A stretch of DNA of 64,000 bases, taken from Martelella sp. NC20. GTDB lineage: Bacteria > Pseudomonadota > Alphaproteobacteria > Rhizobiales > Rhizobiaceae. Within the stretch, counting starts at the first letter, position 1; every line of letters begins with the position of its first letter. The translations under genes and the position numbers were made by a program. The DNA lies in assembly GCF_013459645.1 (NCBI RefSeq), contig NZ_CP054861.1:4886001-4950000 (forward strand), written 5' to 3'. Shown here piece by piece: positions 1 to 64,000 of the stretch. The notes beneath the pieces are model-generated. The model saw nothing but the letters and a program-made list of their open reading frames with translations. It had not been told where the DNA came from and ran no database searches.

Positions 1-295
1 CGCCGCCCTCCTTCAGCATGGCGCGCATCTTCTCGCGGGCATCGCGGATTTCCGCCGGCGTTGCGCCGATGACCGTCTCGGCCATGATCGCGGAAGACGC
101 CTGGCCGAGCGCGCAGGCCTTGAGCTCGTGGGAAAAATCGCTGACACGGCCATCCTCAAGGTCGAGATAGACCGTCAGTTTCGAGCCGCACAGCCGCGAA
201 TGTGCGGAAGCCGAGGCATCGGCCCCCTCCAGCACGCCAAGCCGGGTCACATTGCCGGCATGCTTCAATATTATCGCGGAATAGATATCGTCCAT
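1..295 (-). CDS. NifU-like iron-sulfur cluster assembly scaffold protein (3' end cut by window edge)
   Basis: The minus strand reads a protein beginning [16 protein letters not shown] from ATG at 295 and stays open to the window edge (about 98 residues seen). It contains the [14 protein letters not shown] segment and the conserved [15 protein letters not shown] stretch. These carry the first two cysteines (about residues 36 and 61) of the NifU/IscU N-terminal scaffold fold. The third conserved cysteine would lie beyond the window edge. The family assembles [2Fe-2S] or [4Fe-4S] clusters for transfer to apoproteins in the cytoplasm. It is divergent from hisI with about 130 bp between the starts. 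The family is clear; its place in a SUF or ISC pathway cannot be told from this fragment. Confidence 0.88.
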
Positions 296-424
296 CAATC
301 GTCCTGCGCCGCGTATGGTTCAATCCGGAAGATGGGTTTTCGGCGCTGCCGCGACAAGCCCGCAGCACACAATTGCCAACACCCCGCTTCGGGTCTATTT
401 AACCCGCGAGAAACGGGAAAAGCC

Positions 425-874
425 ATGCTGAATTTCGAAAAGCCGCCGCAGGACAAGGCCCTGCTCGATGAATCACGCGCCTTCACCCCGCGTTTCGACG
501 AAAACGGTCTCGTGACCGCCGTGGTCACGGACGCGCGCGACAATGCGGTGCTGATGCTCGCCCACATGAATGCCGAGGCGCTGGCGCTGACGCTTGAGAC
601 CGGCTTTGCCCATTACTACAGCCGCTCGCGCAAGGCGATCTGGAAGAAGGGCGAAACCTCGGGCAATCTTCAGCGCGTCGAGGCGGTGCTGGCCGATTGC
701 GACCAGGATGCCGTGCTGCTCAAGGTGACGATGTCCGGCCACGCAGCCGCCTGTCACACCGGCCGCCGCTCCTGCTTCTACCGCACCGCCTCGATCGTCG
801 ACGGCAACGCCGCGCTGACCGTCATCGACGACGACAAGGCCTTCGATCCGGCAGAGGTCTACGGCGGGAAATAG
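425..874 (+). CDS. hisI: Phosphoribosyl-AMP cyclohydrolase
   Basis: The product is a 149-residue cytoplasmic enzyme that hydrolyses phosphoribosyl-AMP to phosphoribosyl-formimino-AICAR phosphate, the third step of histidine synthesis. Family hallmarks are visible: [17 protein letters not shown] near residue 44, [18 protein letters not shown] near 64, the metal-binding [11 protein letters not shown] at 91-101 and the [10 protein letters not shown] signature at 111-120. The frame is open upstream to 128, but that stretch is antisense to the scaffold gene. ATG 425 gives the normal family length. It is a stand-alone cyclohydrolase, not fused to HisE, as is usual in alphaproteobacteria. Confidence 0.95.
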
Positions 875-960
875 GGGTCGGGAGGGAGACTTTGACCTTC
901 CCTTTTCGCGAATTTCAGTCCGTGCATACGTCCGGTTTAGCTGCAATCTCGCAGCCTACA

Positions 961-1104
961 ATCTCCCCCCTTGAGGGGGAGATGTCGCGAAAGCGACAGA
1001 GAGGGGTTAAGGGCGTAAGCCCTAAAAGCCGCAACCGCCGAACCTGTCGAGAGGGTTCACCCCTCTCTGCCCCTGTCGGGGCATCTCCCCCTCAAGGGGA
1101 GAGA
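961..1104. repeat. Intergenic inverted repeat, about 144 bp
   Basis: The left arm (CTCCCCCCTTGAGGGGGAGA, then GTCGCGAAAGCGACAGAGAGGGG) is answered about 70 bp later by a right arm ending CATCTCCCCCTCAAGGGGAG, so the whole block folds into a long imperfect hairpin. It fills most of the gap between the convergent hisI and CBS genes and has no reading frame of its own. Palindromes of this kind are common in Rhizobiales genomes. It may also act as a two-way terminator. Confidence 0.8.
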
Positions 1105-1130
1105 TTATTTGCTGAAACGCTCCGCCCCGC

Positions 1131-1565
1131 TCAGCCGGCGATATAGGACTTGATGTGCTCGGCTTCCTGCTCGACCTCGCGGATGCGGGATTTGACGACG
1201 TCGCCGATCGAGATGATGCCGGCGAGACGGCCGTCGACTTCGACGGGCACGTGGCGGAAATGGCGCTTGGTCATCACCTGCATCAATTCGTTGACGCTGA
1301 CGCCCTCGTCGCAGCGATAGACGTTTTCGGTCATCGCCTCCGAGACCGGATGGGACAGACACCCTGCGCCGTGCTTGCCGATCGCGCCGACCAGGTCGCG
1401 TTCGGTGAAGATGCCGGCAATGCTGTCATTCTTGCCGACGATCACCACGGCCCCGATACGGTTTTGATGCAGGATCATCGCGATTTCCGAAATCGACGCA
1501 TCTGCCTTCGCGGTTACGACCGCGCGGCCCTTCTCGGCAAGTATCATTCTCACGGTAATGGACAT
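1131..1565 (-). CDS. CBS-domain protein
   Basis: This 144-residue protein has two CBS motifs. The first is around ISEIAMILHQNRIGAVVIVGKNDSIAGIFTERD. The second is around VNELMQVMTKRHFRHVPVEVDGRLAGIISIGDVV. Paired CBS motifs form a Bateman module that usually binds adenine nucleotides. There is no enzymatic domain, so this is a stand-alone sensor or regulatory module with unknown partner. ATG 1565 was chosen because GAGGAGG lies just upstream and the homologous part starts at MSITVRMIL. Confidence 0.9.
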   Translation of the reverse strand: MSITVRMILAEKGRAVVTAKADASISEIAMILHQNRIGAVVIVGKNDSIAGIFTERDLVGAIGKHGAGCLSHPVSEAMTENVYRCDEGVSVNELMQVMTKRHFRHVPVEVDGRLAGIISIGDVVKSRIREVEQEAEHIKSYIAG

Positions 1566-1671
1566 CGAAACCTCCTCGTTCACGGTGCCGGCGCGGGTCC
1601 GCCTCCGGTCGGTCACGCAAAATCGAATGGTGCATGAGGTTTCAGCCGATTGCAAGAAAACCGTGATCGGC

Positions 1672-2403
1672 TCAGAAAAACAGGGTTCGGGGCACCTTGA
1701 CGTCGAACAGCGGGAAAGCCAGGAAACCGAAGAGAAAACCGCCGATATGGGCCTGCCAGGCGATTTCGCCGGCGCTGACCCCGATAAAGCTGACGCCGAC
1801 GGCGATCAGCAGATTACCAACCAGCCATACGAGCACGAAGGCGCGGGCGGTGCGATCACGAAACACATCGGCAATGGCAAGCCGCGGCCCGAGATGGGCC
1901 TGGGGCAGAAACCGGCCGCCGGCGAACACGAAGCGGCAGGCCGCCCCCATATAGGCCGACACCACGCCGGAAGCGCCGATCAGCACCGTGACCGCGCCCC
2001 AGTCGGTGGCCGCGAAGAAAAATGCCGAGGCAGCGGCGCTCGTGACCCAGAGGACCACAAACCGCACGGCCCCGATGCGCCGGGCCACAGGCGCGCCGAA
2101 GATCGCAAGCCAGATGCTGTTGAACACGATGTGGGTCCAGCCGCCATGGAGCAGCGAATAGGTGAACGGCGACCAGAGCCATGCCCAGCCCTGGCCCGCA
2201 AGGCCATGGGCATAACGCACCGGCAGGAACCCGAATTCCTGCCAGATCATCACATTGGTGCGATAGCCGAGCAGGAATTCCTGCACCAGGAAGACCGCGA
2301 ACAGCACGGCCAGCGCGCCAACGACCACCGGCGGCAGATTGATGGCCGGTTCCCGACGCCGGTCGTTTTCCGGCCGTTCGCCACCCGTACGCGGTGTTTC
2401 CAT
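1672..2403 (-). CDS. Rhomboid-family intramembrane serine protease
   Basis: The product has 243 residues and about six or seven hydrophobic segments. It carries the rhomboid catalytic pair: Ser145 in GASGVVSA and His219 in AWQAHIGGFLFG. The HGGWTHIVFN motif at 86-95 supplies the oxyanion His and Asn. Rhomboids cleave transmembrane segments of substrate proteins inside the inner membrane. The substrate is not indicated by the context. The N-terminal 20 residues are polar and cytoplasmic. It lies about 105 bp upstream of the CBS gene on the same strand. Confidence 0.92.
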   Translation of the reverse strand: METPRTGGERPENDRRREPAINLPPVVVGALAVLFAVFLVQEFLLGYRTNVMIWQEFGFLPVRYAHGLAGQGWAWLWSPFTYSLLHGGWTHIVFNSIWLAIFGAPVARRIGAVRFVVLWVTSAAASAFFFAATDWGAVTVLIGASGVVSAYMGAACRFVFAGGRFLPQAHLGPRLAIADVFRDRTARAFVLVWLVGNLLIAVGVSFIGVSAGEIAWQAHIGGFLFGFLAFPLFDVKVPRTLFF

Positions 2404-2654
2404 GATCGCACTCCTGTTTGCGGTGTGATATCCGATCGACCGGGACTTGGAAAGCGGCGCCGGGCCGGCGCCCGCGCTTTACATATGCGCGAATTCTGAA
2501 ATAAACCTGCCGGTACGGCGCGGGCTTAATGGGATATTAACCCCGATTTGAGCACACTCCACAACAGCCTAGCAATGTGCTTTCCGGACCGGTATCATCC
2601 GTTCACGGAACCGCCAGCAAACATTAACCGCCAGATTTCGCAAGAGTTTTTCGA
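2404..2654. other. Divergent intergenic region, rhomboid / D,D-carboxypeptidase
   Basis: About 250 bp separate two divergent genes and must hold both promoters. I see no small gene or strong repeat here, and I could not assign promoter hexamers with confidence. Confidence 0.5.
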
Positions 2655-4109
2655 ATGCAGAGACAGGCAACAAGCCGATTCCCCAAGAGCCGGTTTTCAG
2701 CGGCCGCGATCCTCCTCGCGGCCTTCACGATTCTGCTGACCGGGCTTGCCCCCGCACGCGCCGATACCAACGATGCCGCGATCGTCATCGACGTCAATAC
2801 CGGCAAGGTGCTTTACGGCGACAACCCCGATGCGCCGCGCTACCCGGCCTCGCTGACGAAGATGATGACGCTCTACCTCACCTTCGAGGCACTGGACGAC
2901 GGCCGCATCACGCTCAACACCAAGGTGCCGTTCTCCAAGAACGCAGCCGCCGAACCGCCGACCAAGCTCGGCATTCCCGCGGGCGGGTCGGTTACCGTCG
3001 AGACGGCGATCTATGCGCTGGTCACCCGGTCGGCAAACGACGTGGCAACAGCGCTCGGCGAATTTCTCGGCGGATCGGAAACCAATTTCACCACGATGAT
3101 GACCAACAAGGCGCATTCGCTGGGCATGACCAGGACGACCTACCGCAATGCCCACGGCCTGCCGAACAGCGCGCAGAAGACCACGGCGCGCGACCAGGCC
3201 CGCCTCGGCATCGCCTTGCGCCAGCATTTTCCGCAATATTACAAATATTTCGGCACCCGCAGCTTCAAATACGGCAAGACCACGATCGGCAACCACAATC
3301 GTCTTCTCGGCCAGATCAAGGGTGTCGACGGCATCAAGACCGGTTACACCAACGCCTCGGGCTTCAACATCGCGACCTCGGTCGTTTCCGGCAACCGCTC
3401 GATCGTCGCCGTGGTCATGGGCGGCTCCACGGGCGCCAGCCGCGACCAGTGGGCAACCCGGTTGATCACCACCTACCTGCCCAAGGCCTCCAACGGCCGC
3501 AAGCAGTTCGTGATCGCCCGCTCGAAGAGCAGCGGCGGCCCGATTGTCGCAGCCGCCATGGTGTTCCCGAAGACCGGCCCGATCCCCTATCCGCGTCCGG
3601 CAGGCCAGGCAGGCGGCGTCGCGCTCGCCTACGCCAACGACAATGTGGCGCCCGCAGCCCTTTCCGGCCCGCAGGCCGAACTGATCGCCAATGTACCGGT
3701 TCCGAGCGCACGCATAGAGCCCGCCAATGACGACGGCCTGAGCGTCGAGGATATTCTCGAAACCGCCGACGGCGTCGCCGATGCGGTGGGAAACGCGATC
3801 GTCCCCGCCGCTGAGGCCTCCGAGCCCGACACCTCGATCAAGACCAGTTCGATCCGCTCTTCGCGCGGCTGGGTGGTTCAGGTCGGCACCGCCGCCACCC
3901 CCGAGGCAGCCAAGGCGCTGCTCGCCGACACCAAGGGCAAGGCCGGCGGCGCGCTTGACAGCTCCGAGCCCTTCGCGCTCGCCTACAATACCGGCGGCCA
4001 GTCGGTCTATCGCGCCCGCTTCGGCGGCTTCTCCGATCAGGAAGAGGCCGTGCGCGCCTGCCGCGCATTGAAGCAGAATGGCGTAAGCTGCTGGGCAAGC
4101 CTGCAGTAG
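2655..4109 (+). CDS. D-alanyl-D-alanine carboxypeptidase (S11 family) with C-terminal SPOR domain
   Basis: This 484-residue periplasmic penicillin-binding protein trims the terminal D-Ala of peptidoglycan pentapeptides. A signal peptide ends near APARA (residue 36). The three active-site motifs are present: S66-LTK, S126-AN and K-TG within DGIKTGYTNASGFN near 228. A long Pro/Ala-rich linker follows. The last 80 residues (GWVVQVG...YRARFGGFSDQEEAVRACRALK) form a SPOR domain, which binds denuded septal glycan. This points to activity at the division site. It stands alone, divergent from the rhomboid gene and followed by a terminator hairpin. Confidence 0.94.
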   Translation: MQRQATSRFPKSRFSAAAILLAAFTILLTGLAPARADTNDAAIVIDVNTGKVLYGDNPDAPRYPASLTKMMTLYLTFEALDDGRITLNTKVPFSKNAAAEPPTKLGIPAGGSVTVETAIYALVTRSANDVATALGEFLGGSETNFTTMMTNKAHSLGMTRTTYRNAHGLPNSAQKTTARDQARLGIALRQHFPQYYKYFGTRSFKYGKTTIGNHNRLLGQIKGVDGIKTGYTNASGFNIATSVVSGNRSIVAVVMGGSTGASRDQWATRLITTYLPKASNGRKQFVIARSKSSGGPIVAAAMVFPKTGPIPYPRPAGQAGGVALAYANDNVAPAALSGPQAELIANVPVPSARIEPANDDGLSVEDILETADGVADAVGNAIVPAAEASEPDTSIKTSSIRSSRGWVVQVGTAATPEAAKALLADTKGKAGGALDSSEPFALAYNTGGQSVYRARFGGFSDQEEAVRACRALKQNGVSCWASLQ

Positions 4110-4153
4110 AAGCGATGAGTTGACGGCTCATAGCCACCGTTCACGACAATAAA

Positions 4154-4180
4154 ACGCCGGCCCCGATAACGGGCCGGCGT
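4154..4180 (+). terminator. Rho-independent terminator after the carboxypeptidase gene
   Basis: A perfect 10-bp stem (ACGCCGGCCC / GGGCCGGCGT) with a short loop is flanked by A-rich sequence upstream and TTTGTC downstream, 45 bp after the stop codon. Confidence 0.8.
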
Positions 4181-4356
4181 TTGTCGTAAAGGCTTTTGAA
4201 AGGTTTCCGCCTTATTCTCAAGAGTAAGGTTTTGGAAAGCAAGAACAGCGAAAGTTCGAAGAGCCGCACCTCGCCTCAACGCGTTCCAAACCCGCCAGTA
4301 AATCCTTGAGTGTCTTGCGTATGAGGATAGACGTGACCAGGAAACAGCGTTTCGGA

Positions 4357-4599
4357 ATGATGTCAGGCCAATCATCTCTCTCCATCGATCGCCGCAGCGG
4401 CCTCAGCCCGCTGCAGGAAGCCGCCCAGAAGCTTGCCGACTACGCCCGCTTCCAGGGGCGCTACAAGGCCCGCGACCTCGTCGGCCTGCTGTCCAGCCAG
4501 AGCGAGCGCGCGACACGCGCGATCGAGCCCGCGGTGAAAATCCATATCTATATCGCGGGCGCTGCCGGCCGTGCGCCGGTCAATCTCAAGCTCAGATAA
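4357..4599 (+). CDS. Small hypothetical protein
   Basis: This is an 80-residue open frame whose protein starts MMSGQSSLSIDRRSGLSPLQ. I do not recognise a domain. It is mixed and mostly helical (LQEAAQKLADYARFQ, LVGLLSSQSERATRAIE), with no signal peptide or membrane segment. The frame extends to TTG 4306, but ATG 4357 has AGGAA upstream and is preferred; ATG 4360 is equally possible. Third positions are G/C-rich like real genes here, and a terminator hairpin follows directly. Both facts support a real gene. Confidence 0.6.
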   Translation: MMSGQSSLSIDRRSGLSPLQEAAQKLADYARFQGRYKARDLVGLLSSQSERATRAIEPAVKIHIYIAGAAGRAPVNLKLR

Positions 4600-4609
4600 C
4601 GCGCAACAA

Positions 4610-4634
4610 AAAGGCCACGCGGAGCGCGGCCTTT
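4610..4634 (+). terminator. Terminator hairpin after the small hypothetical gene
   Basis: AAAGGCC and GGCCTTT form a stem with an inner GCG/CGC pair and a small bulge, 10 bp after the stop codon, with TTCTTCT following. Confidence 0.75.
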
Positions 4635-4657
4635 CTTCTACGACGCACGTAAACGGT

Positions 4658-4681
4658 AAAGGCGGCCCGACAGCCGCCTTT
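4658..4681. terminator. Bidirectional terminator between convergent genes
   Basis: A perfect 9-bp stem, AAAGGCGGC and GCCGCCTTT, has a 6-nt loop. It lies just before the stop codon of the OmpA lipoprotein gene on the minus strand and can serve both directions. Confidence 0.75.
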
Positions 4682-4686
4682 CGCCG

Positions 4687-5337
4687 TTACATCTTGACGG
4701 CGGAGATCTGAACCTCGACGCGGCGGTTCTGGGCGCGGCCTTCCGGCGTTGCGTTCGAGGCGATCGGGTTGGACGGACCGAAGCCGACTGCGGAAATCCG
4801 GTTGCCGCCAACGCCGCTCTGGATCAGGTAGTTGGCGACGCTGTTGGCGCGTTCCTGAGAGAGCCGCTGGTTGTATTCGAGCGAGCCGGTCGAATCGGTA
4901 TAGCCGTTGACGTTGACTGCGGTCTTGTCATACTTGCGCAGCACCGTGGTAACGGCGTTCAGCGTCGAATAGAAATTCGGCAGGATCGTGTACTGATCGG
5001 TCGGGAAGGTGACGTTGCCCGGCATGACCAGAGTCAGCATGTCGCCATTGCGGACCACGGTAACGCCGGTGCCAGCGAGCGCCTGACGGAATTCCCTTTC
5101 CTGGCTGTCCATATAGGCGCCGATGCCGCCGCCGGCGATCGCGCCGATCGCGCCGCCGATCGCGGCCCCCTTGGCGTCGCCGCCCACGGCAAGACCCGCC
5201 AGCGCGCCGAGCGCGCCGCCGGCCAGAGCGCCGGTACCGGTGTTGTTGTTGACGGTCTGGCCCGAATACGGGTCGGTGGTCGTGCAGCCGGCGAGAAAGG
5301 CAAGGCCCGCCGCCGCGATGGTGATTTTTTTCAGCAT
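4687..5337 (-). CDS. OmpA-family outer-membrane lipoprotein with glycine-zipper
   Basis: This 216-residue lipoprotein has a signal peptide that ends in the lipobox LAGC (Cys near residue 18). Next comes a Gly/Ala-rich glycine-zipper segment (GALAGGALGALAGLAVGG and a second GAAIGGAIGAIAGGGIGAY block). The C-terminal OmpA domain contains NGYTDSTGSLEYNQRLSQERA and the RAQNRRVEV end that binds diaminopimelate. It probably tethers the outer membrane to peptidoglycan, like YiaD-type proteins. ATG 5337 has GAGGGA upstream; the open frame beyond it is not coding. A paralogue lies immediately upstream. Confidence 0.92.
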   Translation of the reverse strand: MLKKITIAAAGLAFLAGCTTTDPYSGQTVNNNTGTGALAGGALGALAGLAVGGDAKGAAIGGAIGAIAGGGIGAYMDSQEREFRQALAGTGVTVVRNGDMLTLVMPGNVTFPTDQYTILPNFYSTLNAVTTVLRKYDKTAVNVNGYTDSTGSLEYNQRLSQERANSVANYLIQSGVGGNRISAVGFGPSNPIASNATPEGRAQNRRVEVQISAVKM

Positions 5338-5470
5338 GATGTCCCTCAGCGTTGAAAGCTTCGCCAACCTTGAAGCCGTTTCTTTGCGGCAATCATATGG
5401 CATTCGTGTGCGGCCCGCCGGGCTCAAACCCGAATTAGGCCGCACACATCATAAAGGTAGCGCGCGCGCC

Positions 5471-6061
5471 TCAATTGGCCATAGGCGCTGCGGCAACAGG
5501 CGCCGCGGCAGCCGGCGGCGCGATCCGGATTTCGACCCGGCGGTTCTGGGCGCGGCCATCGGCGGTATCGTTGCTTGCGACCGGATCGGCCTTGCCGTAG
5601 CCCACCGGCAGAATGCGCTGGGCGCTGATGCCGCGCTGGATAAACGCGCCGGCGACCGCATTGGCCCGCTGCTGCGACAGTTTCAGGTTATAGGCATCCG
5701 AGCCGGTGGAATCGGTATAGCCGTTCACGTCGATATCGGTGGCGCTGTATTTGCGCAGCAGCGCGGCGGCGGTATCGAGTGCCGGAACGAATTCGGGAAC
5801 GATATCGTATTTGTCGGTCTCGAAGGTGATCGAGGACGGGAAGATCAGCGCGATGTATTTCGGCGTGCGAATGATCGTGACCCCGGTGTCCTTGAGCTGA
5901 TCGCGGAAGGCCTGCTCCTGGCTGTCCATGTAAGCGCCCGGATCGGAAACGGAGATAGTCGTTACCGATACTTCCTGCGGCGCGACATCCTCGCTGCTGG
6001 TCGATGCGCATCCGGCAAGCAGCAGCGTGCCCGAAAGAGCGATTGCGATGGTCCTGATCAT
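5471..6061 (-). CDS. OmpA-family lipoprotein, paralogue without glycine-zipper
   Basis: This 196-residue protein has lipobox LAGC near residue 18. It then shares with its downstream neighbour the sequence AYMDSQE.AFR..L..TGVTI.R, followed by an OmpA domain with VNGYTDSTGSDAYNLKLSQQRA and AQNRRVEIRI. The glycine-zipper of the neighbour is missing; a short acidic/Ser-rich linker takes its place. The C terminus adds an Ala/Pro tail of about 18 residues. The two genes are 133 bp apart on the same strand, so this looks like a tandem duplication with divergence of the N-terminal part. The RBS is AGGGGA upstream of ATG 6061. Confidence 0.92.
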   Translation of the reverse strand: MIRTIAIALSGTLLLAGCASTSSEDVAPQEVSVTTISVSDPGAYMDSQEQAFRDQLKDTGVTIIRTPKYIALIFPSSITFETDKYDIVPEFVPALDTAAALLRKYSATDIDVNGYTDSTGSDAYNLKLSQQRANAVAGAFIQRGISAQRILPVGYGKADPVASNDTADGRAQNRRVEIRIAPPAAAAPVAAAPMAN

Positions 6062-6199
6062 GGTGTTCCCCTCTGTTCAAAAATGCCGGCCGAGCCGACC
6101 GATCTCTATAACAATAGCATGGCGCATGATTCCGCAAGTTGTGCCTGACGATTTCGGGCCATGATCAGGCGGGACGGCATGCCATGAGGGGCCTATGCT

Positions 6200-6285
6200 A
6201 GAGCGTCGGGCGAAAAAGTGGGCGCCGGTTTTTCGTTAACCCGACGCGTCAAAATAAAGAATTTAGAGCATCGGGCGATGCTCTA
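6200..6285. repeat. Intergenic repeat, copy 1 (GAGCGTCGGGCGAAAAA type)
   Basis: The 86-bp block begins GAGCGTCGGGCGAAAAAGTG, contains GCCGGTTTTTCGTTAACCCGACGC as the answering arm, and ends with AGAGCATCGGGCGATGCTCT. A second, closely matching copy is at 23438-23519. Here the block ends exactly at the stop codon of the RND permease gene. It folds as two hairpins (GCGTCGGG / CCCGACGC, and AGAGCATCG / CGATGCTCT). Confidence 0.85.
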
Positions 6286-9200
6286 GTGATGACCCAGCAA
6301 TGTCGCGTCGTGCATCTCGGCATTCAGGCGGCGTTCCTCGTCGACTTTCGGCTTGGAGAAACGGGCGAGGATCAGATAGGCGACCGGGGTGACGTAGAGC
6401 GTCACGATGGTGGCGAAACCGAGTCCGCCGACGATCACCCAGCCGAGCGCGATACGCGCCTCCGCCCCGGCGCCCGAGGCCAGCACCAGCGGAATGCCGC
6501 CGAGCACGGTAGAGATCATCGTCATCATCACCGGCCTGAGGCGCAGCAGGGTCGCATGTTCGATCGCGTCGCGCACCCCCTCGCCCCGGTCGCGAAGCTG
6601 ATTGGCGAACTCGACGATCAGAATGCCGTTCTTGGCCATCACCCCGATCAGCAGCACAAGACCGATCTGGGAATAGATGTTGAGGCTGGTGCCGGTCAGA
6701 AGCATCGCGATCACCGCGCAGCCGATGCCGAACGGCACGGTCGCCAGTATGATCAGCGCGCTCCACATGCTCTCGAACTGTGCGGCCAGCACCAGAAACA
6801 CGATGATGATCGCAAAGCCGAACACCATGGTCATGCCGGACGCGTTCTCGTCAAGCGCGGCGGCTTCCGCCTGCGCCTCGACATGCGCGCCGGCTGGCAG
6901 AAGCGGCTCCGCGATCTCGACCAGCCGCTGATAGGCCTGCCCGAGCGCCACGCCCTCGCCGAGGCTGGACGACAGCGAGACCGAGGGCAACTGGTTTTCG
7001 CGCTCAAGCGTCGGCGCGATCGATTTCTCCTCCAGCGAGGCGATGGTGGACAGCGGTACGATACGACCGTCCCCGGCCTGAAGGAATATATTCCTGAGAT
7101 CGGAGGGATCATCGACCTTGCGGGTGTCGGAGCGAAGCTGCACGTCATATGCCTCGCCATCGATAAACACCTCGCCGACCGATCGTCCGTCGAGCAGCGC
7201 CCGCAGCGCTTCGGAAAGTCCGGCGATATCGATGCCGAGATCATCGGCCCTGCGACGGTCGAGCGTCAGAGCGAGCTGCGCCTGGGAGGCGTCATTGCTC
7301 AGGCGCGGGGCATCGAACATCGGATCCGCCTCCATCGCCGCCACGATCTGTGACGCCGCGAGCGAGAGTTTTTCGTGGGTCGCGCCGACCAGCGCCACGC
7401 TGAGCCCATTACCGCCGCCCCTGATATTCAGGGAATTGGGCTGAAACGCGAAGGCGCGCACCGCCGGGATCTGGCCGGCGGCCATATTGACATCGCCGGC
7501 GATCGCATTCTGGACGCGTTCACGCTCTCCCCACGGCGCGAGCGTCATCACCATGAAGCCGCTATTGGTATTGCTGCCGAATCCCGAGATCGAGAACACG
7601 CTTTCGATCTCGCCGCTGTCGATCAGCGGCTGCAGGCGTTCCTCGACCTGCTGGATGCGGTCGCGGGTATAATCGAGGCTGACGCCTTCGGGCGCGGAAA
7701 CCCGCATCATCAGCATCGAGCGATCCTCGCTCGGCAGAAGCTCGTTGGTGATGTTGGAATAGGCAAGATAGGCGCCGAACATCAGGAGCGCGCCGAACGA
7801 GAGCACCACCAGCGGCGCGGAAAGCGCCCAACCCAGCGAACGCGCGTAAAAGCGGTTGAAGCCGTTGCCGAGACGGGTCGCAAGTCCCGGCCGGGTTTCC
7901 TTATGCTGGACCAGAATACGGGACGCCAGCATCGGGCACAGCGTCAGCGCCACGAACGAGGACAGCATCACCGCAAAGGCGAGCACGAAGCCGAATTCGC
8001 GAAACAGCCCGCCCGCCTGTCCGGGCAGGAAGGACAGCGGCACGAACACGGCGGCAAGGGTCGCCGTGGTGGTGATCACCGCGAAGAACACCTGGCGCGT
8101 GCCGAGAACGGCAGCCGCGCGCGGCCCCATGCCGAGCGCGCGCAGGCGCACGATGTTTTCAAGCACCACGATCGCGTCATCGACCACCATGCCGGTGGCC
8201 AGCACGATCGCCAGCAGGGTCAGGATATTGATCGAGAAACCGGCGAGATAGATCGCGGCCAGCGTGCCGATCAGCGCGACGGGCAGCGTGATCGCCGGGA
8301 TGACGGTCGCCCGCCAGTCGCGCAGGAACAGGAAGATGATCGCCACCACGATCAGCGCCGCAAGCGAGAGCGAGCGGATCACCTCCTCGATCGAACCGGA
8401 AATGAACACCGCGTCGTCGCTCGAAATCCGGATCGTGGTGCCTTCCGGCAGGTTCGGCTCGATATCGGCGATGACCTTGTGCACGCCCTCGGATATTTCG
8501 AGCGTATTGGATTTGGCCTGGCGCACGATGCCGAGACCGATGCCCGGCTGGCCGTTGTAGCGAAGGGCCGTCGCCGCCGTGTCCGGGCCGAAGACCACGG
8601 TTGCCACATCGCCGATACGGACATTGTCGGCGACCTTCAGATCGGCGAATTCCTCCGGCGTGGTGAGGTCGGCCGTCGCGCGCACGCCGAGCGCCTGGGT
8701 GGTGCTGGTGAGCGACCCCGCCGGCACATCCCACGACATGTCGGAAAGCGCGTTGGCAAGATCGGCAACGGTCAGGCCCCGGCTGGCGAGGGCGGCCTGA
8801 TTGATATCGATGCGGAAGACTTTATCCCGGTCGCCATAGACCGCGATATCGGCCACGCCCGATACGGCGGCAAGCCTGTCCTCGATATTGTCTTCCACAT
8901 ATTTGGTCAGATCGTCGATATCGAGCGTGGTCGAGGTAACCGCCAGCCGCAATATCGGCTGCGCATCCGAATCGGCCTTGACGATGCGCGGTTCGTCGGC
9001 GTCATCGGGCAATTGCCCCTCGACCCGGCCCACGGCATCGCGGACGTCCATCGAGGCGACGTTGATGTCGGTATCCTTGCTGAATTCCAGCGTCACCCGG
9101 CTGGAGCCGGTCTGCGAGTTGGAGGACATCGACTGAAGCCCGGAAACCCGTGCCACCGCCCCCTCGATCACGCCGGTGACCTCGCGGTCGACCGTTTCGG

Positions 9201-9438
9201 GCGAAGCGCCGGAAAAGGTGGTGCGCACGGTGATCACCGGCTGGTCGACATCCGGCAGTTCACGCACCTCGACGCCGAAATAGGCCGCAAGGCCGGCAAC
9301 CACGATCAGCGCATTGAACACCAGCGCCATGATCGGCCGGCGCACGAAGATCGCGGTGAAGCCGTGTTCAGTCGCATGTTCGACAGCAGTTTCGTCGATC
9401 TCGTCGCGCAGCTCGTCGGGCGGGGTCTCCTCGCTCAT
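6283..9438 (-). CDS. RND efflux transporter, inner-membrane permease subunit (AcrB/MexB superfamily)
   Basis: This 1051-residue proton-driven permease has twelve expected membrane helices. The first is MALVFNALIVVAGLAAYFGVEV near residue 34. The motif after it, PDVDQPVITVRTTFSGASPETVDREVT, is typical of the porter domain. The TM4 region LATGMVVDDAIVVLENI carries the proton-relay aspartates, and the second half has QIGLVLLIGVMAKNGILIVEFANQLRDRG. ATG 9438 overlaps the adaptor stop codon (ATGA), giving translational coupling. No outer-membrane channel gene is next to the pair, so it likely shares a TolC-type protein encoded elsewhere. The substrate cannot be told. Confidence 0.95.
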   Translation of the reverse strand: MSEETPPDELRDEIDETAVEHATEHGFTAIFVRRPIMALVFNALIVVAGLAAYFGVEVRELPDVDQPVITVRTTFSGASPETVDREVTGVIEGAVARVSGLQSMSSNSQTGSSRVTLEFSKDTDINVASMDVRDAVGRVEGQLPDDADEPRIVKADSDAQPILRLAVTSTTLDIDDLTKYVEDNIEDRLAAVSGVADIAVYGDRDKVFRIDINQAALASRGLTVADLANALSDMSWDVPAGSLTSTTQALGVRATADLTTPEEFADLKVADNVRIGDVATVVFGPDTAATALRYNGQPGIGLGIVRQAKSNTLEISEGVHKVIADIEPNLPEGTTIRISSDDAVFISGSIEEVIRSLSLAALIVVAIIFLFLRDWRATVIPAITLPVALIGTLAAIYLAGFSINILTLLAIVLATGMVVDDAIVVLENIVRLRALGMGPRAAAVLGTRQVFFAVITTTATLAAVFVPLSFLPGQAGGLFREFGFVLAFAVMLSSFVALTLCPMLASRILVQHKETRPGLATRLGNGFNRFYARSLGWALSAPLVVLSFGALLMFGAYLAYSNITNELLPSEDRSMLMMRVSAPEGVSLDYTRDRIQQVEERLQPLIDSGEIESVFSISGFGSNTNSGFMVMTLAPWGERERVQNAIAGDVNMAAGQIPAVRAFAFQPNSLNIRGGGNGLSVALVGATHEKLSLAASQIVAAMEADPMFDAPRLSNDASQAQLALTLDRRRADDLGIDIAGLSEALRALLDGRSVGEVFIDGEAYDVQLRSDTRKVDDPSDLRNIFLQAGDGRIVPLSTIASLEEKSIAPTLERENQLPSVSLSSSLGEGVALGQAYQRLVEIAEPLLPAGAHVEAQAEAAALDENASGMTMVFGFAIIIVFLVLAAQFESMWSALIILATVPFGIGCAVIAMLLTGTSLNIYSQIGLVLLIGVMAKNGILIVEFANQLRDRGEGVRDAIEHATLLRLRPVMMTMISTVLGGIPLVLASGAGAEARIALGWVIVGGLGFATIVTLYVTPVAYLILARFSKPKVDEERRLNAEMHDATLLGHH

Positions 9439-10553
9439 GACGATGCCTCCGCGCCTGTCGATGCCTCGCGCACCGGGCCGCCCTCGCGCAGGCGCTGGAT
9501 GCCTTCGATGATGACGGCATCGCCCGCCTTGAGCACGGCATCCACCAGCACCATATCGGGATCGCGCTGGATCACCCGGACCCGGACCTTCTGCGACGCG
9601 CCGTCGACGATCCGCCAGACATAGGAGCCTTCCGAATCCCACTGGATCGCAAGCGGATCGACGGCTGGATACTCATCGCCCGGAAAGCGCATGGTCACGT
9701 CGAAGGACATGCCCGCTCTCAGCGCATCATTGTCATTGTCGATGCGCGCGCGAACGGTGAAGGTCCGGCTTGCGGCGTCGATCCGGTTGTCGACCGCCTC
9801 GACCACGCCGTCGAACCGTTTCTGCGGGGCGGAGACCAGGCTTGCCTCCACCGGCGCGCCCGGTGTCACGGCGGTGGCGAAGCGTTCCGGCACGGAGAAA
9901 TCGACGAGAATCGCCGAACGATCGTCAATGGTGACGATTTCCGAGGAGGTGGTGACATAGTCTCCGACAGTAACGCCGACAATGCCGGCAACGCCCGAAA
10001 TCGGGGCGACGATCTGCCGGCGGGCGAGATCGAGCTCGGCCGACTCCAGATCGAGTTGAGCGGATTTTTCGGCGATCTCGGCGTTATAGACCTCAAGATT
10101 GGAAATCGAGGAACTGATCCTGCGGTTGATATCGGCCTGCCTTGTGGCGCTTTCGAGAGCGACTTCTGCCAGATTGCGGGCCAGAACCTGCTCGCGGTCA
10201 TCGAGCTGGACGATGATCTCGCCCGTCTCCACCGTGTCGCCGGACGATATGCTGATGTCCGTGATCGTGCCGGCCTGCTCCGGCAGAAGCGTCACAGACT
10301 GGATTGCCGCCCCGCTGCCGATCGCCGTCAGTTGATCGTTGACCGTGCCCATCCTGACCGGCGCGGTGACCACCTGGACGGCGCCGCCGAAACCGCCGCC
10401 CCGGCCGCCGGCTGCGGGTTTTGCCGCGCTCTTGCTCTCCACAACGCCCATCGAGGCCATAAGCTCGCGCCCGCCGGGAGCGAACCAGAGCCAGGCCGCG
10501 GCCCCGACGGCCAGAACACCGAGACTGACGGCAAGCTGTTGATAAAGACGCAT
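9435..10553 (-). CDS. RND efflux periplasmic adaptor (membrane-fusion) protein
   Basis: This 372-residue HlyD/AcrA-family protein has an N-terminal membrane anchor or signal (LAVSLGVLAVGAAAWLWFAP). A Gly-rich stretch follows, then the lipoyl half-motif LLPEQAGTITDISISSGDTVETGEIIVQLDD. Next are a helical hairpin (residues 118-165), the second lipoyl half QIVAPISGVAGIVGVTVGDYV, and beta-barrel and membrane-proximal domains. It links the permease to an outer-membrane channel. The two genes form an operon with a 4-bp overlap. It is divergent from the helicase gene with 220 bp between. Confidence 0.93.
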   Translation of the reverse strand: MRLYQQLAVSLGVLAVGAAAWLWFAPGGRELMASMGVVESKSAAKPAAGGRGGGFGGAVQVVTAPVRMGTVNDQLTAIGSGAAIQSVTLLPEQAGTITDISISSGDTVETGEIIVQLDDREQVLARNLAEVALESATRQADINRRISSSISNLEVYNAEIAEKSAQLDLESAELDLARRQIVAPISGVAGIVGVTVGDYVTTSSEIVTIDDRSAILVDFSVPERFATAVTPGAPVEASLVSAPQKRFDGVVEAVDNRIDAASRTFTVRARIDNDNDALRAGMSFDVTMRFPGDEYPAVDPLAIQWDSEGSYVWRIVDGASQKVRVRVIQRDPDMVLVDAVLKAGDAVIIEGIQRLREGGPVREASTGAEASS

Positions 10554-10773
10554 TCATGACCTCGGACTGGAAGCTGGGGGCGGGGTACCTGTCAGCGCAG
10601 TATCGTTATCGTTCCCGCCTCTGCAAGTCGCCAGATTAAACCTCACCAAATTGTAATGTTCCCCTCGCCGACCGACAGATAACCGGCGGCCGGCGGAGCT
10701 TTCAATGTGCTTTTTTTGTTCTCATTGACCGCGCCGCCTTCACCTTTGCCATGCGAGCCACTAGATTGGCCCC

Positions 10774-13200
10774 ATGAATCAAGGTGACGACGACATTCCG
10801 TTTTTCGATGAAGACGATGCACAGCCGGCCGCGCGCACCGGACTGGCCGCCCGGGCCATGGCCGCGCGCCGCGCGCCGGCGGCGCCCGACTATCTGACCG
10901 GCCTCAACCCCGAGCAGCGCGACGCCGTGGAAACGACCGAAGGACCACTGCTGGTGCTCGCCGGCGCAGGCACCGGCAAGACCCGCGTGCTGACCACCCG
11001 CATCGCCCATATCCTGGCCTCGGCAAAGGCCTATCCCAGCCAGATCCTCGCCGTCACCTTCACCAACAAGGCCGCGCGCGAGATGAAGGAGCGGGTCGGC
11101 GCTCTGGTGGGCGGCGCGGTCGAGGGCATGCCCTGGCTCGGCACATTCCACTCGATCGGCGTCAAGCTTCTGCGTCGTCACGCCGAGCTTGCCGGCCTCA
11201 GGTCGGACTTCACCATTCTCGATACCGACGACGTCATCAGGCTGATCAAGCAATTGATCCAGGCCGAGGGGCTCGATGACAAGCGCTGGCCGGCGCGCCA
11301 GTTCGCCGGCATGATCGACAACTGGAAGAACAAGGGCCTGACCCCGAAGGCGATACCGGAAGGCGATGCCCGCGCCTTTGCCAACGGTCGCGGCCGGGAA
11401 CTCTATCAGGCCTATCAGGACCGGCTGAGGACGCTCAATGCCTGCGATTTCGGCGATCTTCTGCTGCACCCGATCGAGCTGTTCCGTCAGCACCCGGACA
11501 TCCTGAAGGAATATCACAGGCGCTTCCGCTATATCCTGGTGGACGAGTATCAGGACACCAACACCGCGCAATATATGTGGCTGCGGCTGCTGGCCCAGCG
11601 TCCCAGCGGCGACGAAGGCCCGATCAACATCTGCTGCGTCGGCGATGACGACCAGTCGATCTATGGCTGGCGCGGTGCGGAAGTCGACAACATCCTGCGC
11701 TTCGAGAAGGATTTCCGGGGCGCGAAGGTGATCCGGCTGGAGCGCAATTACCGTTCCACCGCGCATATTCTGGGGGCCGCCGGCAATCTGATCGCCCATA
11801 ATGAAGGCCGCCTCGGCAAGACGCTATTCACCGAGCGCACCGATCCCGACGACGACAAGGTCCAGGTCCATGCCGCCTGGGATTCCGAGGAGGAAGCCCG
11901 CGCCGTCGGCGAGGAGATCGAACAATACCAGAAGAAGGGCGAGGCGCTGAACGACATGGCGATCCTGGTGCGCGCCTCGTTCCAGATGCGCGAGTTCGAG
12001 GACCGCTTCGTCACGCTCGGGCTCAACTACCGCGTCATCGGCGGCCCGCGCTTTTACGAGCGCCTCGAAATTCGCGACGCCATGGCGTTTTTCCGGCTGA
12101 CCTGCCAGCCGGCTGACGATCTGGCGCTGGAACGGATCATCAACACGCCGAAGCGCGGCCTTGGCGATGCCAGCGTGCGCAAGGTCCATGATTACGCCCG
12201 CGCCCGCGACATTCCGATGCTGGCGGCCGCCCGCGAACTGATCGACACCGACGAGCTGAAGCCGAAGCCGCGCAAGGCGCTGTTCGATGTCGTCACCCAG
12301 TTCGACCGCTGGCAGGACCTGTTGGAGACGACGCCGCATACCGAGCTTGCCGAACAGATCCTCGATGAAAGCGGCTATACCGAGATGTGGCAGAACGACC
12401 GCTCGGCCGAAGCCCCGGGACGCCTTGAAAACCTGAAGGAGCTGATCCGCTCCATGGACGGTTTCGAGAGCATGCGCGGGTTCCTCGAACATGTCTCGCT
12501 GGTGATGGATGTCGACCAGAACGAAAAAATGGACGCCGTCTCGATCATGACGCTGCATTCCGCCAAGGGGCTGGAATTCAAGACCGTGTTCCTGCCGGGC
12601 TGGGAAGAGGGCCTGTTCCCGCACCAGCGCGCGCTCGACGAGAGCGGCCGGGCGGGGCTCGAGGAAGAGCGCCGGCTCGCCTATGTCGGTCTCACCCGCG
12701 CCAAGCGCCATTGCCATATCTGGTTCGTTTCCAACCGCCGGATTCACGGGTTGTGGCAATCGACCATGCCATCGCGTTTTCTCGATGAGCTGCCGGAAGA
12801 CCATGTCGAGGTCGGCGAGACCGAGGTTTCCTATGGCGGCTACGGCCAGTCCCGCTTCGACCGGGCCGAGCCGTTTTCCAACACCTACTCCACCCCCGGC
12901 TGGAAGCGCGCGCAGGAACACCGCAGCGATGCCACCCGCGACAATTGGGGCACGCGTTCCGGCCACGCGGTCGAGCGGGTCGGCTATGGCGAGAGCGGGC
13001 CGCGCGGGCGCACCATCGAGGGCGAGCTGGTGGCGCGCAGCACCGGCGAGGAAAGCTCTGCCTTCAGCGTTGGCGACCGCGTCTTTCACATGAAATTCGG
13101 CAATGGCAACATCACCTCGATCGAAGGCAACAAGCTGACCATCGATTTCGACAAGGCCGGCCGCAAGCGCGTGCTCGACGGATTTGTGAAACCCGTCTGA
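10774..13200 (+). CDS. ATP-dependent DNA helicase, UvrD/PcrA/Rep family
   Basis: This 808-residue SF1A 3'-5' helicase acts in nucleotide-excision and mismatch repair. Motifs in order are the Q-motif LNPEQRDAVETTEGPLLVLAG, Walker A GAGTGKTRVL (about residue 66), TFTNKAAREMKERV, Walker B ILVDEYQDTN (about 255), VGDDDQSIYGWRGA, LERNYRS, MTLHSAKGLEF and YVGLTRAK. The C-terminal 45 residues (FSVGDRVFHMKFGNGNITSIEG) form the Tudor-like domain known in UvrD/PcrA to contact RNA polymerase. The length is slightly above E. coli UvrD because of an acidic N-terminal extension. It is probably monocistronic. Confidence 0.95.
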   Translation: MNQGDDDIPFFDEDDAQPAARTGLAARAMAARRAPAAPDYLTGLNPEQRDAVETTEGPLLVLAGAGTGKTRVLTTRIAHILASAKAYPSQILAVTFTNKAAREMKERVGALVGGAVEGMPWLGTFHSIGVKLLRRHAELAGLRSDFTILDTDDVIRLIKQLIQAEGLDDKRWPARQFAGMIDNWKNKGLTPKAIPEGDARAFANGRGRELYQAYQDRLRTLNACDFGDLLLHPIELFRQHPDILKEYHRRFRYILVDEYQDTNTAQYMWLRLLAQRPSGDEGPINICCVGDDDQSIYGWRGAEVDNILRFEKDFRGAKVIRLERNYRSTAHILGAAGNLIAHNEGRLGKTLFTERTDPDDDKVQVHAAWDSEEEARAVGEEIEQYQKKGEALNDMAILVRASFQMREFEDRFVTLGLNYRVIGGPRFYERLEIRDAMAFFRLTCQPADDLALERIINTPKRGLGDASVRKVHDYARARDIPMLAAARELIDTDELKPKPRKALFDVVTQFDRWQDLLETTPHTELAEQILDESGYTEMWQNDRSAEAPGRLENLKELIRSMDGFESMRGFLEHVSLVMDVDQNEKMDAVSIMTLHSAKGLEFKTVFLPGWEEGLFPHQRALDESGRAGLEEERRLAYVGLTRAKRHCHIWFVSNRRIHGLWQSTMPSRFLDELPEDHVEVGETEVSYGGYGQSRFDRAEPFSNTYSTPGWKRAQEHRSDATRDNWGTRSGHAVERVGYGESGPRGRTIEGELVARSTGEESSAFSVGDRVFHMKFGNGNITSIEGNKLTIDFDKAGRKRVLDGFVKPV

Positions 13201-13226
13201 CCGTCAGAGGAACCGGTTATCGGACT

Positions 13227-13406
13227 GCTGACAAAATCCCCCAAACTCCTCCGTCATGCCGGACTCGACCCGGCATCCAGGGCCGCTTGTGGTGAATCTC
13301 AAGAAAAAGTCTTTGTGCGCAAGGGCTTGCGCTTGCTGGATTCCGGCTCAAGGCCGGAATGACGGCGGAGAGAGATGATCCCGCGATCGTTCGCGGGGTT
13401 GTCAAC
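13227..13406. repeat. REP-like palindromic element, copy 1
   Basis: The element is bounded by TGACAAA at the left and GTTGTCAAC at the right. The left arm CCGTCATGCCGGACTCGACC and its mirror GGCCGGAATGACGG 60-90 bp later form the core palindrome, each with a CTGGAT/ATCCAG shoulder. It fills the gap between the convergent helicase and csaA genes. The same plan occurs at 15529, 30283, 48422 and 54116. Confidence 0.8.
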
Positions 13407-13437
13407 AAGCTGGATTATTCTCTTTTCCGGTGTGCGC

Positions 13438-13812
13438 TCAGTGCAGCCGGGCGCCGTTCGTGACGGATTTATCGATGGCTGCCAGAACGACCGCGCCGGC
13501 CTCGTCCGCAAAGCCGAGAGTGAGAACCTCGGAGCGCATCGGGCCGATCTGGCGCGGCGGGAAGTTGACCACCGCCATGACCTGGCGACCCACGAGCGCT
13601 TCCGGCGTATAATGCACGGTGATCTGGGCCGAGGATTTCTTGACGCCGATTTCAGGACCGAAATCGATCTTCAGCTTGAAGGCGGGCTTGCGCGCTTCGG
13701 GGAACACCTCGGCCTCGATGATGGTGCCGATGCGGATATCGACCTTCATGAAATCATCGAAATCAATCTCTTCACTCAAATTGAAACCCTCTTGAATACC
13801 GACCGGCGCCAT
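13438..13812 (-). CDS. csaA: CsaA-like tRNA-binding protein
   Basis: This protein of about 113-124 residues is a stand-alone tRNA-binding (EMAP/Trbp111-type OB-fold) domain: [33 protein letters not shown], then [34 protein letters not shown] and SEVLTLGF. The family binds tRNA elbows as a dimer and has been linked to chaperone-like secretion activity. Two starts are possible. ATG 13812 shares a base with the proC stop (TGATG) and would be translationally coupled. TTG 13779 ([10 protein letters not shown]) has GAGGG upstream and gives the usual family length. Confidence 0.88.
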
Positions 13813-14633
13813 CAGCCTGCAAGCTCCCGCGAGCGTTTGCAGGCGGCGTCCAGCGCGCGGTCGAAAATCGGCTGCAGCCCATCCTCGGCCATCAGATGCT
13901 CCAGAGCCGCCGCCGTGGTGCCGCCGGGCGAGGTGACGTTCTTGCGCAGCGCGCCCGCGTCATCTGCGGAGGAATCGAGCAGCGCCCCCGCGCCGGTCAC
14001 CGTGCCGCGGGCAAGCCGCATGGCAAGGTCGGGATCGAGGCCGAGCTTGCGCCCGGCTTCGGCCATGCACTCGACAAGGTAGAAGGCATAGGCCGGACCG
14101 CTGCCGGAAACTGCGGTGACGGCGTCGATATCGGCTTCTCTCGCCACCCATTCGACCTTGCCCACCGCCGACAGCAGCGTATCGGCGACCGCGCGGCCCG
14201 CCGCCGTGACCTGATCATTGGCGAATGCGCCGATCATGCCGCGGCCGATCATCGCCGGCGTATTGGGGATGGTGCGGACCATGGGCAGCGCGCCCAGCCG
14301 CTCCTCGAAATAACCGAGCGTCTTGCCGGCGGCCACCGAGATCACCAGCGTATCCTCACCGATCATCGGCCGGACCGTATCGAGCACGGCATACATCACC
14401 TGCGGCTTGACCGCGAGCACGAGGATCTTGGCCCTGATCGCATCGGAGGCCGCGACCACGTGGCGGATGCCGCGGCTGTCGAGCAGGTTCTTGATGCTGT
14501 TGGAAGGGTTCGGGTCGATGACGGTGATCGCCTCGCGCCTCAACCCGCCGGCGACCCAGCCGGACAGCATCGCGCCGCCCATATTGCCGGCCCCGACAAG
14601 CGCCACGCCGTCAATTTCTGCCAGTTCCGTCAT
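13812..14633 (-). CDS. proC: Pyrroline-5-carboxylate reductase
   Basis: This 273-residue enzyme makes L-proline from 1-pyrroline-5-carboxylate with NAD(P)H. The Rossmann motif [17 protein letters not shown] is at residues 10-26. The family signature runs from [32 protein letters not shown] through GAGALL to [16 protein letters not shown] near 235-250. It follows ybjN with a 1-bp gap and overlaps csaA, so ybjN-proC-csaA reads as one operon, an arrangement seen widely in rhizobia. Confidence 0.96.
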
Positions 14634-14634
14634 C

Positions 14635-15135
14635 TCAGGCCTCTCCGACCGTCTCGAACAGCACCGCCTTCATGGCGTCATCGGCCGACATGCCCGACCA
14701 TACGACGAACTGGAAGGCCTGGAAATAGTTCTCGCATGCATCGAGCCCGCTGGAAAGCGTGCCCTCAACCTGCTGGTTGGTGGGTTCTGCCCCGCCGGCC
14801 AGAAGCAGCGACTGGCGGTAGACCACGACATTCTCATGCGCCCAGAAATCGAAATGCCCCATCAGCACCTGGGCATTGACGCGCGACAACAGCCTGACGA
14901 CCTCATTGACCCGATGGTCGGGAACGCGCAGGTCGAAAGCACAGGCCAGATGCAGCGCCTCGTAATGGCTCATCCAGGAGAACGAGACATGGTAATCCGC
15001 CCAGCGGCCGCCGACCGTCATGGCGATCTCGTCCTCGCCGGAACGCTCGAACGTCCAGTCATTCGTGGCGGCCACGAATTCGATCATGTCGACCGGATTG
15101 TTCAGTCGTTCGATTTCCAGCAAACCCAGGCTCAT
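14635..15135 (-). CDS. YbjN-domain protein
   Basis: This 166-residue protein of the YbjN superfamily begins MSLGLLEIERLNNPVDMIEFVAATNDWTFER. It contains the typical MTVGGRWADYHVSFSWMSHYEALHLACAFDLRVP and HFDFWAHENVVVYRQSLLLAGG segments. The family has a type III secretion chaperone-like fold and no defined biochemical role; in rhizobia it constantly precedes proC. ATG 15135 is chosen over 15216 because AAGGTGG lies upstream and the conserved part starts there. It is the first gene of the ybjN-proC-csaA unit. Confidence 0.88.
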   Translation of the reverse strand: MSLGLLEIERLNNPVDMIEFVAATNDWTFERSGEDEIAMTVGGRWADYHVSFSWMSHYEALHLACAFDLRVPDHRVNEVVRLLSRVNAQVLMGHFDFWAHENVVVYRQSLLLAGGAEPTNQQVEGTLSSGLDACENYFQAFQFVVWSGMSADDAMKAVLFETVGEA

Positions 15136-15216
15136 AAACCACCTTTTCAGCGCGAGGCCCGTCGGTCGTCCGTCGAGGCGGATGACGTCGTCGACAGCGG
15201 GCTCTCCTGCTTCCAT

Positions 15217-15528
15217 TTCGAATCATCTATTAAAATCAGTGTATAACGCGATTTCATCTACACCAGCCCCCTGCCCGGGCCTTTCGCGATCAGCGTCGTT
15301 TTGGGGCTCTGAAAATGATTCAGGGCCGCCACCTAACCGACTCTGCGACCTGCATTTTTTCACCATGTCCACAGGCCTGATTTTTTTTGGTGAAACCCGG
15401 TTTGGCGATCCTGTTCAAGGCGGTTTTCGCGCCGGAAAGCGAAAAAAGCGGGCCGCCTGCGCGGACCCGCTTTCAAAATTCGGATTTCCGGGTTGACCGG
15501 AGGCGCGCTATTCGCCCGCCTTCGGTTT
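15217..15528. other. Non-coding region upstream of ybjN
   Basis: About 310 bp hold the likely ybjN promoter side, several T runs and the hairpin at 15445-15473. I see no credible gene. Confidence 0.5.
15445..15473. terminator. Terminator hairpin upstream of ybjN, probably that of ubiK
   Basis: AAAGCGGG and CCCGCTTT close a stem with inner CCGC/GCGG pairing, with runs of A and T on either side. It lies between ybjN and the repeat/IS block. Without the IS and repeat it would sit a short way downstream of the minus-strand ubiK gene, which suggests it once ended that transcript. Confidence 0.55.
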
Positions 15529-15702
15529 GTTGACAAAGCCTGCCCTACTCACCGCCGTCATGCTCGGGCTTGTCCCGAGCATCCAAGCACGTTGCAACAC
15601 GACAAGCGTCTCGGACGAAGAGCCATTCAAATGCCGTACATTACGAAACGCCAACGCCGCTCGTGCTGAACCGTGATAGATCCTCCGGTCAAGCCCGAGG
15701 AT

Positions 15703-15726
15703 TGTTTGTTGAATGCAGGTTATGAT
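15703..15726 (+). promoter_or_regulatory. Half of a junction promoter (-10 box, with spacer) in the IS left end
   Basis: TATGAT (15721-15726) is a strong -10. In the integrated element the hexamer 17 bp upstream is AGGATT, which is poor. When the right end is joined to the left end in a circle, the bases TTGAT (16856-16860) plus T15703 become TTGATT, with exactly 17 bp to TATGAT. The predicted start, 7 nt after the -10, is 15733, the first base of the bridge-RNA hairpin. Confidence 0.75.
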
Positions 15727-15732
15727 GTTGGC

Positions 15733-15895
15733 GCAGCTGCGGGCTCTTTCACAGCCCGCAGCTGCTGTGGCAGGCGACCGTCCGAGGATTGGGCAACACC
15801 CGACGTCATCAAGGTCACTGCCGCACTCTGCCATCGCTTGGAGAGTTGATTGGGCCGCTGCCTGGCACGCCCGCAAACAATCCGAAGCCTAGAGA
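15733..15895 (+). ncRNA. Bridge RNA of the IS110-family element
   Basis: The 5' hairpin is a perfect 13-bp stem (15733-15745 with 15753-15765, loop CTTTCAC). Loop 1 is closed by GACC (15776) and GGTC (15813), with an inner GGG/CCC stem. Its left guide CCGAGGAT (15782-15789) equals the left target flank 15695-15702. Its right guide GACGTCATC (15802-15810) is the complement of the right flank 16858-16866. Loop 2 is closed by GCTT (15836) and AAGC (15885), with an inner GGGC/GCCC stem. Its left guide AGAGTTGAT (15842-15850) equals the element's right end 16852-16860. Its right guide CAAACAATC (15874-15882) is the complement of the left end 15700-15708. This is the target-loop then donor-loop order known for IS621. 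The 3' end is uncertain. Confidence 0.9.
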
Positions 15896-15908
15896 GGATA
15901 GCATCACC

Positions 15909-16859
15909 ATGACCTTTTTGCATCATCCCCCGTGCCGTTGCCTTGGCGTCGATGTCGCCAAGGACACCATCGCCGTTTTTGACGGCCGCATCGCGACGGT
16001 CATTCCCAACCAGCGAAAACAGATCCGGCACTTCCTGCGAAAGTGCGATGTCGACCTGGTCATTTGCGAGCCCACCGGCGGCTACGAGATCATCTTGATG
16101 GAAGAATGCCGGGGCCTGAAACTTCCGCTCCATCGCGCCGACACACGCAAGCTCAAGGCTTTCATCCGGTCACGCGGCCGCTTGGGCAAGAGCGATGCGA
16201 TCGATGCGCGGGAAATGGTCGCCTATGGGCTGGAGCGATGGGCAACCCTGCCTTTATGGCATGCGGAGGACCCCTGTGAGGCAAGGCTCAAGGCTCTCGT
16301 GCGCCGCCGCGCCGATCTGGTGGCCATGAGGGTGGCCGAGCAGAATCGCGCCAAGGCCCCAAGCGCGCGCGAACTGGGCGGGCGCGACCTGGCCGCCACC
16401 TTCAAGGCCCTGCTCACTGTCCTCAACCGGCAGATCGTGCTTGTCGACAAAGCCATCAGTGCGCTGATGCGCTCCGCATCCCTTGTGCAGAGGGCCAGGA
16501 CCGCAACCGCCATGAAGGGTATCGGCGAAACGACGGCCGCAGCCCTCATTGCCGCCATACCGGAACTGGGGAAGATGGACCGAAAGCAAGCAGCGGCTCT
16601 GGCGGGCCTGGCGCCTCATCCAAACGAAAGCGGCAACAAGATCGGCTACCGCAGGATGCGCGGTGGACGGCCAGCCGTGCGAACGATCCTGTTCATGCCC
16701 GCCATGCAGGCCGCACAAGGAAGGGGCGAATTCGTCGAATTCTACAAACGCCTCATCCACAACGGTAAAAAGCCAATCGTCGCCCTCGCCGCGGTCATGC
16801 GAAAGATAGTCATCACATTGAATGCAAGGTTCAGAGACCAGCTAAGCCAACAGAGTTGA
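15909..16859 (+). CDS. IS110-family recombinase (DEDD transposase)
   Basis: This 316-residue recombinase has an N-terminal RuvC-like domain with Asp15 (LGVDVAKD), Glu54 (CEPTGGYE), Asp96 and Asp99 (GKSDAIDA). A coiled segment lies around residues 110-190. The C-terminal Tnp domain has MKGIGETTAAALIAAIPELG, GLAPHPNESGNKIGYRRMRGGRPAVR and the nucleophile Ser241 in NESG. With the bridge RNA it should bind both donor and target DNA and exchange strands. ATG 15909 follows AGAGAGGA; the open frame back to 15789 runs through the RNA gene and is not used. All catalytic residues are present, so the element looks active. Confidence 0.95.
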   Translation: MTFLHHPPCRCLGVDVAKDTIAVFDGRIATVIPNQRKQIRHFLRKCDVDLVICEPTGGYEIILMEECRGLKLPLHRADTRKLKAFIRSRGRLGKSDAIDAREMVAYGLERWATLPLWHAEDPCEARLKALVRRRADLVAMRVAEQNRAKAPSARELGGRDLAATFKALLTVLNRQIVLVDKAISALMRSASLVQRARTATAMKGIGETTAAALIAAIPELGKMDRKQAAALAGLAPHPNESGNKIGYRRMRGGRPAVRTILFMPAMQAAQGRGEFVEFYKRLIHNGKKPIVALAAVMRKIVITLNARFRDQLSQQS

Positions 16860-16904
16860 TGACGTCCGTAAAAAGGGTAGTTTTGTCAACGGTCTGGAAG
16901 TGGT

Positions 16905-17168
16905 CTAGCCGCCCGCTTTTTCGTTGAGCTTGGCTTCCAGCGCATCGATACGGCTCAGCAAGGCGTCGTTTTCGTCGCGGGCCTTGATCGCCATGTCGCG
17001 CACGGCGTTGAACTCCTCGCGCTTGACGACATCCATGCTGTTCAGCCAGCGCTCGACCTGGGCCTTGACCCCGGTTTCGATATCCTTGCCGGCGCTCTGC
17101 ACCGAGCCTGCCGCATCGGTCATCAGCTTTGCCAGATCGTCGAGAATGCGGGTGGTGCCGGAACTCAT
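16905..17168 (-). CDS. ubiK: Accessory factor UbiK family protein
   Basis: This 87-residue protein of the DUF526/BMFP family has an amphipathic N-terminal helix (RILDDLAKLMTDAAGSVQSAGKDIE) and a C-terminal coiled coil (REEFNAVRDMAIKARDENDALLSRIDALEAKL). UbiK helps UbiJ-containing complexes assemble ubiquinone enzymes, and its coiled coil forms trimers. It is divergent from lgt, as is common in rhizobia. A repeat and IS now lie directly after its stop codon. Confidence 0.87.
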   Translation of the reverse strand: MSSGTTRILDDLAKLMTDAAGSVQSAGKDIETGVKAQVERWLNSMDVVKREEFNAVRDMAIKARDENDALLSRIDALEAKLNEKAGG

Positions 17169-17359
17169 GTCGCTGTCTCCTTGCTCGGGCCGGGCGCCTG
17201 CCGGCTGTCTTCTTTCGTGAAGTAATGCCGGTTTGTCCGGGCCGCAAGGCCGCCGGTCGATTATCTGCGGCGATCGGCGCCCGCTGCCACAATCCGGCCG
17301 GCTTGACCGGGCCGCATTATGCCGCCATCTTCCCGCCCGATCATAAAGGAAACCGCGCC

Positions 17360-18211
17360 TTGCTGCCAGATCACATCAAGCTTGCTGCCATCCCCTTCCC
17401 CGCCATCGACCCGATCGCGCTCAGCCTCGGCCCGTTGCAGATCCACTGGTACGGGCTCGCCTATGTGGCCGGGATCCTGCTCGGCTGGCTTTATGCCCGC
17501 TGGCTTTTGAAGAGTGACCGGTTGTGGCCGGCAAACCGGCCGCCGATGGCGATCGCGCGGCTTGACGACTTCGTCACCTGGTCGGTGATCGGCATCGTCG
17601 TCGGCGGGCGGCTCGGCTACATGCTGTTCTACGCTCCCGGCGCCTTCCTCGCCAATCCGCTCACCGTGTTCAAGGTGTGGGATGGCGGCATGTCGTTTCA
17701 CGGCGGGCTGATCGGCATGATCGTGGTCATGATCATCTTTTCGCGGCGACATGGCATCCATGTCTGGTCGCTGCTCGACCTGATAGCGACGGTCGCGCCG
17801 ATCGGGCTGTTTTTCGGCCGCATCGCCAATTTCGTCAATGGCGAATTGTGGGGCCGGACTTCCGACGTGCCGTGGGCGATGGTGTTTCCGGGCGCGGGAG
17901 ACCTGCCGCGCCATCCGAGCCAGCTTTACGAGGCCGGGCTGGAAGGGCTCGTCACCCTTGTTGTCCTTTTCATCATCACCCAGTTCTTCGGCGCGCTGAA
18001 GCGGCCAGGGCTCACCGGCAGCATCTTCATCTGCCTCTACGCGCTGTCGCGTATCTTCGTGGAATTCTTCCGCGAACCAGATCCGCAGCTCGGCTATCTC
18101 TATGGCGGGTTCGTGACCATGGGCATGGTGCTGTCGCTGCCGATGCTGGCGGTCGGGCTCTGGGGCATCTGGTATTCCGGCCGCATGGCAAGCCGGAACA
18201 CGGCCCCGTGA
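17360..18211 (+). CDS. lgt: Prolipoprotein diacylglyceryl transferase
   Basis: This 283-residue inner-membrane enzyme moves diacylglycerol from phosphatidylglycerol to the lipobox cysteine of prolipoproteins. It has seven expected membrane helices. Key motifs are IHWYGLAYVAGILLGWLYARW, SVIGIVVGGRLGYMLFY, the MSFHGGLIGMIVVM catalytic-His region, and FGRIANFVNGELWGR with the family signature near residue 150. RHPSQLYEAGLEG follows. The start is TTG 17360, with AAAGGA 9 bp upstream and no suitable ATG. The stop overlaps the next start (GTGA). Its substrates include the OmpA-like lipoproteins elsewhere in the window. Confidence 0.95.
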   Translation: MLPDHIKLAAIPFPAIDPIALSLGPLQIHWYGLAYVAGILLGWLYARWLLKSDRLWPANRPPMAIARLDDFVTWSVIGIVVGGRLGYMLFYAPGAFLANPLTVFKVWDGGMSFHGGLIGMIVVMIIFSRRHGIHVWSLLDLIATVAPIGLFFGRIANFVNGELWGRTSDVPWAMVFPGAGDLPRHPSQLYEAGLEGLVTLVVLFIITQFFGALKRPGLTGSIFICLYALSRIFVEFFREPDPQLGYLYGGFVTMGMVLSLPMLAVGLWGIWYSGRMASRNTAP

Positions 18212-19308
18212 CGACGCCGCTCCTGCCGAAAATCCGGGCGATGATCGAGGCCGACGGACCGATGCCAGTCGCGACCTATTTCTCGCTCTGCCTCGCCGAT
18301 CCCGAGCACGGCTATTACCGCACCCGCGATCCACTCGGCGCGGCGGGCGATTTCACCACCGCGCCGGAAATCTCCCAGCTTTTCGGCGAACTCGTCGGCA
18401 TTTTCCTGATCACCACATGGCAGGCCCATGGCAGCCCGGCCAACACCAGGCTGATCGAGGGCGGACCCGGACGCGGCACGATGATGGCCGATATCCTGAA
18501 GACCATCGCGGCGCTGGCGCCTGCCATGTACAGCGGGCTCTCGGTGACGCTGATGGAAACCAGCCCGGCGCTGCGCGCCCGGCAGAAGGAAACGCTTTCC
18601 GCCCATGCCGGCCGGCTTTCATGGATCGAACACCTGGCCGAAGCGCCCGGCGGTTTCACCCTGTTCGTCGCCAACGAACTCTTCGACGCGCTGCCCACCC
18701 GGCAATTCGTCAAATCCGGCGCGCATTTTTTCGAACGGGTCGTGACGCTGGACGATAACGGCGCACTTGCCTTCTCGCTGTCGCCGGCCCGCCTCGAACC
18801 GGCAAGCCTTCCCGAGGGCTGGCAGGCCGCGAAGGAAGGCGCGATCTTCGAATATGCGCCGGCCCGCGAAGCGCTGATGGCGGAGATCGCGGCCCGGCTG
18901 ATCCGCCATGGCGGCAGCGCGCTGATCATCGATTACGGCCATCTCGAAAGCGGCTTCGGGGATACGCTTCAGGCGCTCAGCAATCATCGTTTCGATCCTC
19001 CGCTTGCCCATCCCGGCGAGGCGGATCTCACCAGCCATGTCGACTTCGCGGCACTCGCCGCAGCCGCCCGCGCGGAAGGCGCGCATCTCCATCCGCCGAT
19101 GACGCAGGGGGGCTTTCTGGCGGCACTCGGACTTGGGGCCCGCGCTTCCGCGCTCGGCCGCGGCAAGGACCGGGAAACCCAGGATGAAATCGTCGCCGCC
19201 GCCCGCCGGCTTGCAGGCGACGGGCCGGAAGACATGGGCGACCTGTTCAAGGCGCTGGCGATCTCGGCAGGCCCTGTCACGCTCACTCCCTTCGACCGTG
19301 CGGATTGA
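18208..19308 (+). CDS. Class I SAM-dependent methyltransferase, MidA/NDUFAF7 family
   Basis: The product has 366 residues from GTG 18208, which overlaps the lgt stop by 4 bp. The DUF185 methyltransferase motifs are YFSLCLADPEHGYYRTRDPLGAAGDFTTAPEISQLFGELVG, LIEGGPGRGTMMADIL (SAM-binding loop, near residue 82) and LFVANELFDALPTRQF. The mitochondrial homologue methylates an arginine of a complex I subunit, so a role in NADH dehydrogenase assembly is a fair inference. It is co-transcribed with lgt and pgeF. The frame is open far upstream, but that part is antiphase to lgt. Confidence 0.93.
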   Translation: MTTPLLPKIRAMIEADGPMPVATYFSLCLADPEHGYYRTRDPLGAAGDFTTAPEISQLFGELVGIFLITTWQAHGSPANTRLIEGGPGRGTMMADILKTIAALAPAMYSGLSVTLMETSPALRARQKETLSAHAGRLSWIEHLAEAPGGFTLFVANELFDALPTRQFVKSGAHFFERVVTLDDNGALAFSLSPARLEPASLPEGWQAAKEGAIFEYAPAREALMAEIAARLIRHGGSALIIDYGHLESGFGDTLQALSNHRFDPPLAHPGEADLTSHVDFAALAAAARAEGAHLHPPMTQGGFLAALGLGARASALGRGKDRETQDEIVAAARRLAGDGPEDMGDLFKALAISAGPVTLTPFDRAD

Positions 19309-19361
19309 CAAACCGCCCGCGCCCGCCCCACCATTTGCAAAACGAAACCTGGAAACATGCA

Positions 19362-20162
19362 ATGCCGGACACCGCCACCCGTGATGCGCTCTCGCCGATG
19401 CAAAGCCCGCTGCTTGAGGAAAGGCTTGCGGGCACGGATATCCGCCACGGCTTCTTCACCCGCCGGGGCGGCGTTTCCACAGGGCTTTACGACAGCCTCA
19501 ATTGCGGGATCGGCTCCGACGACCGCCCGGAGGCTGTCGCGGAAAACCGGGCCCGGGTCGCGGGATGGTTCGACGCGGATGCGGATCAGTTGGTGACGCT
19601 TTACCAATGCCATTCCGCCGATGCGATCGCGGTTTCCGGCCCACAGGTAGGCGAACGTCCGCATGCCGACGGCATGGCGAGCGCAACGCCCGGCATCGTG
19701 CTCGGCGTGTTGACAGCCGATTGCGGGCCGCTGCTGTTCGCGGATCCGGAAAACGAGATCATCGCCGCGGCCCATGCCGGCTGGCGCGGCGCGTTCGGCG
19801 GCATCATCGAGGCGACCATCGAGAAAATGGTGGCGCTCGGCGCGCGCCGGCGCGCGATCATCGCAGCGCTCGGACCGACGATCGGGCCCGAGAATTATGA
19901 GGTCGGGCCCGAATTCGTCGAGCGTTTCACCAGCGCCGCCCCGGCCTTGCGCGCCCTGTTCCGACCCTCGCCGTCAGACGGCCATGCATGGTTCGACCTG
20001 CCCGGCTTTATCGGCCTCAGGCTTGACCGGGCGGGGATCGAGCACGACATCATCCGGCATTGCACCTATCAGGACGAAAAAGGTTTTTATTCCTATCGTC
20101 GCGGCACCCATCAGGGTGAAAAGGATTATGGCCGTCAGATCTCGGCCATTTCCATTCTTTGA
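19362..20162 (+). CDS. pgeF: Peptidoglycan editing factor PgeF (multicopper polyphenol-oxidase fold)
   Basis: This protein of about 266 residues is of the YfiH/DUF152 family. The metal-binding residues are in LYQCHSADAIAV, LTADCGPLLFADP and IAAAHAGWRGAFGG. The C terminus reads CTYQDEKGFYSYRR. The E. coli protein removes L-Ser wrongly inserted in place of L-Ala in the muropeptide. ATG 19362 is chosen; TTG 19305 overlaps the midA stop (TTGA) and could allow coupled translation with a 19-residue extension. It is the third gene of the lgt-midA-pgeF unit. Confidence 0.92.
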   Translation: MPDTATRDALSPMQSPLLEERLAGTDIRHGFFTRRGGVSTGLYDSLNCGIGSDDRPEAVAENRARVAGWFDADADQLVTLYQCHSADAIAVSGPQVGERPHADGMASATPGIVLGVLTADCGPLLFADPENEIIAAAHAGWRGAFGGIIEATIEKMVALGARRRAIIAALGPTIGPENYEVGPEFVERFTSAAPALRALFRPSPSDGHAWFDLPGFIGLRLDRAGIEHDIIRHCTYQDEKGFYSYRRGTHQGEKDYGRQISAISIL

Positions 20163-20207
20163 GCATTTCACATATCAATGCGTGTCCGCACGCTTGGGGA
20201 GACTGAC

Positions 20208-21359
20208 ATGGCGCTTGCTTTTGAACCTGAAGAATATGCCGAGCGATTGTCGCGGCTCAAAGCCGCGATGGCCGAAAAGAAACTGGATGCCGTGCTGCTG
20301 TTCGCGCAGGAGAGCATGTACTGGCTGACCGGCTACGATACGTTCGGCTTCGTGTTTTTCCAATGCCTCGTCGTAACCGCCGACGGACGCACGGCGCTTC
20401 TGACGCGCTCGGCCGATGTGCGCCAGGCCCGCCAGACCTCCAACATTTCCGAGATCCGCATCTGGGTCGATCGCGGCCAGACCGACCCGAGCCGCGACCT
20501 GAAGGACATGCTCGCCGACATGGACCTGCTTGGTTGCCGGATCGGCGTCGAATACGACACCCATGGCATGACCGGCCGTTCGGCCCATTTCCTCGACGGC
20601 CAGCTCAGTTCCTTCGGCCAGCTTCAGGACGCCTCATACCTCGTCAGCAATCTCAGGCTGATCAAATCGCCGGCGGAAATCGCCTGCATCGAAAAGGCCG
20701 CCACGCTCTGCGACGACGCCTTCGATGCCGCCCTGCCGCTGATCAGGCCGGGCGCCGACGAGGCCGAGATTCTCGCCACCATGCAGGGCGCGGTGCTGTC
20801 CGGCGGCGGCGATTACCCCGCCAACAATTTCATCGTCGGCTCCGGCGAAAGCGCGCTTCTTTGCCGCGCGAAATCCGGCCGCCGCAAGCTCGACGCAAAC
20901 GACCAGCTGACGCTCGAATGGGCGGGCGTCTGGTCGCATTATCACGCCGCCGCCATGCGCACGGTGGTCATCGGCGAACCAACGGAGCGCCACCAGTCGC
21001 TGTTGCGCGCGGCAACCGCGACGCTTTCGGCGATCGAGGAAATCTTAAGGCCGGGCTACACGTTCGGCGAGATTTTCGACAAGCATGCCGAGGTCATGGA
21101 CGCGCGCGGGCTGTCGCGCCACCGCCTGAACGCCTGCGGCTATTCGCTGGGCGCCCGGTTTGCGCCGTCATGGATGGAGCACCAGATGTTCCACACCGGC
21201 AACCCGCACCCGATCCTGCCGTCGATGTCGCTGTTCGTGCATATCATCATCATGGATTCCGACAGCGGCACCGCGATGACGCTCGGGCGCACCTACCTGA
21301 CCGGCGAAGACGAGCCCCGCCCGCTGTCGCGGCTCGGCCTCGACCTTTACGCAAAATAA
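20208..21359 (+). CDS. M24 (pita-bread fold) protein lacking peptidase metal ligands; creatinase/ectoine hydrolase-like
   Basis: This 383-residue protein has an N-terminal creatinase domain (LSRLKAAMAEKKLDAVLLFAQESMYWLTGYDT) and a C-terminal pita-bread domain. True M24 peptidases need Asp-Asp-His-Glu-Glu. Here the first position reads LTLEWAG (Glu for Asp), the second HAAAMRT (Ala for Asp), and the last two sites read LFVHIIIMDSDSG and AMTLGRTYL without Glu. It is therefore unlikely to be a metallopeptidase. Creatinase and ectoine-hydrolase relatives work without metal, so a C-N hydrolase is more likely. ATG 20208 has GGGGAGA upstream. The substrate is unknown. Confidence 0.85.
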   Translation: MALAFEPEEYAERLSRLKAAMAEKKLDAVLLFAQESMYWLTGYDTFGFVFFQCLVVTADGRTALLTRSADVRQARQTSNISEIRIWVDRGQTDPSRDLKDMLADMDLLGCRIGVEYDTHGMTGRSAHFLDGQLSSFGQLQDASYLVSNLRLIKSPAEIACIEKAATLCDDAFDAALPLIRPGADEAEILATMQGAVLSGGGDYPANNFIVGSGESALLCRAKSGRRKLDANDQLTLEWAGVWSHYHAAAMRTVVIGEPTERHQSLLRAATATLSAIEEILRPGYTFGEIFDKHAEVMDARGLSRHRLNACGYSLGARFAPSWMEHQMFHTGNPHPILPSMSLFVHIIIMDSDSGTAMTLGRTYLTGEDEPRPLSRLGLDLYAK

Positions 21360-21521
21360 AGGATGATCGCGTCGCGCGTTTGACATTGCCCCGCGCGCTC
21401 CGGACAATCGCAGGCGTATTTCCCGGCTTTTCCGAAATCCGGAAATGCTCGATCTGTTTTTTGGCGTCCGGGCCGGCTTCCGCCTTTCCTGGACGCCTCC
21501 GGCGTTTTCAGGAAAGGGCAT

Positions 21522-22379
21522 ATGATGCGCGCGGCAAGCATTCTACTCGTGGCCTGCCTGCTTGCCGCCTGTTCGACAGCCGACGTGCTGACGGTGGACG
21601 CAACGCCGCCCGAGACCGTCGGCCCCGCCGTCACTGCGCCTGCCCAGTATAACCCGCCCGCTGTTGCCGCCGCGCCGGCGGAAAACGTGGCCCGCCAGAG
21701 CCTCGCGCCGCCATCGGGCAACCCGCAGCCGACCTACGCCGCCGCGCCGCAACCGGGATATCCGGCCACAGCCTCGAGCACGCCGCGCTATGATGCAACG
21801 CCGGGCGTCGGCCGCGCGCCCAGCACGTTCGGCGCCCAGGCGGCAAGCCTTACGCCGGCCCAGCCCGCCGATACGCCGCCGCCGCAACAAGCCGTCGCAG
21901 CGCCCGCGCCTCAGGCCGTCGCTCCGGCTCCCGCGGCGCAGGTTGCACAGCCCACCGCGACCGCAGCCGCCCCGGCATCCGCCCCGCCGCGCGCCTCGAT
22001 CGCCGCCGCCGACACGCTCCGCTTCCTGCCGATCATCGGCGCACCGGCCGACAGGCTGCAGCCGCTCTCCGCCCGCCTTGGCGAAAGCGCGCGCGCTGCC
22101 GGACTTTCGATTGTCGCGATGGATGACGCTACAGCCGACCTCAGCCTGAAGGGGTACTTCTCCGCAGTCGATCAGGAGGGCGTGGTCTCGGTGATCTATG
22201 TCTGGGACGTGATCGGCGCCGATGGCGTTCGCCTGCACCGCATCCAGGACCGGCAGGCCGCCGAGACCGGCGGCTTTACCGGCGCAGACCCCTGGGCCGG
22301 CGTCAGTCCCGAAATGATGGCGACGATCGGCCAGAAGTCGATCGGCTCGCTTCTGGCATGGCTCGACACGCAGGGCTGA
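21522..22379 (+). CDS. Putative lipoprotein with Pro/Ala-rich linker
   Basis: This 285-residue protein has a lipobox signal (ILLVACLLAACSTADV, Cys near residue 17). About 145 residues of low-complexity Pro/Ala/Gln-rich linker follow. The C-terminal domain of about 115 residues starts RFLPIIGAPADRLQPLSARLGESARAAGLSIV and contains LKGYFSAVDQEGVVSVIYVWDVIGADGVRLHRIQ. I do not recognise a named family with a known role. The domain resembles conserved rhizobial lipoproteins that sit near prs. It is probably anchored to the outer membrane, with the linker spanning the periplasm. A second ATG at 21525 is possible. Confidence 0.8.
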   Translation: MMRAASILLVACLLAACSTADVLTVDATPPETVGPAVTAPAQYNPPAVAAAPAENVARQSLAPPSGNPQPTYAAAPQPGYPATASSTPRYDATPGVGRAPSTFGAQAASLTPAQPADTPPPQQAVAAPAPQAVAPAPAAQVAQPTATAAAPASAPPRASIAAADTLRFLPIIGAPADRLQPLSARLGESARAAGLSIVAMDDATADLSLKGYFSAVDQEGVVSVIYVWDVIGADGVRLHRIQDRQAAETGGFTGADPWAGVSPEMMATIGQKSIGSLLAWLDTQG

Positions 22380-22505
22380 GTGGACGCCCCTGCTCCGGCC
22401 GTGTCATAAAAAATCCGGAAAAGCCAAACGACATGTTGACTGCGGACTTGCTTTCGCGTTGATCCGCGTTAAAAGGCGACAGTCAGATTGAACGGGCGAG
22501 ATGAT

Positions 22506-23438
22506 ATGAAAGTTTTCGCAGGCAACTCCAACCGACAACTTGCCGAAGCGATTTGCAATTATCTCAATGTGCCCCTGGGCAAGGCCAGCGTTAGACGCTT
22601 CGCCGATCAGGAAATCTTCGTTGAAATTCAGGAAAACGTCCGCGGCGAGGATGTTTTCGTCGTGCAGTCGACCTCGTTTCCGACGAATGACCACCTGATG
22701 GAACTGCTGATCATGATCGATGCGTTCCGCCGCTCCTCCGCGCGCCGCATCACCGCCGTCCTTCCCTATTTCGGTTATGCCCGCCAGGACCGCAAGCCCG
22801 GCCCGCGCACCCCGATCTCGGCCAAGCTGGTTGCCAACCTGATCACCCAGGCCGGCGCCAACAGGGTGTTGACGCTTGATCTCCATGCCGGCCAGATCCA
22901 GGGCTTTTTCGATATTCCGACCGACAATCTCTATGCCCTGCCGATCCTCGCGCGCGATATCAAGGCGCGGCGCAATCTCGATAATGTCATGGTCGTCTCG
23001 CCCGATGTCGGCGGCGTTGTGCGCGCCCGCGCGCTCGCCAAGCGGCTCGACTGTCTGCTCGCCATCGTCGACAAGCGCCGGGAGCGCCCCGGCGAATCGG
23101 AAGTGATGAACATCATCGGCGAGGTCGAGGGCAAGGAATGCATCCTGATCGACGACATCATCGATTCCGGCGGCACGCTGGTCAACGCCGCAAGCGCGCT
23201 GCTCGCCAACGGCGCCCTGTCGGTGACAGCCTATATCACCCACGGCGTGCTGTCCGGCACCGCCGTCGACCGGATCACCGCCTCGAGCCTAGAGGAACTG
23301 GTGATCACCGATTCGATCCAGCCGCGCGGCGAGATGGTCGCCTCCTCCAAGCTGCGCGTGATTTCGACAGCGGCGCTCATCGGCGAGGCGATCAACCGCA
23401 CCAGCCACGAATCATCGGTCTCGAGCCTGTTCGATTAG
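22506..23438 (+). CDS. prs: Ribose-phosphate pyrophosphokinase
   Basis: This 310-residue enzyme makes PRPP from ribose-5-phosphate and ATP for purine, pyrimidine, histidine and tryptophan synthesis. It feeds hisI, pyrB and apt, which are also in this window. Motifs are [70 protein letters not shown] and the PRPP loop [17 protein letters not shown] near residue 215. ATG 22506 gives the exact family N terminus. A repeat element starts at its stop codon. Confidence 0.97.
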
Positions 23439-23519
23439 AGCGTCGGGCGAAAAACTGGGCACCGGTTTTTCGTTAACCCGACGCGCCAAAATAGAGAATC
23501 CGGAACATCGGGCGGTGCC
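23438..23519. repeat. Intergenic repeat, copy 2 (GAGCGTCGGGCGAAAAA type)
   Basis: It matches the copy at 6200-6285 over its full length with a few substitutions: GAGCGTCGGGCGAAAAACTG, ACCGGTTTTTCGTTAACCCG, ACGCGCCAAAATAGAGAATC and a final CATCGGGCGGTGCC. It starts at the prs stop codon, so it is again placed directly against a gene end. Confidence 0.85.
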
Positions 23520-23794
23520 GACTGATCGCCCGGCATTCCAAGACGATCCGTTTTTTTCGGAAACGCCTTCCCGATACCAAAAAAAGTCATACGATCGAGT
23601 TGTTCGATCGCTCGGACTTATGTCTTGTGACCGGAATCATTCGGCTGTGGATGCCGATGGCCATATTATCGCACACGCTCGCAAGCCTCGCCATTTATCA
23701 ATTTTAAATTAGTTTCGCCTCATACTGCCCTTCCGTTCAGGTTGTTCTCACCAAAGCGATTTAGATAGACTAGGTAGTTGCGCAGGAGGCTGTC
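23520..23794. other. Non-coding region between prs and the PAS-GGDEF-EAL gene
   Basis: About 275 bp, less GC-rich than its surroundings, with runs of T and A (TTTTTTTCGG, AAAAAAGTC). It must hold the promoter of the downstream gene. I see no supported small gene. Confidence 0.5.
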
Positions 23795-26026
23795 ATATAT
23801 TCCGCATGCAGACAACGGACGTGCGTTCGCAGCTTCGCTCACCTGGCATTGCTCGCTATTGTGTTATTTGCCTCCCCCCTCCATGCCAGACCCCGCCCTT
23901 TTGAGTTTCCGCCGGCCATCGATGAGAGCCCGATGGCAATGTTCGTCCTCGACCCCTCGACCGGCGAGTTTCTAGCCTCAAACCAGGCTGCCCAGGCGCT
24001 CTACGGCTGGTCGCGGGAAGAATTCCAGACGCTTTCCGTTTCCGACCTGAACCAGATCCAGCAATCGAAGATGGCCGACGATCTGGACCAGGCGGTGCAA
24101 CTGCGGAAGAACTATTTCCGGTTCGAGCAACGTTTGAAGGATGGCGAAATCCGCCAGGTAAGCATGTTCAGCTGGCCGGTGACCCAGGAGGGCGAAACGG
24201 CGCTGATGTCGGTGGTCCTGGAGAGCCGGGACGTTGGCCAGACCTACACCGTCGTCAATTTCAACCGGCTGAATTTTGCATTCGTGTCGGTGCTGTGCAT
24301 TCTCCTGGCAACGGTCCTGCTGCTGGTCTTCATCACATTCCGACGTCGGCGCCTGGTCCGCGAGCTTGCCCGCCAGCACCTGCTGCTGCGCGTGATGATG
24401 GATGCCATACCCGACCAGATCTATTTCAGGCGTCCCGACCGCCAGATCGTGGCCTGCAATCAGGCAGCGGCGGAATTCGTTGGCATGCCGGTGGAAATGA
24501 TTGTCGGCAAGAGCGACAGGGAACTGTTCGGGCAGAGCGAGGACAGCCTGTTGCGTCAGCAGGTCTTCGGAGCCATCGACGCGCGCGAGAACCATGTTGC
24601 CCAGGGGGAGGTCACAAGTCCGACGGGCAAGAAATACACTCTTGAAATGTTTCGCACACCCGTGATCGACCCCCGCGGCGAGCCGCTCGGCGCCGTCAGC
24701 ATCTGGCGCGACATCACCGATCGGCGCCGCAATGAGGAGCGGATCGAAGCACTCGCCTTCTACGATCCGCTGACCAAGCTTGCCAATCGCGCCAGGGCGC
24801 AGGAGGTGATGCTGAACTTTCTCGCCTCCCACAGGCTTTCCAACCAGCACATGGCGCTTGCCATCTTCGACCTGGACAATTTTGCCGCCGTAAACTCGAT
24901 CTTCGGCCACAATATCGGCGATGCGCTTTTGCGCGCGACAGGGCGGCGGCTGAGCAACAACATCGAGCCCGGCAGCTTCACCGCACGGCTGTCGAGCGAC
25001 GAGTTTCTGGTGCTGCTGACGGATCTGGGCACAGACCGGACAACGGCCCTGGAGGCGGCGCAGGAACGGATCGACAGGCTGCATGAGAAGCTCTCGCAGA
25101 AGGCCTTCGTCAACAGCCACCACATTACGCCCAGCACCTGCGTCGGGGCCGTACTCGTCGGCCCCGAGGCCGAAAGCGCCAATGACGAGTTGCGCCGCGC
25201 CGACCTTGCCATGCACAACGCCAAGGCGAAGGGGCGCGGCAGCATAAGCTGGTTCCACGACGACATGGTCGACCAGCTGGTATCGCGGTTCGACCTGGAA
25301 ACCGCTCTGGAGCGGGCATTGCAGAGCAACGGGTTCAGGATCTATCTGCAGCCGATCATCAACCGTGACACCTCCGGCCGTCATTTCGAGGCGCTGTTGC
25401 GGCTCGACCATCCCGAGCGCGGCATCATAAGTCCCGGCGATTTCATCGATGTCGCCGAGAGCACCGGCCTGATCGTGCCGATCGGCGCGTGGGTTCTAGA
25501 AGAGGCCTGCAAGCTGCTTGCCGAATATCCCGATCTGCATTTGTCGGTCAACGTCTCGGTGCAGCAGTTTCTTCAGGAGGATTTCGTCGATCAGTTGAAC
25601 GCGCTGTTGAAGCACTACGACTTCGCGCCCAACCATCTCACGCTGGAGATGACCGAAAGCCTGATGATCGCCAACTTCGAACTCACGCTTTCGCAACTGC
25701 TGACCATCCGCGACCTGAAGGTCCGCTTGTCGATCGACGATTTCGGGACCGGCTATTCCGCGCTTCTCTACCTCAAGCAACTGCCGCTTGACGAATTGAA
25801 GATCGACCAATCCTTCATCTCCGGCGTACCGCACGACAGCAATGACACGTCGCTGGTCGAACTGATCATCACCACGGCGCATCACCTCGGCCTCGTAATC
25901 GTGGCGGAAGGGGTGGAAACCCAGGAGCAGGAGGAATGGCTGCGCAGATATGGCTGTGAAAGCCTGCAGGGCTTTCTTTTCAGCCGGCCGCAACCGGTCG
26001 AACACTATCTGCCGTCTTCCCATTGA
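23795..26026 (+). CDS. PAS-GGDEF-EAL protein, predicted c-di-GMP phosphodiesterase (start unusual)
   Basis: The order of parts is signal-like hydrophobic segment, PAS, transmembrane helix (FAFVSVLCILLATVLLLVFITF), second PAS, GGDEF, EAL. The GGDEF site reads SSDEF, so cyclase activity is unlikely. The EAL domain keeps FEALLRL, NVSVQQF, EMTES, DDFGTGYSALLYL with the Lys, EGVET and QGF, so c-di-GMP hydrolysis is likely. No ATG or GTG lies in frame at the 5' end. The frame opens at 23774; AGGAGG (23784-23789) stands 5 bp before an in-frame ATA at 23795, which would give a full signal sequence. TTG 23849 is the alternative start but lacks an RBS. Confidence 0.85.
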   Translation: MYSACRQRTCVRSFAHLALLAIVLFASPLHARPRPFEFPPAIDESPMAMFVLDPSTGEFLASNQAAQALYGWSREEFQTLSVSDLNQIQQSKMADDLDQAVQLRKNYFRFEQRLKDGEIRQVSMFSWPVTQEGETALMSVVLESRDVGQTYTVVNFNRLNFAFVSVLCILLATVLLLVFITFRRRRLVRELARQHLLLRVMMDAIPDQIYFRRPDRQIVACNQAAAEFVGMPVEMIVGKSDRELFGQSEDSLLRQQVFGAIDARENHVAQGEVTSPTGKKYTLEMFRTPVIDPRGEPLGAVSIWRDITDRRRNEERIEALAFYDPLTKLANRARAQEVMLNFLASHRLSNQHMALAIFDLDNFAAVNSIFGHNIGDALLRATGRRLSNNIEPGSFTARLSSDEFLVLLTDLGTDRTTALEAAQERIDRLHEKLSQKAFVNSHHITPSTCVGAVLVGPEAESANDELRRADLAMHNAKAKGRGSISWFHDDMVDQLVSRFDLETALERALQSNGFRIYLQPIINRDTSGRHFEALLRLDHPERGIISPGDFIDVAESTGLIVPIGAWVLEEACKLLAEYPDLHLSVNVSVQQFLQEDFVDQLNALLKHYDFAPNHLTLEMTESLMIANFELTLSQLLTIRDLKVRLSIDDFGTGYSALLYLKQLPLDELKIDQSFISGVPHDSNDTSLVELIITTAHHLGLVIVAEGVETQEQEEWLRRYGCESLQGFLFSRPQPVEHYLPSSH

Positions 26027-26073
26027 CCACCTGTCCGTGGCAGATTGGAGAAAGTGTTTTGAGGAGGTGAGAG

Positions 26074-26700
26074 ATGAAAGCGCTGCTGCTGGTGGATATC
26101 CAGAACGGCTTCTGCCCGGGCGGCAATCTTGCCGTGGCCGATGGCGATGCCGTGGTGCCGGTCGCCAACCGGCTGATCGAAAACGGCGGCTACGGACTGA
26201 TTGTCGCCTCGCAGGACTGGCACCCGCCGGGCCACGGTTCGTTTGCCTCCGCCCATCCCGGCAAACAGCCGTTCGACATCGGCGAACTTTCGGGAAAACC
26301 GCAGGTGATGTGGCCCGATCACTGCGTCCAGAACACGCCCGACGCAGACTTTCACCCCGACCTGAATGTCGCCGCGATCGACCATGTCCAACGCAAGGGC
26401 GAGAACCCCGAGGTCGACTCCTATTCGGCCTTTCGTGACAATGATCGTAATGCGGTGACCGGGCTCGATGCCTATCTGCGGCACAAATCGGTCGGAACGC
26501 TCGATATTCTGGGGCTGGCGACGGATTACTGCGTCAGGTTTTCCGCGCTCGATGCCGTCGCCATGCTGCCGGGCGTGACGGTCCGCCTGATCGAGGACGG
26601 CTGCCGCGGCATCGATCCCGAAGGCGTCAGGAGCGCGATCGGCGAGATGCGCGACGCCGGCGTCGAGATCATCGACAGCGATACCGCCATTTCAGGTTGA
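26074..26700 (+). CDS. pncA: Nicotinamidase
   Basis: This 208-residue cysteine hydrolase converts nicotinamide to nicotinate for NAD salvage. Catalytic Asp is in LLVDIQNGFCPGG (residue 8). The metal-binding segment is SQDWHPPGHGSFAS, and MWPDHCVQNTPDADFHPDL follows. The nucleophile Cys is in LGLATDYCVRFSALDA near residue 153. ATG 26074 has GAGGAGGTGAGAG upstream. It is 47 bp after the EAL gene on the same strand and could be co-transcribed, though nothing links the functions. Confidence 0.95.
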   Translation: MKALLLVDIQNGFCPGGNLAVADGDAVVPVANRLIENGGYGLIVASQDWHPPGHGSFASAHPGKQPFDIGELSGKPQVMWPDHCVQNTPDADFHPDLNVAAIDHVQRKGENPEVDSYSAFRDNDRNAVTGLDAYLRHKSVGTLDILGLATDYCVRFSALDAVAMLPGVTVRLIEDGCRGIDPEGVRSAIGEMRDAGVEIIDSDTAISG

Positions 26701-26855
26701 GCATTTGTCAATCGATCCATCAACGGATCTGATTTGTGTTCCGGGCGGCAACCGGCTTATCCATGGCGGAAACACTTCTTTCCACGCCCGCAACCACACG
26801 TACCGCCCCATGACCGCTTCATATTCTCCGCTCCCGACGACGGGAGGCTCGCATC

Positions 26856-27560
26856 TTGGCTGACACACGCGAATTCCGGAGCGGGCTGCGCTCCGGCCTG
26901 GTGCCGGCGCTATCGGCGGCGCCCTTCGGCGTCCTGTTCGGCGCCGTCGCCGTGGCGCAGGGGCAAAGCGTGGCCGAGGCCGCGCTGATGAGCCTGACAA
27001 TGTTTGCCGGCGCGAGCCAGCTCGTGGGCGTCGAGCTCTTCGGGCAGCATGTCGCGGCCTGGATCATCGTGGCTTCGATCCTCGCGGTCAATTTTCGGCA
27101 CGTACTCTATTCGGCGGCCGTGACGCCGATCTTCTCGCGTTTTTCAAGAGCCGAGCGCCTTACCTCGTTCTTCTTCCTCACCGATCCGCAATTCGCCGAG
27201 ACGCTGAAGCGGGAGGATGCAGGCACGCCGGTGACCTTCGCCTGGTATATCGGCGTCGCGCTCTGTTTCTATTCGATATGGAACGCCATGACGCTGCTCG
27301 GGGCGACGCTGGGCGGCTTCATCACCAATCCGGAGGCCCTCGGGCTCGACGTGCTGCTCCCGATCTATTTTCTGAGCATCGTCATCGGCTTCCGGCATCG
27401 CGCCAACTATCTGCCGGTGGTGGCCGTCAGCGCCATCGGTTCGGTGCTCGCCTTCATCACCATCGGCTCGCCCTGGCATGTCAGCGTCGGGGCTTTTGCG
27501 GGTATTCTGCTGGCCGCGGCCCTTCCGCCGCAGCCCGCCGGGAAGGCGGAAAAGCCGTGA
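26856..27560 (+). CDS. azlC: AzlC-family branched-chain amino-acid exporter, large subunit
   Basis: This 234-residue membrane protein has the family signature: PFGVLFGAVAVAQGQS, MFAGASQLVGVELF, AVNFRHVLYSAAVTP and FFLTDPQFAETLKR. Together with AzlD it exports branched-chain amino acids or analogues. The start is TTG 26856, with GGGAGG 8 bp upstream. The stop overlaps the azlD start. Confidence 0.92.
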   Translation: MADTREFRSGLRSGLVPALSAAPFGVLFGAVAVAQGQSVAEAALMSLTMFAGASQLVGVELFGQHVAAWIIVASILAVNFRHVLYSAAVTPIFSRFSRAERLTSFFFLTDPQFAETLKREDAGTPVTFAWYIGVALCFYSIWNAMTLLGATLGGFITNPEALGLDVLLPIYFLSIVIGFRHRANYLPVVAVSAIGSVLAFITIGSPWHVSVGAFAGILLAAALPPQPAGKAEKP

Positions 27561-27874
27561 GCAATTTCACCGACGATCATATCACGCTTGTCATCCTGGC
27601 CGCCGCCCTCGTCACCTATCTGACGCGGATCGCGGGCTATCTCCTGCTGTCGGTGGTCTCGCGCATCCCGCCGCGCGTCGAGGCGGCGCTCAACGCCATT
27701 CCGGCGGCGGTGCTGACGACGCTGGTCGCGCCCGCCTTCTATGCCGGAGGGTGGGACACGAAACTCGCCATGGCCGCAGCCCTGCTGCTCGGGCTGCGCT
27801 ATGCCTCGCCGCTGCCGATGATCGCCGCCGGCTGGTCGGTGGTGATGGTCGCGCGCACCTTCGTCATCGCCTGA
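27557..27874 (+). CDS. azlD: AzlD-family small membrane subunit
   Basis: This 105-residue protein has four hydrophobic segments: ITLVILAAALVTYLTRIAGYLLL, ALNAIPAAVLTTLVAPAFYAGG, KLAMAAALLLGLRYASPLPMI and GWSVVMVARTFVI. This is the AzlD pattern. GTG 27557 overlaps the azlC stop (GTGA), as usual for this pair. Its last 76 bp overlap the 3' end of pepP on the other strand. Confidence 0.9.
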   Translation: MSNFTDDHITLVILAAALVTYLTRIAGYLLLSVVSRIPPRVEAALNAIPAAVLTTLVAPAFYAGGWDTKLAMAAALLLGLRYASPLPMIAAGWSVVMVARTFVIA

Positions 27875-29706
27875 GAGCCGAGCGGCCTTGTCGCCTGCTC
27901 CAGCCAGCGCCGCTCGCCATCGCTTGCGACCAGGGGGGCGAGTTTTTCGCGAACCTCGCCGTGATAGCCATCGAGCCACGCTATCTCCTCGGGGCTCAGA
28001 AGTGCCGGAAGGATCAGCCGGAGGTCGATCGGGCACCAGGTCAGCGTCTCGAAGCCGAGCATCGGAATTTCGCCGCCCTCGATGGGTTCGGCCTCCTTCA
28101 CCAGAACCAGGTTCTCGATCCGGATTCCGAAGGCGCCCGGGCGATAATAGCCGGGCTCGTTGGACAGGATCATGCCCGGCTTCAGCTCGGCCGAGCCCAG
28201 CCGCGATATCCGCTGCGGCCCCTCATGAACCGAAAGATAGGAACCGACGCCGTGACCAGTCCCGTGGGCATAATCGACGCCGGCCTGCCAGAGCGCCGTC
28301 CGGGCGAGCGGGTCGAGATCCATGCCGCGCGTGCCCGCCGGAAAGCGCGCACGCGAAATCGCGATCATGCCTTTCAGCACCAGCGTGAAGAACTTCTTCC
28401 GCGCGTCATCGACATCGCCGATCGCCAGCGTTCGGGTGATGTCGGTGGTGCCGTTCTGATACTGCGCGCCGGAATCGACGAGATACATCTCGCCGGATTG
28501 CAGCATGCGGCTGGTCTCAGTCGTGACGCGGTAGTGGATGATCGCGGCATTCGGGCCTGCGCCCGAGATCGTATCGAAGGAAATGTCGCGAAGCGGGTTC
28601 TGCATCCGCATTCCGGTCTCCGCGCGCGCCGTTTCCAGCGCCGTCGCCGCATCGATCTCGCTGACGGTGCCCGGCGCCTGGCCGTCAAGCCATGCCAGAA
28701 ACGACACCATGGCGGCGCCGTCCTGCATATGGGCGGCGCGCGTTCCCGCCTGCTCCGCCGGGTTCTTGATCGCACGGGTGGGCGGAACCGGATCGGGCGC
28801 GTTCCGCCATTTGCCGCCGGCCGCCTCCACGATCCGCACAACCGCATAGGGCACCGCCGCGCGATCGATGAGAAGGGTTTCGCCCGCCTGCGCGATCGCT
28901 GAAAGCGCGTCGGAAATGGCGTCCGGCGGCAAAAGCGAGGCGAGCGGCCTCAGATGAGCCGCCGCTTCCCCGGCCACCTTCCCGGGCGTCAGGAACAGCA
29001 GAGCCGATCCATCCGCCTTCACGATCGCGCGCGACAGCGGCGCGGGCGTATGGGCCACGTCATTGCCGCGGATGTTGAACAGCCATGCAACCGAGGTCGA
29101 ATCGGCGATCAGCGCCGCATCCGCGTTCTTCTCCCGCAGCATCGCGGCAACGGCCGCAACCTTTTGCCCGGCCGTTTGTCCGGCAAGGTCGCTGTTCTGG
29201 ACCGTGACCGGGGCGGAAGGCGCGGCCGGGCGATCGGTCCAGATGCCGTCCACCGGGTTTTCGGAAAGCAGCACCAGTTCGCCGTCGATACCGGCCAGCG
29301 CCGATTGCAGCTTCTCGACTTCCGCCGGCGTATGCAGCCACGGATCGATGCCGAGTTTCAGCCGCTTCGGCTTGTGTTCACCAAGCCATGCCGGCGGCGG
29401 GCAGTTGACCAGATCGCCGGCGGTGATCAGATCGGCGTCGGTCTGGGCGGCAAGCTGCGTGGTGTAGCGGCCATCGACGAACACCACCGCCTGGCGTTCC
29501 ATCACCAGCGCGATCCCGGCCGAGCCGGTAAACCCGGTCAGCCAGGCGAGCCGTTCGGCCGATGCCGGCACATATTCGCCCTGATATTCATCGGTGCGCG
29601 GCACCAGAAAGGCGTTGATGCCCAGAGCGGGAAACAGCGCACGAAGAGCGGCGATGCGCGGAGAAGCCTGTTCGGGGCGGGAGGAAACGTCGAAGGTCTG
29701 AAACAT
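27799..29706 (-). CDS. pepP: Xaa-Pro aminopeptidase (M24B)
   Basis: This 635-residue enzyme removes N-terminal residues that precede proline. Two creatinase-like domains lead into the catalytic pita-bread domain. All five metal ligands are in place: YLVDSGAQYQNGTTDITRT, GTGHGVGSYLSVHEGPQ, SNEPGYYRPGAFGIRIEN and MLGFETLTWCPIDL. ATG 29706 (MFQTFDVSS) gives the family length. The last 24 residues are an extension that runs antisense into azlD. Contrast the M24 protein at 20208-21359, which has lost these ligands. Confidence 0.93.
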   Translation of the reverse strand: MFQTFDVSSRPEQASPRIAALRALFPALGINAFLVPRTDEYQGEYVPASAERLAWLTGFTGSAGIALVMERQAVVFVDGRYTTQLAAQTDADLITAGDLVNCPPPAWLGEHKPKRLKLGIDPWLHTPAEVEKLQSALAGIDGELVLLSENPVDGIWTDRPAAPSAPVTVQNSDLAGQTAGQKVAAVAAMLREKNADAALIADSTSVAWLFNIRGNDVAHTPAPLSRAIVKADGSALLFLTPGKVAGEAAAHLRPLASLLPPDAISDALSAIAQAGETLLIDRAAVPYAVVRIVEAAGGKWRNAPDPVPPTRAIKNPAEQAGTRAAHMQDGAAMVSFLAWLDGQAPGTVSEIDAATALETARAETGMRMQNPLRDISFDTISGAGPNAAIIHYRVTTETSRMLQSGEMYLVDSGAQYQNGTTDITRTLAIGDVDDARKKFFTLVLKGMIAISRARFPAGTRGMDLDPLARTALWQAGVDYAHGTGHGVGSYLSVHEGPQRISRLGSAELKPGMILSNEPGYYRPGAFGIRIENLVLVKEAEPIEGGEIPMLGFETLTWCPIDLRLILPALLSPEEIAWLDGYHGEVREKLAPLVASDGERRWLEQATRPLGSQAMTKVRATITTDQPAAIIGSGEA

Positions 29707-30014
29707 GAATAAATACCACCGGATCATTGTCGGCGCGACGATAGCCGATCCCGTCCCGGATCGGAATCGTTTTCCGCCGTTTTCTGGCGACCGCCCGGCT
29801 CTATCGCCATGAAGCGCGAAAGGCAAAGCATGCAGGAGACGCATGGCTCCCATGACCCTGCCTATCTGCCTCAACGCCGGGCATGTCCTTATATTGGGCA
29901 CAGTTGATCGATGAAGGCCTCGCGCCGGACCGGAAGACGGTTTGACAGCAGCCGGGGCCGATTGGATCGGCGGCAGACACCGCATCTCGATCATCAAGAC
30001 AGGGAGTTACCAGA
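29707..30014. other. Divergent intergenic region, pepP / DUF1127 gene
   Basis: About 310 bp with no supported gene; it must carry the promoters of both genes. Frames overlapping it are weak and out of phase with known families. Confidence 0.5.
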
Positions 30015-30182
30015 ATGGGCTTTTTCCGCACCGCCTACAAGAACCTCACCGATGCCCGCCAGCGTCAGGCAGACCGCTTCGTCGCCGACGCCCTGCTGCG
30101 CCTCGACGACGCATCGCTCAACGCAATGGGCAAGTCCCGCGCCGACCTCAAGGGCAAGCGCGGCGGCTCCTCGACGTTCTAA
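30015..30182 (+). CDS. DUF1127-type miniprotein
   Basis: This 55-residue basic protein starts MGFFRTAYKNLTDARQRQADRFV and continues ALLRLDDASLNAMGKSRADLK. It fits the DUF1127 (YjiS-like) pattern: one amphipathic Arg-rich helix, then a short LDD.SL..MG.SR.DL motif. In alphaproteobacteria such proteins bind RNA and affect phosphate uptake and small-RNA turnover. GGGAG lies 10 bp before ATG 30015, and a strong terminator follows at 30249. It is too short for most gene finders' cut-offs. Confidence 0.85.
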   Translation: MGFFRTAYKNLTDARQRQADRFVADALLRLDDASLNAMGKSRADLKGKRGGSSTF

Positions 30183-30248
30183 GCAGCCGCAGCGTTCGGC
30201 AAGAAAGATCACGCCTGCTTGAGCTTGCTCGCGGGTGATCCGTACCAA

Positions 30249-30276
30249 AAAGGCCGCGCCTTCGGGCGTGGCCTTT
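30249..30276 (+). terminator. Terminator after the DUF1127 gene
   Basis: AAAGGCCGCGCC-TTCG-GGCGTGGCCTTT forms a 12-bp stem (one G-T pair) with a stable TTCG tetraloop, flanked by A and T runs. Confidence 0.85.
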
Positions 30277-30282
30277 AGTTTA

Positions 30283-30450
30283 TTGACAAACCCGCCTGCC
30301 TATCCCGTGTCATCCTCGGGCTTGACCCGAGGATCCAGGTCGGACTGCGCGGTCTCAAAAACACCATTATGATCAATGGCTTGCGTAGCATGGATGCTCG
30401 GGTCAAGCCCGAGCATGACACCTGTGGGTAGGATCAGATAGGATCAAAAA
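30283..30450. repeat. REP-like palindromic element, copy 3
   Basis: TTGACAAA at 30283 marks the left edge. The left arm GTGTCATCCTCGGGCTTGAC is at 30307 and the right arm GGTCAAGCCCGAGCATGACA ends near 30420. The right boundary is degenerate. On the minus strand it contains CCGAGGATGAC (30309-30319), matching 11 of the 14 bases that the IS110 bridge RNA would recognise. Confidence 0.8.
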
Positions 30451-30478
30451 CTCTGAAATCGCAGCTTGGTCAGCACCT

Positions 30479-30504
30479 TGGCCGCGCCTTCGGGCGTGGC
30501 CTTT
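30479..30504. terminator. Second copy of the TTCG-loop terminator hairpin
   Basis: GGCCGCGCC-TTCG-GGCGTGGCC is identical to the core of the hairpin at 30249-30276, and is followed by TTTTGTTCT. It stands between the repeat and the end of the minus-strand acyl-CoA dehydrogenase gene. The block from hairpin to hairpin brackets the repeat. Confidence 0.75.
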
Positions 30505-30528
30505 TGTTCTCCTGATCAGACGGCCCCG

Positions 30529-32175
30529 TCAGTCGACTTCGGGAAACAGCAATTCGACGATATAGCTCGGGTCGAAGCGGGTATCGAGCATGCCATAGGT
30601 GGAGCGCCAGCCGGCTGCGAGGCGGGTTTCGAGGAAGGCATCTGCAATCCGTCCGGCACCGAGCCGGTAGAGTTCCGCGGCACCGGCGGCGAGCGCCAGT
30701 TGCTCGATGAATATCCGGGCGGCGCTCTCGTCGCTCTTGCACAGCGCCATCGCCGCGCGCAGCAATTCCACGATCTTGCCGCCCGAGGCGCCGAGATCGC
30801 GGGCGATGATCTGGAAGACGGCTTCAAACAGCTCGCCGCCATGTTCCACGACACGGCGAAGATCGAGCGCCATCAGATTGCCGGCGCCGTCGTGCATCGC
30901 AAGGCCGGGCGCGTCGCGATAGTGACGGGTGATCGGCCGGTCCTCGATGAAACCGTTGGCGCCCATCGTCTCCATCGCCTCGGCCACCACGGCGGGCGCG
31001 ATCTTGGTGGTCCAGTATTTGGCGACCGGGGTCATCACCCGGGCGTAAGCCGCTTCCTCGGCGCTGTCGCGGGCGCGGTCGAAGCTTTCGGCAAGCCGGA
31101 ACGAAAGCGCGCCGGCGGCAGCGACATCGAGCGCCAGATCGGCGAGCACGCGCATCATCAGCGGCTGGACCACGAGCGCGCGGCCGGCGACCTTCCGCCC
31201 CCGCGCCGCATGCGCCGCCTCGGCGACGGCGGCGCGCATCAGCCCGGAGGCGATCACGGCGCTGTCGAGCCGCATCAGCGTCAGCATGTCGAGGATCGTC
31301 CTGAGCCCGCCATCGGGCGGCCCGAGCAGGAATCCGAAAGCGTCGGAGAATTCGACCTCGGCGGCCGCATTGGATCTGAGCCCGAGCTTGTCCTTGAGAC
31401 GCTGATAGCGCAGCGCATTGCCCCGCCCCTCGTCGAGCAGACGCGGCACCAGGAAACATCCGGGCTTGCCCTCGACATCGGCAAGCATGATGAAAGCGTC
31501 GCTCATCGGCGCGGAGACGAACCATTTGTGGCCGGAGAGCCGGTAGACGCCTTCGCTGACCCGGTGCGCCTTGGTGACCGGCGCGCGCATGTCGCTGCCG
31601 GCCTGCTTTTCGGCAATAGCCAACCCGATGGTGGCGGAGGTCTTCTGGTTCTGGGCGCGGTTGGTCGAATCATATTTGCGCGACAGGATTTTCGGCGCCC
31701 ATTCGTCGCGCAGTTGCGGGGCGGCTGCGAGTACCGCAAGCGAAGCAGAGGTCGATGACAGCGGCTCCAGATGGCCGCATTCAAGCTGGGCGGAGAGGAA
31801 CAGCCGGACGGCGCGCAGCTTGTGAGCCTTGGATCTCGAGTCGGCATCGCGCGGCGGCTCCCAAAGCAGGGAATGCAGGCCCGTGGCCATGGAGCGGCGC
31901 ATCAGCGCATGCCAGGCCGGATGAAACGAAACGGTATCGAGCCGCTCACCCGCCGGTCCGTGCGTCTTCAGCTGCGGCAGGCTGGTATTGGCCATCTGCG
32001 CCAGTTCCTGCGCCTCCGGCGAGGTGACGTAGCGCCCGATCGCGTCGAACTCCTCGCGCAACGGTCGGCCCAGCGCGCGCGTCAGATCACCCAGCAGCGG
32101 GTCCGACTGGAAGGCGTTCAGGTTGCTCCAGGGCCTGGGCTGGTTCAGAGTCTTGTAAATGTCGGCGTCGGCCAT
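30529..32175 (-). CDS. AidB-like acyl-CoA dehydrogenase
   Basis: This 548-residue flavoprotein is longer than ordinary acyl-CoA dehydrogenases and matches the AidB architecture. The N-terminal segment ([15 protein letters not shown], [22 protein letters not shown]) is followed by [67 protein letters not shown] and [19 protein letters not shown]. The C-terminal helical domain is about 100 residues. E. coli AidB is induced by alkylation stress and binds DNA; whether this one protects DNA is not shown by the sequence. It is divergent from pyrB. Confidence 0.9.
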
Positions 32176-32322
32176 CGGCGTGCACTTAGTCCCGTTTTCA
32201 GCTTATCCGCAGTTGGCATGCTTCGATATCATCTGTCAAAGCTTGCGGCGAGGCCGGCGAGCCATTATAGACGCCAGAACTTCCCGCGACGGACCGCCCG
32301 ACCTCATATGGAGGAAAGCTTC

Positions 32323-33264
32323 ATGGTCTTCTTTCCCCACCGACACCTGATCGGCATAAAGGGGCTCTCTCCCATCGATGTCGAAACCCTTCTCGACAAG
32401 GCCGAAGAGGCGATCGCCTTCAACCGGTCACGCCAGAAGAAGAACAGCGTGCTGCGCGGCCTAACCCAGATCAACCTGTTCTTCGAGGCCTCGACCCGGA
32501 CCCAGGCCTCGTTCGAACTGGCCGGCAAAAGGCTCGGCGCGGATGTGATGAACATGTCGGTCGGCAATTCCTCGGTCAAGAAGGGCGAGACGCTGATCGA
32601 TACGGCGATGACGCTGAACGCCATGCATCCCGATGTTCTGGTGATCCGCCACTCCTCGGCGGGGGCTGCCGAACTCCTGTCCCAGAAGGTCGCCTGCTCG
32701 GTGATCAATGCCGGCGACGGCGCGCATGAACATCCGACCCAGGCGCTGCTCGATGCACTGACGATCAGGCAGGCAAAGGGCCGGCTCGACAATATCGTGG
32801 TGGCGATCTGCGGCGATATCCTGCATTCGCGCGTCGCCCGCTCCAACATCATCCTGCTCAACACGATGGGCGCCCGGGTGCGGGTCGTGGGTCCGGCGAC
32901 GCTGCTGCCCGCCGGCATCCGCGACATGAGCGTCGAGGTCTGCGACACGATGGAGGAAGGGCTGAAGGACGCCGATGTGGTGATGATGCTCCGTCTCCAG
33001 CGCGAGCGCATGTCCGGCTCCTTCGTGCCTTCGGTGCGCGAATATTTCCATTTCTGGGGGCTCGACCGCGAGAAGCTGAAGGCGGCCAAGGACGATGCGC
33101 TGGTGATGCATCCCGGCCCCATGAACCGCGGCGTCGAAATCGCCTCCGAGGTCGCCGACGGCCCGCAGAGCGTGATCGAGCGGCAGGTGGAAATGGGGGT
33201 CGCCGTGCGCATGGCTGTGATGGAGACGCTGATGCTTTCGGAAAACGGAGGGCCGCGCGCATGA
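32323..33264 (+). CDS. pyrB: Aspartate carbamoyltransferase catalytic subunit
   Basis: This 313-residue enzyme condenses carbamoyl phosphate and aspartate in pyrimidine synthesis. Motifs are [22 protein letters not shown] (carbamoyl-phosphate loop, near residue 50), [34 protein letters not shown] and [15 protein letters not shown] 32323 is preceded by GGAGGAAAG; ATG 32308 is further from any RBS. The stop overlaps the next ATG (ATGA). No pyrI regulatory chain is present. Confidence 0.96.
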
Positions 33265-34550
33265 AGCCGCTCGTTCTCAAAAACGCCCGCATCATCGATC
33301 CGTCCCGCAACCTCGATGAAACCGGCACGATCATCGTCGAGAACGGCCGGATCGTCGCCGCCGGAGCCGATGCCCGCAACCAGGGAACGCCGGACGACGC
33401 CGAGATCGTCGACTGCAACGGCCTTGTCGCAACCCCCGGCCTCGTCGACGCCCATGTGTTCGTCGGCGAGCCCGGCGCGGAGCATACCGAAACCATCCAG
33501 TCGGCCGGGCGCGCGGCGGCGGCCGGCGGCATCACCTCGTTCGTGATGATGCCGGACACCCAGCCGCCGATCGATGACGTGGCGCTGCTCGAATTCGTAC
33601 TGAAGACCGCGCGCGACAAGGCCGTCGTCAACGTCTATCCCGCCGCCGCCCTCACCAAGGGCCTCAGGGGCGACGAGATGACCGAGATCGGCATGCTGAA
33701 GGCGCAAGGCGCGGTCGCCTTCGCCAATGGCCGCTATTCGCTTTCCGACAACCGGGTGGTCAGACGCGCGATGACCTACGCCCGCTCGTTCGACGCGGTG
33801 GTGGCGCTGGAGCCGCGCGACCGCTACCTCTCCGAGACCGGCGTGATGAACGAGGGCCTGTTCGCAAGCTGGCTCGGCCTTTCCGGCACGCCGCGCGAGG
33901 CGGAAGTGATCCCGCTCGAGCGCGATCTGCGTCTGGCAACCCTCACCGGGGCCCGCTACCATGCCGCGCTGATTTCGGTTCCCGAATCGGTCGAGGCCAT
34001 CGGCGTGGCGCGCAACCGCGGCGCCTCGGTTTCCAGCGGCATTTCGATCAATCACCTGACGCTGAACGAAAACGACATCGGCGAATACCGCACCTTCTTC
34101 AAGCTGTCGCCGCCGCTCCGGCAGGAAGAGGACCGGCAGAAGATGGTCGAGGCGCTGAAGGACGGGCTGATCGACATCATCGTCTCCTCGCACGACCCGC
34201 AGGATGTCGACACCAAGCGTCTGCCGTTTTCGGATGCGGAAGACGGCGCGATCGGCCTGGAGACCATGCTCGCCGCCGCCCTTCGCCTCCACCATAGCGG
34301 CGACGTGCCGCTGATGCGGCTGATCGATGCGATGTCGACCCGGCCGGCGAAACTGTTCGATCTCGATGCCGGCTCGCTTCGGCCCGGCGCAAAGGCCGAT
34401 ATCACCCTGATCGACCTCGACGAACCATGGGTGGTGAAGCCCGACCGGCTGGTTTCACGCTCGAAAAACACGACATTCGAAAATGCCCGCTTTTCCGGCC
34501 GGGCCGTCAGGACATATGTTGGCGGCATCAAGGTCTATCAGGCGGACTGA
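33261..34550 (+). CDS. Dihydroorotase-like protein with lost metal site (PyrC' partner of PyrB)
   Basis: This 429-residue amidohydrolase-fold protein would normally be called PyrC, but the active site is altered. The HxH motif in [15 protein letters not shown] has Phe for the second His and Gly for the substrate Arg. The later metal-His positions read VALEPRD and YHAALIS (Leu for His in both). The catalytic-Asp region reads SSHDPQD. Such inactive proteins encoded next to pyrB are known in pseudomonads to form a structural complex with PyrB. A true dihydroorotase must be elsewhere in the genome. It overlaps pyrB by 4 bp. Confidence 0.9.
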
Positions 34551-34565
34551 CCGGAAGGGGGCAAA

Positions 34566-35183
34566 GTGCCGGCACTATTCTCATTCGATCTGACAGCGAC
34601 ACAAGCCGCGATCGCGCTTGCCGGCGGCTACCTTCTAGGCTCGATCCCGTTCGGTTTCCTGATCACGAAGGCGGCGGGCCTCGGCGATATCCGGAGCATC
34701 GGCTCCGGCAATATCGGCGCCACCAACGTGCTGCGCACCGGCAAACGGCATCTGGCAGCCCTCACCCTCGTTCTCGATGCCCTGAAGGCGACCTTTGCGG
34801 TGATCCTCGCCACCACGCTTTACGGCAGCGATGCGGGACTTCTGGCAGGGGCCGCGGCCTTCATCGGCCACCTGTTTCCCGTCTGGCTCGGCTTCAAGGG
34901 CGGCAAGGGGGTCGCGACCTATATCGGTGTGCTGCTCGGGGTCGCGCCGGCGGCGGTGCTGATCTTCGCCTTCGTCTGGCTGCTGATCGCGCGACTTTCG
35001 CGCTATTCCTCGCTTTCCGCGCTGATCGCGACGCTTGCCATACCGGTTGCCCTGTGGATAATGGGCCTACCGCAGGTTTCACTCGTCATGGCGATTTTGA
35101 CGATGATCTCATGGTGGCGACACAAGACCAATATCGAGCGCCTGATTTCGGGCACCGAAAGCAGGATCGGAGACAAGGGGTGA
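34566..35183 (+). CDS. plsY: Acyl-phosphate:glycerol-3-phosphate acyltransferase
   Basis: This 205-residue inner-membrane enzyme transfers acyl from acyl-phosphate to glycerol-3-phosphate, the first step of phospholipid synthesis. The three PlsY motifs are present: [28 protein letters not shown] with the following DALK, and [18 protein letters not shown]; the C-terminal [11 protein letters not shown] is typical. The start is GTG 34566 with GGAAGGGGG upstream. It follows the PyrC-like gene by 15 bp in one unit. Confidence 0.95.
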
Positions 35184-35241
35184 CACCAGGGGAGGATTTC
35201 CGAAGCGGGGCCGTCGGGTTCCAAAACACGGAAGCCCTTCC

Positions 35242-36366
35242 TTGAAAGACCGCTCCGGCATCGCCCTTTCGGAAAGCCAGCGCATCGCCTGGCTTCGCCT
35301 GATCCGCAGCGACAATGTCGGCCCCGTTACGTTTCGCGAACTGATCAACCATTACGGCAGCGCCGAGGCAGCGCTTGAAAGGCTTCCCGAACTCGCGGTG
35401 CGCGGCGGCGCCCGGAAGCGTTTTCGCGTGGCGAGCACGGTCGAGGCCGAAAGCGAACTGGCGGTGGCGGCCCGCCACAAGGGCCGGTTCGTCGCCATCG
35501 GCGAGCCGGATTACCCGCCGGCGCTGCGGGCCATCGACGGCGCACCGCCGCTTCTGGCCATGTGCGGCAGCGGCGATGTCGCGACCCGCCCCGCCGTCGG
35601 CATTGTCGGCGCCCGCAACGCCTCGGTGGCCGGCGCCAAGTTCACCGCCATGATCGCCAATGTCGCAGCCGGCGCCGGCTATACCGTGGTCTCGGGGCTG
35701 GCGCGTGGTATTGACGCCGCCGCCCACCGCGCGAGCCTGTTTCACGGAACGCTGGCCGTGATCGCCGGCGGCCTCGACCGCCCCTACCCGCCCGAAAACA
35801 TCGAACTCTATCGCGAAATCTGCGGCGAAGGCGGCGTTGCCATCAGCGAAATGCCCTATGGGTGGGAGCCGCGCGCGCGCGACTTTCCGCGCCGCAACCG
35901 GCTGATCGCCGGCTGCTCGCTCGCCGTGGTCGTGATCGAGGCGGCGAACCGCTCGGGCTCGCTGATCACCGCGCGGCTTGCCAATGAATGCGGACGGCTG
36001 GTGCTGGCCGTGCCGGGCTCGCCGCTCGATCCGCGCGCGCATGGAACCAACGGGCTGATCAAGCAGGGCGCGATGATCGTGTGCAGCCCGGAGGATGTGC
36101 TGGAGGCGCTGGCGCCGCTGTCGCAGATGGAGCTGCCGATACGAGGCGGCGCGGATGAAGAGGAGGCGGAAGAGCCTCCGGCAGCAGCCCCCGATGATGA
36201 CGATCGCGCACGGGTGGCCGAGGCGCTGGGTCCGAGCCCCTGCGAGATCGACGACCTGATACGCTTCAGCGGCGTGAACGCGGCCGCCGTTCAGCTGATT
36301 TTGCTCGAACTGGACCTCGCCGGCCGGCTGGCGCGCCACCCCGGAGGCAAAGTTTCACTGATCTGA
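35242..36366 (+). CDS. dprA: DNA-processing protein DprA
   Basis: This 374-residue protein loads RecA on incoming single-stranded DNA. An N-terminal SAM-like region (WLRLIRSDNVGPVTFRELI) precedes the Rossmann core with VGIVGARNASVAGAKFTAMIA, VVSGLARGIDAAAHRASL, GGLDRPYPPENIELYREI and FPRRNRLIAGCS. A C-terminal winged-helix domain (VAEALGPSPCEIDDLIRFSGVN) ends it. The start is TTG 35242 with GGAAG upstream. It is 58 bp after plsY, an order conserved in rhizobia. Confidence 0.94.
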   Translation: MKDRSGIALSESQRIAWLRLIRSDNVGPVTFRELINHYGSAEAALERLPELAVRGGARKRFRVASTVEAESELAVAARHKGRFVAIGEPDYPPALRAIDGAPPLLAMCGSGDVATRPAVGIVGARNASVAGAKFTAMIANVAAGAGYTVVSGLARGIDAAAHRASLFHGTLAVIAGGLDRPYPPENIELYREICGEGGVAISEMPYGWEPRARDFPRRNRLIAGCSLAVVVIEAANRSGSLITARLANECGRLVLAVPGSPLDPRAHGTNGLIKQGAMIVCSPEDVLEALAPLSQMELPIRGGADEEEAEEPPAAAPDDDDRARVAEALGPSPCEIDDLIRFSGVNAAAVQLILLELDLAGRLARHPGGKVSLI

Positions 36367-36437
36367 GGATTGCGTCCTTCAGATAGAAATGACAGCGCTA
36401 ACAAATCGAAAACGGTTGTTGCCGGTCAAATTGGAAT

Positions 36438-36641
36438 TCAGCCCTTGCGGACCGAGGGGGCGAGCACCTGCGTCTGCACATCCCCCGCCTCTATATAGGC
36501 CATGTCGATCAGGTAGCAGAGCATTTCAGCCCCGTCCTTATTTGAAAGCCGACGCAGTTGGCCCAGTATCTGACGGATATAAATAATTTCCTCTTCGGTC
36601 AATTTTCGGGAACCTTCGCGTTCAGGAGGAAAGGACGACAT
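36438..36641 (-). CDS. Small conserved-type hypothetical protein
   Basis: This 67-residue protein begins MSSFPPEREGSRKLTEEEIIYIRQILGQLRRLSNKDGAEMLCYLIDMAYIEAGD. It is mostly helical and acidic in the middle, with no signal peptide. Short proteins with the pattern L..EEI.YIR..L..L.......ML.YLI.MAY.EA occur in rhizobia; no function is known to me. It has a TAAAT-rich promoter region upstream and lies convergent to dprA. Confidence 0.72.
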   Translation of the reverse strand: MSSFPPEREGSRKLTEEEIIYIRQILGQLRRLSNKDGAEMLCYLIDMAYIEAGDVQTQVLAPSVRKG

Positions 36642-37108
36642 ACATACACCTATTTTTCGGCAACGGATCGAATCCGAACCGGCACTCTACTCACCTGACA
36701 AACAATACCGCCAAAGGTCAGGATTGCAATTATTATTAGTATTCTCTTCTGGTTGTATTAGCGTGTAAACATGCAAAAATGGCCCCGAGGCCTTGACCCG
36801 GCCGCCATCCCTGTCCATCTCGTGAGCCAACGGTCGGAACAGTAAATGCAGCTTGAGACAGCCAAAAATGTCCATTCTGCTTGATCTCCCGGCGAAATTG
36901 GTAGAAGCGGAGGCGAAGGTTGCCATCAAGGGAACGCCTCGATAGCGTTCTCCGCCAAGCGGGACACCCCCGTCATATCCGCCATTCTGCCCGGATGCGC
37001 CTCGCGGCCGCCGAGCCGGCGGGTACGGGCCGAGCGCGCGACCGATAATTTACCGCGAAGATGCGGGCGTCGAACCAGGTTCGTACGCAGACCCAGGAAA
37101 CGGATTAC
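36642..37108. other. Non-coding region upstream of topA
   Basis: About 470 bp, with an AT-rich patch at 36725-36780 (ATTATTATTAG, GTGTAAACATG) that may hold promoters for the small gene or topA. One 80-codon minus frame (36687-36929) crosses it but has no family resemblance and poor codon use, so I do not call it. Confidence 0.5.
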
Positions 37109-39760
37109 ATGGACCTTGTTGTTGTAGAGTCGCCCGCCAAAGCCAAGACAATCAACAAATATCTCGGCAAGGACTACAAGGTTCTCGCCTCTTTCGGCCA
37201 TGTCCGTGATCTGCCTGCCAAGGATGGATCGGTCCTGCCCGATGATGATTTCGCGATGTTATGGAAGGTCGACACCGCATCGGCCAAGCGGGTCAAGGAT
37301 ATCGCCGACGCGATGAAAAACGCCGACGGCCTGATCCTCGCGACCGACCCGGACAGGGAAGGCGAAGCCATTTCCTGGCATGTTCTCGACCTGCTGAACA
37401 AGAAAAAACTGCTGAAGGACAAGCCGGTCAAGCGGGTGGTGTTCAACGCGATCACCAAGAAGTCGGTGCTCGACGCCATGGCCAATCCGCGCGATATCGA
37501 TGAAGCGCTGGTCAATGCCTATCTGGCGCGGCGCGCGCTCGACTATCTCGTCGGCTTCAACCTGTCGCCGGTCTTGTGGCGCAAGCTTCCCGGCGCCCGC
37601 TCGGCGGGCCGGGTGCAATCCGTGGCGCTGCGTCTGGTCTGCGAACGCGAAAGCGAGATCGAGCGCTTCATTCCCGAGGAATACTGGAGCATTGTCGCCG
37701 ACCTGAAGACCCCGCGCAATGATGCCTTCGAGGCGCGGCTGGTGCTGGCCGACGGCAAGCGGGTTCAGAAGAATTCGATCAAGACCGGCGAACAGGCCGA
37801 GCGCATCAGGGTCTTGCTGGAGACGGCGAGCTATAGCGTCAAGAGCGTCGAGGCAAAGCCCGTCAGGCGCAATCCGGGACCGCCCTTCACCACCTCCACC
37901 CTGCAGCAGGCCGCCTCCTCGCGTCTCGGCTTTTCGGCCTCACGCACCATGCAGGTGGCGCAGCGCCTCTATGAGGGAATAAGCCTTGGCGGCGAGGCCG
38001 CCGGTCTGATCACATACATGCGTACCGACGGCGTCTCGATGGCGCCCGAGGCCATTGCCGCCGCCAGGGACGCGATCGGCGACCAGTTCGGTACGCGCTA
38101 CCTTCCCGAGCAGGCGCGCGGATACTCCGTGAAGGCCAAGAACGCCCAGGAAGCCCACGAGGCGATTCGCCCGACCGATTTCACCCGCACGCCGCAATCG
38201 GTGCGCAAACATCTCGATTCCGATCAGTTCCGGCTCTACGACCTGATCTGGAAACGCGGAATCGCAAGCCAGATGGCTTCTGCGGAGATGGAGCGCACCA
38301 CTGCTGAAATCGAGGCCGCCAATGGTGGCGAGATTGTCGGGCTGCGCGCAGTTGGCACCATCGTCCGCTTTGACGGTTTCCTTGCGGCCTACACCGATAA
38401 TCAGGAAGAAAAGACGCCGTCCGACGACGGTGACGATGACGGACGCCTTCCCGAGATCAATCAGGGCGAGAGCGTCGCCAAGGAAAAGATCCGCGCCACC
38501 CAGCACTTCACCGAACCGCCGCCGCGGTTTTCGGAAGCATCGCTGATCAAGCGGCTCGAAGAGCTCGGCATCGGCCGCCCCTCCACCTATGCCTCGACGC
38601 TCGCCACGCTGCGCGACCGCGAATATGTGACGATCGAGAACCGCAAGCTGACGCCCGAGCCCAAGGGCCGGCTGGTGACGGCGTTCCTGGAGAATTTCTT
38701 CAGCCGTTATGTCGAATACGATTTCACCGCCGAGCTTGAGGAAAAGCTCGACAGGATTTCCGACGGCTCGCTCGAATGGAAACAGGTGCTGCGTGATTTC
38801 TGGAAGGATTTCTTCGCCCAGGTCGAAGGCACCAAGGAACTGCGCGTCACCAATGTTCTCGATGCGTTGAATGAGGCGCTGGCGCCGCTGGTGTTCCCCA
38901 AGCGCGAGGATGGCGGCGATCCGCGCCAGTGCCAGGCCTGCGGCACCGGCCAGCTTTCGCTGAAGCTCGGCAAATACGGCGCGTTCGTCGGCTGCTCGAA
39001 CTATCCGGAGTGCAACTTCACCCGCCAGCTTTCCGGCGACGCGGAAGCCGCCAATGGCGGCGTCAATCCGAACGAACCCAACGAACTCGGCACCGATCCG
39101 GAAACGGGCGACCCGGTCACGCTCCGTTCCGGCCGCTTCGGCCCCTATGTCCAGCGCGGCGACGGCAAGGAGGCCAAGCGCTCCTCGCTGCCGAAGGGCT
39201 GGAAGCCGGAGGATATCGACCTTGAAAAGGCGCTCAGGCTGTTGGCGCTGCCGCGCGATGTCGGATCGCATCCCGAAGACGGCAAGATGATTACCGCGGG
39301 CCTGGGCCGCTACGGACCGTTCGTGCTTCATGACGGCACCTATGCCAATCTCGAGAGCATCGACGAGGTCTTCGCGGTCGGCGTCAACCGCGCGGTTGCC
39401 GCCATTGCCGACAAGAAGGCCAATGGCGGACGCCGGGGCGCAACAGCCAAGGCGCTGAAATCGCTCGGCGACCACCCCGAGGGCGGCGAAGTGACGGTCA
39501 ATGAGGGCCGCTACGGACCTTATGTCAAATGGGGCAAGATCAACGCCACAATCCCCAAGGGCAAGGAACCGCAATCCGTGACCATGGAAGAGGCCGTGCC
39601 GCTTCTCGCCGCGCGCGCCGAAAAGGCGGGCCTGAAGAAACCCGCGAAGAAGGCCGCAGCGAAAAAGCCAGCCGCCAAAAAGACGGCGGCAAAGAAGACA
39701 ACCACCAGGAAAACAGCTTCCGCGAAGAAAACCGCAGAGGCTGAAGGCGACAACAGTTGA
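37109..39760 (+). CDS. topA: DNA topoisomerase I
   Basis: This 883-residue type IA topoisomerase relaxes negative supercoils. The Toprim domain starts MDLVVVESPAKAKTINKYLG and has ATDPDREGEAISWH. The catalytic Tyr lies in GLITYMRTDGVSM near residue 310. The C-terminal part has a CxxC zinc motif (CQACGTGQLSLKLGKYGAFVGCSNYPEC) and repeated GRYGPYV motifs. A Lys/Ala tail (KKAAAKKPAAKKTAAKK) ends the protein, probably binding DNA or RNA polymerase. ATG 37109 follows AGGAAA and fits the family start. The stop overlaps the rnr start (TTGA). Confidence 0.96.
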   Translation: MDLVVVESPAKAKTINKYLGKDYKVLASFGHVRDLPAKDGSVLPDDDFAMLWKVDTASAKRVKDIADAMKNADGLILATDPDREGEAISWHVLDLLNKKKLLKDKPVKRVVFNAITKKSVLDAMANPRDIDEALVNAYLARRALDYLVGFNLSPVLWRKLPGARSAGRVQSVALRLVCERESEIERFIPEEYWSIVADLKTPRNDAFEARLVLADGKRVQKNSIKTGEQAERIRVLLETASYSVKSVEAKPVRRNPGPPFTTSTLQQAASSRLGFSASRTMQVAQRLYEGISLGGEAAGLITYMRTDGVSMAPEAIAAARDAIGDQFGTRYLPEQARGYSVKAKNAQEAHEAIRPTDFTRTPQSVRKHLDSDQFRLYDLIWKRGIASQMASAEMERTTAEIEAANGGEIVGLRAVGTIVRFDGFLAAYTDNQEEKTPSDDGDDDGRLPEINQGESVAKEKIRATQHFTEPPPRFSEASLIKRLEELGIGRPSTYASTLATLRDREYVTIENRKLTPEPKGRLVTAFLENFFSRYVEYDFTAELEEKLDRISDGSLEWKQVLRDFWKDFFAQVEGTKELRVTNVLDALNEALAPLVFPKREDGGDPRQCQACGTGQLSLKLGKYGAFVGCSNYPECNFTRQLSGDAEAANGGVNPNEPNELGTDPETGDPVTLRSGRFGPYVQRGDGKEAKRSSLPKGWKPEDIDLEKALRLLALPRDVGSHPEDGKMITAGLGRYGPFVLHDGTYANLESIDEVFAVGVNRAVAAIADKKANGGRRGATAKALKSLGDHPEGGEVTVNEGRYGPYVKWGKINATIPKGKEPQSVTMEEAVPLLAARAEKAGLKKPAKKAAAKKPAAKKTAAKKTTTRKTASAKKTAEAEGDNS

Positions 39761-42069
39761 GCCAGAAACCGCGTCCCCGCCGGACGGAAAAGCAGAAGAG
39801 CGCGACCGCCCCGACCATCATCCATGGCGCGGTGCCGCCGCGCGACGTGCTGCTCGCCTTCATCAATGACAATCCGGAACAGGCCTCCAAGCGCGAGATC
39901 GCCAGGGCCTTCGGGATCAAGGGCGACGACCGTATCGTGCTGAAGGCGCTGCTGCGCGAGCTCGAGGACGAAGGGCTGCTGCAGAAGAAGAACAAGAGCC
40001 TGATGCGCCCGGGCGCCCTACCCCCAGTCACCGTGCTCGACATCACCACCCGCGACAAGGACGGCGAACTGATCGCCCGGCCGGCCGAATGGCCGATCGA
40101 GGAGGGTGCGGCCCCCGCCGTGCTGGTGCGCCAGTCTGGCGGTGGCAAGAACGGCAACCGCAAGTCCCCGACCGCTGGCCTCGGCGACCGGATCCTCGCC
40201 AAGATTTTCCCGTCGAAATCCGAGACCGGCCCGTCCTATACCGCCCGCATCATCAAGGTGATCGACAAGCGCAAGCTCGCCGCCCTCGGCGTCGTCCGCA
40301 TCCTCGATGACGGCAGCGCCCGGCTGATGCCGATCGACCGGCGCGACAATGAAGTCGACCTCGTCGAACTCGCCGACGCCAAGGACGGTGACCTTGTCGA
40401 GGTCGACGTCCAGCGCTCCGGCCGTTACGGCCTGCCGCGCGGCTCGGTGCTCTCGGTGGTCGGCTCGCTCGCCTCCGAAAAGGCGGTGTCGATGATCGCG
40501 ATCCACGCTCACGGGATTCCGCATATCTTCCCGAAACAGGTGCTAGACGAGGCGGACGCCGCCAAGCCCGCCACCATGTCGCATCGCGAGGACTGGCGCG
40601 ACCTGCCGCTCGTCACCATCGACCCGGCCGACGCCAAGGACCATGACGACGCCGTCTTCGCCGAGCCGGACACAAGGCCCGAAAACGAGGGCGGCGTGAT
40701 CGTCACCGTCGCGATCGCCGATGTCTCGTATTACGTCCGCCCGAAATCCTCGCTTGACCGCGAGGCGCTGAAGCGCGGCAATTCGGTTTATTTCCCGGAC
40801 CGGGTGGTGCCGATGCTGCCCGAGCGGATTTCCAACGACCTCTGCTCGCTGCGCGAGGGCGAGGACCGGCCGGCGCTTGCCGTCAGGATGGTGTTTTCGA
40901 AGGACGGCCGAAAGGCCTCCCATACCTTCCACCGGATCATGATGAAGAGTGCCGCAAAACTCTCCTACCAACAGGCGCAGGCCGCGATCGACGGCCACAC
41001 CGACGACCAGACCGGCCCGCTGCTGGAGCCCATTCTGAAGCCGCTCTGGGCGGCCTACGAGACGATGAAGCGCGGCCGCGACCGCCGCCAGCCGCTCGAA
41101 CTCGACATGCCGGAGCGCCGCATCCTGCTGAAGGGAGACGGCACGGTCGACAGGGTGGTGGTCCCGCCCCGCCTCGATGCCCACAAGCTGATCGAGGAGA
41201 TGATGATCCAGGCGAATGTCGCCGCCGCCGAAACGCTGGAAAGCAAGCGCCAGAAACTGATCTACCGTGCCCATGACGCACCGACGCTCGCCAAGCAGGA
41301 AACCCTGCGCGATTTTCTGGCCACGCTCTCGATTCCGCTGGCGAAGGGCGGCAATCTGCGCGCCAACTCCTTCAACGGCATCCTGTCCAAGGCGGAGGAC
41401 AGCCCGCACAAGGACATCGTCAACCAGATGGTGCTGCGCTCCCAGAGCCAGGCGGTCTATTCACCGGAGAATATCGGCCATTTCGGGCTGAACCTGATGA
41501 AATACGCCCATTTCACCTCGCCGATCCGCCGCTATGCCGACCTGATCGTCCACCGCGCGCTGGTGGCCTCGCTGCATCTCGGCGAAGGCGGGCTGACGGC
41601 GGAGGAGGAAGCCCAGCTCGATGACATCGCCGCCGAGATATCGACCTTCGAGCGCCGCGCCATGGCCGCCGAGCGCGAGACCGTCGACCGGCTGGTGGCG
41701 CATCATCTGGCCGGCCGCATCGGTGAGAGCTTCGATGGCCGCGTGGCCGGCGTCACCCGCTCCGGCCTGTTCATCGCGCTGCCCGAATACGGCGCCGACG
41801 GCTTCATTCCGGTCTCCACGCTCGGGACAGACTATTTCGTCCACGACGAGGTCCGCCAGGCGCTGGTCGGCGACAAGACCGGGCTCGGCTATCAGCTCGG
41901 CGACGATGTCGAGGTGCAACTGGTCGAGGCGATCCCGCTTGCGGGCGCCCTGCGTTTCGAAATGCTGAGTTCCGGCAAGAAACTGCCGGCCGCCACCCGC
42001 TCGTTCCACAAGTCGAAGCGCGGCCGCCCGATGCAAGGCGGCCGCCCCGGCCCGCGCGGACGGCGATAG
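39757..42069 (+). CDS. rnr: Ribonuclease R
   Basis: This 770-residue 3'-5' exoribonuclease degrades structured RNA. An N-terminal winged-helix part (VLLAFINDNPEQASKREIARAFGIKGDDR) and cold-shock-like domains lead into the RNB core with TIDPADAKDHDDAVFAEP (catalytic Asp cluster, near residue 290). A C-terminal S1 domain (GESFDGRVAGVTRSGLFIALPEYGADGFIPV) and a basic tail end it. The start is TTG 39757, overlapping the topA stop by 4 bp, so the two genes are translationally coupled. Confidence 0.95.
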   Translation: MSQKPRPRRTEKQKSATAPTIIHGAVPPRDVLLAFINDNPEQASKREIARAFGIKGDDRIVLKALLRELEDEGLLQKKNKSLMRPGALPPVTVLDITTRDKDGELIARPAEWPIEEGAAPAVLVRQSGGGKNGNRKSPTAGLGDRILAKIFPSKSETGPSYTARIIKVIDKRKLAALGVVRILDDGSARLMPIDRRDNEVDLVELADAKDGDLVEVDVQRSGRYGLPRGSVLSVVGSLASEKAVSMIAIHAHGIPHIFPKQVLDEADAAKPATMSHREDWRDLPLVTIDPADAKDHDDAVFAEPDTRPENEGGVIVTVAIADVSYYVRPKSSLDREALKRGNSVYFPDRVVPMLPERISNDLCSLREGEDRPALAVRMVFSKDGRKASHTFHRIMMKSAAKLSYQQAQAAIDGHTDDQTGPLLEPILKPLWAAYETMKRGRDRRQPLELDMPERRILLKGDGTVDRVVVPPRLDAHKLIEEMMIQANVAAAETLESKRQKLIYRAHDAPTLAKQETLRDFLATLSIPLAKGGNLRANSFNGILSKAEDSPHKDIVNQMVLRSQSQAVYSPENIGHFGLNLMKYAHFTSPIRRYADLIVHRALVASLHLGEGGLTAEEEAQLDDIAAEISTFERRAMAAERETVDRLVAHHLAGRIGESFDGRVAGVTRSGLFIALPEYGADGFIPVSTLGTDYFVHDEVRQALVGDKTGLGYQLGDDVEVQLVEAIPLAGALRFEMLSSGKKLPAATRSFHKSKRGRPMQGGRPGPRGRR

Positions 42070-42261
42070 AGCGGGGCCCGCATTTCGCGAAGTTTTGCCG
42101 GCACAGCTCACACTTGCCTTTTGAGACCACCTCATATATAGGCACTCCGTTCGCGCAGACACCCTTGGAGGCAGCGCGAATGAGGGCCGGCAACGGCGCT
42201 CCGTCTTGCGGTTTTCAGATATCGCCGCAAAACGCTCCGCACACAACCGAAAGGAATTGCT

Positions 42262-42915
42262 ATGAGCAACACCAATTCCGTGCTCACGGCCGAAGCGCGC
42301 GAACGGGTCGGTAAGGGGTCCGCCCGGGAACTGCGCCGCAACGGTATGGTCCCCGCCGTGATCTACGGCGACAAACAAGCCCCGGTTTCAATCGCGATCG
42401 CGCGCAAGGAGATCACCAAGCTTATCTTCGACGGTGGTTTCATGACGACCACCTTCACCGTCGAAGTCGGCAAGGATAAGCACATGGTCCTGCCCAAGGA
42501 CTATCAGCTCGATCCCGTCCGCGATTTCGTCATGCATGTCGACTTCCTGCGGATCTCCGAAAAGAGCACCGTTACCGTCGCCGTCCCGGTTCACTTCATC
42601 AATGATGACAAGTGCCCCGGCATCAAGAAGGGCGGCGTGCTCAACATCGTGCGTCACGAAGTTGAATTCCACTGCCCGGCCAACGCGATCCCCGACAGCA
42701 TCACGGTCGATCTCGTTTCGGCCCAGCTCGGCGACAGCATCCACATTTCGGCCGTCGACCTGCCGAAAAACGTGACGCCGGTCATCTCCGACCGCGACTT
42801 CACCATCGCCACGATCGCAACGCCCGCAGGCCTCAAGTCCGACGAGGGCGATACGCCAGAGGCAGGTGAGGTCGAAGCGACTGCACAGTCAGACGAGAAT
42901 TCTGAAGAGAATTGA
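42262..42915 (+). CDS. rplY: 50S ribosomal protein L25, long (Ctc) form
   Basis: This 217-residue protein binds 5S rRNA. The L25 domain is residues 1-95 ([29 protein letters not shown]) and the TL5/Ctc C-terminal beta domain follows ([33 protein letters not shown]). An acidic tail ([18 protein letters not shown]) ends it. AAAGGA lies 8 bp upstream of ATG 42262. A terminator follows at 42940. In related genomes pth comes next; here a GGDEF-EAL gene intervenes. Confidence 0.96.
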
Positions 42916-42939
42916 TCTCGTCCGATATCGGCAGATACG

Positions 42940-42968
42940 AACCGCGGGCGCGAGTCCGCGGTTTTTTA
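42940..42968 (+). terminator. Rho-independent terminator of rplY
   Basis: AACCGCGG and CCGCGGTT form an 8-bp stem with an 8-nt loop, followed by a T6 run, 25 bp after the stop codon. Confidence 0.9.
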
Positions 42969-43150
42969 ATTGTAAGTGCACACTAAAATATGCTTGCCAA
43001 GGCTGACGCCGGTGCGTTTAATATCATTGGCTTACATATATTTGCTGCGCGATTGCCTCCGCCGGTTGCGCTGGTCTGGAGCCGAAACATATTCAGGTGT
43101 TTCCCTGTTCGGGATCAAACGTCATTTGCATCAGGCAGGAGCGTGCAGTT

Positions 43151-45415
43151 TTGCGCCGTAAGTTGAGTAGAACGGGAATGTTAGCGCTTTCATGCGGAGT
43201 AACGCTTGCCTGTGCGATGGTGCTGACCGCCCTTTTCGGGCTTTGGGTGGGAGAGAAGCGGCGGATAGAGACCAATGATTATATTGCCGGCCTTGCAAAT
43301 GTCAGTGCGCCGACAATCGCGGCCGCTGATATCGAGGCCATTGGCGTCATTGCCGCCGCGCTGGTGGATACGTCCGTTGTCAAGAAGCTTGAAATAAGGA
43401 ACCAGACCGGCCTGCTCGACCTGATCGTGACGGACGGAAATCTCTCCGGCCGGCAGGAGCGGCATCTGCTCACCCATACGCAGACGATCGTTTTCACGAA
43501 CCCGGCGGACGGGACGGGAGAACTGACGCTCTATTTTTCCGACCCCTCGCTCTTGAGCACCTGGATATTGCGCGGCGTGTGCCTGATCGCCATTGCCGCG
43601 CTCGGCTTGCTGATGTGGCGGGCGCCGACGGTGCTGGCCGACAGCACCTTCAAGCGTGAGTTGCTCGAAGCCCGCAACAAGCGGCGCAGACGCCTATCGA
43701 AGCTGAACCGCTTCTCGCGCTACTTTGCGGCATCGGAACCAAAGGCGCTGCCGGAGGCGAACGCTTTTGGCGAGCTGTTCGAGAGCGAAACCGAAATGGT
43801 CGTTCTGATTTCGGTCAGCGGTCAGATCGTCGATGCCAGCCATGGCTGGCTTTCGGCGGGCGGATATCGACGTGAAAATGTCCTGAACGTGCACATGACC
43901 GAATTCATTGCCGATTCCGACCGCCGCATGATCGCTGACCGCCTCGAACGGATGCGTTCATCCAGCCTCGCGCAGGCAGGCACGCTGAAATATCTGCGCG
44001 CCGATGGTAGCCGCGTGGATATCTGGTTTTCCGCCCTACCCGTCGCCACCCCCGATGGCGATCACTTCATACTGGCCGTCATCCGTGAAATTCCCGAGAT
44101 ATCGGCCAGTGCGCACGAGAACGCGCCGCTTCTTACCGACCCCTTGACCGGACTGCTGAACAGGATGGGGTTTGAACGCGCGTTGGACCACCTGCTGGCA
44201 AGCCCGGGACAGGACGTGATCTGCGTTCTGGTGGATTTCGACCGTTTCAAGACCGTCATCGACCATCACGGATTCCAGAAGGGCGAGGAGGTCCTTCGCG
44301 GTTTCGTCAAGCGGCTCACCCCGGCACTGGATGAAAGGAGTTACGCAGCCCGGCTTGGAGGCGATGAATTCGCCTTCGTGCTCGCCGGCGCAGAGGCGAA
44401 GGCGCGCGCCGAAGCTCTCGCCAATGCCATTCACGATGCGATCTATCTGCCTTTCACCGTGAAGACAGCCTCGATCACCACAAATGTCAGCATCGGCATC
44501 GCCTCAGCGCCGGACCACGCCACCGATGGCAGGAACCTGCTGCGGCTCGCCACAATCGCGGTTTCCGTTCAGAAAAAGGCTGGCCGCCACGGAACGCTCT
44601 GGTTCGAACCGGAAATGTTTACCAACACCAGAAAGCGCGCGCAAACCGAGGCGGATCTGCGAAGGGGTATCGAAGAAAACCTGTTCGAGCCGCATTTCCA
44701 GCCCATCATCAGTCTCGCCAGCGGCGCAACGATCGGCTTCGAGGCGCTGATCAGAATAAACCACCCCGAAAAGGGCGTCATCATGCCCGGCGAGTTCATA
44801 GCGATCGCCGAGGAAACGGAGCAGATCGCTCCCGCCGGACGCCAGTTCTTCGCGAAAGCGCTGGCGGGTTTCCGCCAGATCAGCAAGCAGTTGCGCAATG
44901 ACGCGCTCGATCTCGCCGTAAACCTGTCGCCGGTGCAACTCACCCCGGACATGGTCGATTTCATGGCCGAGAAACTCGACGCCTTCGGCATCGATCCGGC
45001 GCGTCTGACCGTCGAGATCACCGAGGCCGTATTCCTGGAAGACAGCGACCGGATTCGCGGAAGCCTGCAGAAGCTGCGGCTGTTGGGCTGTCGGTTGGCG
45101 CTTGACGATTTCGGTACCGGCTACTCCTCGCTTTCCTATCTCTCGCGCCTGCAGGTCGACGTGATCAAGATCGACCAGTCCTTCACCCGCAACCTCACCG
45201 ACCCCGACGCCGCTGTCGCCAGCCGGTCGCGCCGGCTGATCGAGGGTATCGCCGCGATCTCGCTGAACATGGGATGTCAGATGGTGGCGGAAGGCGTCGA
45301 GAACGAAGAACAGGCGCGCCAGGTCCACGCCATCGGCGCCCAATATGGCCAGGGCTACCTCTATTCGCGCCCGCTTCCGCTCGCCGATACCATCATACGG
45401 CTTTCCGCCGGTTGA
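43151..45415 (+). CDS. Membrane PAS-GGDEF-EAL protein
   Basis: This protein of about 754 residues has an N-terminal helix (MLALSCGVTLACAMVLTALFGLWVG), an extracytoplasmic sensor region of about 110 residues, a second helix (ILRGVCLIAIAALGLLMW), a PAS domain, GGDEF and EAL. The cyclase site is intact (RLGGDEFAFVL), though the substrate region reads DFDRFKTVIDHHGFQKGEE, with departures from consensus. The EAL domain keeps FEALIRI, VNLSPVQL, EITEAV, DDFGTGYSSLSYL and AEGVEN, so it should hydrolyse c-di-GMP. TTG 43151 is chosen (AGGCAGGAG upstream); GTG 43097 and ATG 43178 are alternatives. Confidence 0.88.
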   Translation: MRRKLSRTGMLALSCGVTLACAMVLTALFGLWVGEKRRIETNDYIAGLANVSAPTIAAADIEAIGVIAAALVDTSVVKKLEIRNQTGLLDLIVTDGNLSGRQERHLLTHTQTIVFTNPADGTGELTLYFSDPSLLSTWILRGVCLIAIAALGLLMWRAPTVLADSTFKRELLEARNKRRRRLSKLNRFSRYFAASEPKALPEANAFGELFESETEMVVLISVSGQIVDASHGWLSAGGYRRENVLNVHMTEFIADSDRRMIADRLERMRSSSLAQAGTLKYLRADGSRVDIWFSALPVATPDGDHFILAVIREIPEISASAHENAPLLTDPLTGLLNRMGFERALDHLLASPGQDVICVLVDFDRFKTVIDHHGFQKGEEVLRGFVKRLTPALDERSYAARLGGDEFAFVLAGAEAKARAEALANAIHDAIYLPFTVKTASITTNVSIGIASAPDHATDGRNLLRLATIAVSVQKKAGRHGTLWFEPEMFTNTRKRAQTEADLRRGIEENLFEPHFQPIISLASGATIGFEALIRINHPEKGVIMPGEFIAIAEETEQIAPAGRQFFAKALAGFRQISKQLRNDALDLAVNLSPVQLTPDMVDFMAEKLDAFGIDPARLTVEITEAVFLEDSDRIRGSLQKLRLLGCRLALDDFGTGYSSLSYLSRLQVDVIKIDQSFTRNLTDPDAAVASRSRRLIEGIAAISLNMGCQMVAEGVENEEQARQVHAIGAQYGQGYLYSRPLPLADTIIRLSAG

Positions 45416-45425
45416 CAGCGGCGAC

Positions 45426-45453
45426 GAAAACCGGTTGTTGAGAGCCGGTTTTC
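45426..45453 (+). terminator. Terminator of the GGDEF-EAL gene, just upstream of pth
   Basis: GAAAACCGG and CCGGTTTTC form a perfect 9-bp stem with a 10-nt loop, 10 bp after the stop and 17 bp before the pth start. It separates the two transcripts or attenuates read-through into pth. Confidence 0.7.
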
Positions 45454-45469
45454 ATGACAGGACAGTCCC

Positions 45470-46186
45470 ATGCTCATCATCGCGGGCCTCGGCAATCCGG
45501 GCAGCCAATATGACGGCAATCGCCACAATATCGGCTTCATGGCCGCCGACGCGATTGCCGACAGGAACGGGTTTTCGCCCTGGTCGAAGAAATTCAAGGG
45601 GCTGATCGCCGAGGGTAGCCTCGCCGGTGAAAAGGTCCTGATCGTGAAGCCCCAGACCTTCATGAACCTTTCCGGCGAGAGCGTCGGGGAAGCAATGCGC
45701 TTCTACAAGCTCACCCCGGCCGATCTGATCGTGATCTACGACGAACTGGACCTGATGCCCGGCAAGGCGCGGATCAAGACCGGCGGCGGCTCCGGCGGCC
45801 ACAACGGCATCAAGTCGATCGACGCGCATTGCGGCAATGCCTACCGGCGGCTGAGGCTGGGCATTGGCCACCCCGGCAGCAAGGAGCGCGTGCACGGCCA
45901 TGTTCTCAGCGATTTTGCCAAGGCGGATTCCGAATGGCTGGAGCCGCTGCTTGCGGCGCTGGCCGAAAATGCCGCGCTTCTGGTGCGCGGCGAGGATTCC
46001 CAGTTGATGAACAAGCTTGCGCTATCGGCAGGCGCGCCGCCCGCAAAACCCGAACCGAAAGCGGCGCCCGTCCGCAAGGGCCAGTCCCATATCCACAAGG
46101 CACGGCAGCGCGGCCCGCAGAATGTGCCGGAACGCGGCCCGATGGCCGAGATGCTGAAGAAGATGTTCGGTCCGAAGAAGGACTGA
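45470..46186 (+). CDS. pth: Peptidyl-tRNA hydrolase
   Basis: This 238-residue enzyme releases peptides from tRNA dropped by stalled ribosomes. Signatures are [25 protein letters not shown] with the catalytic His near residue 20, [47 protein letters not shown] and [12 protein letters not shown]. The C-terminal basic extension of about 45 residues ([19 protein letters not shown]) is typical of rhizobial Pth. The RBS is AGGACAG. Confidence 0.96.
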
Positions 46187-46192
46187 AGCGCC

Positions 46193-46558
46193 CTACTCCT
46201 CGGGCTCGGTCTGGAACATCAGCGGAAAGCCGATCTCCCTGGCGAGATCGACCGCTTCCTTGGCCTTGGTCTCGGCGATGTCGCGGCTGTAGACCGCGAC
46301 GACGCAACTGCCCTTCTGGTGGGCGGTGATCATCACCTTGTAGCCCTGATCCTCGCTCATGCGGAAAACCGCCTTCAGCACCATCAGCACGAATTCGCGC
46401 GGGGTATAGTCGTCGTTGACGAGAATGACCTTGTAGAGCCGCGGCTTTTCAAGCTTCAGCGCGGTTTTGGTCTTGCGTTTTGTATCGATGCCCGTATCGC
46501 TCACGCGCGTGCTCTCTGAAATGTTCTCTGAAGAAGATTGTGTGCCAATAGCAGCCAT
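46193..46558 (-). CDS. clpS: ATP-dependent Clp protease adaptor ClpS
   Basis: This 121-residue adaptor delivers N-degron substrates to ClpAP. The core is YKVILVNDDYTPREFVLMVLKAVFRMSEDQGYKVMITAHQKGSCVVAVYSRDIAETKAKEA, including the NDDYTP motif and the His-Gly region that shapes the N-degron pocket. A disordered Ser/Thr-rich N-terminal extension of about 35 residues precedes it. Alphaproteobacteria often have two ClpS proteins; which of them this is cannot be settled here. It is convergent with pth, 6 bp apart. Confidence 0.92.
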   Translation of the reverse strand: MAAIGTQSSSENISESTRVSDTGIDTKRKTKTALKLEKPRLYKVILVNDDYTPREFVLMVLKAVFRMSEDQGYKVMITAHQKGSCVVAVYSRDIAETKAKEAVDLAREIGFPLMFQTEPEE

Positions 46559-46720
46559 TCATCGCGGCGCCTGACGAATGACCTATTTTGCGCTTTCACC
46601 GCCATTTTCGCAAGACCCGAGGCCAGAAAAGCCCGGTTTCGCCGATCCAGCCTTGACCTCGGCCGCCTTCATCGCCCATAGCCTCTCGCAAGACAGGAAT
46701 TCACGAAACAGGATATTTCC

Positions 46721-47824
46721 ATGGGTTTCAAATGCGGAATTGTCGGCCTGCCCAATGTCGGCAAATCGACCCTTTTCAACGCGCTGACGAAGACCGCCGC
46801 GGCGCAGGCCGCCAATTATCCGTTCTGCACGATCGAGCCCAACACCGGCGAAGTTGCGGTCCCCGATGAGCGCATGACGGCGCTTGCTAAGATCGCGGGC
46901 TCCAAGGAAATCATACCGACCCGCATCTCCTTCGTCGACATCGCGGGCCTGGTGCGCGGCGCCTCCAAGGGCGAAGGGCTCGGCAACCAGTTCCTCGCCA
47001 ATATCCGCGAGGTCGATGCCGTGGTTCACGTGCTGCGCTGTTTCGAGGATGACGACATTACCCATGTCGAGGGCCGGATCGACCCGGTAGCCGATGCCGA
47101 AACAATCGAGACCGAACTGATGCTCGCCGACCTCGAAAGTCTCGAACGACGCGCCGACCAGACCCGCAAGCGCGCGACCGGCAAGGACAAGGAGGCAACG
47201 GCCGTGCTTCCCGTGATGGAGGCATCGCTGAAGCTGCTTCAGGACGGCAAGCCGGTGCGCAGCCTTCTTGGCGAACTCGATCCCGAAGAGCTTAAAATCC
47301 TCAAAGCGCTCAACCTGCTGACGTCCAAGCCAGTGCTTTACGTCTGCAATGTTGCAGAAAGCGATGCTGCCCAAGGCAATCAGCACACCAGGGCGGTAGC
47401 CGAAATGGCGGCCGGCCAGGCAGCGGAAACCGTGATCATCTCGGCGGCGATCGAGGCCGAAGTGGCCCAGCTCGACGCGGAAGAAGCCGAAATGTTCCTA
47501 TCCGAAATGGGTCTTGAGGAACCCGGCCTCGACCGGCTGATCCGCGCCGGCTACAAGCTGCTCGAGCTGATCACCTATTTCACCGTCGGCCCCAAGGAAA
47601 CCCGCGCCTGGACCATCCGCCGTGGAACCAAGGCCCCGGCCGCCGCCGGCGTGATCCATACCGATTTCGAACGCGGCTTCATTCGCGCCTTCACCATCGC
47701 CTATGAGGACTATATCACCTTCAAGGGCGAGACCGGCGCCAAGGAAGCCGGCAAGGCCCGCGACGAAGGCAAGGAATACATCGTCGCCGATGGCGACGTG
47801 ATCCATTTCCGGTTCAACACGTAG
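46721..47824 (+). CDS. ychF: Redox-regulated GTPase/ATPase YchF (Obg family)
   Basis: This 367-residue P-loop protein has Walker A GLPNVGKSTLFNALT (residue 8), switch region ISFVDIAGLVRGASKGEGLGNQFLANIREVDAVVHVLRCF, and NVAES in place of the usual NKxD motif, which explains its ATP preference. A helical coiled coil and a C-terminal TGS domain (LITYFTVGPKETRAWTIRRG) follow. It associates with ribosomes. In many alphaproteobacteria it follows pth; here clpS lies between on the other strand. Confidence 0.96.
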   Translation: MGFKCGIVGLPNVGKSTLFNALTKTAAAQAANYPFCTIEPNTGEVAVPDERMTALAKIAGSKEIIPTRISFVDIAGLVRGASKGEGLGNQFLANIREVDAVVHVLRCFEDDDITHVEGRIDPVADAETIETELMLADLESLERRADQTRKRATGKDKEATAVLPVMEASLKLLQDGKPVRSLLGELDPEELKILKALNLLTSKPVLYVCNVAESDAAQGNQHTRAVAEMAAGQAAETVIISAAIEAEVAQLDAEEAEMFLSEMGLEEPGLDRLIRAGYKLLELITYFTVGPKETRAWTIRRGTKAPAAAGVIHTDFERGFIRAFTIAYEDYITFKGETGAKEAGKARDEGKEYIVADGDVIHFRFNT

Positions 47825-47907
47825 GGCTCCGCCCGCGACCGTGCAGCTTGAAGTCCGGTGCGCCCTGCGCCACATTGATCCCGATCCACAGGGAACCGGG
47901 GACAAGC

Positions 47908-48396
47908 ATGAGTATCTATGATTTTACCGCCAAAAGCATAACCGGCGAGGACGTCAGCCTCGCCGATTTCAAAGGGCATGTGCTGCTGATCGTCAACACC
48001 GCCAGCAAATGCGGTTTCACACCGCAATATGAGGGGCTGGAGATGCTGCACAGGAAATACCGGGATCAGGCCTTTGCCGTCCTCGGATTTCCCTGCAACC
48101 AGTTCGGCGGACAGGAGCCCGGCGATGAGGGCGAAATCGCCGGGTTCTGCAAGACCCAGTTCGATATCGACTTCCCGATGTTCGCCAAGATCGACGTCAA
48201 TGGCGACGATGCGCATCCGTTGTTCAGATATCTGAAGAAGGAACGCCCCGGCTTTCTCGGCTCCGGCATCGTCAAATGGAATTTCACCAAATTCCTGATC
48301 GGTCGCGACGGCGAGCCGATCAAGCGCTATGCCCCGACCGAAAAGCCGGAGGATATCCAGGACGATATCAACGAGGCGCTTTCGAAGGCGGCCTGA
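47908..48396 (+). CDS. Glutathione peroxidase-family protein
   Basis: This 162-residue thiol peroxidase of thioredoxin fold has its peroxidatic Cys in VNTASKCGFTPQYEGLE (residue 36). LGFPCNQFGGQEPG carries the second family motif and resolving Cys, and WNFTKFLIGRDG carries the Trp/Asn of the active site. Bacterial members use thioredoxin or glutathione to reduce peroxides. ATG 47908 starts the conserved N terminus (MSIYDFTAKSI). It is followed by a repeat element. Confidence 0.94.
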   Translation: MSIYDFTAKSITGEDVSLADFKGHVLLIVNTASKCGFTPQYEGLEMLHRKYRDQAFAVLGFPCNQFGGQEPGDEGEIAGFCKTQFDIDFPMFAKIDVNGDDAHPLFRYLKKERPGFLGSGIVKWNFTKFLIGRDGEPIKRYAPTEKPEDIQDDINEALSKAA

Positions 48397-48421
48397 TGCT
48401 GCCTCGTGCTGCCGATTTTCT

Positions 48422-48527
48422 TGGGTCATGCTCGGGCTTGACCCGAGCATCCAGGCGACACGGAGAACGCTGCCTGGACCCTCGGGTCAAGCCCGAGGGT
48501 GACGCCCGTCGTGAAAGGTTGGTCAAC
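48422..48527. repeat. REP-like palindromic element, copy 4 (intact)
   Basis: The left arm TCATGCTCGGGCTTGACCCG at 48426 is answered by the right arm CCTCGGGTCAAGCCCGAGGG ending at 48499. The right boundary is TTGGTCAAC at 48519. The stretch 48493-48506 matches 12 of 14 bases of the IS110 target site, with one difference at the core. This copy serves as the uninterrupted reference for the disrupted copy at 15529-16890. Confidence 0.85.
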
Positions 48528-48551
48528 TAAAACAGCCGGCGTAATGTCGCC

Positions 48552-49091
48552 TCAGTGCCCCTCATACTCCACCAGCGACCGCACCTCGACATCCATCGCC
48601 TCGAGCTTTTTGCGGCCGGGCAGGTCCTTCAGGTCGATGATGAAGCAGGCCGAGACGATCTCCGCCCCCATCTGGCGCAGAAGCTTGACCGCGCCTTCGG
48701 CCGTACCGCCGGTCGCAATCAGGTCGTCGCAGAGGATCACCTTCTCGCCCGGCCGGATGGCGTCGACATGCATTTCCATCGTGTCCTCGCCATATTCGAG
48801 CTGATAGGCCATGGACACGGTCTTGTTGGGAAGCTTGCCCTTCTTGCGGATCGGCACGAAACCGGCAGAGAGCTGATGCGCCAGCGCGCCGCCGAGAATG
48901 AAGCCGCGCGCCTCGATGCCGGCGATCTTGTCGATCTTCATCCCGACATAGGGCTGCACCAGTTCATCCACGGCACGACGAAAGGCGCGGGCATCGCCCA
49001 GAAGCGTCGTGATATCGCGAAAGATGATGCCGGGCTTGGGATAATCCGGGATCGAACGAATGGCGGCGGCCAGTTCGGGGTTCGAACTCAT
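48552..49091 (-). CDS. apt: Adenine phosphoribosyltransferase
   Basis: This 179-residue purine-salvage enzyme makes AMP from adenine and PRPP. It contains [34 protein letters not shown] and the PRPP-binding loop [21 protein letters not shown] near residue 120. ATG 49091 has AAAGGA upstream; the frame runs to TTG 49097 only. It lies downstream of petABC on the same strand, but a strong terminator separates them. Confidence 0.96.
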
Positions 49092-49129
49092 TTTCAAGGA
49101 TCCTTTCGTCGTGCCAGACCGAACACATT

Positions 49130-49155
49130 AAAAAGGCGGCTGCCGCCGCCTTTTT
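49130..49155 (-). terminator. Terminator between petC and apt
   Basis: AAAAAGGCGGC-(TGCC)-GCCGCCTTTTT is a perfect stem with A and T runs on both sides, 25 bp downstream of the petC stop. Confidence 0.88.
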
Positions 49156-49179
49156 CTGCTTATGTAAAACCGTGCGAAA

Positions 49180-50049
49180 TCAATGCGGCTTGCGCCCGTA
49201 AATCGACTTCTTCGTGAGGTAGACCAGCACCGTCAGGATCACAAGAAAAACCATGACCGTCAGGCCGGTCTGCTTGCGCGCCTCGAGCTTCGGCTCCGCC
49301 GTCCACATCAGAAACGCCGATACATCCTTGGCATACTGATCGAGGGTTTCCGGCGAGCCATCGTCGTAAGTGACGATCCCGTCGGAAAGCGGCGGCGCCA
49401 TGGCGAGCGCCGCGGCATTGGCGAAATACGGATTGTAATGTCCGCCGGCCGGCACCTCGACGCCTTCCGGCGCCTCTTCATAGCCGGTCAGCAGCGAATA
49501 GATGTAATCCGGTCCGCCTTCCTGGTACTGCGTGAACATGTCGAACACGAAGGTCGGAAAGCCGCGGGTGATGCCGCGCGCCTTGGCCATCAGCGAAAGA
49601 TCGGGCGGGGCCGCGCCATTGTTGGAGGCAGCCGCCTGCTCGGCATTGGCAAAGGGCGCCGGGAAATAATCCGACGGGATGCCCGGCCGCATATACATGT
49701 TGCCGTCATTGTCGGGCCCGGCCTCGATTTCGTAGTCGGCGGCGAATGTCTTCACCTGATCTTCCGAATAGCCGAGATCGGTCAGCGTGCGGAACGCCAC
49801 GAGATCCATCGAGTGGCAGGCAGAGCAGACGTCCTTGTAGACCTTCAGTCCGCGCTGCAATTGGGCGCGGTCATATGTGCCGAGCGGGCCGGAGAAGCTC
49901 CATTCCATATTGTGCGGATGCTTCAGCGGATAATGCGGCGTGCCGCCTGCATGCTCTTCCTCCTCCGCCGCCATCGCGACGGTGGCGGCCGTGAGACAGA
50001 AGGGCGTCATCAACGAGACGAACAGGATGCGGGTAACGAGTTTCTTCAT
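49180..50049 (-). CDS. petC: Cytochrome c1 of the bc1 complex
   Basis: This 289-residue protein has a Sec signal peptide ending AMAAEEEE. The haem c motif is VCSACHSMDLVAFR (near residue 75), and the Met axial-ligand region is AAALAMAPPLSDG. A C-terminal anchor helix (LTVMVFLVILTVLVYLTKKSIYGRK) holds it in the membrane. It passes electrons from the Rieske protein to soluble or membrane cytochrome c. ATG 50049 follows GGGGGAAA. Cytochrome b and c1 are separate here, not fused as in Bradyrhizobium FbcH. It is the last gene of petABC. Confidence 0.95.
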   Translation of the reverse strand: MKKLVTRILFVSLMTPFCLTAATVAMAAEEEEHAGGTPHYPLKHPHNMEWSFSGPLGTYDRAQLQRGLKVYKDVCSACHSMDLVAFRTLTDLGYSEDQVKTFAADYEIEAGPDNDGNMYMRPGIPSDYFPAPFANAEQAAASNNGAAPPDLSLMAKARGITRGFPTFVFDMFTQYQEGGPDYIYSLLTGYEEAPEGVEVPAGGHYNPYFANAAALAMAPPLSDGIVTYDDGSPETLDQYAKDVSAFLMWTAEPKLEARKQTGLTVMVFLVILTVLVYLTKKSIYGRKPH

Positions 50050-50066
50050 GATATTTCCCCCGCCCT

Positions 50067-51344
50067 TCACACGCCGGATCCGGCTGGCTTTTTCCGGGCG
50101 GCTTCTTTTTCAAGCACCGCTTCGGTAATGGAATTCGGTATCCGGGTCGGTTTTTCGAACAGGCCAAGAACCGGCATGATGACGAGGAAGAACCCGAAAT
50201 AATAGAGCGTGCCGAGCTGCGAAAGCACCACGAACACCCCTTCGGCGGACTGCGAGCCGAGCCAGCCGAGCATGATCGCGTTGGCCACGAACAGCCAGAA
50301 GAACAGCTTGTACCAGGGACGGTAGGCCGCCGAACGCACCTTGGAGGTGTCCAGCCAGGGCAGGAAGAACAGGATCAGGATCGAGCCGAACATCACCAGC
50401 ACGCCGCCAAGCTTCGAATCGATCGGGCCGACATTGAAGGTGATGGCGCGCAGCATCGCGTAGAACGGCAGGTAATACCATTCCGGCACGATATGGGACG
50501 GCGTCTTCATCGAATCGGCCGGAATGTAATTGTCCGGATGCCCGAGGAAGTTCGGCATGTAGAAGATGAACCAGGCATAGACGATCAGGAACACGGTCAC
50601 GCCGAGCGCATCCTTGACGGTCGCATAGGGCGTGAAGGCGACGGTATCGCTCTTCTGCTTGACCTCGACCCCGGTCGGGTTGGTCTGTCCGGTCACGTGC
50701 AGCGCCCAGATATGCAGGATCACCACGCCGGCGATCATGAACGGCAGCAGGTAATGCAGCGCGAAGAAACGCTGCAGCGTCGGCTCGCCCACGGCAAAGC
50801 CGCCGAGCAGAAGCTGCTGAACCCAGTCGCCGATCAGCGGAAAGGCGGTGAAGAAGCCGGTGATGACGGTGGCGCCCCAGAACGACATCTGCCCCCAGGG
50901 CAGAACATAGCCCATGAAGCCGGTGGCCATCATCAGCAGATAGATCACCACGCCGAGCATCCAGAGGATCTCGCGCGGCGCCTTGTAGGAGCCGTAATAG
51001 AGCCCGCGCGCGATGTGCAGGTAGACGGCGATGAAGAAGAACGACGCGCCATTGGCATGCATGTAGCGCAGCAGCCAGCCGTAATTGACGTCGCGCATGA
51101 TCTTCTCGACCGAGAGGAAGGCGGCGCCGGTGGAGGCGGTATAGTGCATGGCAAGCACGACGCCGGTGGCGATCTGAACGATCAGCATGACCGACAGCAT
51201 GGCGCCGAACGTGTAGGCGTAGTTCAGATTACGCGGTACCGGATAGGTGACGAAGCTGTCGTAAAGCATACGCGGCAGCGGCAGACGCGAATCCACCCAT
51301 TTCGACACGCCGTTCGACGGCACATAGCTCGAGTGTCCACTCAT
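50067..51344 (-). CDS. petB: Cytochrome b of the bc1 complex
   Basis: This 425-residue membrane protein has eight helices. The paired haem b ligands are in [56 protein letters not shown] and [23 protein letters not shown]. The Qo-site motif [15 protein letters not shown] (PEWY) is near residue 290. It oxidises ubiquinol and drives the Q cycle. It lies 16 bp after the Rieske gene in the petABC operon. Confidence 0.96.
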
Positions 51345-51360
51345 GAATCAGTCTCTCCCC

Positions 51361-51939
51361 TCAACCGATCGTGATCACGGTGTCGGCCGTAAATGCGTAT
51401 AGCGGAATGGCAAGGTTCTGCGGCGCGGGACCTTTACGGATACGGCCCGCCGTATCGTAATGCGAGCCATGACAGGGACAGAACCATCCGCCGAAATCCC
51501 CAGCCTGGCCGAGCGGAATGCAGCCGAGATGGGTGCAGGAACCGATCATCACGATCCAGTTTTCCATGGATTCGCCGGCCGAGCGATCAACGTCGGTCGC
51601 GGGCGAGCCCGAGGGCAGGTTTTCGTTGCGCGCTTCCGGATCCTTCAGGTCGGAAAGCGGAACGGCCTTGGCCTCCTCGATTTCCTGTTCCGTGCGATTG
51701 CGGATGAATACCGGTTTGCCCCGCCATTTCACCGTCAGCGACATGCCGGGTTCGAGGCTCGAAACATCCACTTCCACGGTCGATAGCGCAAGGGTCGACG
51801 CGTCGGGTCGCATCTGGTCGATAAACGGCCAGGCGACCGAAGCGGCCCCGACGGCTGCGGCCATTCCGGTAGTCAGATAAAGAAAATCGCGCCGGGTCGG
51901 TTCGCCGGAATGATCCGTCGAAACAATCTCGTCTTGCAC
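51361..51939 (-). CDS. petA: Rieske iron-sulfur subunit of the bc1 complex
   Basis: This 192-residue protein has a twin-arginine signal/anchor (TRRDFLYLTTGMAAAVGAASVAWPF, residues 15-39). The [2Fe-2S] cluster is bound by CTHLGCIP and CPCHGSHYD near residues 133-155. TVKWRGKPVFIRNRTEQEIEEA is typical of the alphaproteobacterial form. It is the first gene of petABC, which also depends on lgt-independent Tat export. Confidence 0.96.
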   Translation of the reverse strand: MQDEIVSTDHSGEPTRRDFLYLTTGMAAAVGAASVAWPFIDQMRPDASTLALSTVEVDVSSLEPGMSLTVKWRGKPVFIRNRTEQEIEEAKAVPLSDLKDPEARNENLPSGSPATDVDRSAGESMENWIVMIGSCTHLGCIPLGQAGDFGGWFCPCHGSHYDTAGRIRKGPAPQNLAIPLYAFTADTVITIG

Positions 51940-52160
51940 CGCTGTCCCTCCATAGCTGATGCCGCTGCCACCGAGGACCGTCCTTCCTCCGCATGTCTAC
52001 CAGCGAAGGCGCGTGGCAACGTCCATTTGATCCGCCAAGTTTTATGCATGTTCATCAACGATGTCCAGTGTTTGACGGATTTCAATCACAGGCAAACCGT
52101 CAGGCCGAAGCAAGCCGGTGAAATGCGGTCGGCAAAGGGGCGATCGGCTTCGGCGGCGCC
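51940..52160. other. Region upstream of petABC
   Basis: About 220 bp between the stop of an ABC transporter gene and the petA start, both on the minus strand. It should hold the petABC promoter. The patch around 52030-52100 is the least GC-rich part. No hairpin or gene is convincing. Confidence 0.45.
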
Positions 52161-54029
52161 TCAATCCTCCGCGTCGGTGGACGGCAGAAAGCCGCCGGAC
52201 TGTCGCTCCCACAGCGAGGCGTAAAGCCCGTTGCTCTCGATCAGTTGGCCATGCGTCCCCTGTTCCACGATCCGGCCCTTGTCCATCACGATCAGCCGGT
52301 CCAGCGCCGCGATCGTCGACAGCCGGTGGGCGATCGCCAGCACGGTCTTGCCCTCCATCAGCTTCATCAGATTGGACTGGATCGCCGCTTCCACTTCCGA
52401 ATCAAGCGCCGATGTGGCCTCGTCGAGCACCAGGATGGGCGCGTTCTTCAACATCACGCGGGAAATCGCGATGCGCTGCCGTTGGCCGCCCGACAGTTTC
52501 ACCCCGCGCTCGCCGACATGGGCATCGAGCCCCTTGCGGCCGCGCAGATCGGAGAGATCGGCGATGAAGCTGTCGGCTTCGGCCCGCTCGGCCGCTTCCC
52601 ACAGTCTGTCGTCATCGGCCTCCCGGCGGCCGAAGCGGATATTGTCGCGGATGGCGCGGTGCAGCAGGCCGGTGTCCTGCGTCACCATGCCGATATTGGC
52701 CCTGAGGCTCTCCTGCGTGACATCGGCGATATTCTGGCCGTCGATCAGGATGCGGCCGCCATCGACATCGTAAAACCGGAGCAGGAGGTTCACCAGCGTC
52801 GACTTGCCGGCCCCCGAACGCCCGACAATGCCGACCTTCTCACCCGCCCCGATCGTGAGCGAAAGATTGCGGATCACCGGCCCACCTCCGTCATAGCCGA
52901 AGGCGACGTTCTCGAAGCGAACCTCCGGATGGCTGACGGTCAGCGCCGCCGCATCCGGCCTGTCCACAAGTCCGATCGGCTGGGCGATCATCTCGGCCGA
53001 GTTCTGGATCGTGCCGATCGCGCGCATCATCCCGTTCAGTTGCATCATCAACCGCCCCAAGAGCATGGAGAGCCGGAGCGCAAGACCAAGCGTGAAGGCG
53101 ACCGCGCCCGAGGAGATGTCGCTGGTAAACCAGAGCTGAACGGAAAGTGCCGCAATCGCGGTGATCATCACGCCGGAAAGCAGGTTGAGCGCCGCCCGCA
53201 CCCCGGTGATCAGCCGGGTGAATTGCTGGATCTGGGCGATCAGCCGCAGGAAACCCTGGCGGATATACGAATCATTGCCCTCGTCGCTGCCGAAAAGCTT
53301 CAGCGTGAGAACGTTGGAAAACGAATCGACCAGCCTGCCCGACATCATCGAATTGACCTCGGCGAGGTCCCTGGCATTTTTGCGGATGCGCGGCACGAAA
53401 TAGCGGGCAAGCGCCGCGAAGATCGCGATCCACAGCGCGATCAGCCCCGCCAGCCGCCAGTCGAGCGCTGCCACCAGCGCCATGGTCGAGATCGTGTAGA
53501 TCGCCATGAACCAGACCACCTGCAGCAGCGACGACATCAGGTCGCCGATCGACTGGCCGGCGGCCGACACCTTGGTGACGATCCGGCCGGCGAAATCGTT
53601 CTGGAAGAAGGTCAGCGACTGGCGCGCCACATAGCGGTAGGACTGCCAGCGCACCAGGTTCTGGAAGCCGGGCGTGATCGTCTGCTCCTCGATCAGCATC
53701 GAGGCGGACAGCAGCACGACGCGCACCACGATCATGGTGAAGGCCATGCCGATCAGCACCCAGCCATGGTCCGCCATCATGCCGGACCAGCCCGCATCGC
53801 GCGGCGTCGCGTCCAGAATGTTGATCAGCACTCCCATGAACCAGAACGACGCCGTCTCCATCAGCGCGCTGCCGCCGCCAAGCACGAGCATCGCGAAGAA
53901 CGGCCACCTGGCCTGCCTGAGATAGAACCAGGTAAAGCCCAGAAGCGTGGCCGGCGGCTGCTCCACCGGCCGGTCGGCAAGCGGATCGATCCAGTTTTCG
54001 AAGATGCGGGCGATACGGCGGAAAATCAT
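52161..54029 (-). CDS. ABC transporter, fused permease and ATPase (exporter type), A
   Basis: This 622-residue half-transporter has six membrane helices (residues 30-330) and an NBD. Walker A is GRSGAGKSTLVNLLLRFYDVDGG, the Q-loop GMVTQDTGLLHRAIRDNIRFGR, the signature LSGGQRQRIAISR, Walker B ILVLDEATSALD and the H-loop AIAHRLST. All catalytic residues are consensus. Its paralogue lies 220 bp upstream on the same strand. They may form homodimers or one heterodimer. The substrate, perhaps a lipid or drug, is unknown. Confidence 0.93.
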   Translation of the reverse strand: MIFRRIARIFENWIDPLADRPVEQPPATLLGFTWFYLRQARWPFFAMLVLGGGSALMETASFWFMGVLINILDATPRDAGWSGMMADHGWVLIGMAFTMIVVRVVLLSASMLIEEQTITPGFQNLVRWQSYRYVARQSLTFFQNDFAGRIVTKVSAAGQSIGDLMSSLLQVVWFMAIYTISTMALVAALDWRLAGLIALWIAIFAALARYFVPRIRKNARDLAEVNSMMSGRLVDSFSNVLTLKLFGSDEGNDSYIRQGFLRLIAQIQQFTRLITGVRAALNLLSGVMITAIAALSVQLWFTSDISSGAVAFTLGLALRLSMLLGRLMMQLNGMMRAIGTIQNSAEMIAQPIGLVDRPDAAALTVSHPEVRFENVAFGYDGGGPVIRNLSLTIGAGEKVGIVGRSGAGKSTLVNLLLRFYDVDGGRILIDGQNIADVTQESLRANIGMVTQDTGLLHRAIRDNIRFGRREADDDRLWEAAERAEADSFIADLSDLRGRKGLDAHVGERGVKLSGGQRQRIAISRVMLKNAPILVLDEATSALDSEVEAAIQSNLMKLMEGKTVLAIAHRLSTIAALDRLIVMDKGRIVEQGTHGQLIESNGLYASLWERQSGGFLPSTDAED

Positions 54030-54115
54030 GGTCTGAGCCTTACAGGGATTCGCCGGTCGCGGAAATATGCATTTCTGGCTGGCTGACAGCCGGCATAGCC
54101 GCTTCCTTCTCTAAG

Positions 54116-54191
54116 GGGCATGCTCGGGCCTGACCCGAGCATCCAGGCCATACGGAGAACTTTGCCTGGACCCTCGGGTCAAGGGTGACAC
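54116..54191. repeat. REP-like palindromic element, copy 5 (partly deleted)
   Basis: The left arm ATGCTCGGGCCTGACCCGAG and the linker ATACGGAGAACTTTGCCTGG are nearly the same as in copy 4. The right arm reads CTCGGGTCAAGGGTGACAC and has lost the GCCCGA half of the hairpin. It lies between the two ABC transporter genes. Confidence 0.8.
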
Positions 54192-54212
54192 ACGATAGGC
54201 AAGAGGCTCATC

Positions 54213-54245
54213 AAAAAACCGGGCCCGCCTTGTAGCGGGCCCGGT
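54213..54245 (-). terminator. Terminator of ABC transporter B
   Basis: ACCGGGCCCGC and GCGGGCCCGGT form an 11-bp stem with a 6-nt loop. On the minus strand it is followed by TTTTTTGATG. It ends 6 bp after the stop codon of the gene at 54251. Confidence 0.9.
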
Positions 54246-54250
54246 CCATC

Positions 54251-56110
54251 TCATTCGGCGGCGGTGTCGGCGACCAGGTTTTCGTCATCGCCGAGGAAAC
54301 CGCCTGACTGACGGCGCCACAGATCGGCATAGATGCCGTGCGCGTTGGCCAGTTCCTCGTGGGTGCCGAGTTCGACGATCTCGCCCTTGTCGAGCACGAC
54401 CAGACGGTCCATCTCCGTCAAAGTCGAAAGCCGGTGGGCAATCGCGATCACCGTCTTGCCTTCCATCAGCTCGAACAGGCTTTCCTGGATCGCGGCCTCG
54501 ACCTCCGAATCGAGCGCCGAGGTTGCCTCGTCCAGCACCAGGATCGGCGCGTCCTTCAGGAACACGCGCGCGATCGCGATGCGCTGGCGCTGCCCGCCGG
54601 AAAGCTTGACGCCACGCTCGCCGACATGGGCTTCAAGCCCGATCCGGCCGTGCATGTCGGACAATCCCTGGATGAACTCCCAGGCATTGGCCCGCTTGGC
54701 CGCCGCGATCACCTGCTCGTCGCTCGCGCCCGGGCGGCTATAGGCGATGTTGTCGCGGATCGAGCGGTGCAGCAGAGAGGTATCCTGCGTCACGACGCCG
54801 ATATTCTCCCGCAGGCTGTCCTGCGCGACCCTGGACACGTCCTGGCCATCGATGGTGATCCGCCCGCTTTCCAGATCGAAGAAGCGCAGCAGCAGGTTCA
54901 TCATCGTGGTCTTGCCGGCGCCCGAGCGCCCGACAAGGCCGACCTTTTCGCCCGGCCGGATCGTCAGCGACAGGCCTTCGATAATGCCGCCCTTCTTGCC
55001 GTAATGGAAGGAGATATCGTCATAGACGATCTCGCCTTTCGTGACGGTCAGGGCCGGGGCGTTCTCGACATCGGTGAGTTCGTGCTTCCTGGTCATCATC
55101 GACATACCGTCATAGACGGTCCCGATATTTTCAAAAAGCGCGGTCACTTCCCACATGATCCACTGCGACATGCCGCCGATGCGCATGACGAGACCGAGCG
55201 TCAGGGCGATGGCGCCGACGGTGATCGATTCCTGCAGCCAGAAATGGATCGCCAGAGCCGCCACGGAAAACAACGCGATGGCGTTGTTGATATAGACGAG
55301 GATCTGGAACTGGGTCACCCGACGCATCTGCCGGTAGACGGTATCCAGAAATCCGTCCATGCCTTGCTTGGAGAACTCTTCCTCGCGGCCTGCATGGGAA
55401 AACAGCTTCACCGTGGCGATATTGGTGTAGCTGTCGACCACCCGGCCGGTCATCAGCGAACGGGCATCGGCCTGCTCGGCCGAAATCCTTCTCAGCCGCG
55501 GGATGAAATACCACAGCAGGATGCCGTAGATCACCAGCCATACCAGAAGCGGGATCACCAGCCTGATATCCGCCGCGGCGACCACGAAGATCATCGACGC
55601 GAAATAGGCCACGACATAGACGAACATGTCGAGCGTCTTCATCACCGTTTCGCGAACGGCAAGCGAGGTCTGCATCACCTTCTGCGAGACCCGCCCGGCG
55701 AACTCGTTGGCATAGAAGTTCATCGAATGGCGCAGAACGTAACGGTGCATCTGCCAGCGGCCGATCATCGGCAGGTTGGGCATCAGCAACTGATGGATCA
55801 GCAGCGAGCCGAAAGCCGTGAGCAAGGGCAACCCCACGAGCACGAGCGCGCCCATGAAGAACAGGTGCCGGCCCTCATCCGCGAGAAAGGTCTCGCGATC
55901 GGCCGTCGACAACCAGTTGACGATATCGCCGAGGAACTGGAACAGATAGACCTCGGCGAAGGCGATCAATGCCGCCACCAGCGACATCACCGCAAGCCAG
56001 GGCGCGGCCGGCTTGGAATAATGCCAAAGGAACGGGAACAGCCCCTTGGGCGGCGTGCCGGGCACTTCCGTGGGATAGGGATTCAGGCGGTTTTCAAACC
56101 AGCGAAACAT
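54251..56110 (-). CDS. ABC transporter, fused permease and ATPase (exporter type), B
   Basis: This 619-residue paralogue of the previous transporter has a membrane domain at residues 25-330 (LAVMSLVAALIAFAEVYLFQFLGDIVNWLS is the first helix region) and an NBD with GRSGAGKTTMMNLLLRFFDLESG, VTQDTSLLHRSIRDNIAYSRPG, LSGGQRQRIAIARV, ILVLDEATSALDSEVEAAIQ and AIAHRLST. Catalytic residues are intact. The strong terminator after it implies separate transcription from transporter A. The substrate is unknown. Confidence 0.93.
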   Translation of the reverse strand: MFRWFENRLNPYPTEVPGTPPKGLFPFLWHYSKPAAPWLAVMSLVAALIAFAEVYLFQFLGDIVNWLSTADRETFLADEGRHLFFMGALVLVGLPLLTAFGSLLIHQLLMPNLPMIGRWQMHRYVLRHSMNFYANEFAGRVSQKVMQTSLAVRETVMKTLDMFVYVVAYFASMIFVVAAADIRLVIPLLVWLVIYGILLWYFIPRLRRISAEQADARSLMTGRVVDSYTNIATVKLFSHAGREEEFSKQGMDGFLDTVYRQMRRVTQFQILVYINNAIALFSVAALAIHFWLQESITVGAIALTLGLVMRIGGMSQWIMWEVTALFENIGTVYDGMSMMTRKHELTDVENAPALTVTKGEIVYDDISFHYGKKGGIIEGLSLTIRPGEKVGLVGRSGAGKTTMMNLLLRFFDLESGRITIDGQDVSRVAQDSLRENIGVVTQDTSLLHRSIRDNIAYSRPGASDEQVIAAAKRANAWEFIQGLSDMHGRIGLEAHVGERGVKLSGGQRQRIAIARVFLKDAPILVLDEATSALDSEVEAAIQESLFELMEGKTVIAIAHRLSTLTEMDRLVVLDKGEIVELGTHEELANAHGIYADLWRRQSGGFLGDDENLVADTAAE

Positions 56111-56454
56111 GATCGGACTCCAATAGGTCTCCTCAAACCCTCAAAACGGCGGCACGGGGGCGCACGGACGCGGGACGAAGCGGAGACTGGAACAGCGACC
56201 GAACGAAACGGCCGCGACAGTAGGGATTGATTATCTAGGAATTAGGAAAAGCGTGTGAAAGGTCACGCGAACCGGCGTGGTGGAACGCGGAGCAACACGG
56301 TGCTGCTGACAATCATCATGCGGGCGCTCCTCTGCCGGTGTTGAAAACGGAGCCGCTTATACCCCCGTTCCCGGAACTTGACCAGCGCCGGGAAGCATTT
56401 CATTGGCGTTTGCGCGATAGTGTTGCCGGTAGGCAACGGGGGTGATGGCAACCA
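56111..56454. other. Region between ABC transporter B and the AraC gene
   Basis: About 345 bp upstream of transporter B. It includes a less GC-rich patch (ATTGATTATCTAGGAATTAG at 56225) that may be its promoter, and a short hairpin GTTGCC-GGTA-GGCAAC at 56422-56437 near the end of the AraC gene. No gene is supported. Confidence 0.45.
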
Positions 56455-57312
56455 TCAACCCTGGTTGTGAATGGCGTGCGTGGTATCCCGATCGCCGCCC
56501 TGCCCGCCGTTGAGATAGGATTGCGGCGGAACGCCGAAGTGGCGGCGAAAGGCGGCGACGAATGCGCTTACACTCATATAGCCGAGCCGTCCCGCGATTT
56601 CGGTACTGCTCTTGCCGTGGCTGAGTTGATTGACCGCCTCCATCAGCCGGAGCCGGCTGCGCCATTCGGAAAAACTGAAACCGGTCTCCCGCCTGAACAG
56701 CCGCTCCAGCGTTCGCACCCCGGCCCCCGACGACCGCGCCAGTTCCTCAAGACCGGCATGATCATGCGGGCTCTCAAGCAGCCTGTCGGTGACGCGTTTG
56801 AGGCGCGGATCGCTGCCGGCGGGAAGGCTGAGGGGAGCCGACGGCAAGGTCGCCAGCTCATCGATGATGACTTGCGAAAGCCGCGAGAGCCGTTCGCCCT
56901 TGGCCGCCGTTTCCAGCGCCAGCGCGCAAAACCTGAGGATCAGCTGCCGCATCAGCGCGGTCATGTGCAACACCTCGCATTCGCCCTTGTCAACGCGGGT
57001 AACGGAGGGATCGATATAGATGAAACAGGCCGAGACATCCGTCTCCATCGCCACCGCATGCACGACATCGCCCGGTATCCAGACGCAGTGACTGGAGGGC
57101 GCGAGCCAGTGGGTGTCGCCGGAACGCACCCGCAATATCCCCTCCTCCGCCCATAAAAGCTGGCCGCGCGGGTGGGAATGAAGGGCACGGCCAACCTCCC
57201 CCGCCTTCCAGCGCCGCGAGCGCGCCGTCACCGGGCGCGCGGGATCGAGGATCGAGCCCGGACCCTCATCCTCGAAGAAAATTGTCGGAAACGCGATATC
57301 GTTTGGCATCAT
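56455..57312 (-). CDS. AraC-family transcriptional regulator with cupin sensor
   Basis: The product has 285 residues. The N-terminal cupin part (RALHSHPRGQLLWAEEGILRVRSGDTHWLAPSSHCVWIPGDVVHAV) probably senses a small molecule. The C-terminal double helix-turn-helix is LEELARSSGAGVRTLERLFRRETGFSFSEWRSRLRLMEAV and SSTEIAGRLGYMSVSAFVAAFRRHFGVPPQSYL. It is divergent from the SLC13-type transporter gene, 65 bp apart, and likely regulates it. Confidence 0.93.
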   Translation of the reverse strand: MMPNDIAFPTIFFEDEGPGSILDPARPVTARSRRWKAGEVGRALHSHPRGQLLWAEEGILRVRSGDTHWLAPSSHCVWIPGDVVHAVAMETDVSACFIYIDPSVTRVDKGECEVLHMTALMRQLILRFCALALETAAKGERLSRLSQVIIDELATLPSAPLSLPAGSDPRLKRVTDRLLESPHDHAGLEELARSSGAGVRTLERLFRRETGFSFSEWRSRLRLMEAVNQLSHGKSSTEIAGRLGYMSVSAFVAAFRRHFGVPPQSYLNGGQGGDRDTTHAIHNQG

Positions 57313-57377
57313 GTAGCAGTTCCGCAGAAGTTACCGATCTCATACACTGAACGAAAGAACAATCCAAAGGCTTCCGC

Positions 57378-58757
57378 ATGCCGTCCTACAAGAAACTTCT
57401 CGTCGCGGGCATTGCCACGGTGGCGATCATATTCCCGCTGTTTCCCGTATCCTTCATGACCGCCGATCAGACCCGCACGCTCGGTCTCGTGCTGGTGACG
57501 CTGAGCCTTTGGGCGACCGGCGTCGTTCCGCCCTATCTGGCGAGCCTGCTGTTCTTCGTCATTGCGCTGGTGCTGAAGCTCGCGCCGCCGGAGGTCGTGT
57601 TTTCCGGCTTCCACTCCGCCGCCATGTGGCTGATCTTCTCGGGCCTTCTGATCGCCGCGGCCATCACCAGTTCCGGTCTCAGCCAGAAGATCGGGGCAGC
57701 GCTGCTCGGACGCTTTTCGCGAAGCTACACATTTTTGATATCCGGCATATTCGCGATCTCGATCGTGCTGTCCTTCGTGATGCCGTCATCGCTCGGGCGG
57801 TTCTTCCTGCTCTGGCCGATCGCCGCGGCCCTTGCCGACAGCCTCGGCTTCGAAAAGGGAACGACGGGACGAGCCGCGATTGCCATCGCCGCCACGTTCG
57901 CCTGCCATATTCCCGGTTTCGCGCTGCTGCCATCCAACGTGCCCAATCTGGTGCTCGCCGGCGCGGCCCAGACGATCTACGGCATCGACCTCACCTATGC
58001 CTATTACATGGCGCTGCATTTTCCGATCCTCGGATTGCTGAAAAGCATCATCATGGTCGCGCTGATTGTCCGCATCTTCCCCGATACGCCACGCCCGAAG
58101 AGCGGCGGCGTTGCCGAGGCCGCATCCCGCCCGCTCGGCTGGCGGCAATGGTATGTGGTCGCCATTCTCGCCACGACGCTCGCCTTCTGGATGACCGACA
58201 CGCTCCATGGCATCAACCCGGCCTGGGTCGGCATCATTGCCTCGATCGCGCTGCTCTGGCCGGGCGTCGGGCCGGTCGGGCCGGCCGAATTCGACAAGCA
58301 TGTGAATTTCAGCGTGCTGCTGTTCATGGCCGGGTTCCTCGCGCTCGGCGCCGTCGTCAATGTCACCGGGCTCGGCGTCGTGATCGCGCATGGCATGGAA
58401 CACATTCTGCCGCTCGAACCCGGCCGAGATTTCCTGAACTTCATGTCGCTTTCGGTGATCGCCTTCGTGGTCGGCGTCATATCGATCCTGCCCGGCGTAC
58501 CCGCCGTGCTGACCCCGATGGCGGGCGAACTGGCGGACCTGACCGGGTTCAGCGTGATGGCGGTGCTGATGACGCAGGTGATCGGTTTTTCGACGATCCT
58601 GTTTCCCTACCAGTCGGCGCCGCTGATGGTCGGCATGCAGGTGACGGAACAGCCGGTGGCCAAACTGATGAAAATCCTGGCGCCGCTGACCGTGATCACC
58701 GCGCTCGTGCTGCTGCCGCTCGACTTTCTGTGGTGGAAACTGCTCGGGGTGATATGA
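57378..58757 (+). CDS. SLC13/DASS-family anion or dicarboxylate transporter
   Basis: This 459-residue inner-membrane protein has about eleven hydrophobic segments. Family features are LGLVLVTLSLWATGVVPPYLASLLFFVIALVL, SGLLIAAAITSSGLSQKIGAALLGRF, FVMPSSLGRFFLLWPI (first SNT-like hairpin, here MPSS) and the second repeat with ILPGVPAVLTPMAG. These proteins take up di- or tricarboxylates, sulfate or similar anions with sodium. The substrate cannot be told. The divergent AraC gene suggests induction by the substrate. Confidence 0.88.
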   Translation: MPSYKKLLVAGIATVAIIFPLFPVSFMTADQTRTLGLVLVTLSLWATGVVPPYLASLLFFVIALVLKLAPPEVVFSGFHSAAMWLIFSGLLIAAAITSSGLSQKIGAALLGRFSRSYTFLISGIFAISIVLSFVMPSSLGRFFLLWPIAAALADSLGFEKGTTGRAAIAIAATFACHIPGFALLPSNVPNLVLAGAAQTIYGIDLTYAYYMALHFPILGLLKSIIMVALIVRIFPDTPRPKSGGVAEAASRPLGWRQWYVVAILATTLAFWMTDTLHGINPAWVGIIASIALLWPGVGPVGPAEFDKHVNFSVLLFMAGFLALGAVVNVTGLGVVIAHGMEHILPLEPGRDFLNFMSLSVIAFVVGVISILPGVPAVLTPMAGELADLTGFSVMAVLMTQVIGFSTILFPYQSAPLMVGMQVTEQPVAKLMKILAPLTVITALVLLPLDFLWWKLLGVI

Positions 58758-58795
58758 CGCTTGAGCGGGCAGCCGTTCCGCCGTAGACAACGCTG

Positions 58796-59266
58796 ATGAC
58801 CCTGCGCATCGCTCTCTATCAGCCGGATATCGCCGGCAATACCGGCACGATCCTGCGGCTTGCCGCCTGCCTCGGCCTTGCCGTCGACATCATCGAGCCG
58901 GCGGGCTTTGCGCTTTCCGACCGGAACCTGAAACGGGCGGGCCTGGATTATATCGCCGGCGCCGTCATGACCCGGCACGTGGACTGGGAAGCCTTCGAGA
59001 CCTTCCGGCGCGATAGCGGCCGCCGTCTCGTGCTTGCCTCGACGAAGGCGGCGCTCGGTCATACCGACTTCGCTTATCGGCCCGACGATATTCTGCTGTT
59101 CGGCAGCGAAAGCGCCGGCGTGCCGGACCATGTCCACGCGGCCGCCGACCACCGGGTGCGAATCCTGATGGCCGAAGGGCAACGATCGATCAATCTCGCG
59201 GTATCGGCGGGCATCGTCGCGGCCGAGGCGATGCGCCAGACCGGCGGCTTTGAACGACGTGTCTGA
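58796..59266 (+). CDS. trmL: tRNA (cytidine/uridine-34-2'-O)-methyltransferase
   Basis: This 156-residue SPOUT enzyme methylates the wobble ribose of tRNA-Leu. Motifs are IALYQPDIAGNTGTILRLAACLG (residue 5), IIEPAGFALSDRNLKRAGLDY, ILLFGSESAGVPDHV and MAEGQRSINLAVSAGIVAAEAMRQ, which form the trefoil-knot SAM site. The gene order trmL then hemF is shared with rhizobia. Confidence 0.95.
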   Translation: MTLRIALYQPDIAGNTGTILRLAACLGLAVDIIEPAGFALSDRNLKRAGLDYIAGAVMTRHVDWEAFETFRRDSGRRLVLASTKAALGHTDFAYRPDDILLFGSESAGVPDHVHAAADHRVRILMAEGQRSINLAVSAGIVAAEAMRQTGGFERRV

Positions 59267-59272
59267 TTGGGA

Positions 59273-59524
59273 TCAATCGGCGGACGACAGCCGCCGCATG
59301 GTGAATTCGATCCGGTCGTCGCCGGTAACGCGCCAGCTTTCGACCTCGGTCCAGTAGGCGGCCTTGGGATAGCTCTGGAACCATTCGCGCGCCTTGGCGC
59401 GGGCGTCGTCGCGGGCAAGGCAATAGCGCTCGCGCACGAAGCCGTCGCTGTTTTGCTGCGCCCGGTGTTCCCGGATGCGTTTTTTCAGCCCCGCCATCGA
59501 AGGCGGCTTTGGAACATTGCCCAT
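59273..59524 (-). CDS. Small conserved-type hypothetical protein
   Basis: This 83-residue basic protein starts [23 protein letters not shown] and continues [52 protein letters not shown] know no function. The pattern AREWF..YPKA.Y.TEVE.W is seen in small rhizobial proteins at this locus. ATG 59524 follows AAGGAT; ATG 59539 is possible. It is convergent with trmL and divergent from hemF. Confidence 0.75.
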
Positions 59525-59631
59525 CACGCTATCCTTCATTCTTCAAAGAAGATAAGGTTTTCCTTGAAAATTTGCGAGTCAAATCAAAAGCCCGGATCAA
59601 CGGGCGTTTCAGTCTTGAGTGGAGTGCATCT

Positions 59632-60543
59632 ATGGAACGGCCGCAATTGCCCGTGGGTCTGCCGGACGACATCGAAGAGAAAAAAGCGGCTTCCCAAGCC
59701 TGGTTCGAAAGCCTCCGGGATACGATCTGCGCCGGCTTCGAGGCGCTGGAACGGGAACTGACCGGGCCGATGAGCGATCTCGAACCCGGCCGCTTCGCGG
59801 TCAAGGACTGGTCCCGCGAAAATGGCGAGGGCGGCGGACGGATGTCGGTCATGCACGGTCGCGTGTTCGAAAAGGCGGCGGTTCATACCTCCACCGTCGA
59901 AGGGACGTTTTCCCCCGAAATGGCCGCCAATATGCCGGGGATCGATGAGGATGCGCGCTATTGGGCAAGCGGGATTTCGCTGATCGCCCATCCCGTCAAT
60001 CCGAATGTGCCGGCCGTGCACATGAACACCCGCATGATCGTGACCAAAAGCTGGTGGTTCGGCGGCGGCGCGGACCTGACGCCGGTGCTGGCGCGCCGCC
60101 GCAAGCAGGAAGACCCCGACAGCACGCTGTTTCACCGGGCGATGGAGATCGCCTGCAACCGGCATCAGGCGATCATCGACTACAAGAAGATGAAGGCATG
60201 GTGCGACGAATATTTTTACCTGCCCCACCGCAAGGAGGCGCGCGGCATCGGCGGCATATTCTTCGACTGGCAGCATTCGGAGGACGACAGGGGCGGGCTC
60301 GACGCCGACTTCGCCTTCGTTCAGGACATCGGCCGGGCGTTCAACCTGGTCTATCCGCGGATCGTGCGCTCCAACTTCAATCACGAATGGACATCGGAGG
60401 ATCGCGACGAGCAGTTGATCCGTCGCGGGCGCTATGTCGAGTTCAATCTTCTCTATGACCGCGGCACCGTTTTCGGGCTCAAAACCGGGGGCAATATCGA
60501 GGCGATCCTGTCCTCGCTGCCGCCTGTCACGCGATGGCCTTGA
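59632..60543 (+). CDS. hemF: Coproporphyrinogen III oxidase, oxygen-dependent
   Basis: This 303-residue enzyme decarboxylates coproporphyrinogen III to protoporphyrinogen IX using oxygen, for haem and the cytochromes of petABC. Motifs are [64 protein letters not shown], the [11 protein letters not shown] signature and [38 protein letters not shown] 59632 has GGAG upstream and matches the usual N terminus. Confidence 0.96.
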
Positions 60544-60664
60544 ACCTAAATCGATATAGTTAATTTTTCATCAAAGAATCGCCTTGTTCGCCTTGCATTC
60601 ATGGGCTCCCTGCACCACGTCAATGTAAGACTTGATTGCAAACTTGTTCGGGAGGAGCTGAACA

Positions 60665-60835
60665 ATGACGAAGAAAGTCGAAATCAAGGAAGACAGAAAG
60701 CCGTCGGACCATCAGAAGCCGAAACCCCATAAGGTTGCGGTCACCGACGACAGCGCATACGCAGCCCATATCGCCCGCCGGCATGGCCGGCCCTGCGAAA
60801 GCTCGGCTGTGTTTGAAACCTGGGCCCAGCATTGA
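60665..60835 (+). CDS. Small basic hypothetical protein
   Basis: This 56-residue protein begins MTKKVEIKEDRKPSDHQKPKPHK and ends AYAAHIARRHGRPCESSAVFETWAQH. It is Lys/His-rich with a single Cys and no membrane segment. A strong GGGAGGAG lies 8 bp before ATG 60665, and codon use is that of real genes, so it is probably expressed. I do not recognise a family. Confidence 0.7.
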   Translation: MTKKVEIKEDRKPSDHQKPKPHKVAVTDDSAYAAHIARRHGRPCESSAVFETWAQH

Positions 60836-60948
60836 AATGGGGAGCCGCCCCGTGCGGCTCCGTCCGGGCTCTACTGCCGCGCTTTCGCGGCATTTGAGAA
60901 AGACCTCCCGGCCTTTGCGGCAGGGAGGCCAATCCAAAGGAGGATACC

Positions 60949-61131
60949 ATGAAACGTTTTGATTGCGGTTCACTCGTACCCGGTTGCACCTTTCATGCCC
61001 GCGCGGACGAGGAGGCGGAGGTCGTCCGTCGCGCCGTCGAGCATTTGAGGACAACCCATGGCGAGACCATTATTCGCGAGAACATGGTCGAAAACATCAA
61101 GGCGCGCGTGAAGGACGAGGAACAGGTCTAG
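60949..61131 (+). CDS. DUF1059 small protein
   Basis: This 60-residue protein reads MKRFDCGSLVPGCTFHARADEEAEVVRRAVEHLRTTHG, the DUF1059 pattern with two conserved cysteines (DCG..VPGC) and an HA motif, possibly metal-binding. The function is unknown. A full AAAGGAGGA ribosome site precedes ATG 60949. Its last 4 bp overlap the cca stop on the other strand. Confidence 0.88.
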   Translation: MKRFDCGSLVPGCTFHARADEEAEVVRRAVEHLRTTHGETIIRENMVENIKARVKDEEQV

Positions 61132-62393
61132 GCCTTGCCCGCCCGAAGCGTCTCAAGCCGGGCAGCAAGCGCTGCCCGGTCAGCCTTGAAGTCGCCGTCA
61201 ACCCACCATTCCTCCAGTTTCTTCAGATAATCCCCGACCTGCGGCCCCGCCGACACGCCGGCGGCAACAATATCCCCGCCCGAAAGCGGCATCTGCGGCT
61301 TTTCCCATGTCTCCGCCAGACCGACCAGTTGCCCGAGCCTGCCGGCCTCGCCCGCGGCATCGAGATCGCCCGCGCCCGCTTTTCCGCGCACCGTGGCCAG
61401 CGCCAGTTTCAGCCTGATCAGAATACCGCCCCTGCCATTGCGGTAAAGCAACTTCCGCAATGCTGGCGCTGTGGTCGCACCGCTTAACGCCGGCGCTGTC
61501 GCGAAGGCGAGCAGGAGCGCGCGCTCGGCATTGGAGAGCCTGAGCCGATCGGCGAGTTCCGTGACGCGGACATCATAGGGCGGAATGATCGCGGCGAGCC
61601 GCAGATACGGGTCCGGCCGCCAGCCGAGCGAGGCTTCGCAATCGATCAGCGCGGGAATAGCGTCGATCCCCCATTTCTCGCTCTCCGGCACGATCGCGGT
61701 CAGAACGCCTGTCTGGCGCATCCATAACAGCGCGCGCGACGGGTCACGGGCGGCGAGCAGCTTCTTCGTCTCGGCCCACACCCGCTCGGCCGAAAGCGAG
61801 GCAAGACCGTCGCGCGCGCGAACCGAAGCGCGCAGACCCTCCGCATCCGGCCTGCCGCCGCCATACCAGGCGAAGAACCGGAAAAACCGCAGGATCCTGA
61901 GATAATCCTCCCGGATCCGCGTTTCGGCCTCGCCGATGAACCGCACCGTCTTGGTCTCGATATCGCCAAGCCCACCGACGGGATCATGGATTTTGCCATC
62001 GGCATCGGCATAGAGCGCGTTGATGGTGAAGTCGCGCCGCGCGGCATCCTCGGCCCAGTCCGTGCCGAAGCGCACGGTCGCATGGCGGCCGAAGGTCTCG
62101 ACGTCGGCGCGAAGCGTGGTCACCTCGAACGGCTTGCCGTCACAGACCACCGTCACCGTGCCATGATCGATGCCGGTCGGGATCGCCTTCATGCCGCTTT
62201 CCCTGGCACGGGCGATGACGGCGTCGGGCAAAAGCGTTGTCGCAAGATCGGTATCGCCGACCGGAACGCCCATCAGCGCATTGCGCACCGCGCCGCCGAC
62301 AATACGGGTTTCGCCGCCGTCGCCGTTGAGAAGGCGCAGAACCTTCCTGAGCCGGTCGTCGTTGAACCAGTCCTGACTGCCAAGCTCGATCAC
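61128..62393 (-). CDS. cca: CCA-adding tRNA nucleotidyltransferase, class II
   Basis: This 421-residue polymerase adds or repairs the 3' CCA of tRNAs. The nucleotidyltransferase motif TRIVGGAVRNALMGVPVGDTDLATTL with the DxD-type pair is near residue 30. DWAEDAARRDFTINALYADADGKIHDPVGG, EDYLRILRFFRFFAWYG and ERVWAETKKLL follow. The Nudix gene's stop overlaps its start region by 4 bp, so Nudix-cca is one unit. It has the rhizobial length, with a longer C-terminal domain than E. coli-type core enzymes. Confidence 0.95.
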   Translation of the reverse strand: MIELGSQDWFNDDRLRKVLRLLNGDGGETRIVGGAVRNALMGVPVGDTDLATTLLPDAVIARARESGMKAIPTGIDHGTVTVVCDGKPFEVTTLRADVETFGRHATVRFGTDWAEDAARRDFTINALYADADGKIHDPVGGLGDIETKTVRFIGEAETRIREDYLRILRFFRFFAWYGGGRPDAEGLRASVRARDGLASLSAERVWAETKKLLAARDPSRALLWMRQTGVLTAIVPESEKWGIDAIPALIDCEASLGWRPDPYLRLAAIIPPYDVRVTELADRLRLSNAERALLLAFATAPALSGATTAPALRKLLYRNGRGGILIRLKLALATVRGKAGAGDLDAAGEAGRLGQLVGLAETWEKPQMPLSGGDIVAAGVSAGPQVGDYLKKLEEWWVDGDFKADRAALAARLETLRAGKA

Positions 62394-63022
62394 GCGTAAA
62401 GCCTTTCGTAAATTGTCCTGACGATGCCGGCGGTTATCCCCCAGATCCGGTGGTCGCCGAACTTGATTTCGTAATATTGCCGCATACTTCCGCCCAGCAT
62501 CGCGGTGCCCCGGGCATGGTTGGCGGGGTCCATCATGAAGCCGAGCGGAACTTCGAACACCGCATCGACCTCATCGGGATTGATGTTCAGGGAAAAGCCC
62601 GGGCGCACCACCGAAAGAATCGGCGTGATCCGGAAGCCGCTGCCCGCGAGATAATCCGGCAAGCGGGCGACCGGCTGGACGAAATGGCGGGCAAGTCCGA
62701 TTTCCTCCTCGCTTTCGCGCAGCGCCGCATCTTCCGGCGAACGGTCGTCCGGATCGATCGAGCCGCCCGGAAAGGCGATCTGGCCGGAATGCTTGCGCAG
62801 TTTCGTCGTGCGCCGGGTGAAGATCACCCGCGCCTCGTCGCCATAGTCGACCACCGGCACCAGCACGGCGGCCGCGCGCATATCCAGGTCTTCGTAATAG
62901 GCGAACAGATCGGGATTGAGCTTGTGATCGCCGTGATCGCGCCATGCATGTTCCGACGGCCGGCCGCGCTGGCGAAGCGCGCGTTCCCGGAAAGCGCCTG
63001 CGGCAAATGGTGTTTCCTTCAC
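62390..63022 (-). CDS. Nudix hydrolase, CoA pyrophosphatase type
   Basis: This 210-residue protein has the Nudix box FPGGSIDPDDRSPEDAALRESEEEIGL near residue 87, with the Asp-for-Glu change usual in the NudL/CoA pyrophosphatase group, and the upstream VIFTRRTTKLRKHSGQIAFPGG motif of that group. It probably cleaves CoA or its thioesters to 4'-phosphopantetheine and ADP. It overlaps DUF1285 upstream and cca downstream by 4 bp each. Confidence 0.9.
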   Translation of the reverse strand: MKETPFAAGAFRERALRQRGRPSEHAWRDHGDHKLNPDLFAYYEDLDMRAAAVLVPVVDYGDEARVIFTRRTTKLRKHSGQIAFPGGSIDPDDRSPEDAALRESEEEIGLARHFVQPVARLPDYLAGSGFRITPILSVVRPGFSLNINPDEVDAVFEVPLGFMMDPANHARGTAMLGGSMRQYYEIKFGDHRIWGITAGIVRTIYERLYA

Positions 63023-63627
63023 AGGCGTTGCTCCAACGCGGCCATATCCATGACCGGAAACGCAGCGCCGCCGGCGCGAATCGCGAACATCGCCCGGCCT
63101 TCGATCTCGATTTCCTCGCCAAGCGCCATCAGGTCATAGGTCAGCGCCCGCGAAAACAACGCCTCAAGCCGGCCGCGCACCAGCACATAGGGCTTCAGCC
63201 CGTCATCATCGCCGCTGGCATCGAAGCGCAACGGATGGTCGGGACCGGCCTCGACCAAATCGCCCATATTGGTGCGAATCACCAGCGTCCGGCTGTCTCC
63301 CACACCCTCGACCTCCATCCCGACGGCGATGAACGGGGCGTCCTCGACCCTGATCCGGAGTTTTTCCACCGGCGTCACCAGATAGGTCTCGCCGTCTTCG
63401 TCCTTACGCAGCACGGTAGAGAAAAGCTGGACCAGAGCCGCGCGGCCGATTGGCGACCCCTGATACAACCAGGCCCCGTCACCGCGGATTTCCATGTCGA
63501 TATCGCCACAGAACGCCGGTTCCCACGCATCCACGGGCGCCGGCTTGCGCAATGTGCCGCCGTCAAGCTGGCGGGTGATAGCCGAGGCCAGCCCGCCGGC
63601 ATCGCCCGCTATGTTGCCTTGCGTCAT
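63019..63627 (-). CDS. DUF1285 protein
   Basis: This 202-residue cytoplasmic protein of DUF1285 contains CGDIDMEIRGDGAWLYQGSPIGRAALVQLFSTVLRKDEDGETYLVTPVEKLRI and GLKPYVLVRGRLEALFSRALTYDLMALG. The biochemical role is unknown. It leads the DUF1285-Nudix-cca unit by 4-bp overlaps, an order conserved in rhizobia, and faces away from the MoxR gene. Confidence 0.9.
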   Translation of the reverse strand: MTQGNIAGDAGGLASAITRQLDGGTLRKPAPVDAWEPAFCGDIDMEIRGDGAWLYQGSPIGRAALVQLFSTVLRKDEDGETYLVTPVEKLRIRVEDAPFIAVGMEVEGVGDSRTLVIRTNMGDLVEAGPDHPLRFDASGDDDGLKPYVLVRGRLEALFSRALTYDLMALGEEIEIEGRAMFAIRAGGAAFPVMDMAALEQRL

Positions 63628-63788
63628 TTTTCCGTCTCACTTTCAGGGCCAAACTGGCCTCCTCTCGAAATAGTCATTTCAAACCGGCTTGTCAGCCGCC
63701 CGCAGGTGATTATCCTTTCCCGACAGGCAGCGCTCCACCATTTCGCCGCCTGAGACCCGAACTGGCCATGGGCCATGGAGACATGTGA

Positions 63789-64000
63789 ATGGGCGCGATT
63801 GACACAGAAGAAACGCACGGGATCGTGGCGGAAGCCGAAAGGGCGCTCGCCGATATCAGGATCGTGCGCGAAGAAGTGTCGAAAGTCATCTACGGACAGG
63901 AAAGCGTGGTCGAGAACGTGCTGCTTGCGATCCTGTCCGGCGGCCATGCGCTGCTGGTCGGCGTGCCCGGGCTTGCCAAGACCAAGCTGGTATCCACGCT
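63789..64000 (+). CDS. MoxR-family AAA+ ATPase (5' part, cut by window edge)
   Basis: About 70 residues are visible: MGAIDTEETHGIVAEAERALADIRIVREEVSKVIYGQESVVENVLLAILSGGHALLVGVPGLAKTKLVST. The GxPGxAKT Walker A and the IYGQE lead-in mark the MoxR group, chaperone-like ATPases that usually act with von Willebrand-type partners encoded next door. GGAGA lies upstream of ATG 63789. It is divergent from DUF1285. Confidence 0.92.
   Translation, partial: MGAIDTEETHGIVAEAERALADIRIVREEVSKVIYGQESVVENVLLAILSGGHALLVGVPGLAKTKLVST

Follow-up and report, generated by a model that had tools for sequence, protein, structure and literature searches.

A predicted bridge RNA in an IS110-group insertion sequence of Martelella, with target guides that insertion sites follow in related genomes

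Introduction

For IS621 of the IS110 family, the parts of the published study used here describe a bridge RNA, targets in REP elements, covariation over thousands of natural guide-target pairs and a junction promoter, and they report that non-CT cores are less effective in engineered IS621 (PMC11208160). SeekRNAs, including their natural re-direction, are also published; in the sections used here, ISEc21 and IS1111 elements have an RNA from the non-coding region that matches both target strands, lying upstream of the gene in IS110 types and downstream, with guide order reversed, in IS1111 types (PMC11187229). ISRm19 of Sinorhizobium meliloti, an IS110-family element, was noted in 2006, when the RNA was still unknown, to be associated with REP palindromes in four of four copies, according to the passage used here (PMC1525189). 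Since IS621, seekRNAs and REP-associated IS110 elements have all been published, the element that we describe belongs to a known type, the bridge RNA- or seekRNA-guided IS110 elements. A search of the open-licence literature found no paper on Martelella IS110 elements, on rhizobial IS110 bridge RNAs or on RIME1 palindromes of Rhizobium.

Here we analyze such an element in a window of 64,000 nucleotides from Martelella sp. NC20 (contig NZ_CP054861.1, positions 4,886,001 to 4,950,000); all coordinates are those of the window unless a locus is named. Compared with IS621 as described in the sections used here (PMC11208160), it shares a recombinase with DEDD residues and a serine, a left-end RNA with a 5' stem-loop and two internal loops, left target and donor guides (LTG and LDG) that match the top strand, right guides (RTG and RDG) that complement it, a core included in all four pairings, and REP-type targets; for the promoter across the joined ends of IS621, a candidate counterpart is predicted here. 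It differs in its core (AT instead of CT), in a tracked target of 6+2+4 instead of 7+2+2 nucleotides with optional extension, in host order and repeat, and in being known from sequence alone. As with ISEc21 and IS1111 seekRNAs, its predicted RNA lies in a non-coding region and matches both target strands, upstream of the gene as in IS110 types and unlike the downstream RNA and reversed guide order of IS1111 types (PMC11187229). With ISRm19, to which we liken it by description, it has in common the family, the bacterial order and the association with REP palindromes (PMC1525189).

Results

The element and its recombinase

The recombinase gene (15909..16859, + strand) encodes 316 amino acids, with an N-terminal DEDD domain (PF01548) and a C-terminal Transposase_20 domain (PF02371) that contains the conserved serine; the NCBIfam model NF033542 also scores above its cut-off. 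A search of the PDB with a profile of three relatives matched IS621 at E 9e-30, and residues D15, E54, D96, D99 and S241 align with D, E, D, D and S conserved in IS621, which we take to be its catalytic residues. The top single-sequence PDB match is the ISCro4 recombinase (PDB 9t56, E 1.6e-22), a likeness drawn by sequence match alone.

Boundaries from eight copies in the same genome and from relatives define a left-end non-coding region of 206 bp (15703..15908, +), which carries the RNA upstream of the gene. The right end (16852..16860, +), known from its sequence and from the own-genome copies, forms the left donor half and includes the AT core at 16859-16860; the recombinase stop codon falls within this donor sequence, and no non-coding stretch follows it. 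The domains with their serine, the long left end with its RNA, the short right end, the two-guide loops and the guide-target covariation are all traits of the IS110 group. The IS1111 group, with RNA and long non-coding end 3' of the gene, was ruled out by the upstream RNA and by the overlap of stop codon and right-end donor sequence. TIGR-Tas was ruled out as well, the Tas endonuclease model reaching 31.8 bits against a cut-off of 100. A search of plasmids gave two partial matches only, at 68.6% identity across 23% of the query. The element had been called rhizobial from the letters of the window, which is true at the level of the order.

A predicted bridge RNA with four guides

The predicted bridge RNA occupies 15733..15895 (+). 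Its minimum free energy is -80 kcal/mol compared to a shuffled mean of -60.5 (z -4.6). A covariance model built from nine RNAs, as the sequence-only reading had suggested, scores 180.1 bits at 15733-15891 (model R1) and finds the RNA in other hosts. On the nine relatives, a structure of 35 pairs has 98.1% of cells paired (90.5% when shuffled) and 11 pairs changed on both sides, compared to 5.2 in shuffles and 1-4 in slid controls. These changes fall in the 13-bp 5' hairpin (15733..15765, +; 6 of 12 pairs counted) and in the stem of the target-binding loop (15766..15825, +; 5 of 12 stem pairs). The stems of the donor-binding loop (15826..15895, +) are invariant in the nine relatives. The hairpin and two loops proposed earlier are all present, with compensatory changes for the hairpin and the GACC/GGTC-closed stem; the GCTT/AAGC donor stem is neither supported nor contradicted by covariation because it never varies in this set.

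At gathering threshold, Rfam has no match anywhere in the window. A second, minus-strand match to the RNA model in the window, at 15559-15765 (27.2 bits, E 1e-4), spans the repeat and the left end; a comparable minus-strand match occurs at L123, and both are perhaps a side effect of two palindromes. The model matches twice at L126 of Rhizobium rhizogenes, where ~118 bp comprising the donor half of the RNA and the first part of the recombinase gene are duplicated in tandem (about 1290-1520).

Four guide matches had been read in the two loops, and all proved exact in coordinates and letters. In the target loop, the LTG with its core (CCGAGG plus AT, CCGAGGAT, 15782..15789, +) equals the left flank at 15695-15702, and the RTG as first described (GACGTCATC, 15802-15810, +) is the reverse complement of 16858-16866; the part supported by both matches and tracking is CGTC plus core AT (15804..15809, +), which pairs with AT GACG, while 15802-15803 match in the window copy and do not track in relatives. 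In the donor loop, the LDG (AGAGTTGAT, 15842..15850, +) equals the right end at 16852-16860, and the RDG (CAAACAATC, 15874..15882, +) is the reverse complement of the left end at 15700-15708, with variants in relatives following their guides.

Could these matches be the work of chance, or of the palindromic repeat that surrounds the element? We scored 1,952 random 163-nt stretches of the window for matches of 8, 8, 9 and 8 letters to left flank, right flank, right end and left end, with flanks and left end counted from the AT core. Single ends were reached by 155, 19, 0 and 34 stretches, respectively, so the left-flank match is weak on its own, as a chance explanation would have it. At least two ends were matched by only 3 stretches, all four lengths by none, and the tracking in relatives with other guides described below was reached in 0 of 10,000 permutations. 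The earlier statement that the four matches exceed chance is thus upheld, and chance or a repeat effect has hardly any credibility left as an explanation.

Own-genome copies and the interrupted palindrome

The genome of the window holds eight copies of the element at eight sites, each with 0-2 differences from the window copy over 1,161 positions and all with open reading frames, which suggests recent movement only. In the window, the insertion interrupts an interspersed palindromic repeat (15552..15702, +; paralogues in the same genome), whose downstream arm ends with the left target half CCGAGG (15695-15700) and AT (15701-15702). Uninterrupted paralogues of the repeat retain an intact target (L010, L012-L016). 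Six of the eight copies break the downstream arm of the palindrome GATCCTCGG...CCGAG-GAT-GACG. Outside the repeats, one copy has the flank CCGGGG, and one adjoins a TctA-type frame of 441 residues extending into the junction (L007 2669-3991, - strand). The repeats are presumably those named RIME and REP.

Sites of the form CCGAGNATGAC number 125 in this genome, compared to 3 for a reversed control pattern. At position -1, all eight copies have G, as does the guide (p 0.008 relative to 55 of the 100 sites listed). Elsewhere in the window, this kind of repeat has unoccupied sites, CCGAGGATGAC or CCGAGCATGAC, at 30304-30319 (-), 30409-30424 (+) and 48420-48435 (-).

Guides and sites across the order

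The RNA was found in at least 12 of 397 genomes of the order, the own genome included, a lower bound obtained with at most seven candidates scored per genome under strict filters; a closer search of the other 11 genomes gave the same copies. From 77 RNA matches we retained 72 copies, leaving out the second matches in L123 and L126 and three more distant IS110 elements (L027, L036 and L059), whose weak matches to the RNA model were not taken as guide-site pairs. One copy without a left end (L165) and one with ends undefined by the pattern used (L043) were then dropped; a match at G437:C19 with no locus assigned stayed outside the analysis. The resulting set has 70 copies from 20 genomes with 16 distinct six-letter left guides, among them CCGAGG, CCGAGC, GCCGGG, CCCGGG, GCGAGG, CGTAGG, GCGGGG, CGGAGG, CTCGCA, ACAGGA and CACCAG.

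The sequence-only reading had offered a way to be refuted, namely related copies whose guides do not follow their own flanks. It survived this comparison, in that guides mostly follow. On average, 5.64 of 6 left positions agree between a site and its own guide, compared to 3.54 when guides are swapped among types, and none of 10,000 permutations reaches the observed sum; the permutation exchanges whole guide types because a guide is inherited by all copies of a family, though the types are themselves related, and new loci had been inspected by eye ahead of it. Perfect six-letter matches number 49 of 70 (7.5 when permuted), and at least five letters match in 66; at least one left mismatch is present in 21 copies, four of which have two. 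For 30 copies from 12 genomes outside the covariance model, the values are 5.40 versus 3.26, with 16 perfect matches versus 2.1 and again 0 of 10,000 permutations. With relatives that carry other guides mostly following their own flanks, there is strong support for reading the RNA as an IS110-group bridge RNA that has both target and donor guides.

When one mismatch is allowed, 60 of 69 copies (L167 was lost) have a palindromic partner arm upstream of their site, compared to 27.1 in simple shuffles that preserve single-base composition only. Thus, repeats are the usual target and not the sole one.

Core and target length

Position by position from -1 to -6, the left flank matches the guide in 65, 67, 66, 69, 68 and 60 of 70 copies, and at -7 in 21. 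For the right flank, the letters at +1 to +3 are identical throughout the 34 guides and sites, the +4 letter agrees with the guide in 23 of 34 right flanks (13.3 expected, p 0.01), and +5 and +6 match at chance level (6 and 9 of 34, with 6.5 and 10.1 expected). The 14-base target initially proposed is therefore too long: the supported target has 12 nt, CCGAGG-AT-GACG, from -6 to +4, since +5, +6 and -7 do not track. Its right half, GACG (16861..16864, +), is supported by the sequence, the own copies and the tracking; in the own genome, all nine RTG letters are matched by two of eight copies only, while ATGACG is present in seven and ATGACA in one.

A core of GAT had also been considered, and this was not borne out. 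At the left junction, the base that precedes AT comes from the target, whereas at the right it belongs to the element and is G in every right end seen. Many relatives have C at the left -1 position with G still at the right end, which leaves AT as the shared core. Donor and target can then be written as GAGTTG-AT-TGTTTG and CCGAGG-AT-GACG. The left junction has GT instead of AT in 3 of 70 copies. A target predicted for the window RNA is CCGAGGATGACG, and its counterpart for a guide with C at -1 would be CCGAGCATGACG.

One guide base divides the repeats of a host

A draft genome of the same genus (G008) has many element ends. Left ends of the family with guide CCGAGC have the flank CCGAGC in 6 of 6 cases, and those with guide CCGAGG have CCGAGG in 11 of 11, with flanks that are mutually different. 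Among 100 sites listed in this genome, -1 is C in 38, G in 46 and A in 16; the Fisher p for the split by guide is 8e-5. Two sister elements of G008 thus divide the host repeats between them by one guide base. At +4, the guided base is present in 4 of 6 (p 0.08) and 2 of 10 (p 0.07) right flanks of the first and second family, counts for which families were assigned by resemblance; these 16 right ends, which could not be joined to single copies, were left out of the 34 right flanks above.

In G006, a relative with 74-75% protein identity is present in 10 copies. Six have guide base C at -1; five of these are at C sites and one at a G site, which is above background (p 0.013). The four copies with guide base T (L049, L052, L053 and L056) are all at G sites, which is not above background (p 0.12) and makes a non-standard pair; CCGAGT sites are about 1 in 100 in this genome. 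Wobble pairing for the T-guide copies was considered and is not supported, all four being at G sites and not at C sites. The guided A at +4 is present in 5 of 10 copies, compared to 0.9 expected (p 9e-4).

These families also bear on whether the recombinase protein itself reads the target, with the RNA matches reflecting shared ancestry or co-inheritance. In G008 and G264, types with different guides also differ in protein (63.8-64.6% identity in G264), and within one family guide and protein are common by descent, as this explanation expects. However, the recombinases of L155 and of the G422 copies are 94.4% identical (L155 against L157), their guides are CGTAGG and CGGAGG, respectively, and the site has T at -4 for L155 but G at -4 for 5 of 5 G422 copies. 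Moreover, within the G006 family, whose DNA is 99% identical, copies with C and T guides are at C sites in 5 of 6 and 0 of 4 cases, respectively (p 0.048), the T guide being unpaired with its sites. We consider target reading by the protein very improbable and keep to guidance by the RNA.

Three of the 10 G006 copies (L054, L055 and L056) have an in-frame TAG in the recombinase gene, which raises the question of whether the window copy, too, is now inactive, an RNA-guided recombinase by descent whose guides are real relics. The eight own copies, open-framed and with 0-2 differences, suggest recent spread, yet such spread could come from one active sister. On balance, we think it unlikely that the window copy is inactive.

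The donor side

The RDG matches all seven left-end letters in 53 of 69 copies, and the left ends TTGTTTG, TTGTCTG and TTGTTCG are each paired with a corresponding donor guide. One mismatch is present in 11 copies, nine from the f11 host family along with L123 and L151. For the remaining five of the 69 (L153, L158, L166, L037 and L160), the pattern caught the wrong stretch; by eye, L158, L166 and L037 match their donor guide, L153 is like the f11 group, and six letters match in L160. The more distant relative in G027 (L043, 1320-1472) has a different left end, CCTTGCATG, that, by eye, is complementary to its own donor guide region GCATGCAAGG, and it is apparently a naturally re-aimed donor. In L125 (Rhodospirillaceae; about 2440-2510), a near-repeat, ACAGAGCTGATGACAAGC, lies 51 bp past the right end.

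A predicted junction promoter

A -10 box, TATGAT, is predicted at 15721..15726 (+). Joining the ends of the element would create a predicted -35 box, TTGATT (16856-16860 plus 15703), 17 bp from TATGAT, a spacing that we imposed, and upstream of 15733. The modelled circle has 9 of 12 promoter matches, compared to 7 of 12 in the inserted window form, where AGGATT takes the -35 slot. Across nine types, the -10 slot on the modelled circle has 3-5 of 6 consensus letters. At L124, another promoter pair scores equally.

Discussion

These results make it very probable that the window carries an intact IS110-group insertion sequence with a predicted left-end bridge RNA, which would place its circular form at the 12-nt target CCGAGG-AT-GACG, here mainly in palindromic repeats. 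Across the 70 copies from 20 genomes, landing sites follow guides, so RNA pairing is likely the means by which the element picks its insertion site. By analogy with IS621, the element would be excised as a circle, and the promoter from the joined ends would transcribe the RNA from about 15733. LTG and RTG would then pair with opposite strands of the target, LDG and RDG with opposite strands of the donor, and the recombinase would exchange strands at the AT core.

What is new here is an AT-core subfamily, a natural 6+2+4 footprint, and guide changes that follow host sites to one base. Bridge RNAs are new programmable recombination tools, and in this family sixteen natural left guides are available on one AT-core scaffold, together with perfect and mismatched natural sites and near-identical recombinases that have different guides. 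Moreover, the family reveals which guide positions track in nature, from -6 to +4, and it opens single-base discrimination to direct testing.

For a site-specific element, an abundant interspersed palindrome as main target would give access to many copies with few gene disruptions, although one of the eight own copies does lie in a tctA-type gene. Looking across the order, we lean toward the view that this clade keeps its donor machinery and has re-aimed its target guide many times at the palindromic-repeat stem of the host, with two sisters sharing one repeat family by a single guide base; the fit of guides to the commonest repeat stem of a host was judged from site counts in G000, G006 and G008. 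If such clade-wide re-aiming is true, the natural evolution of guides is visible at the level of single bases, and bridge RNAs in nature tell targets apart by one nucleotide.
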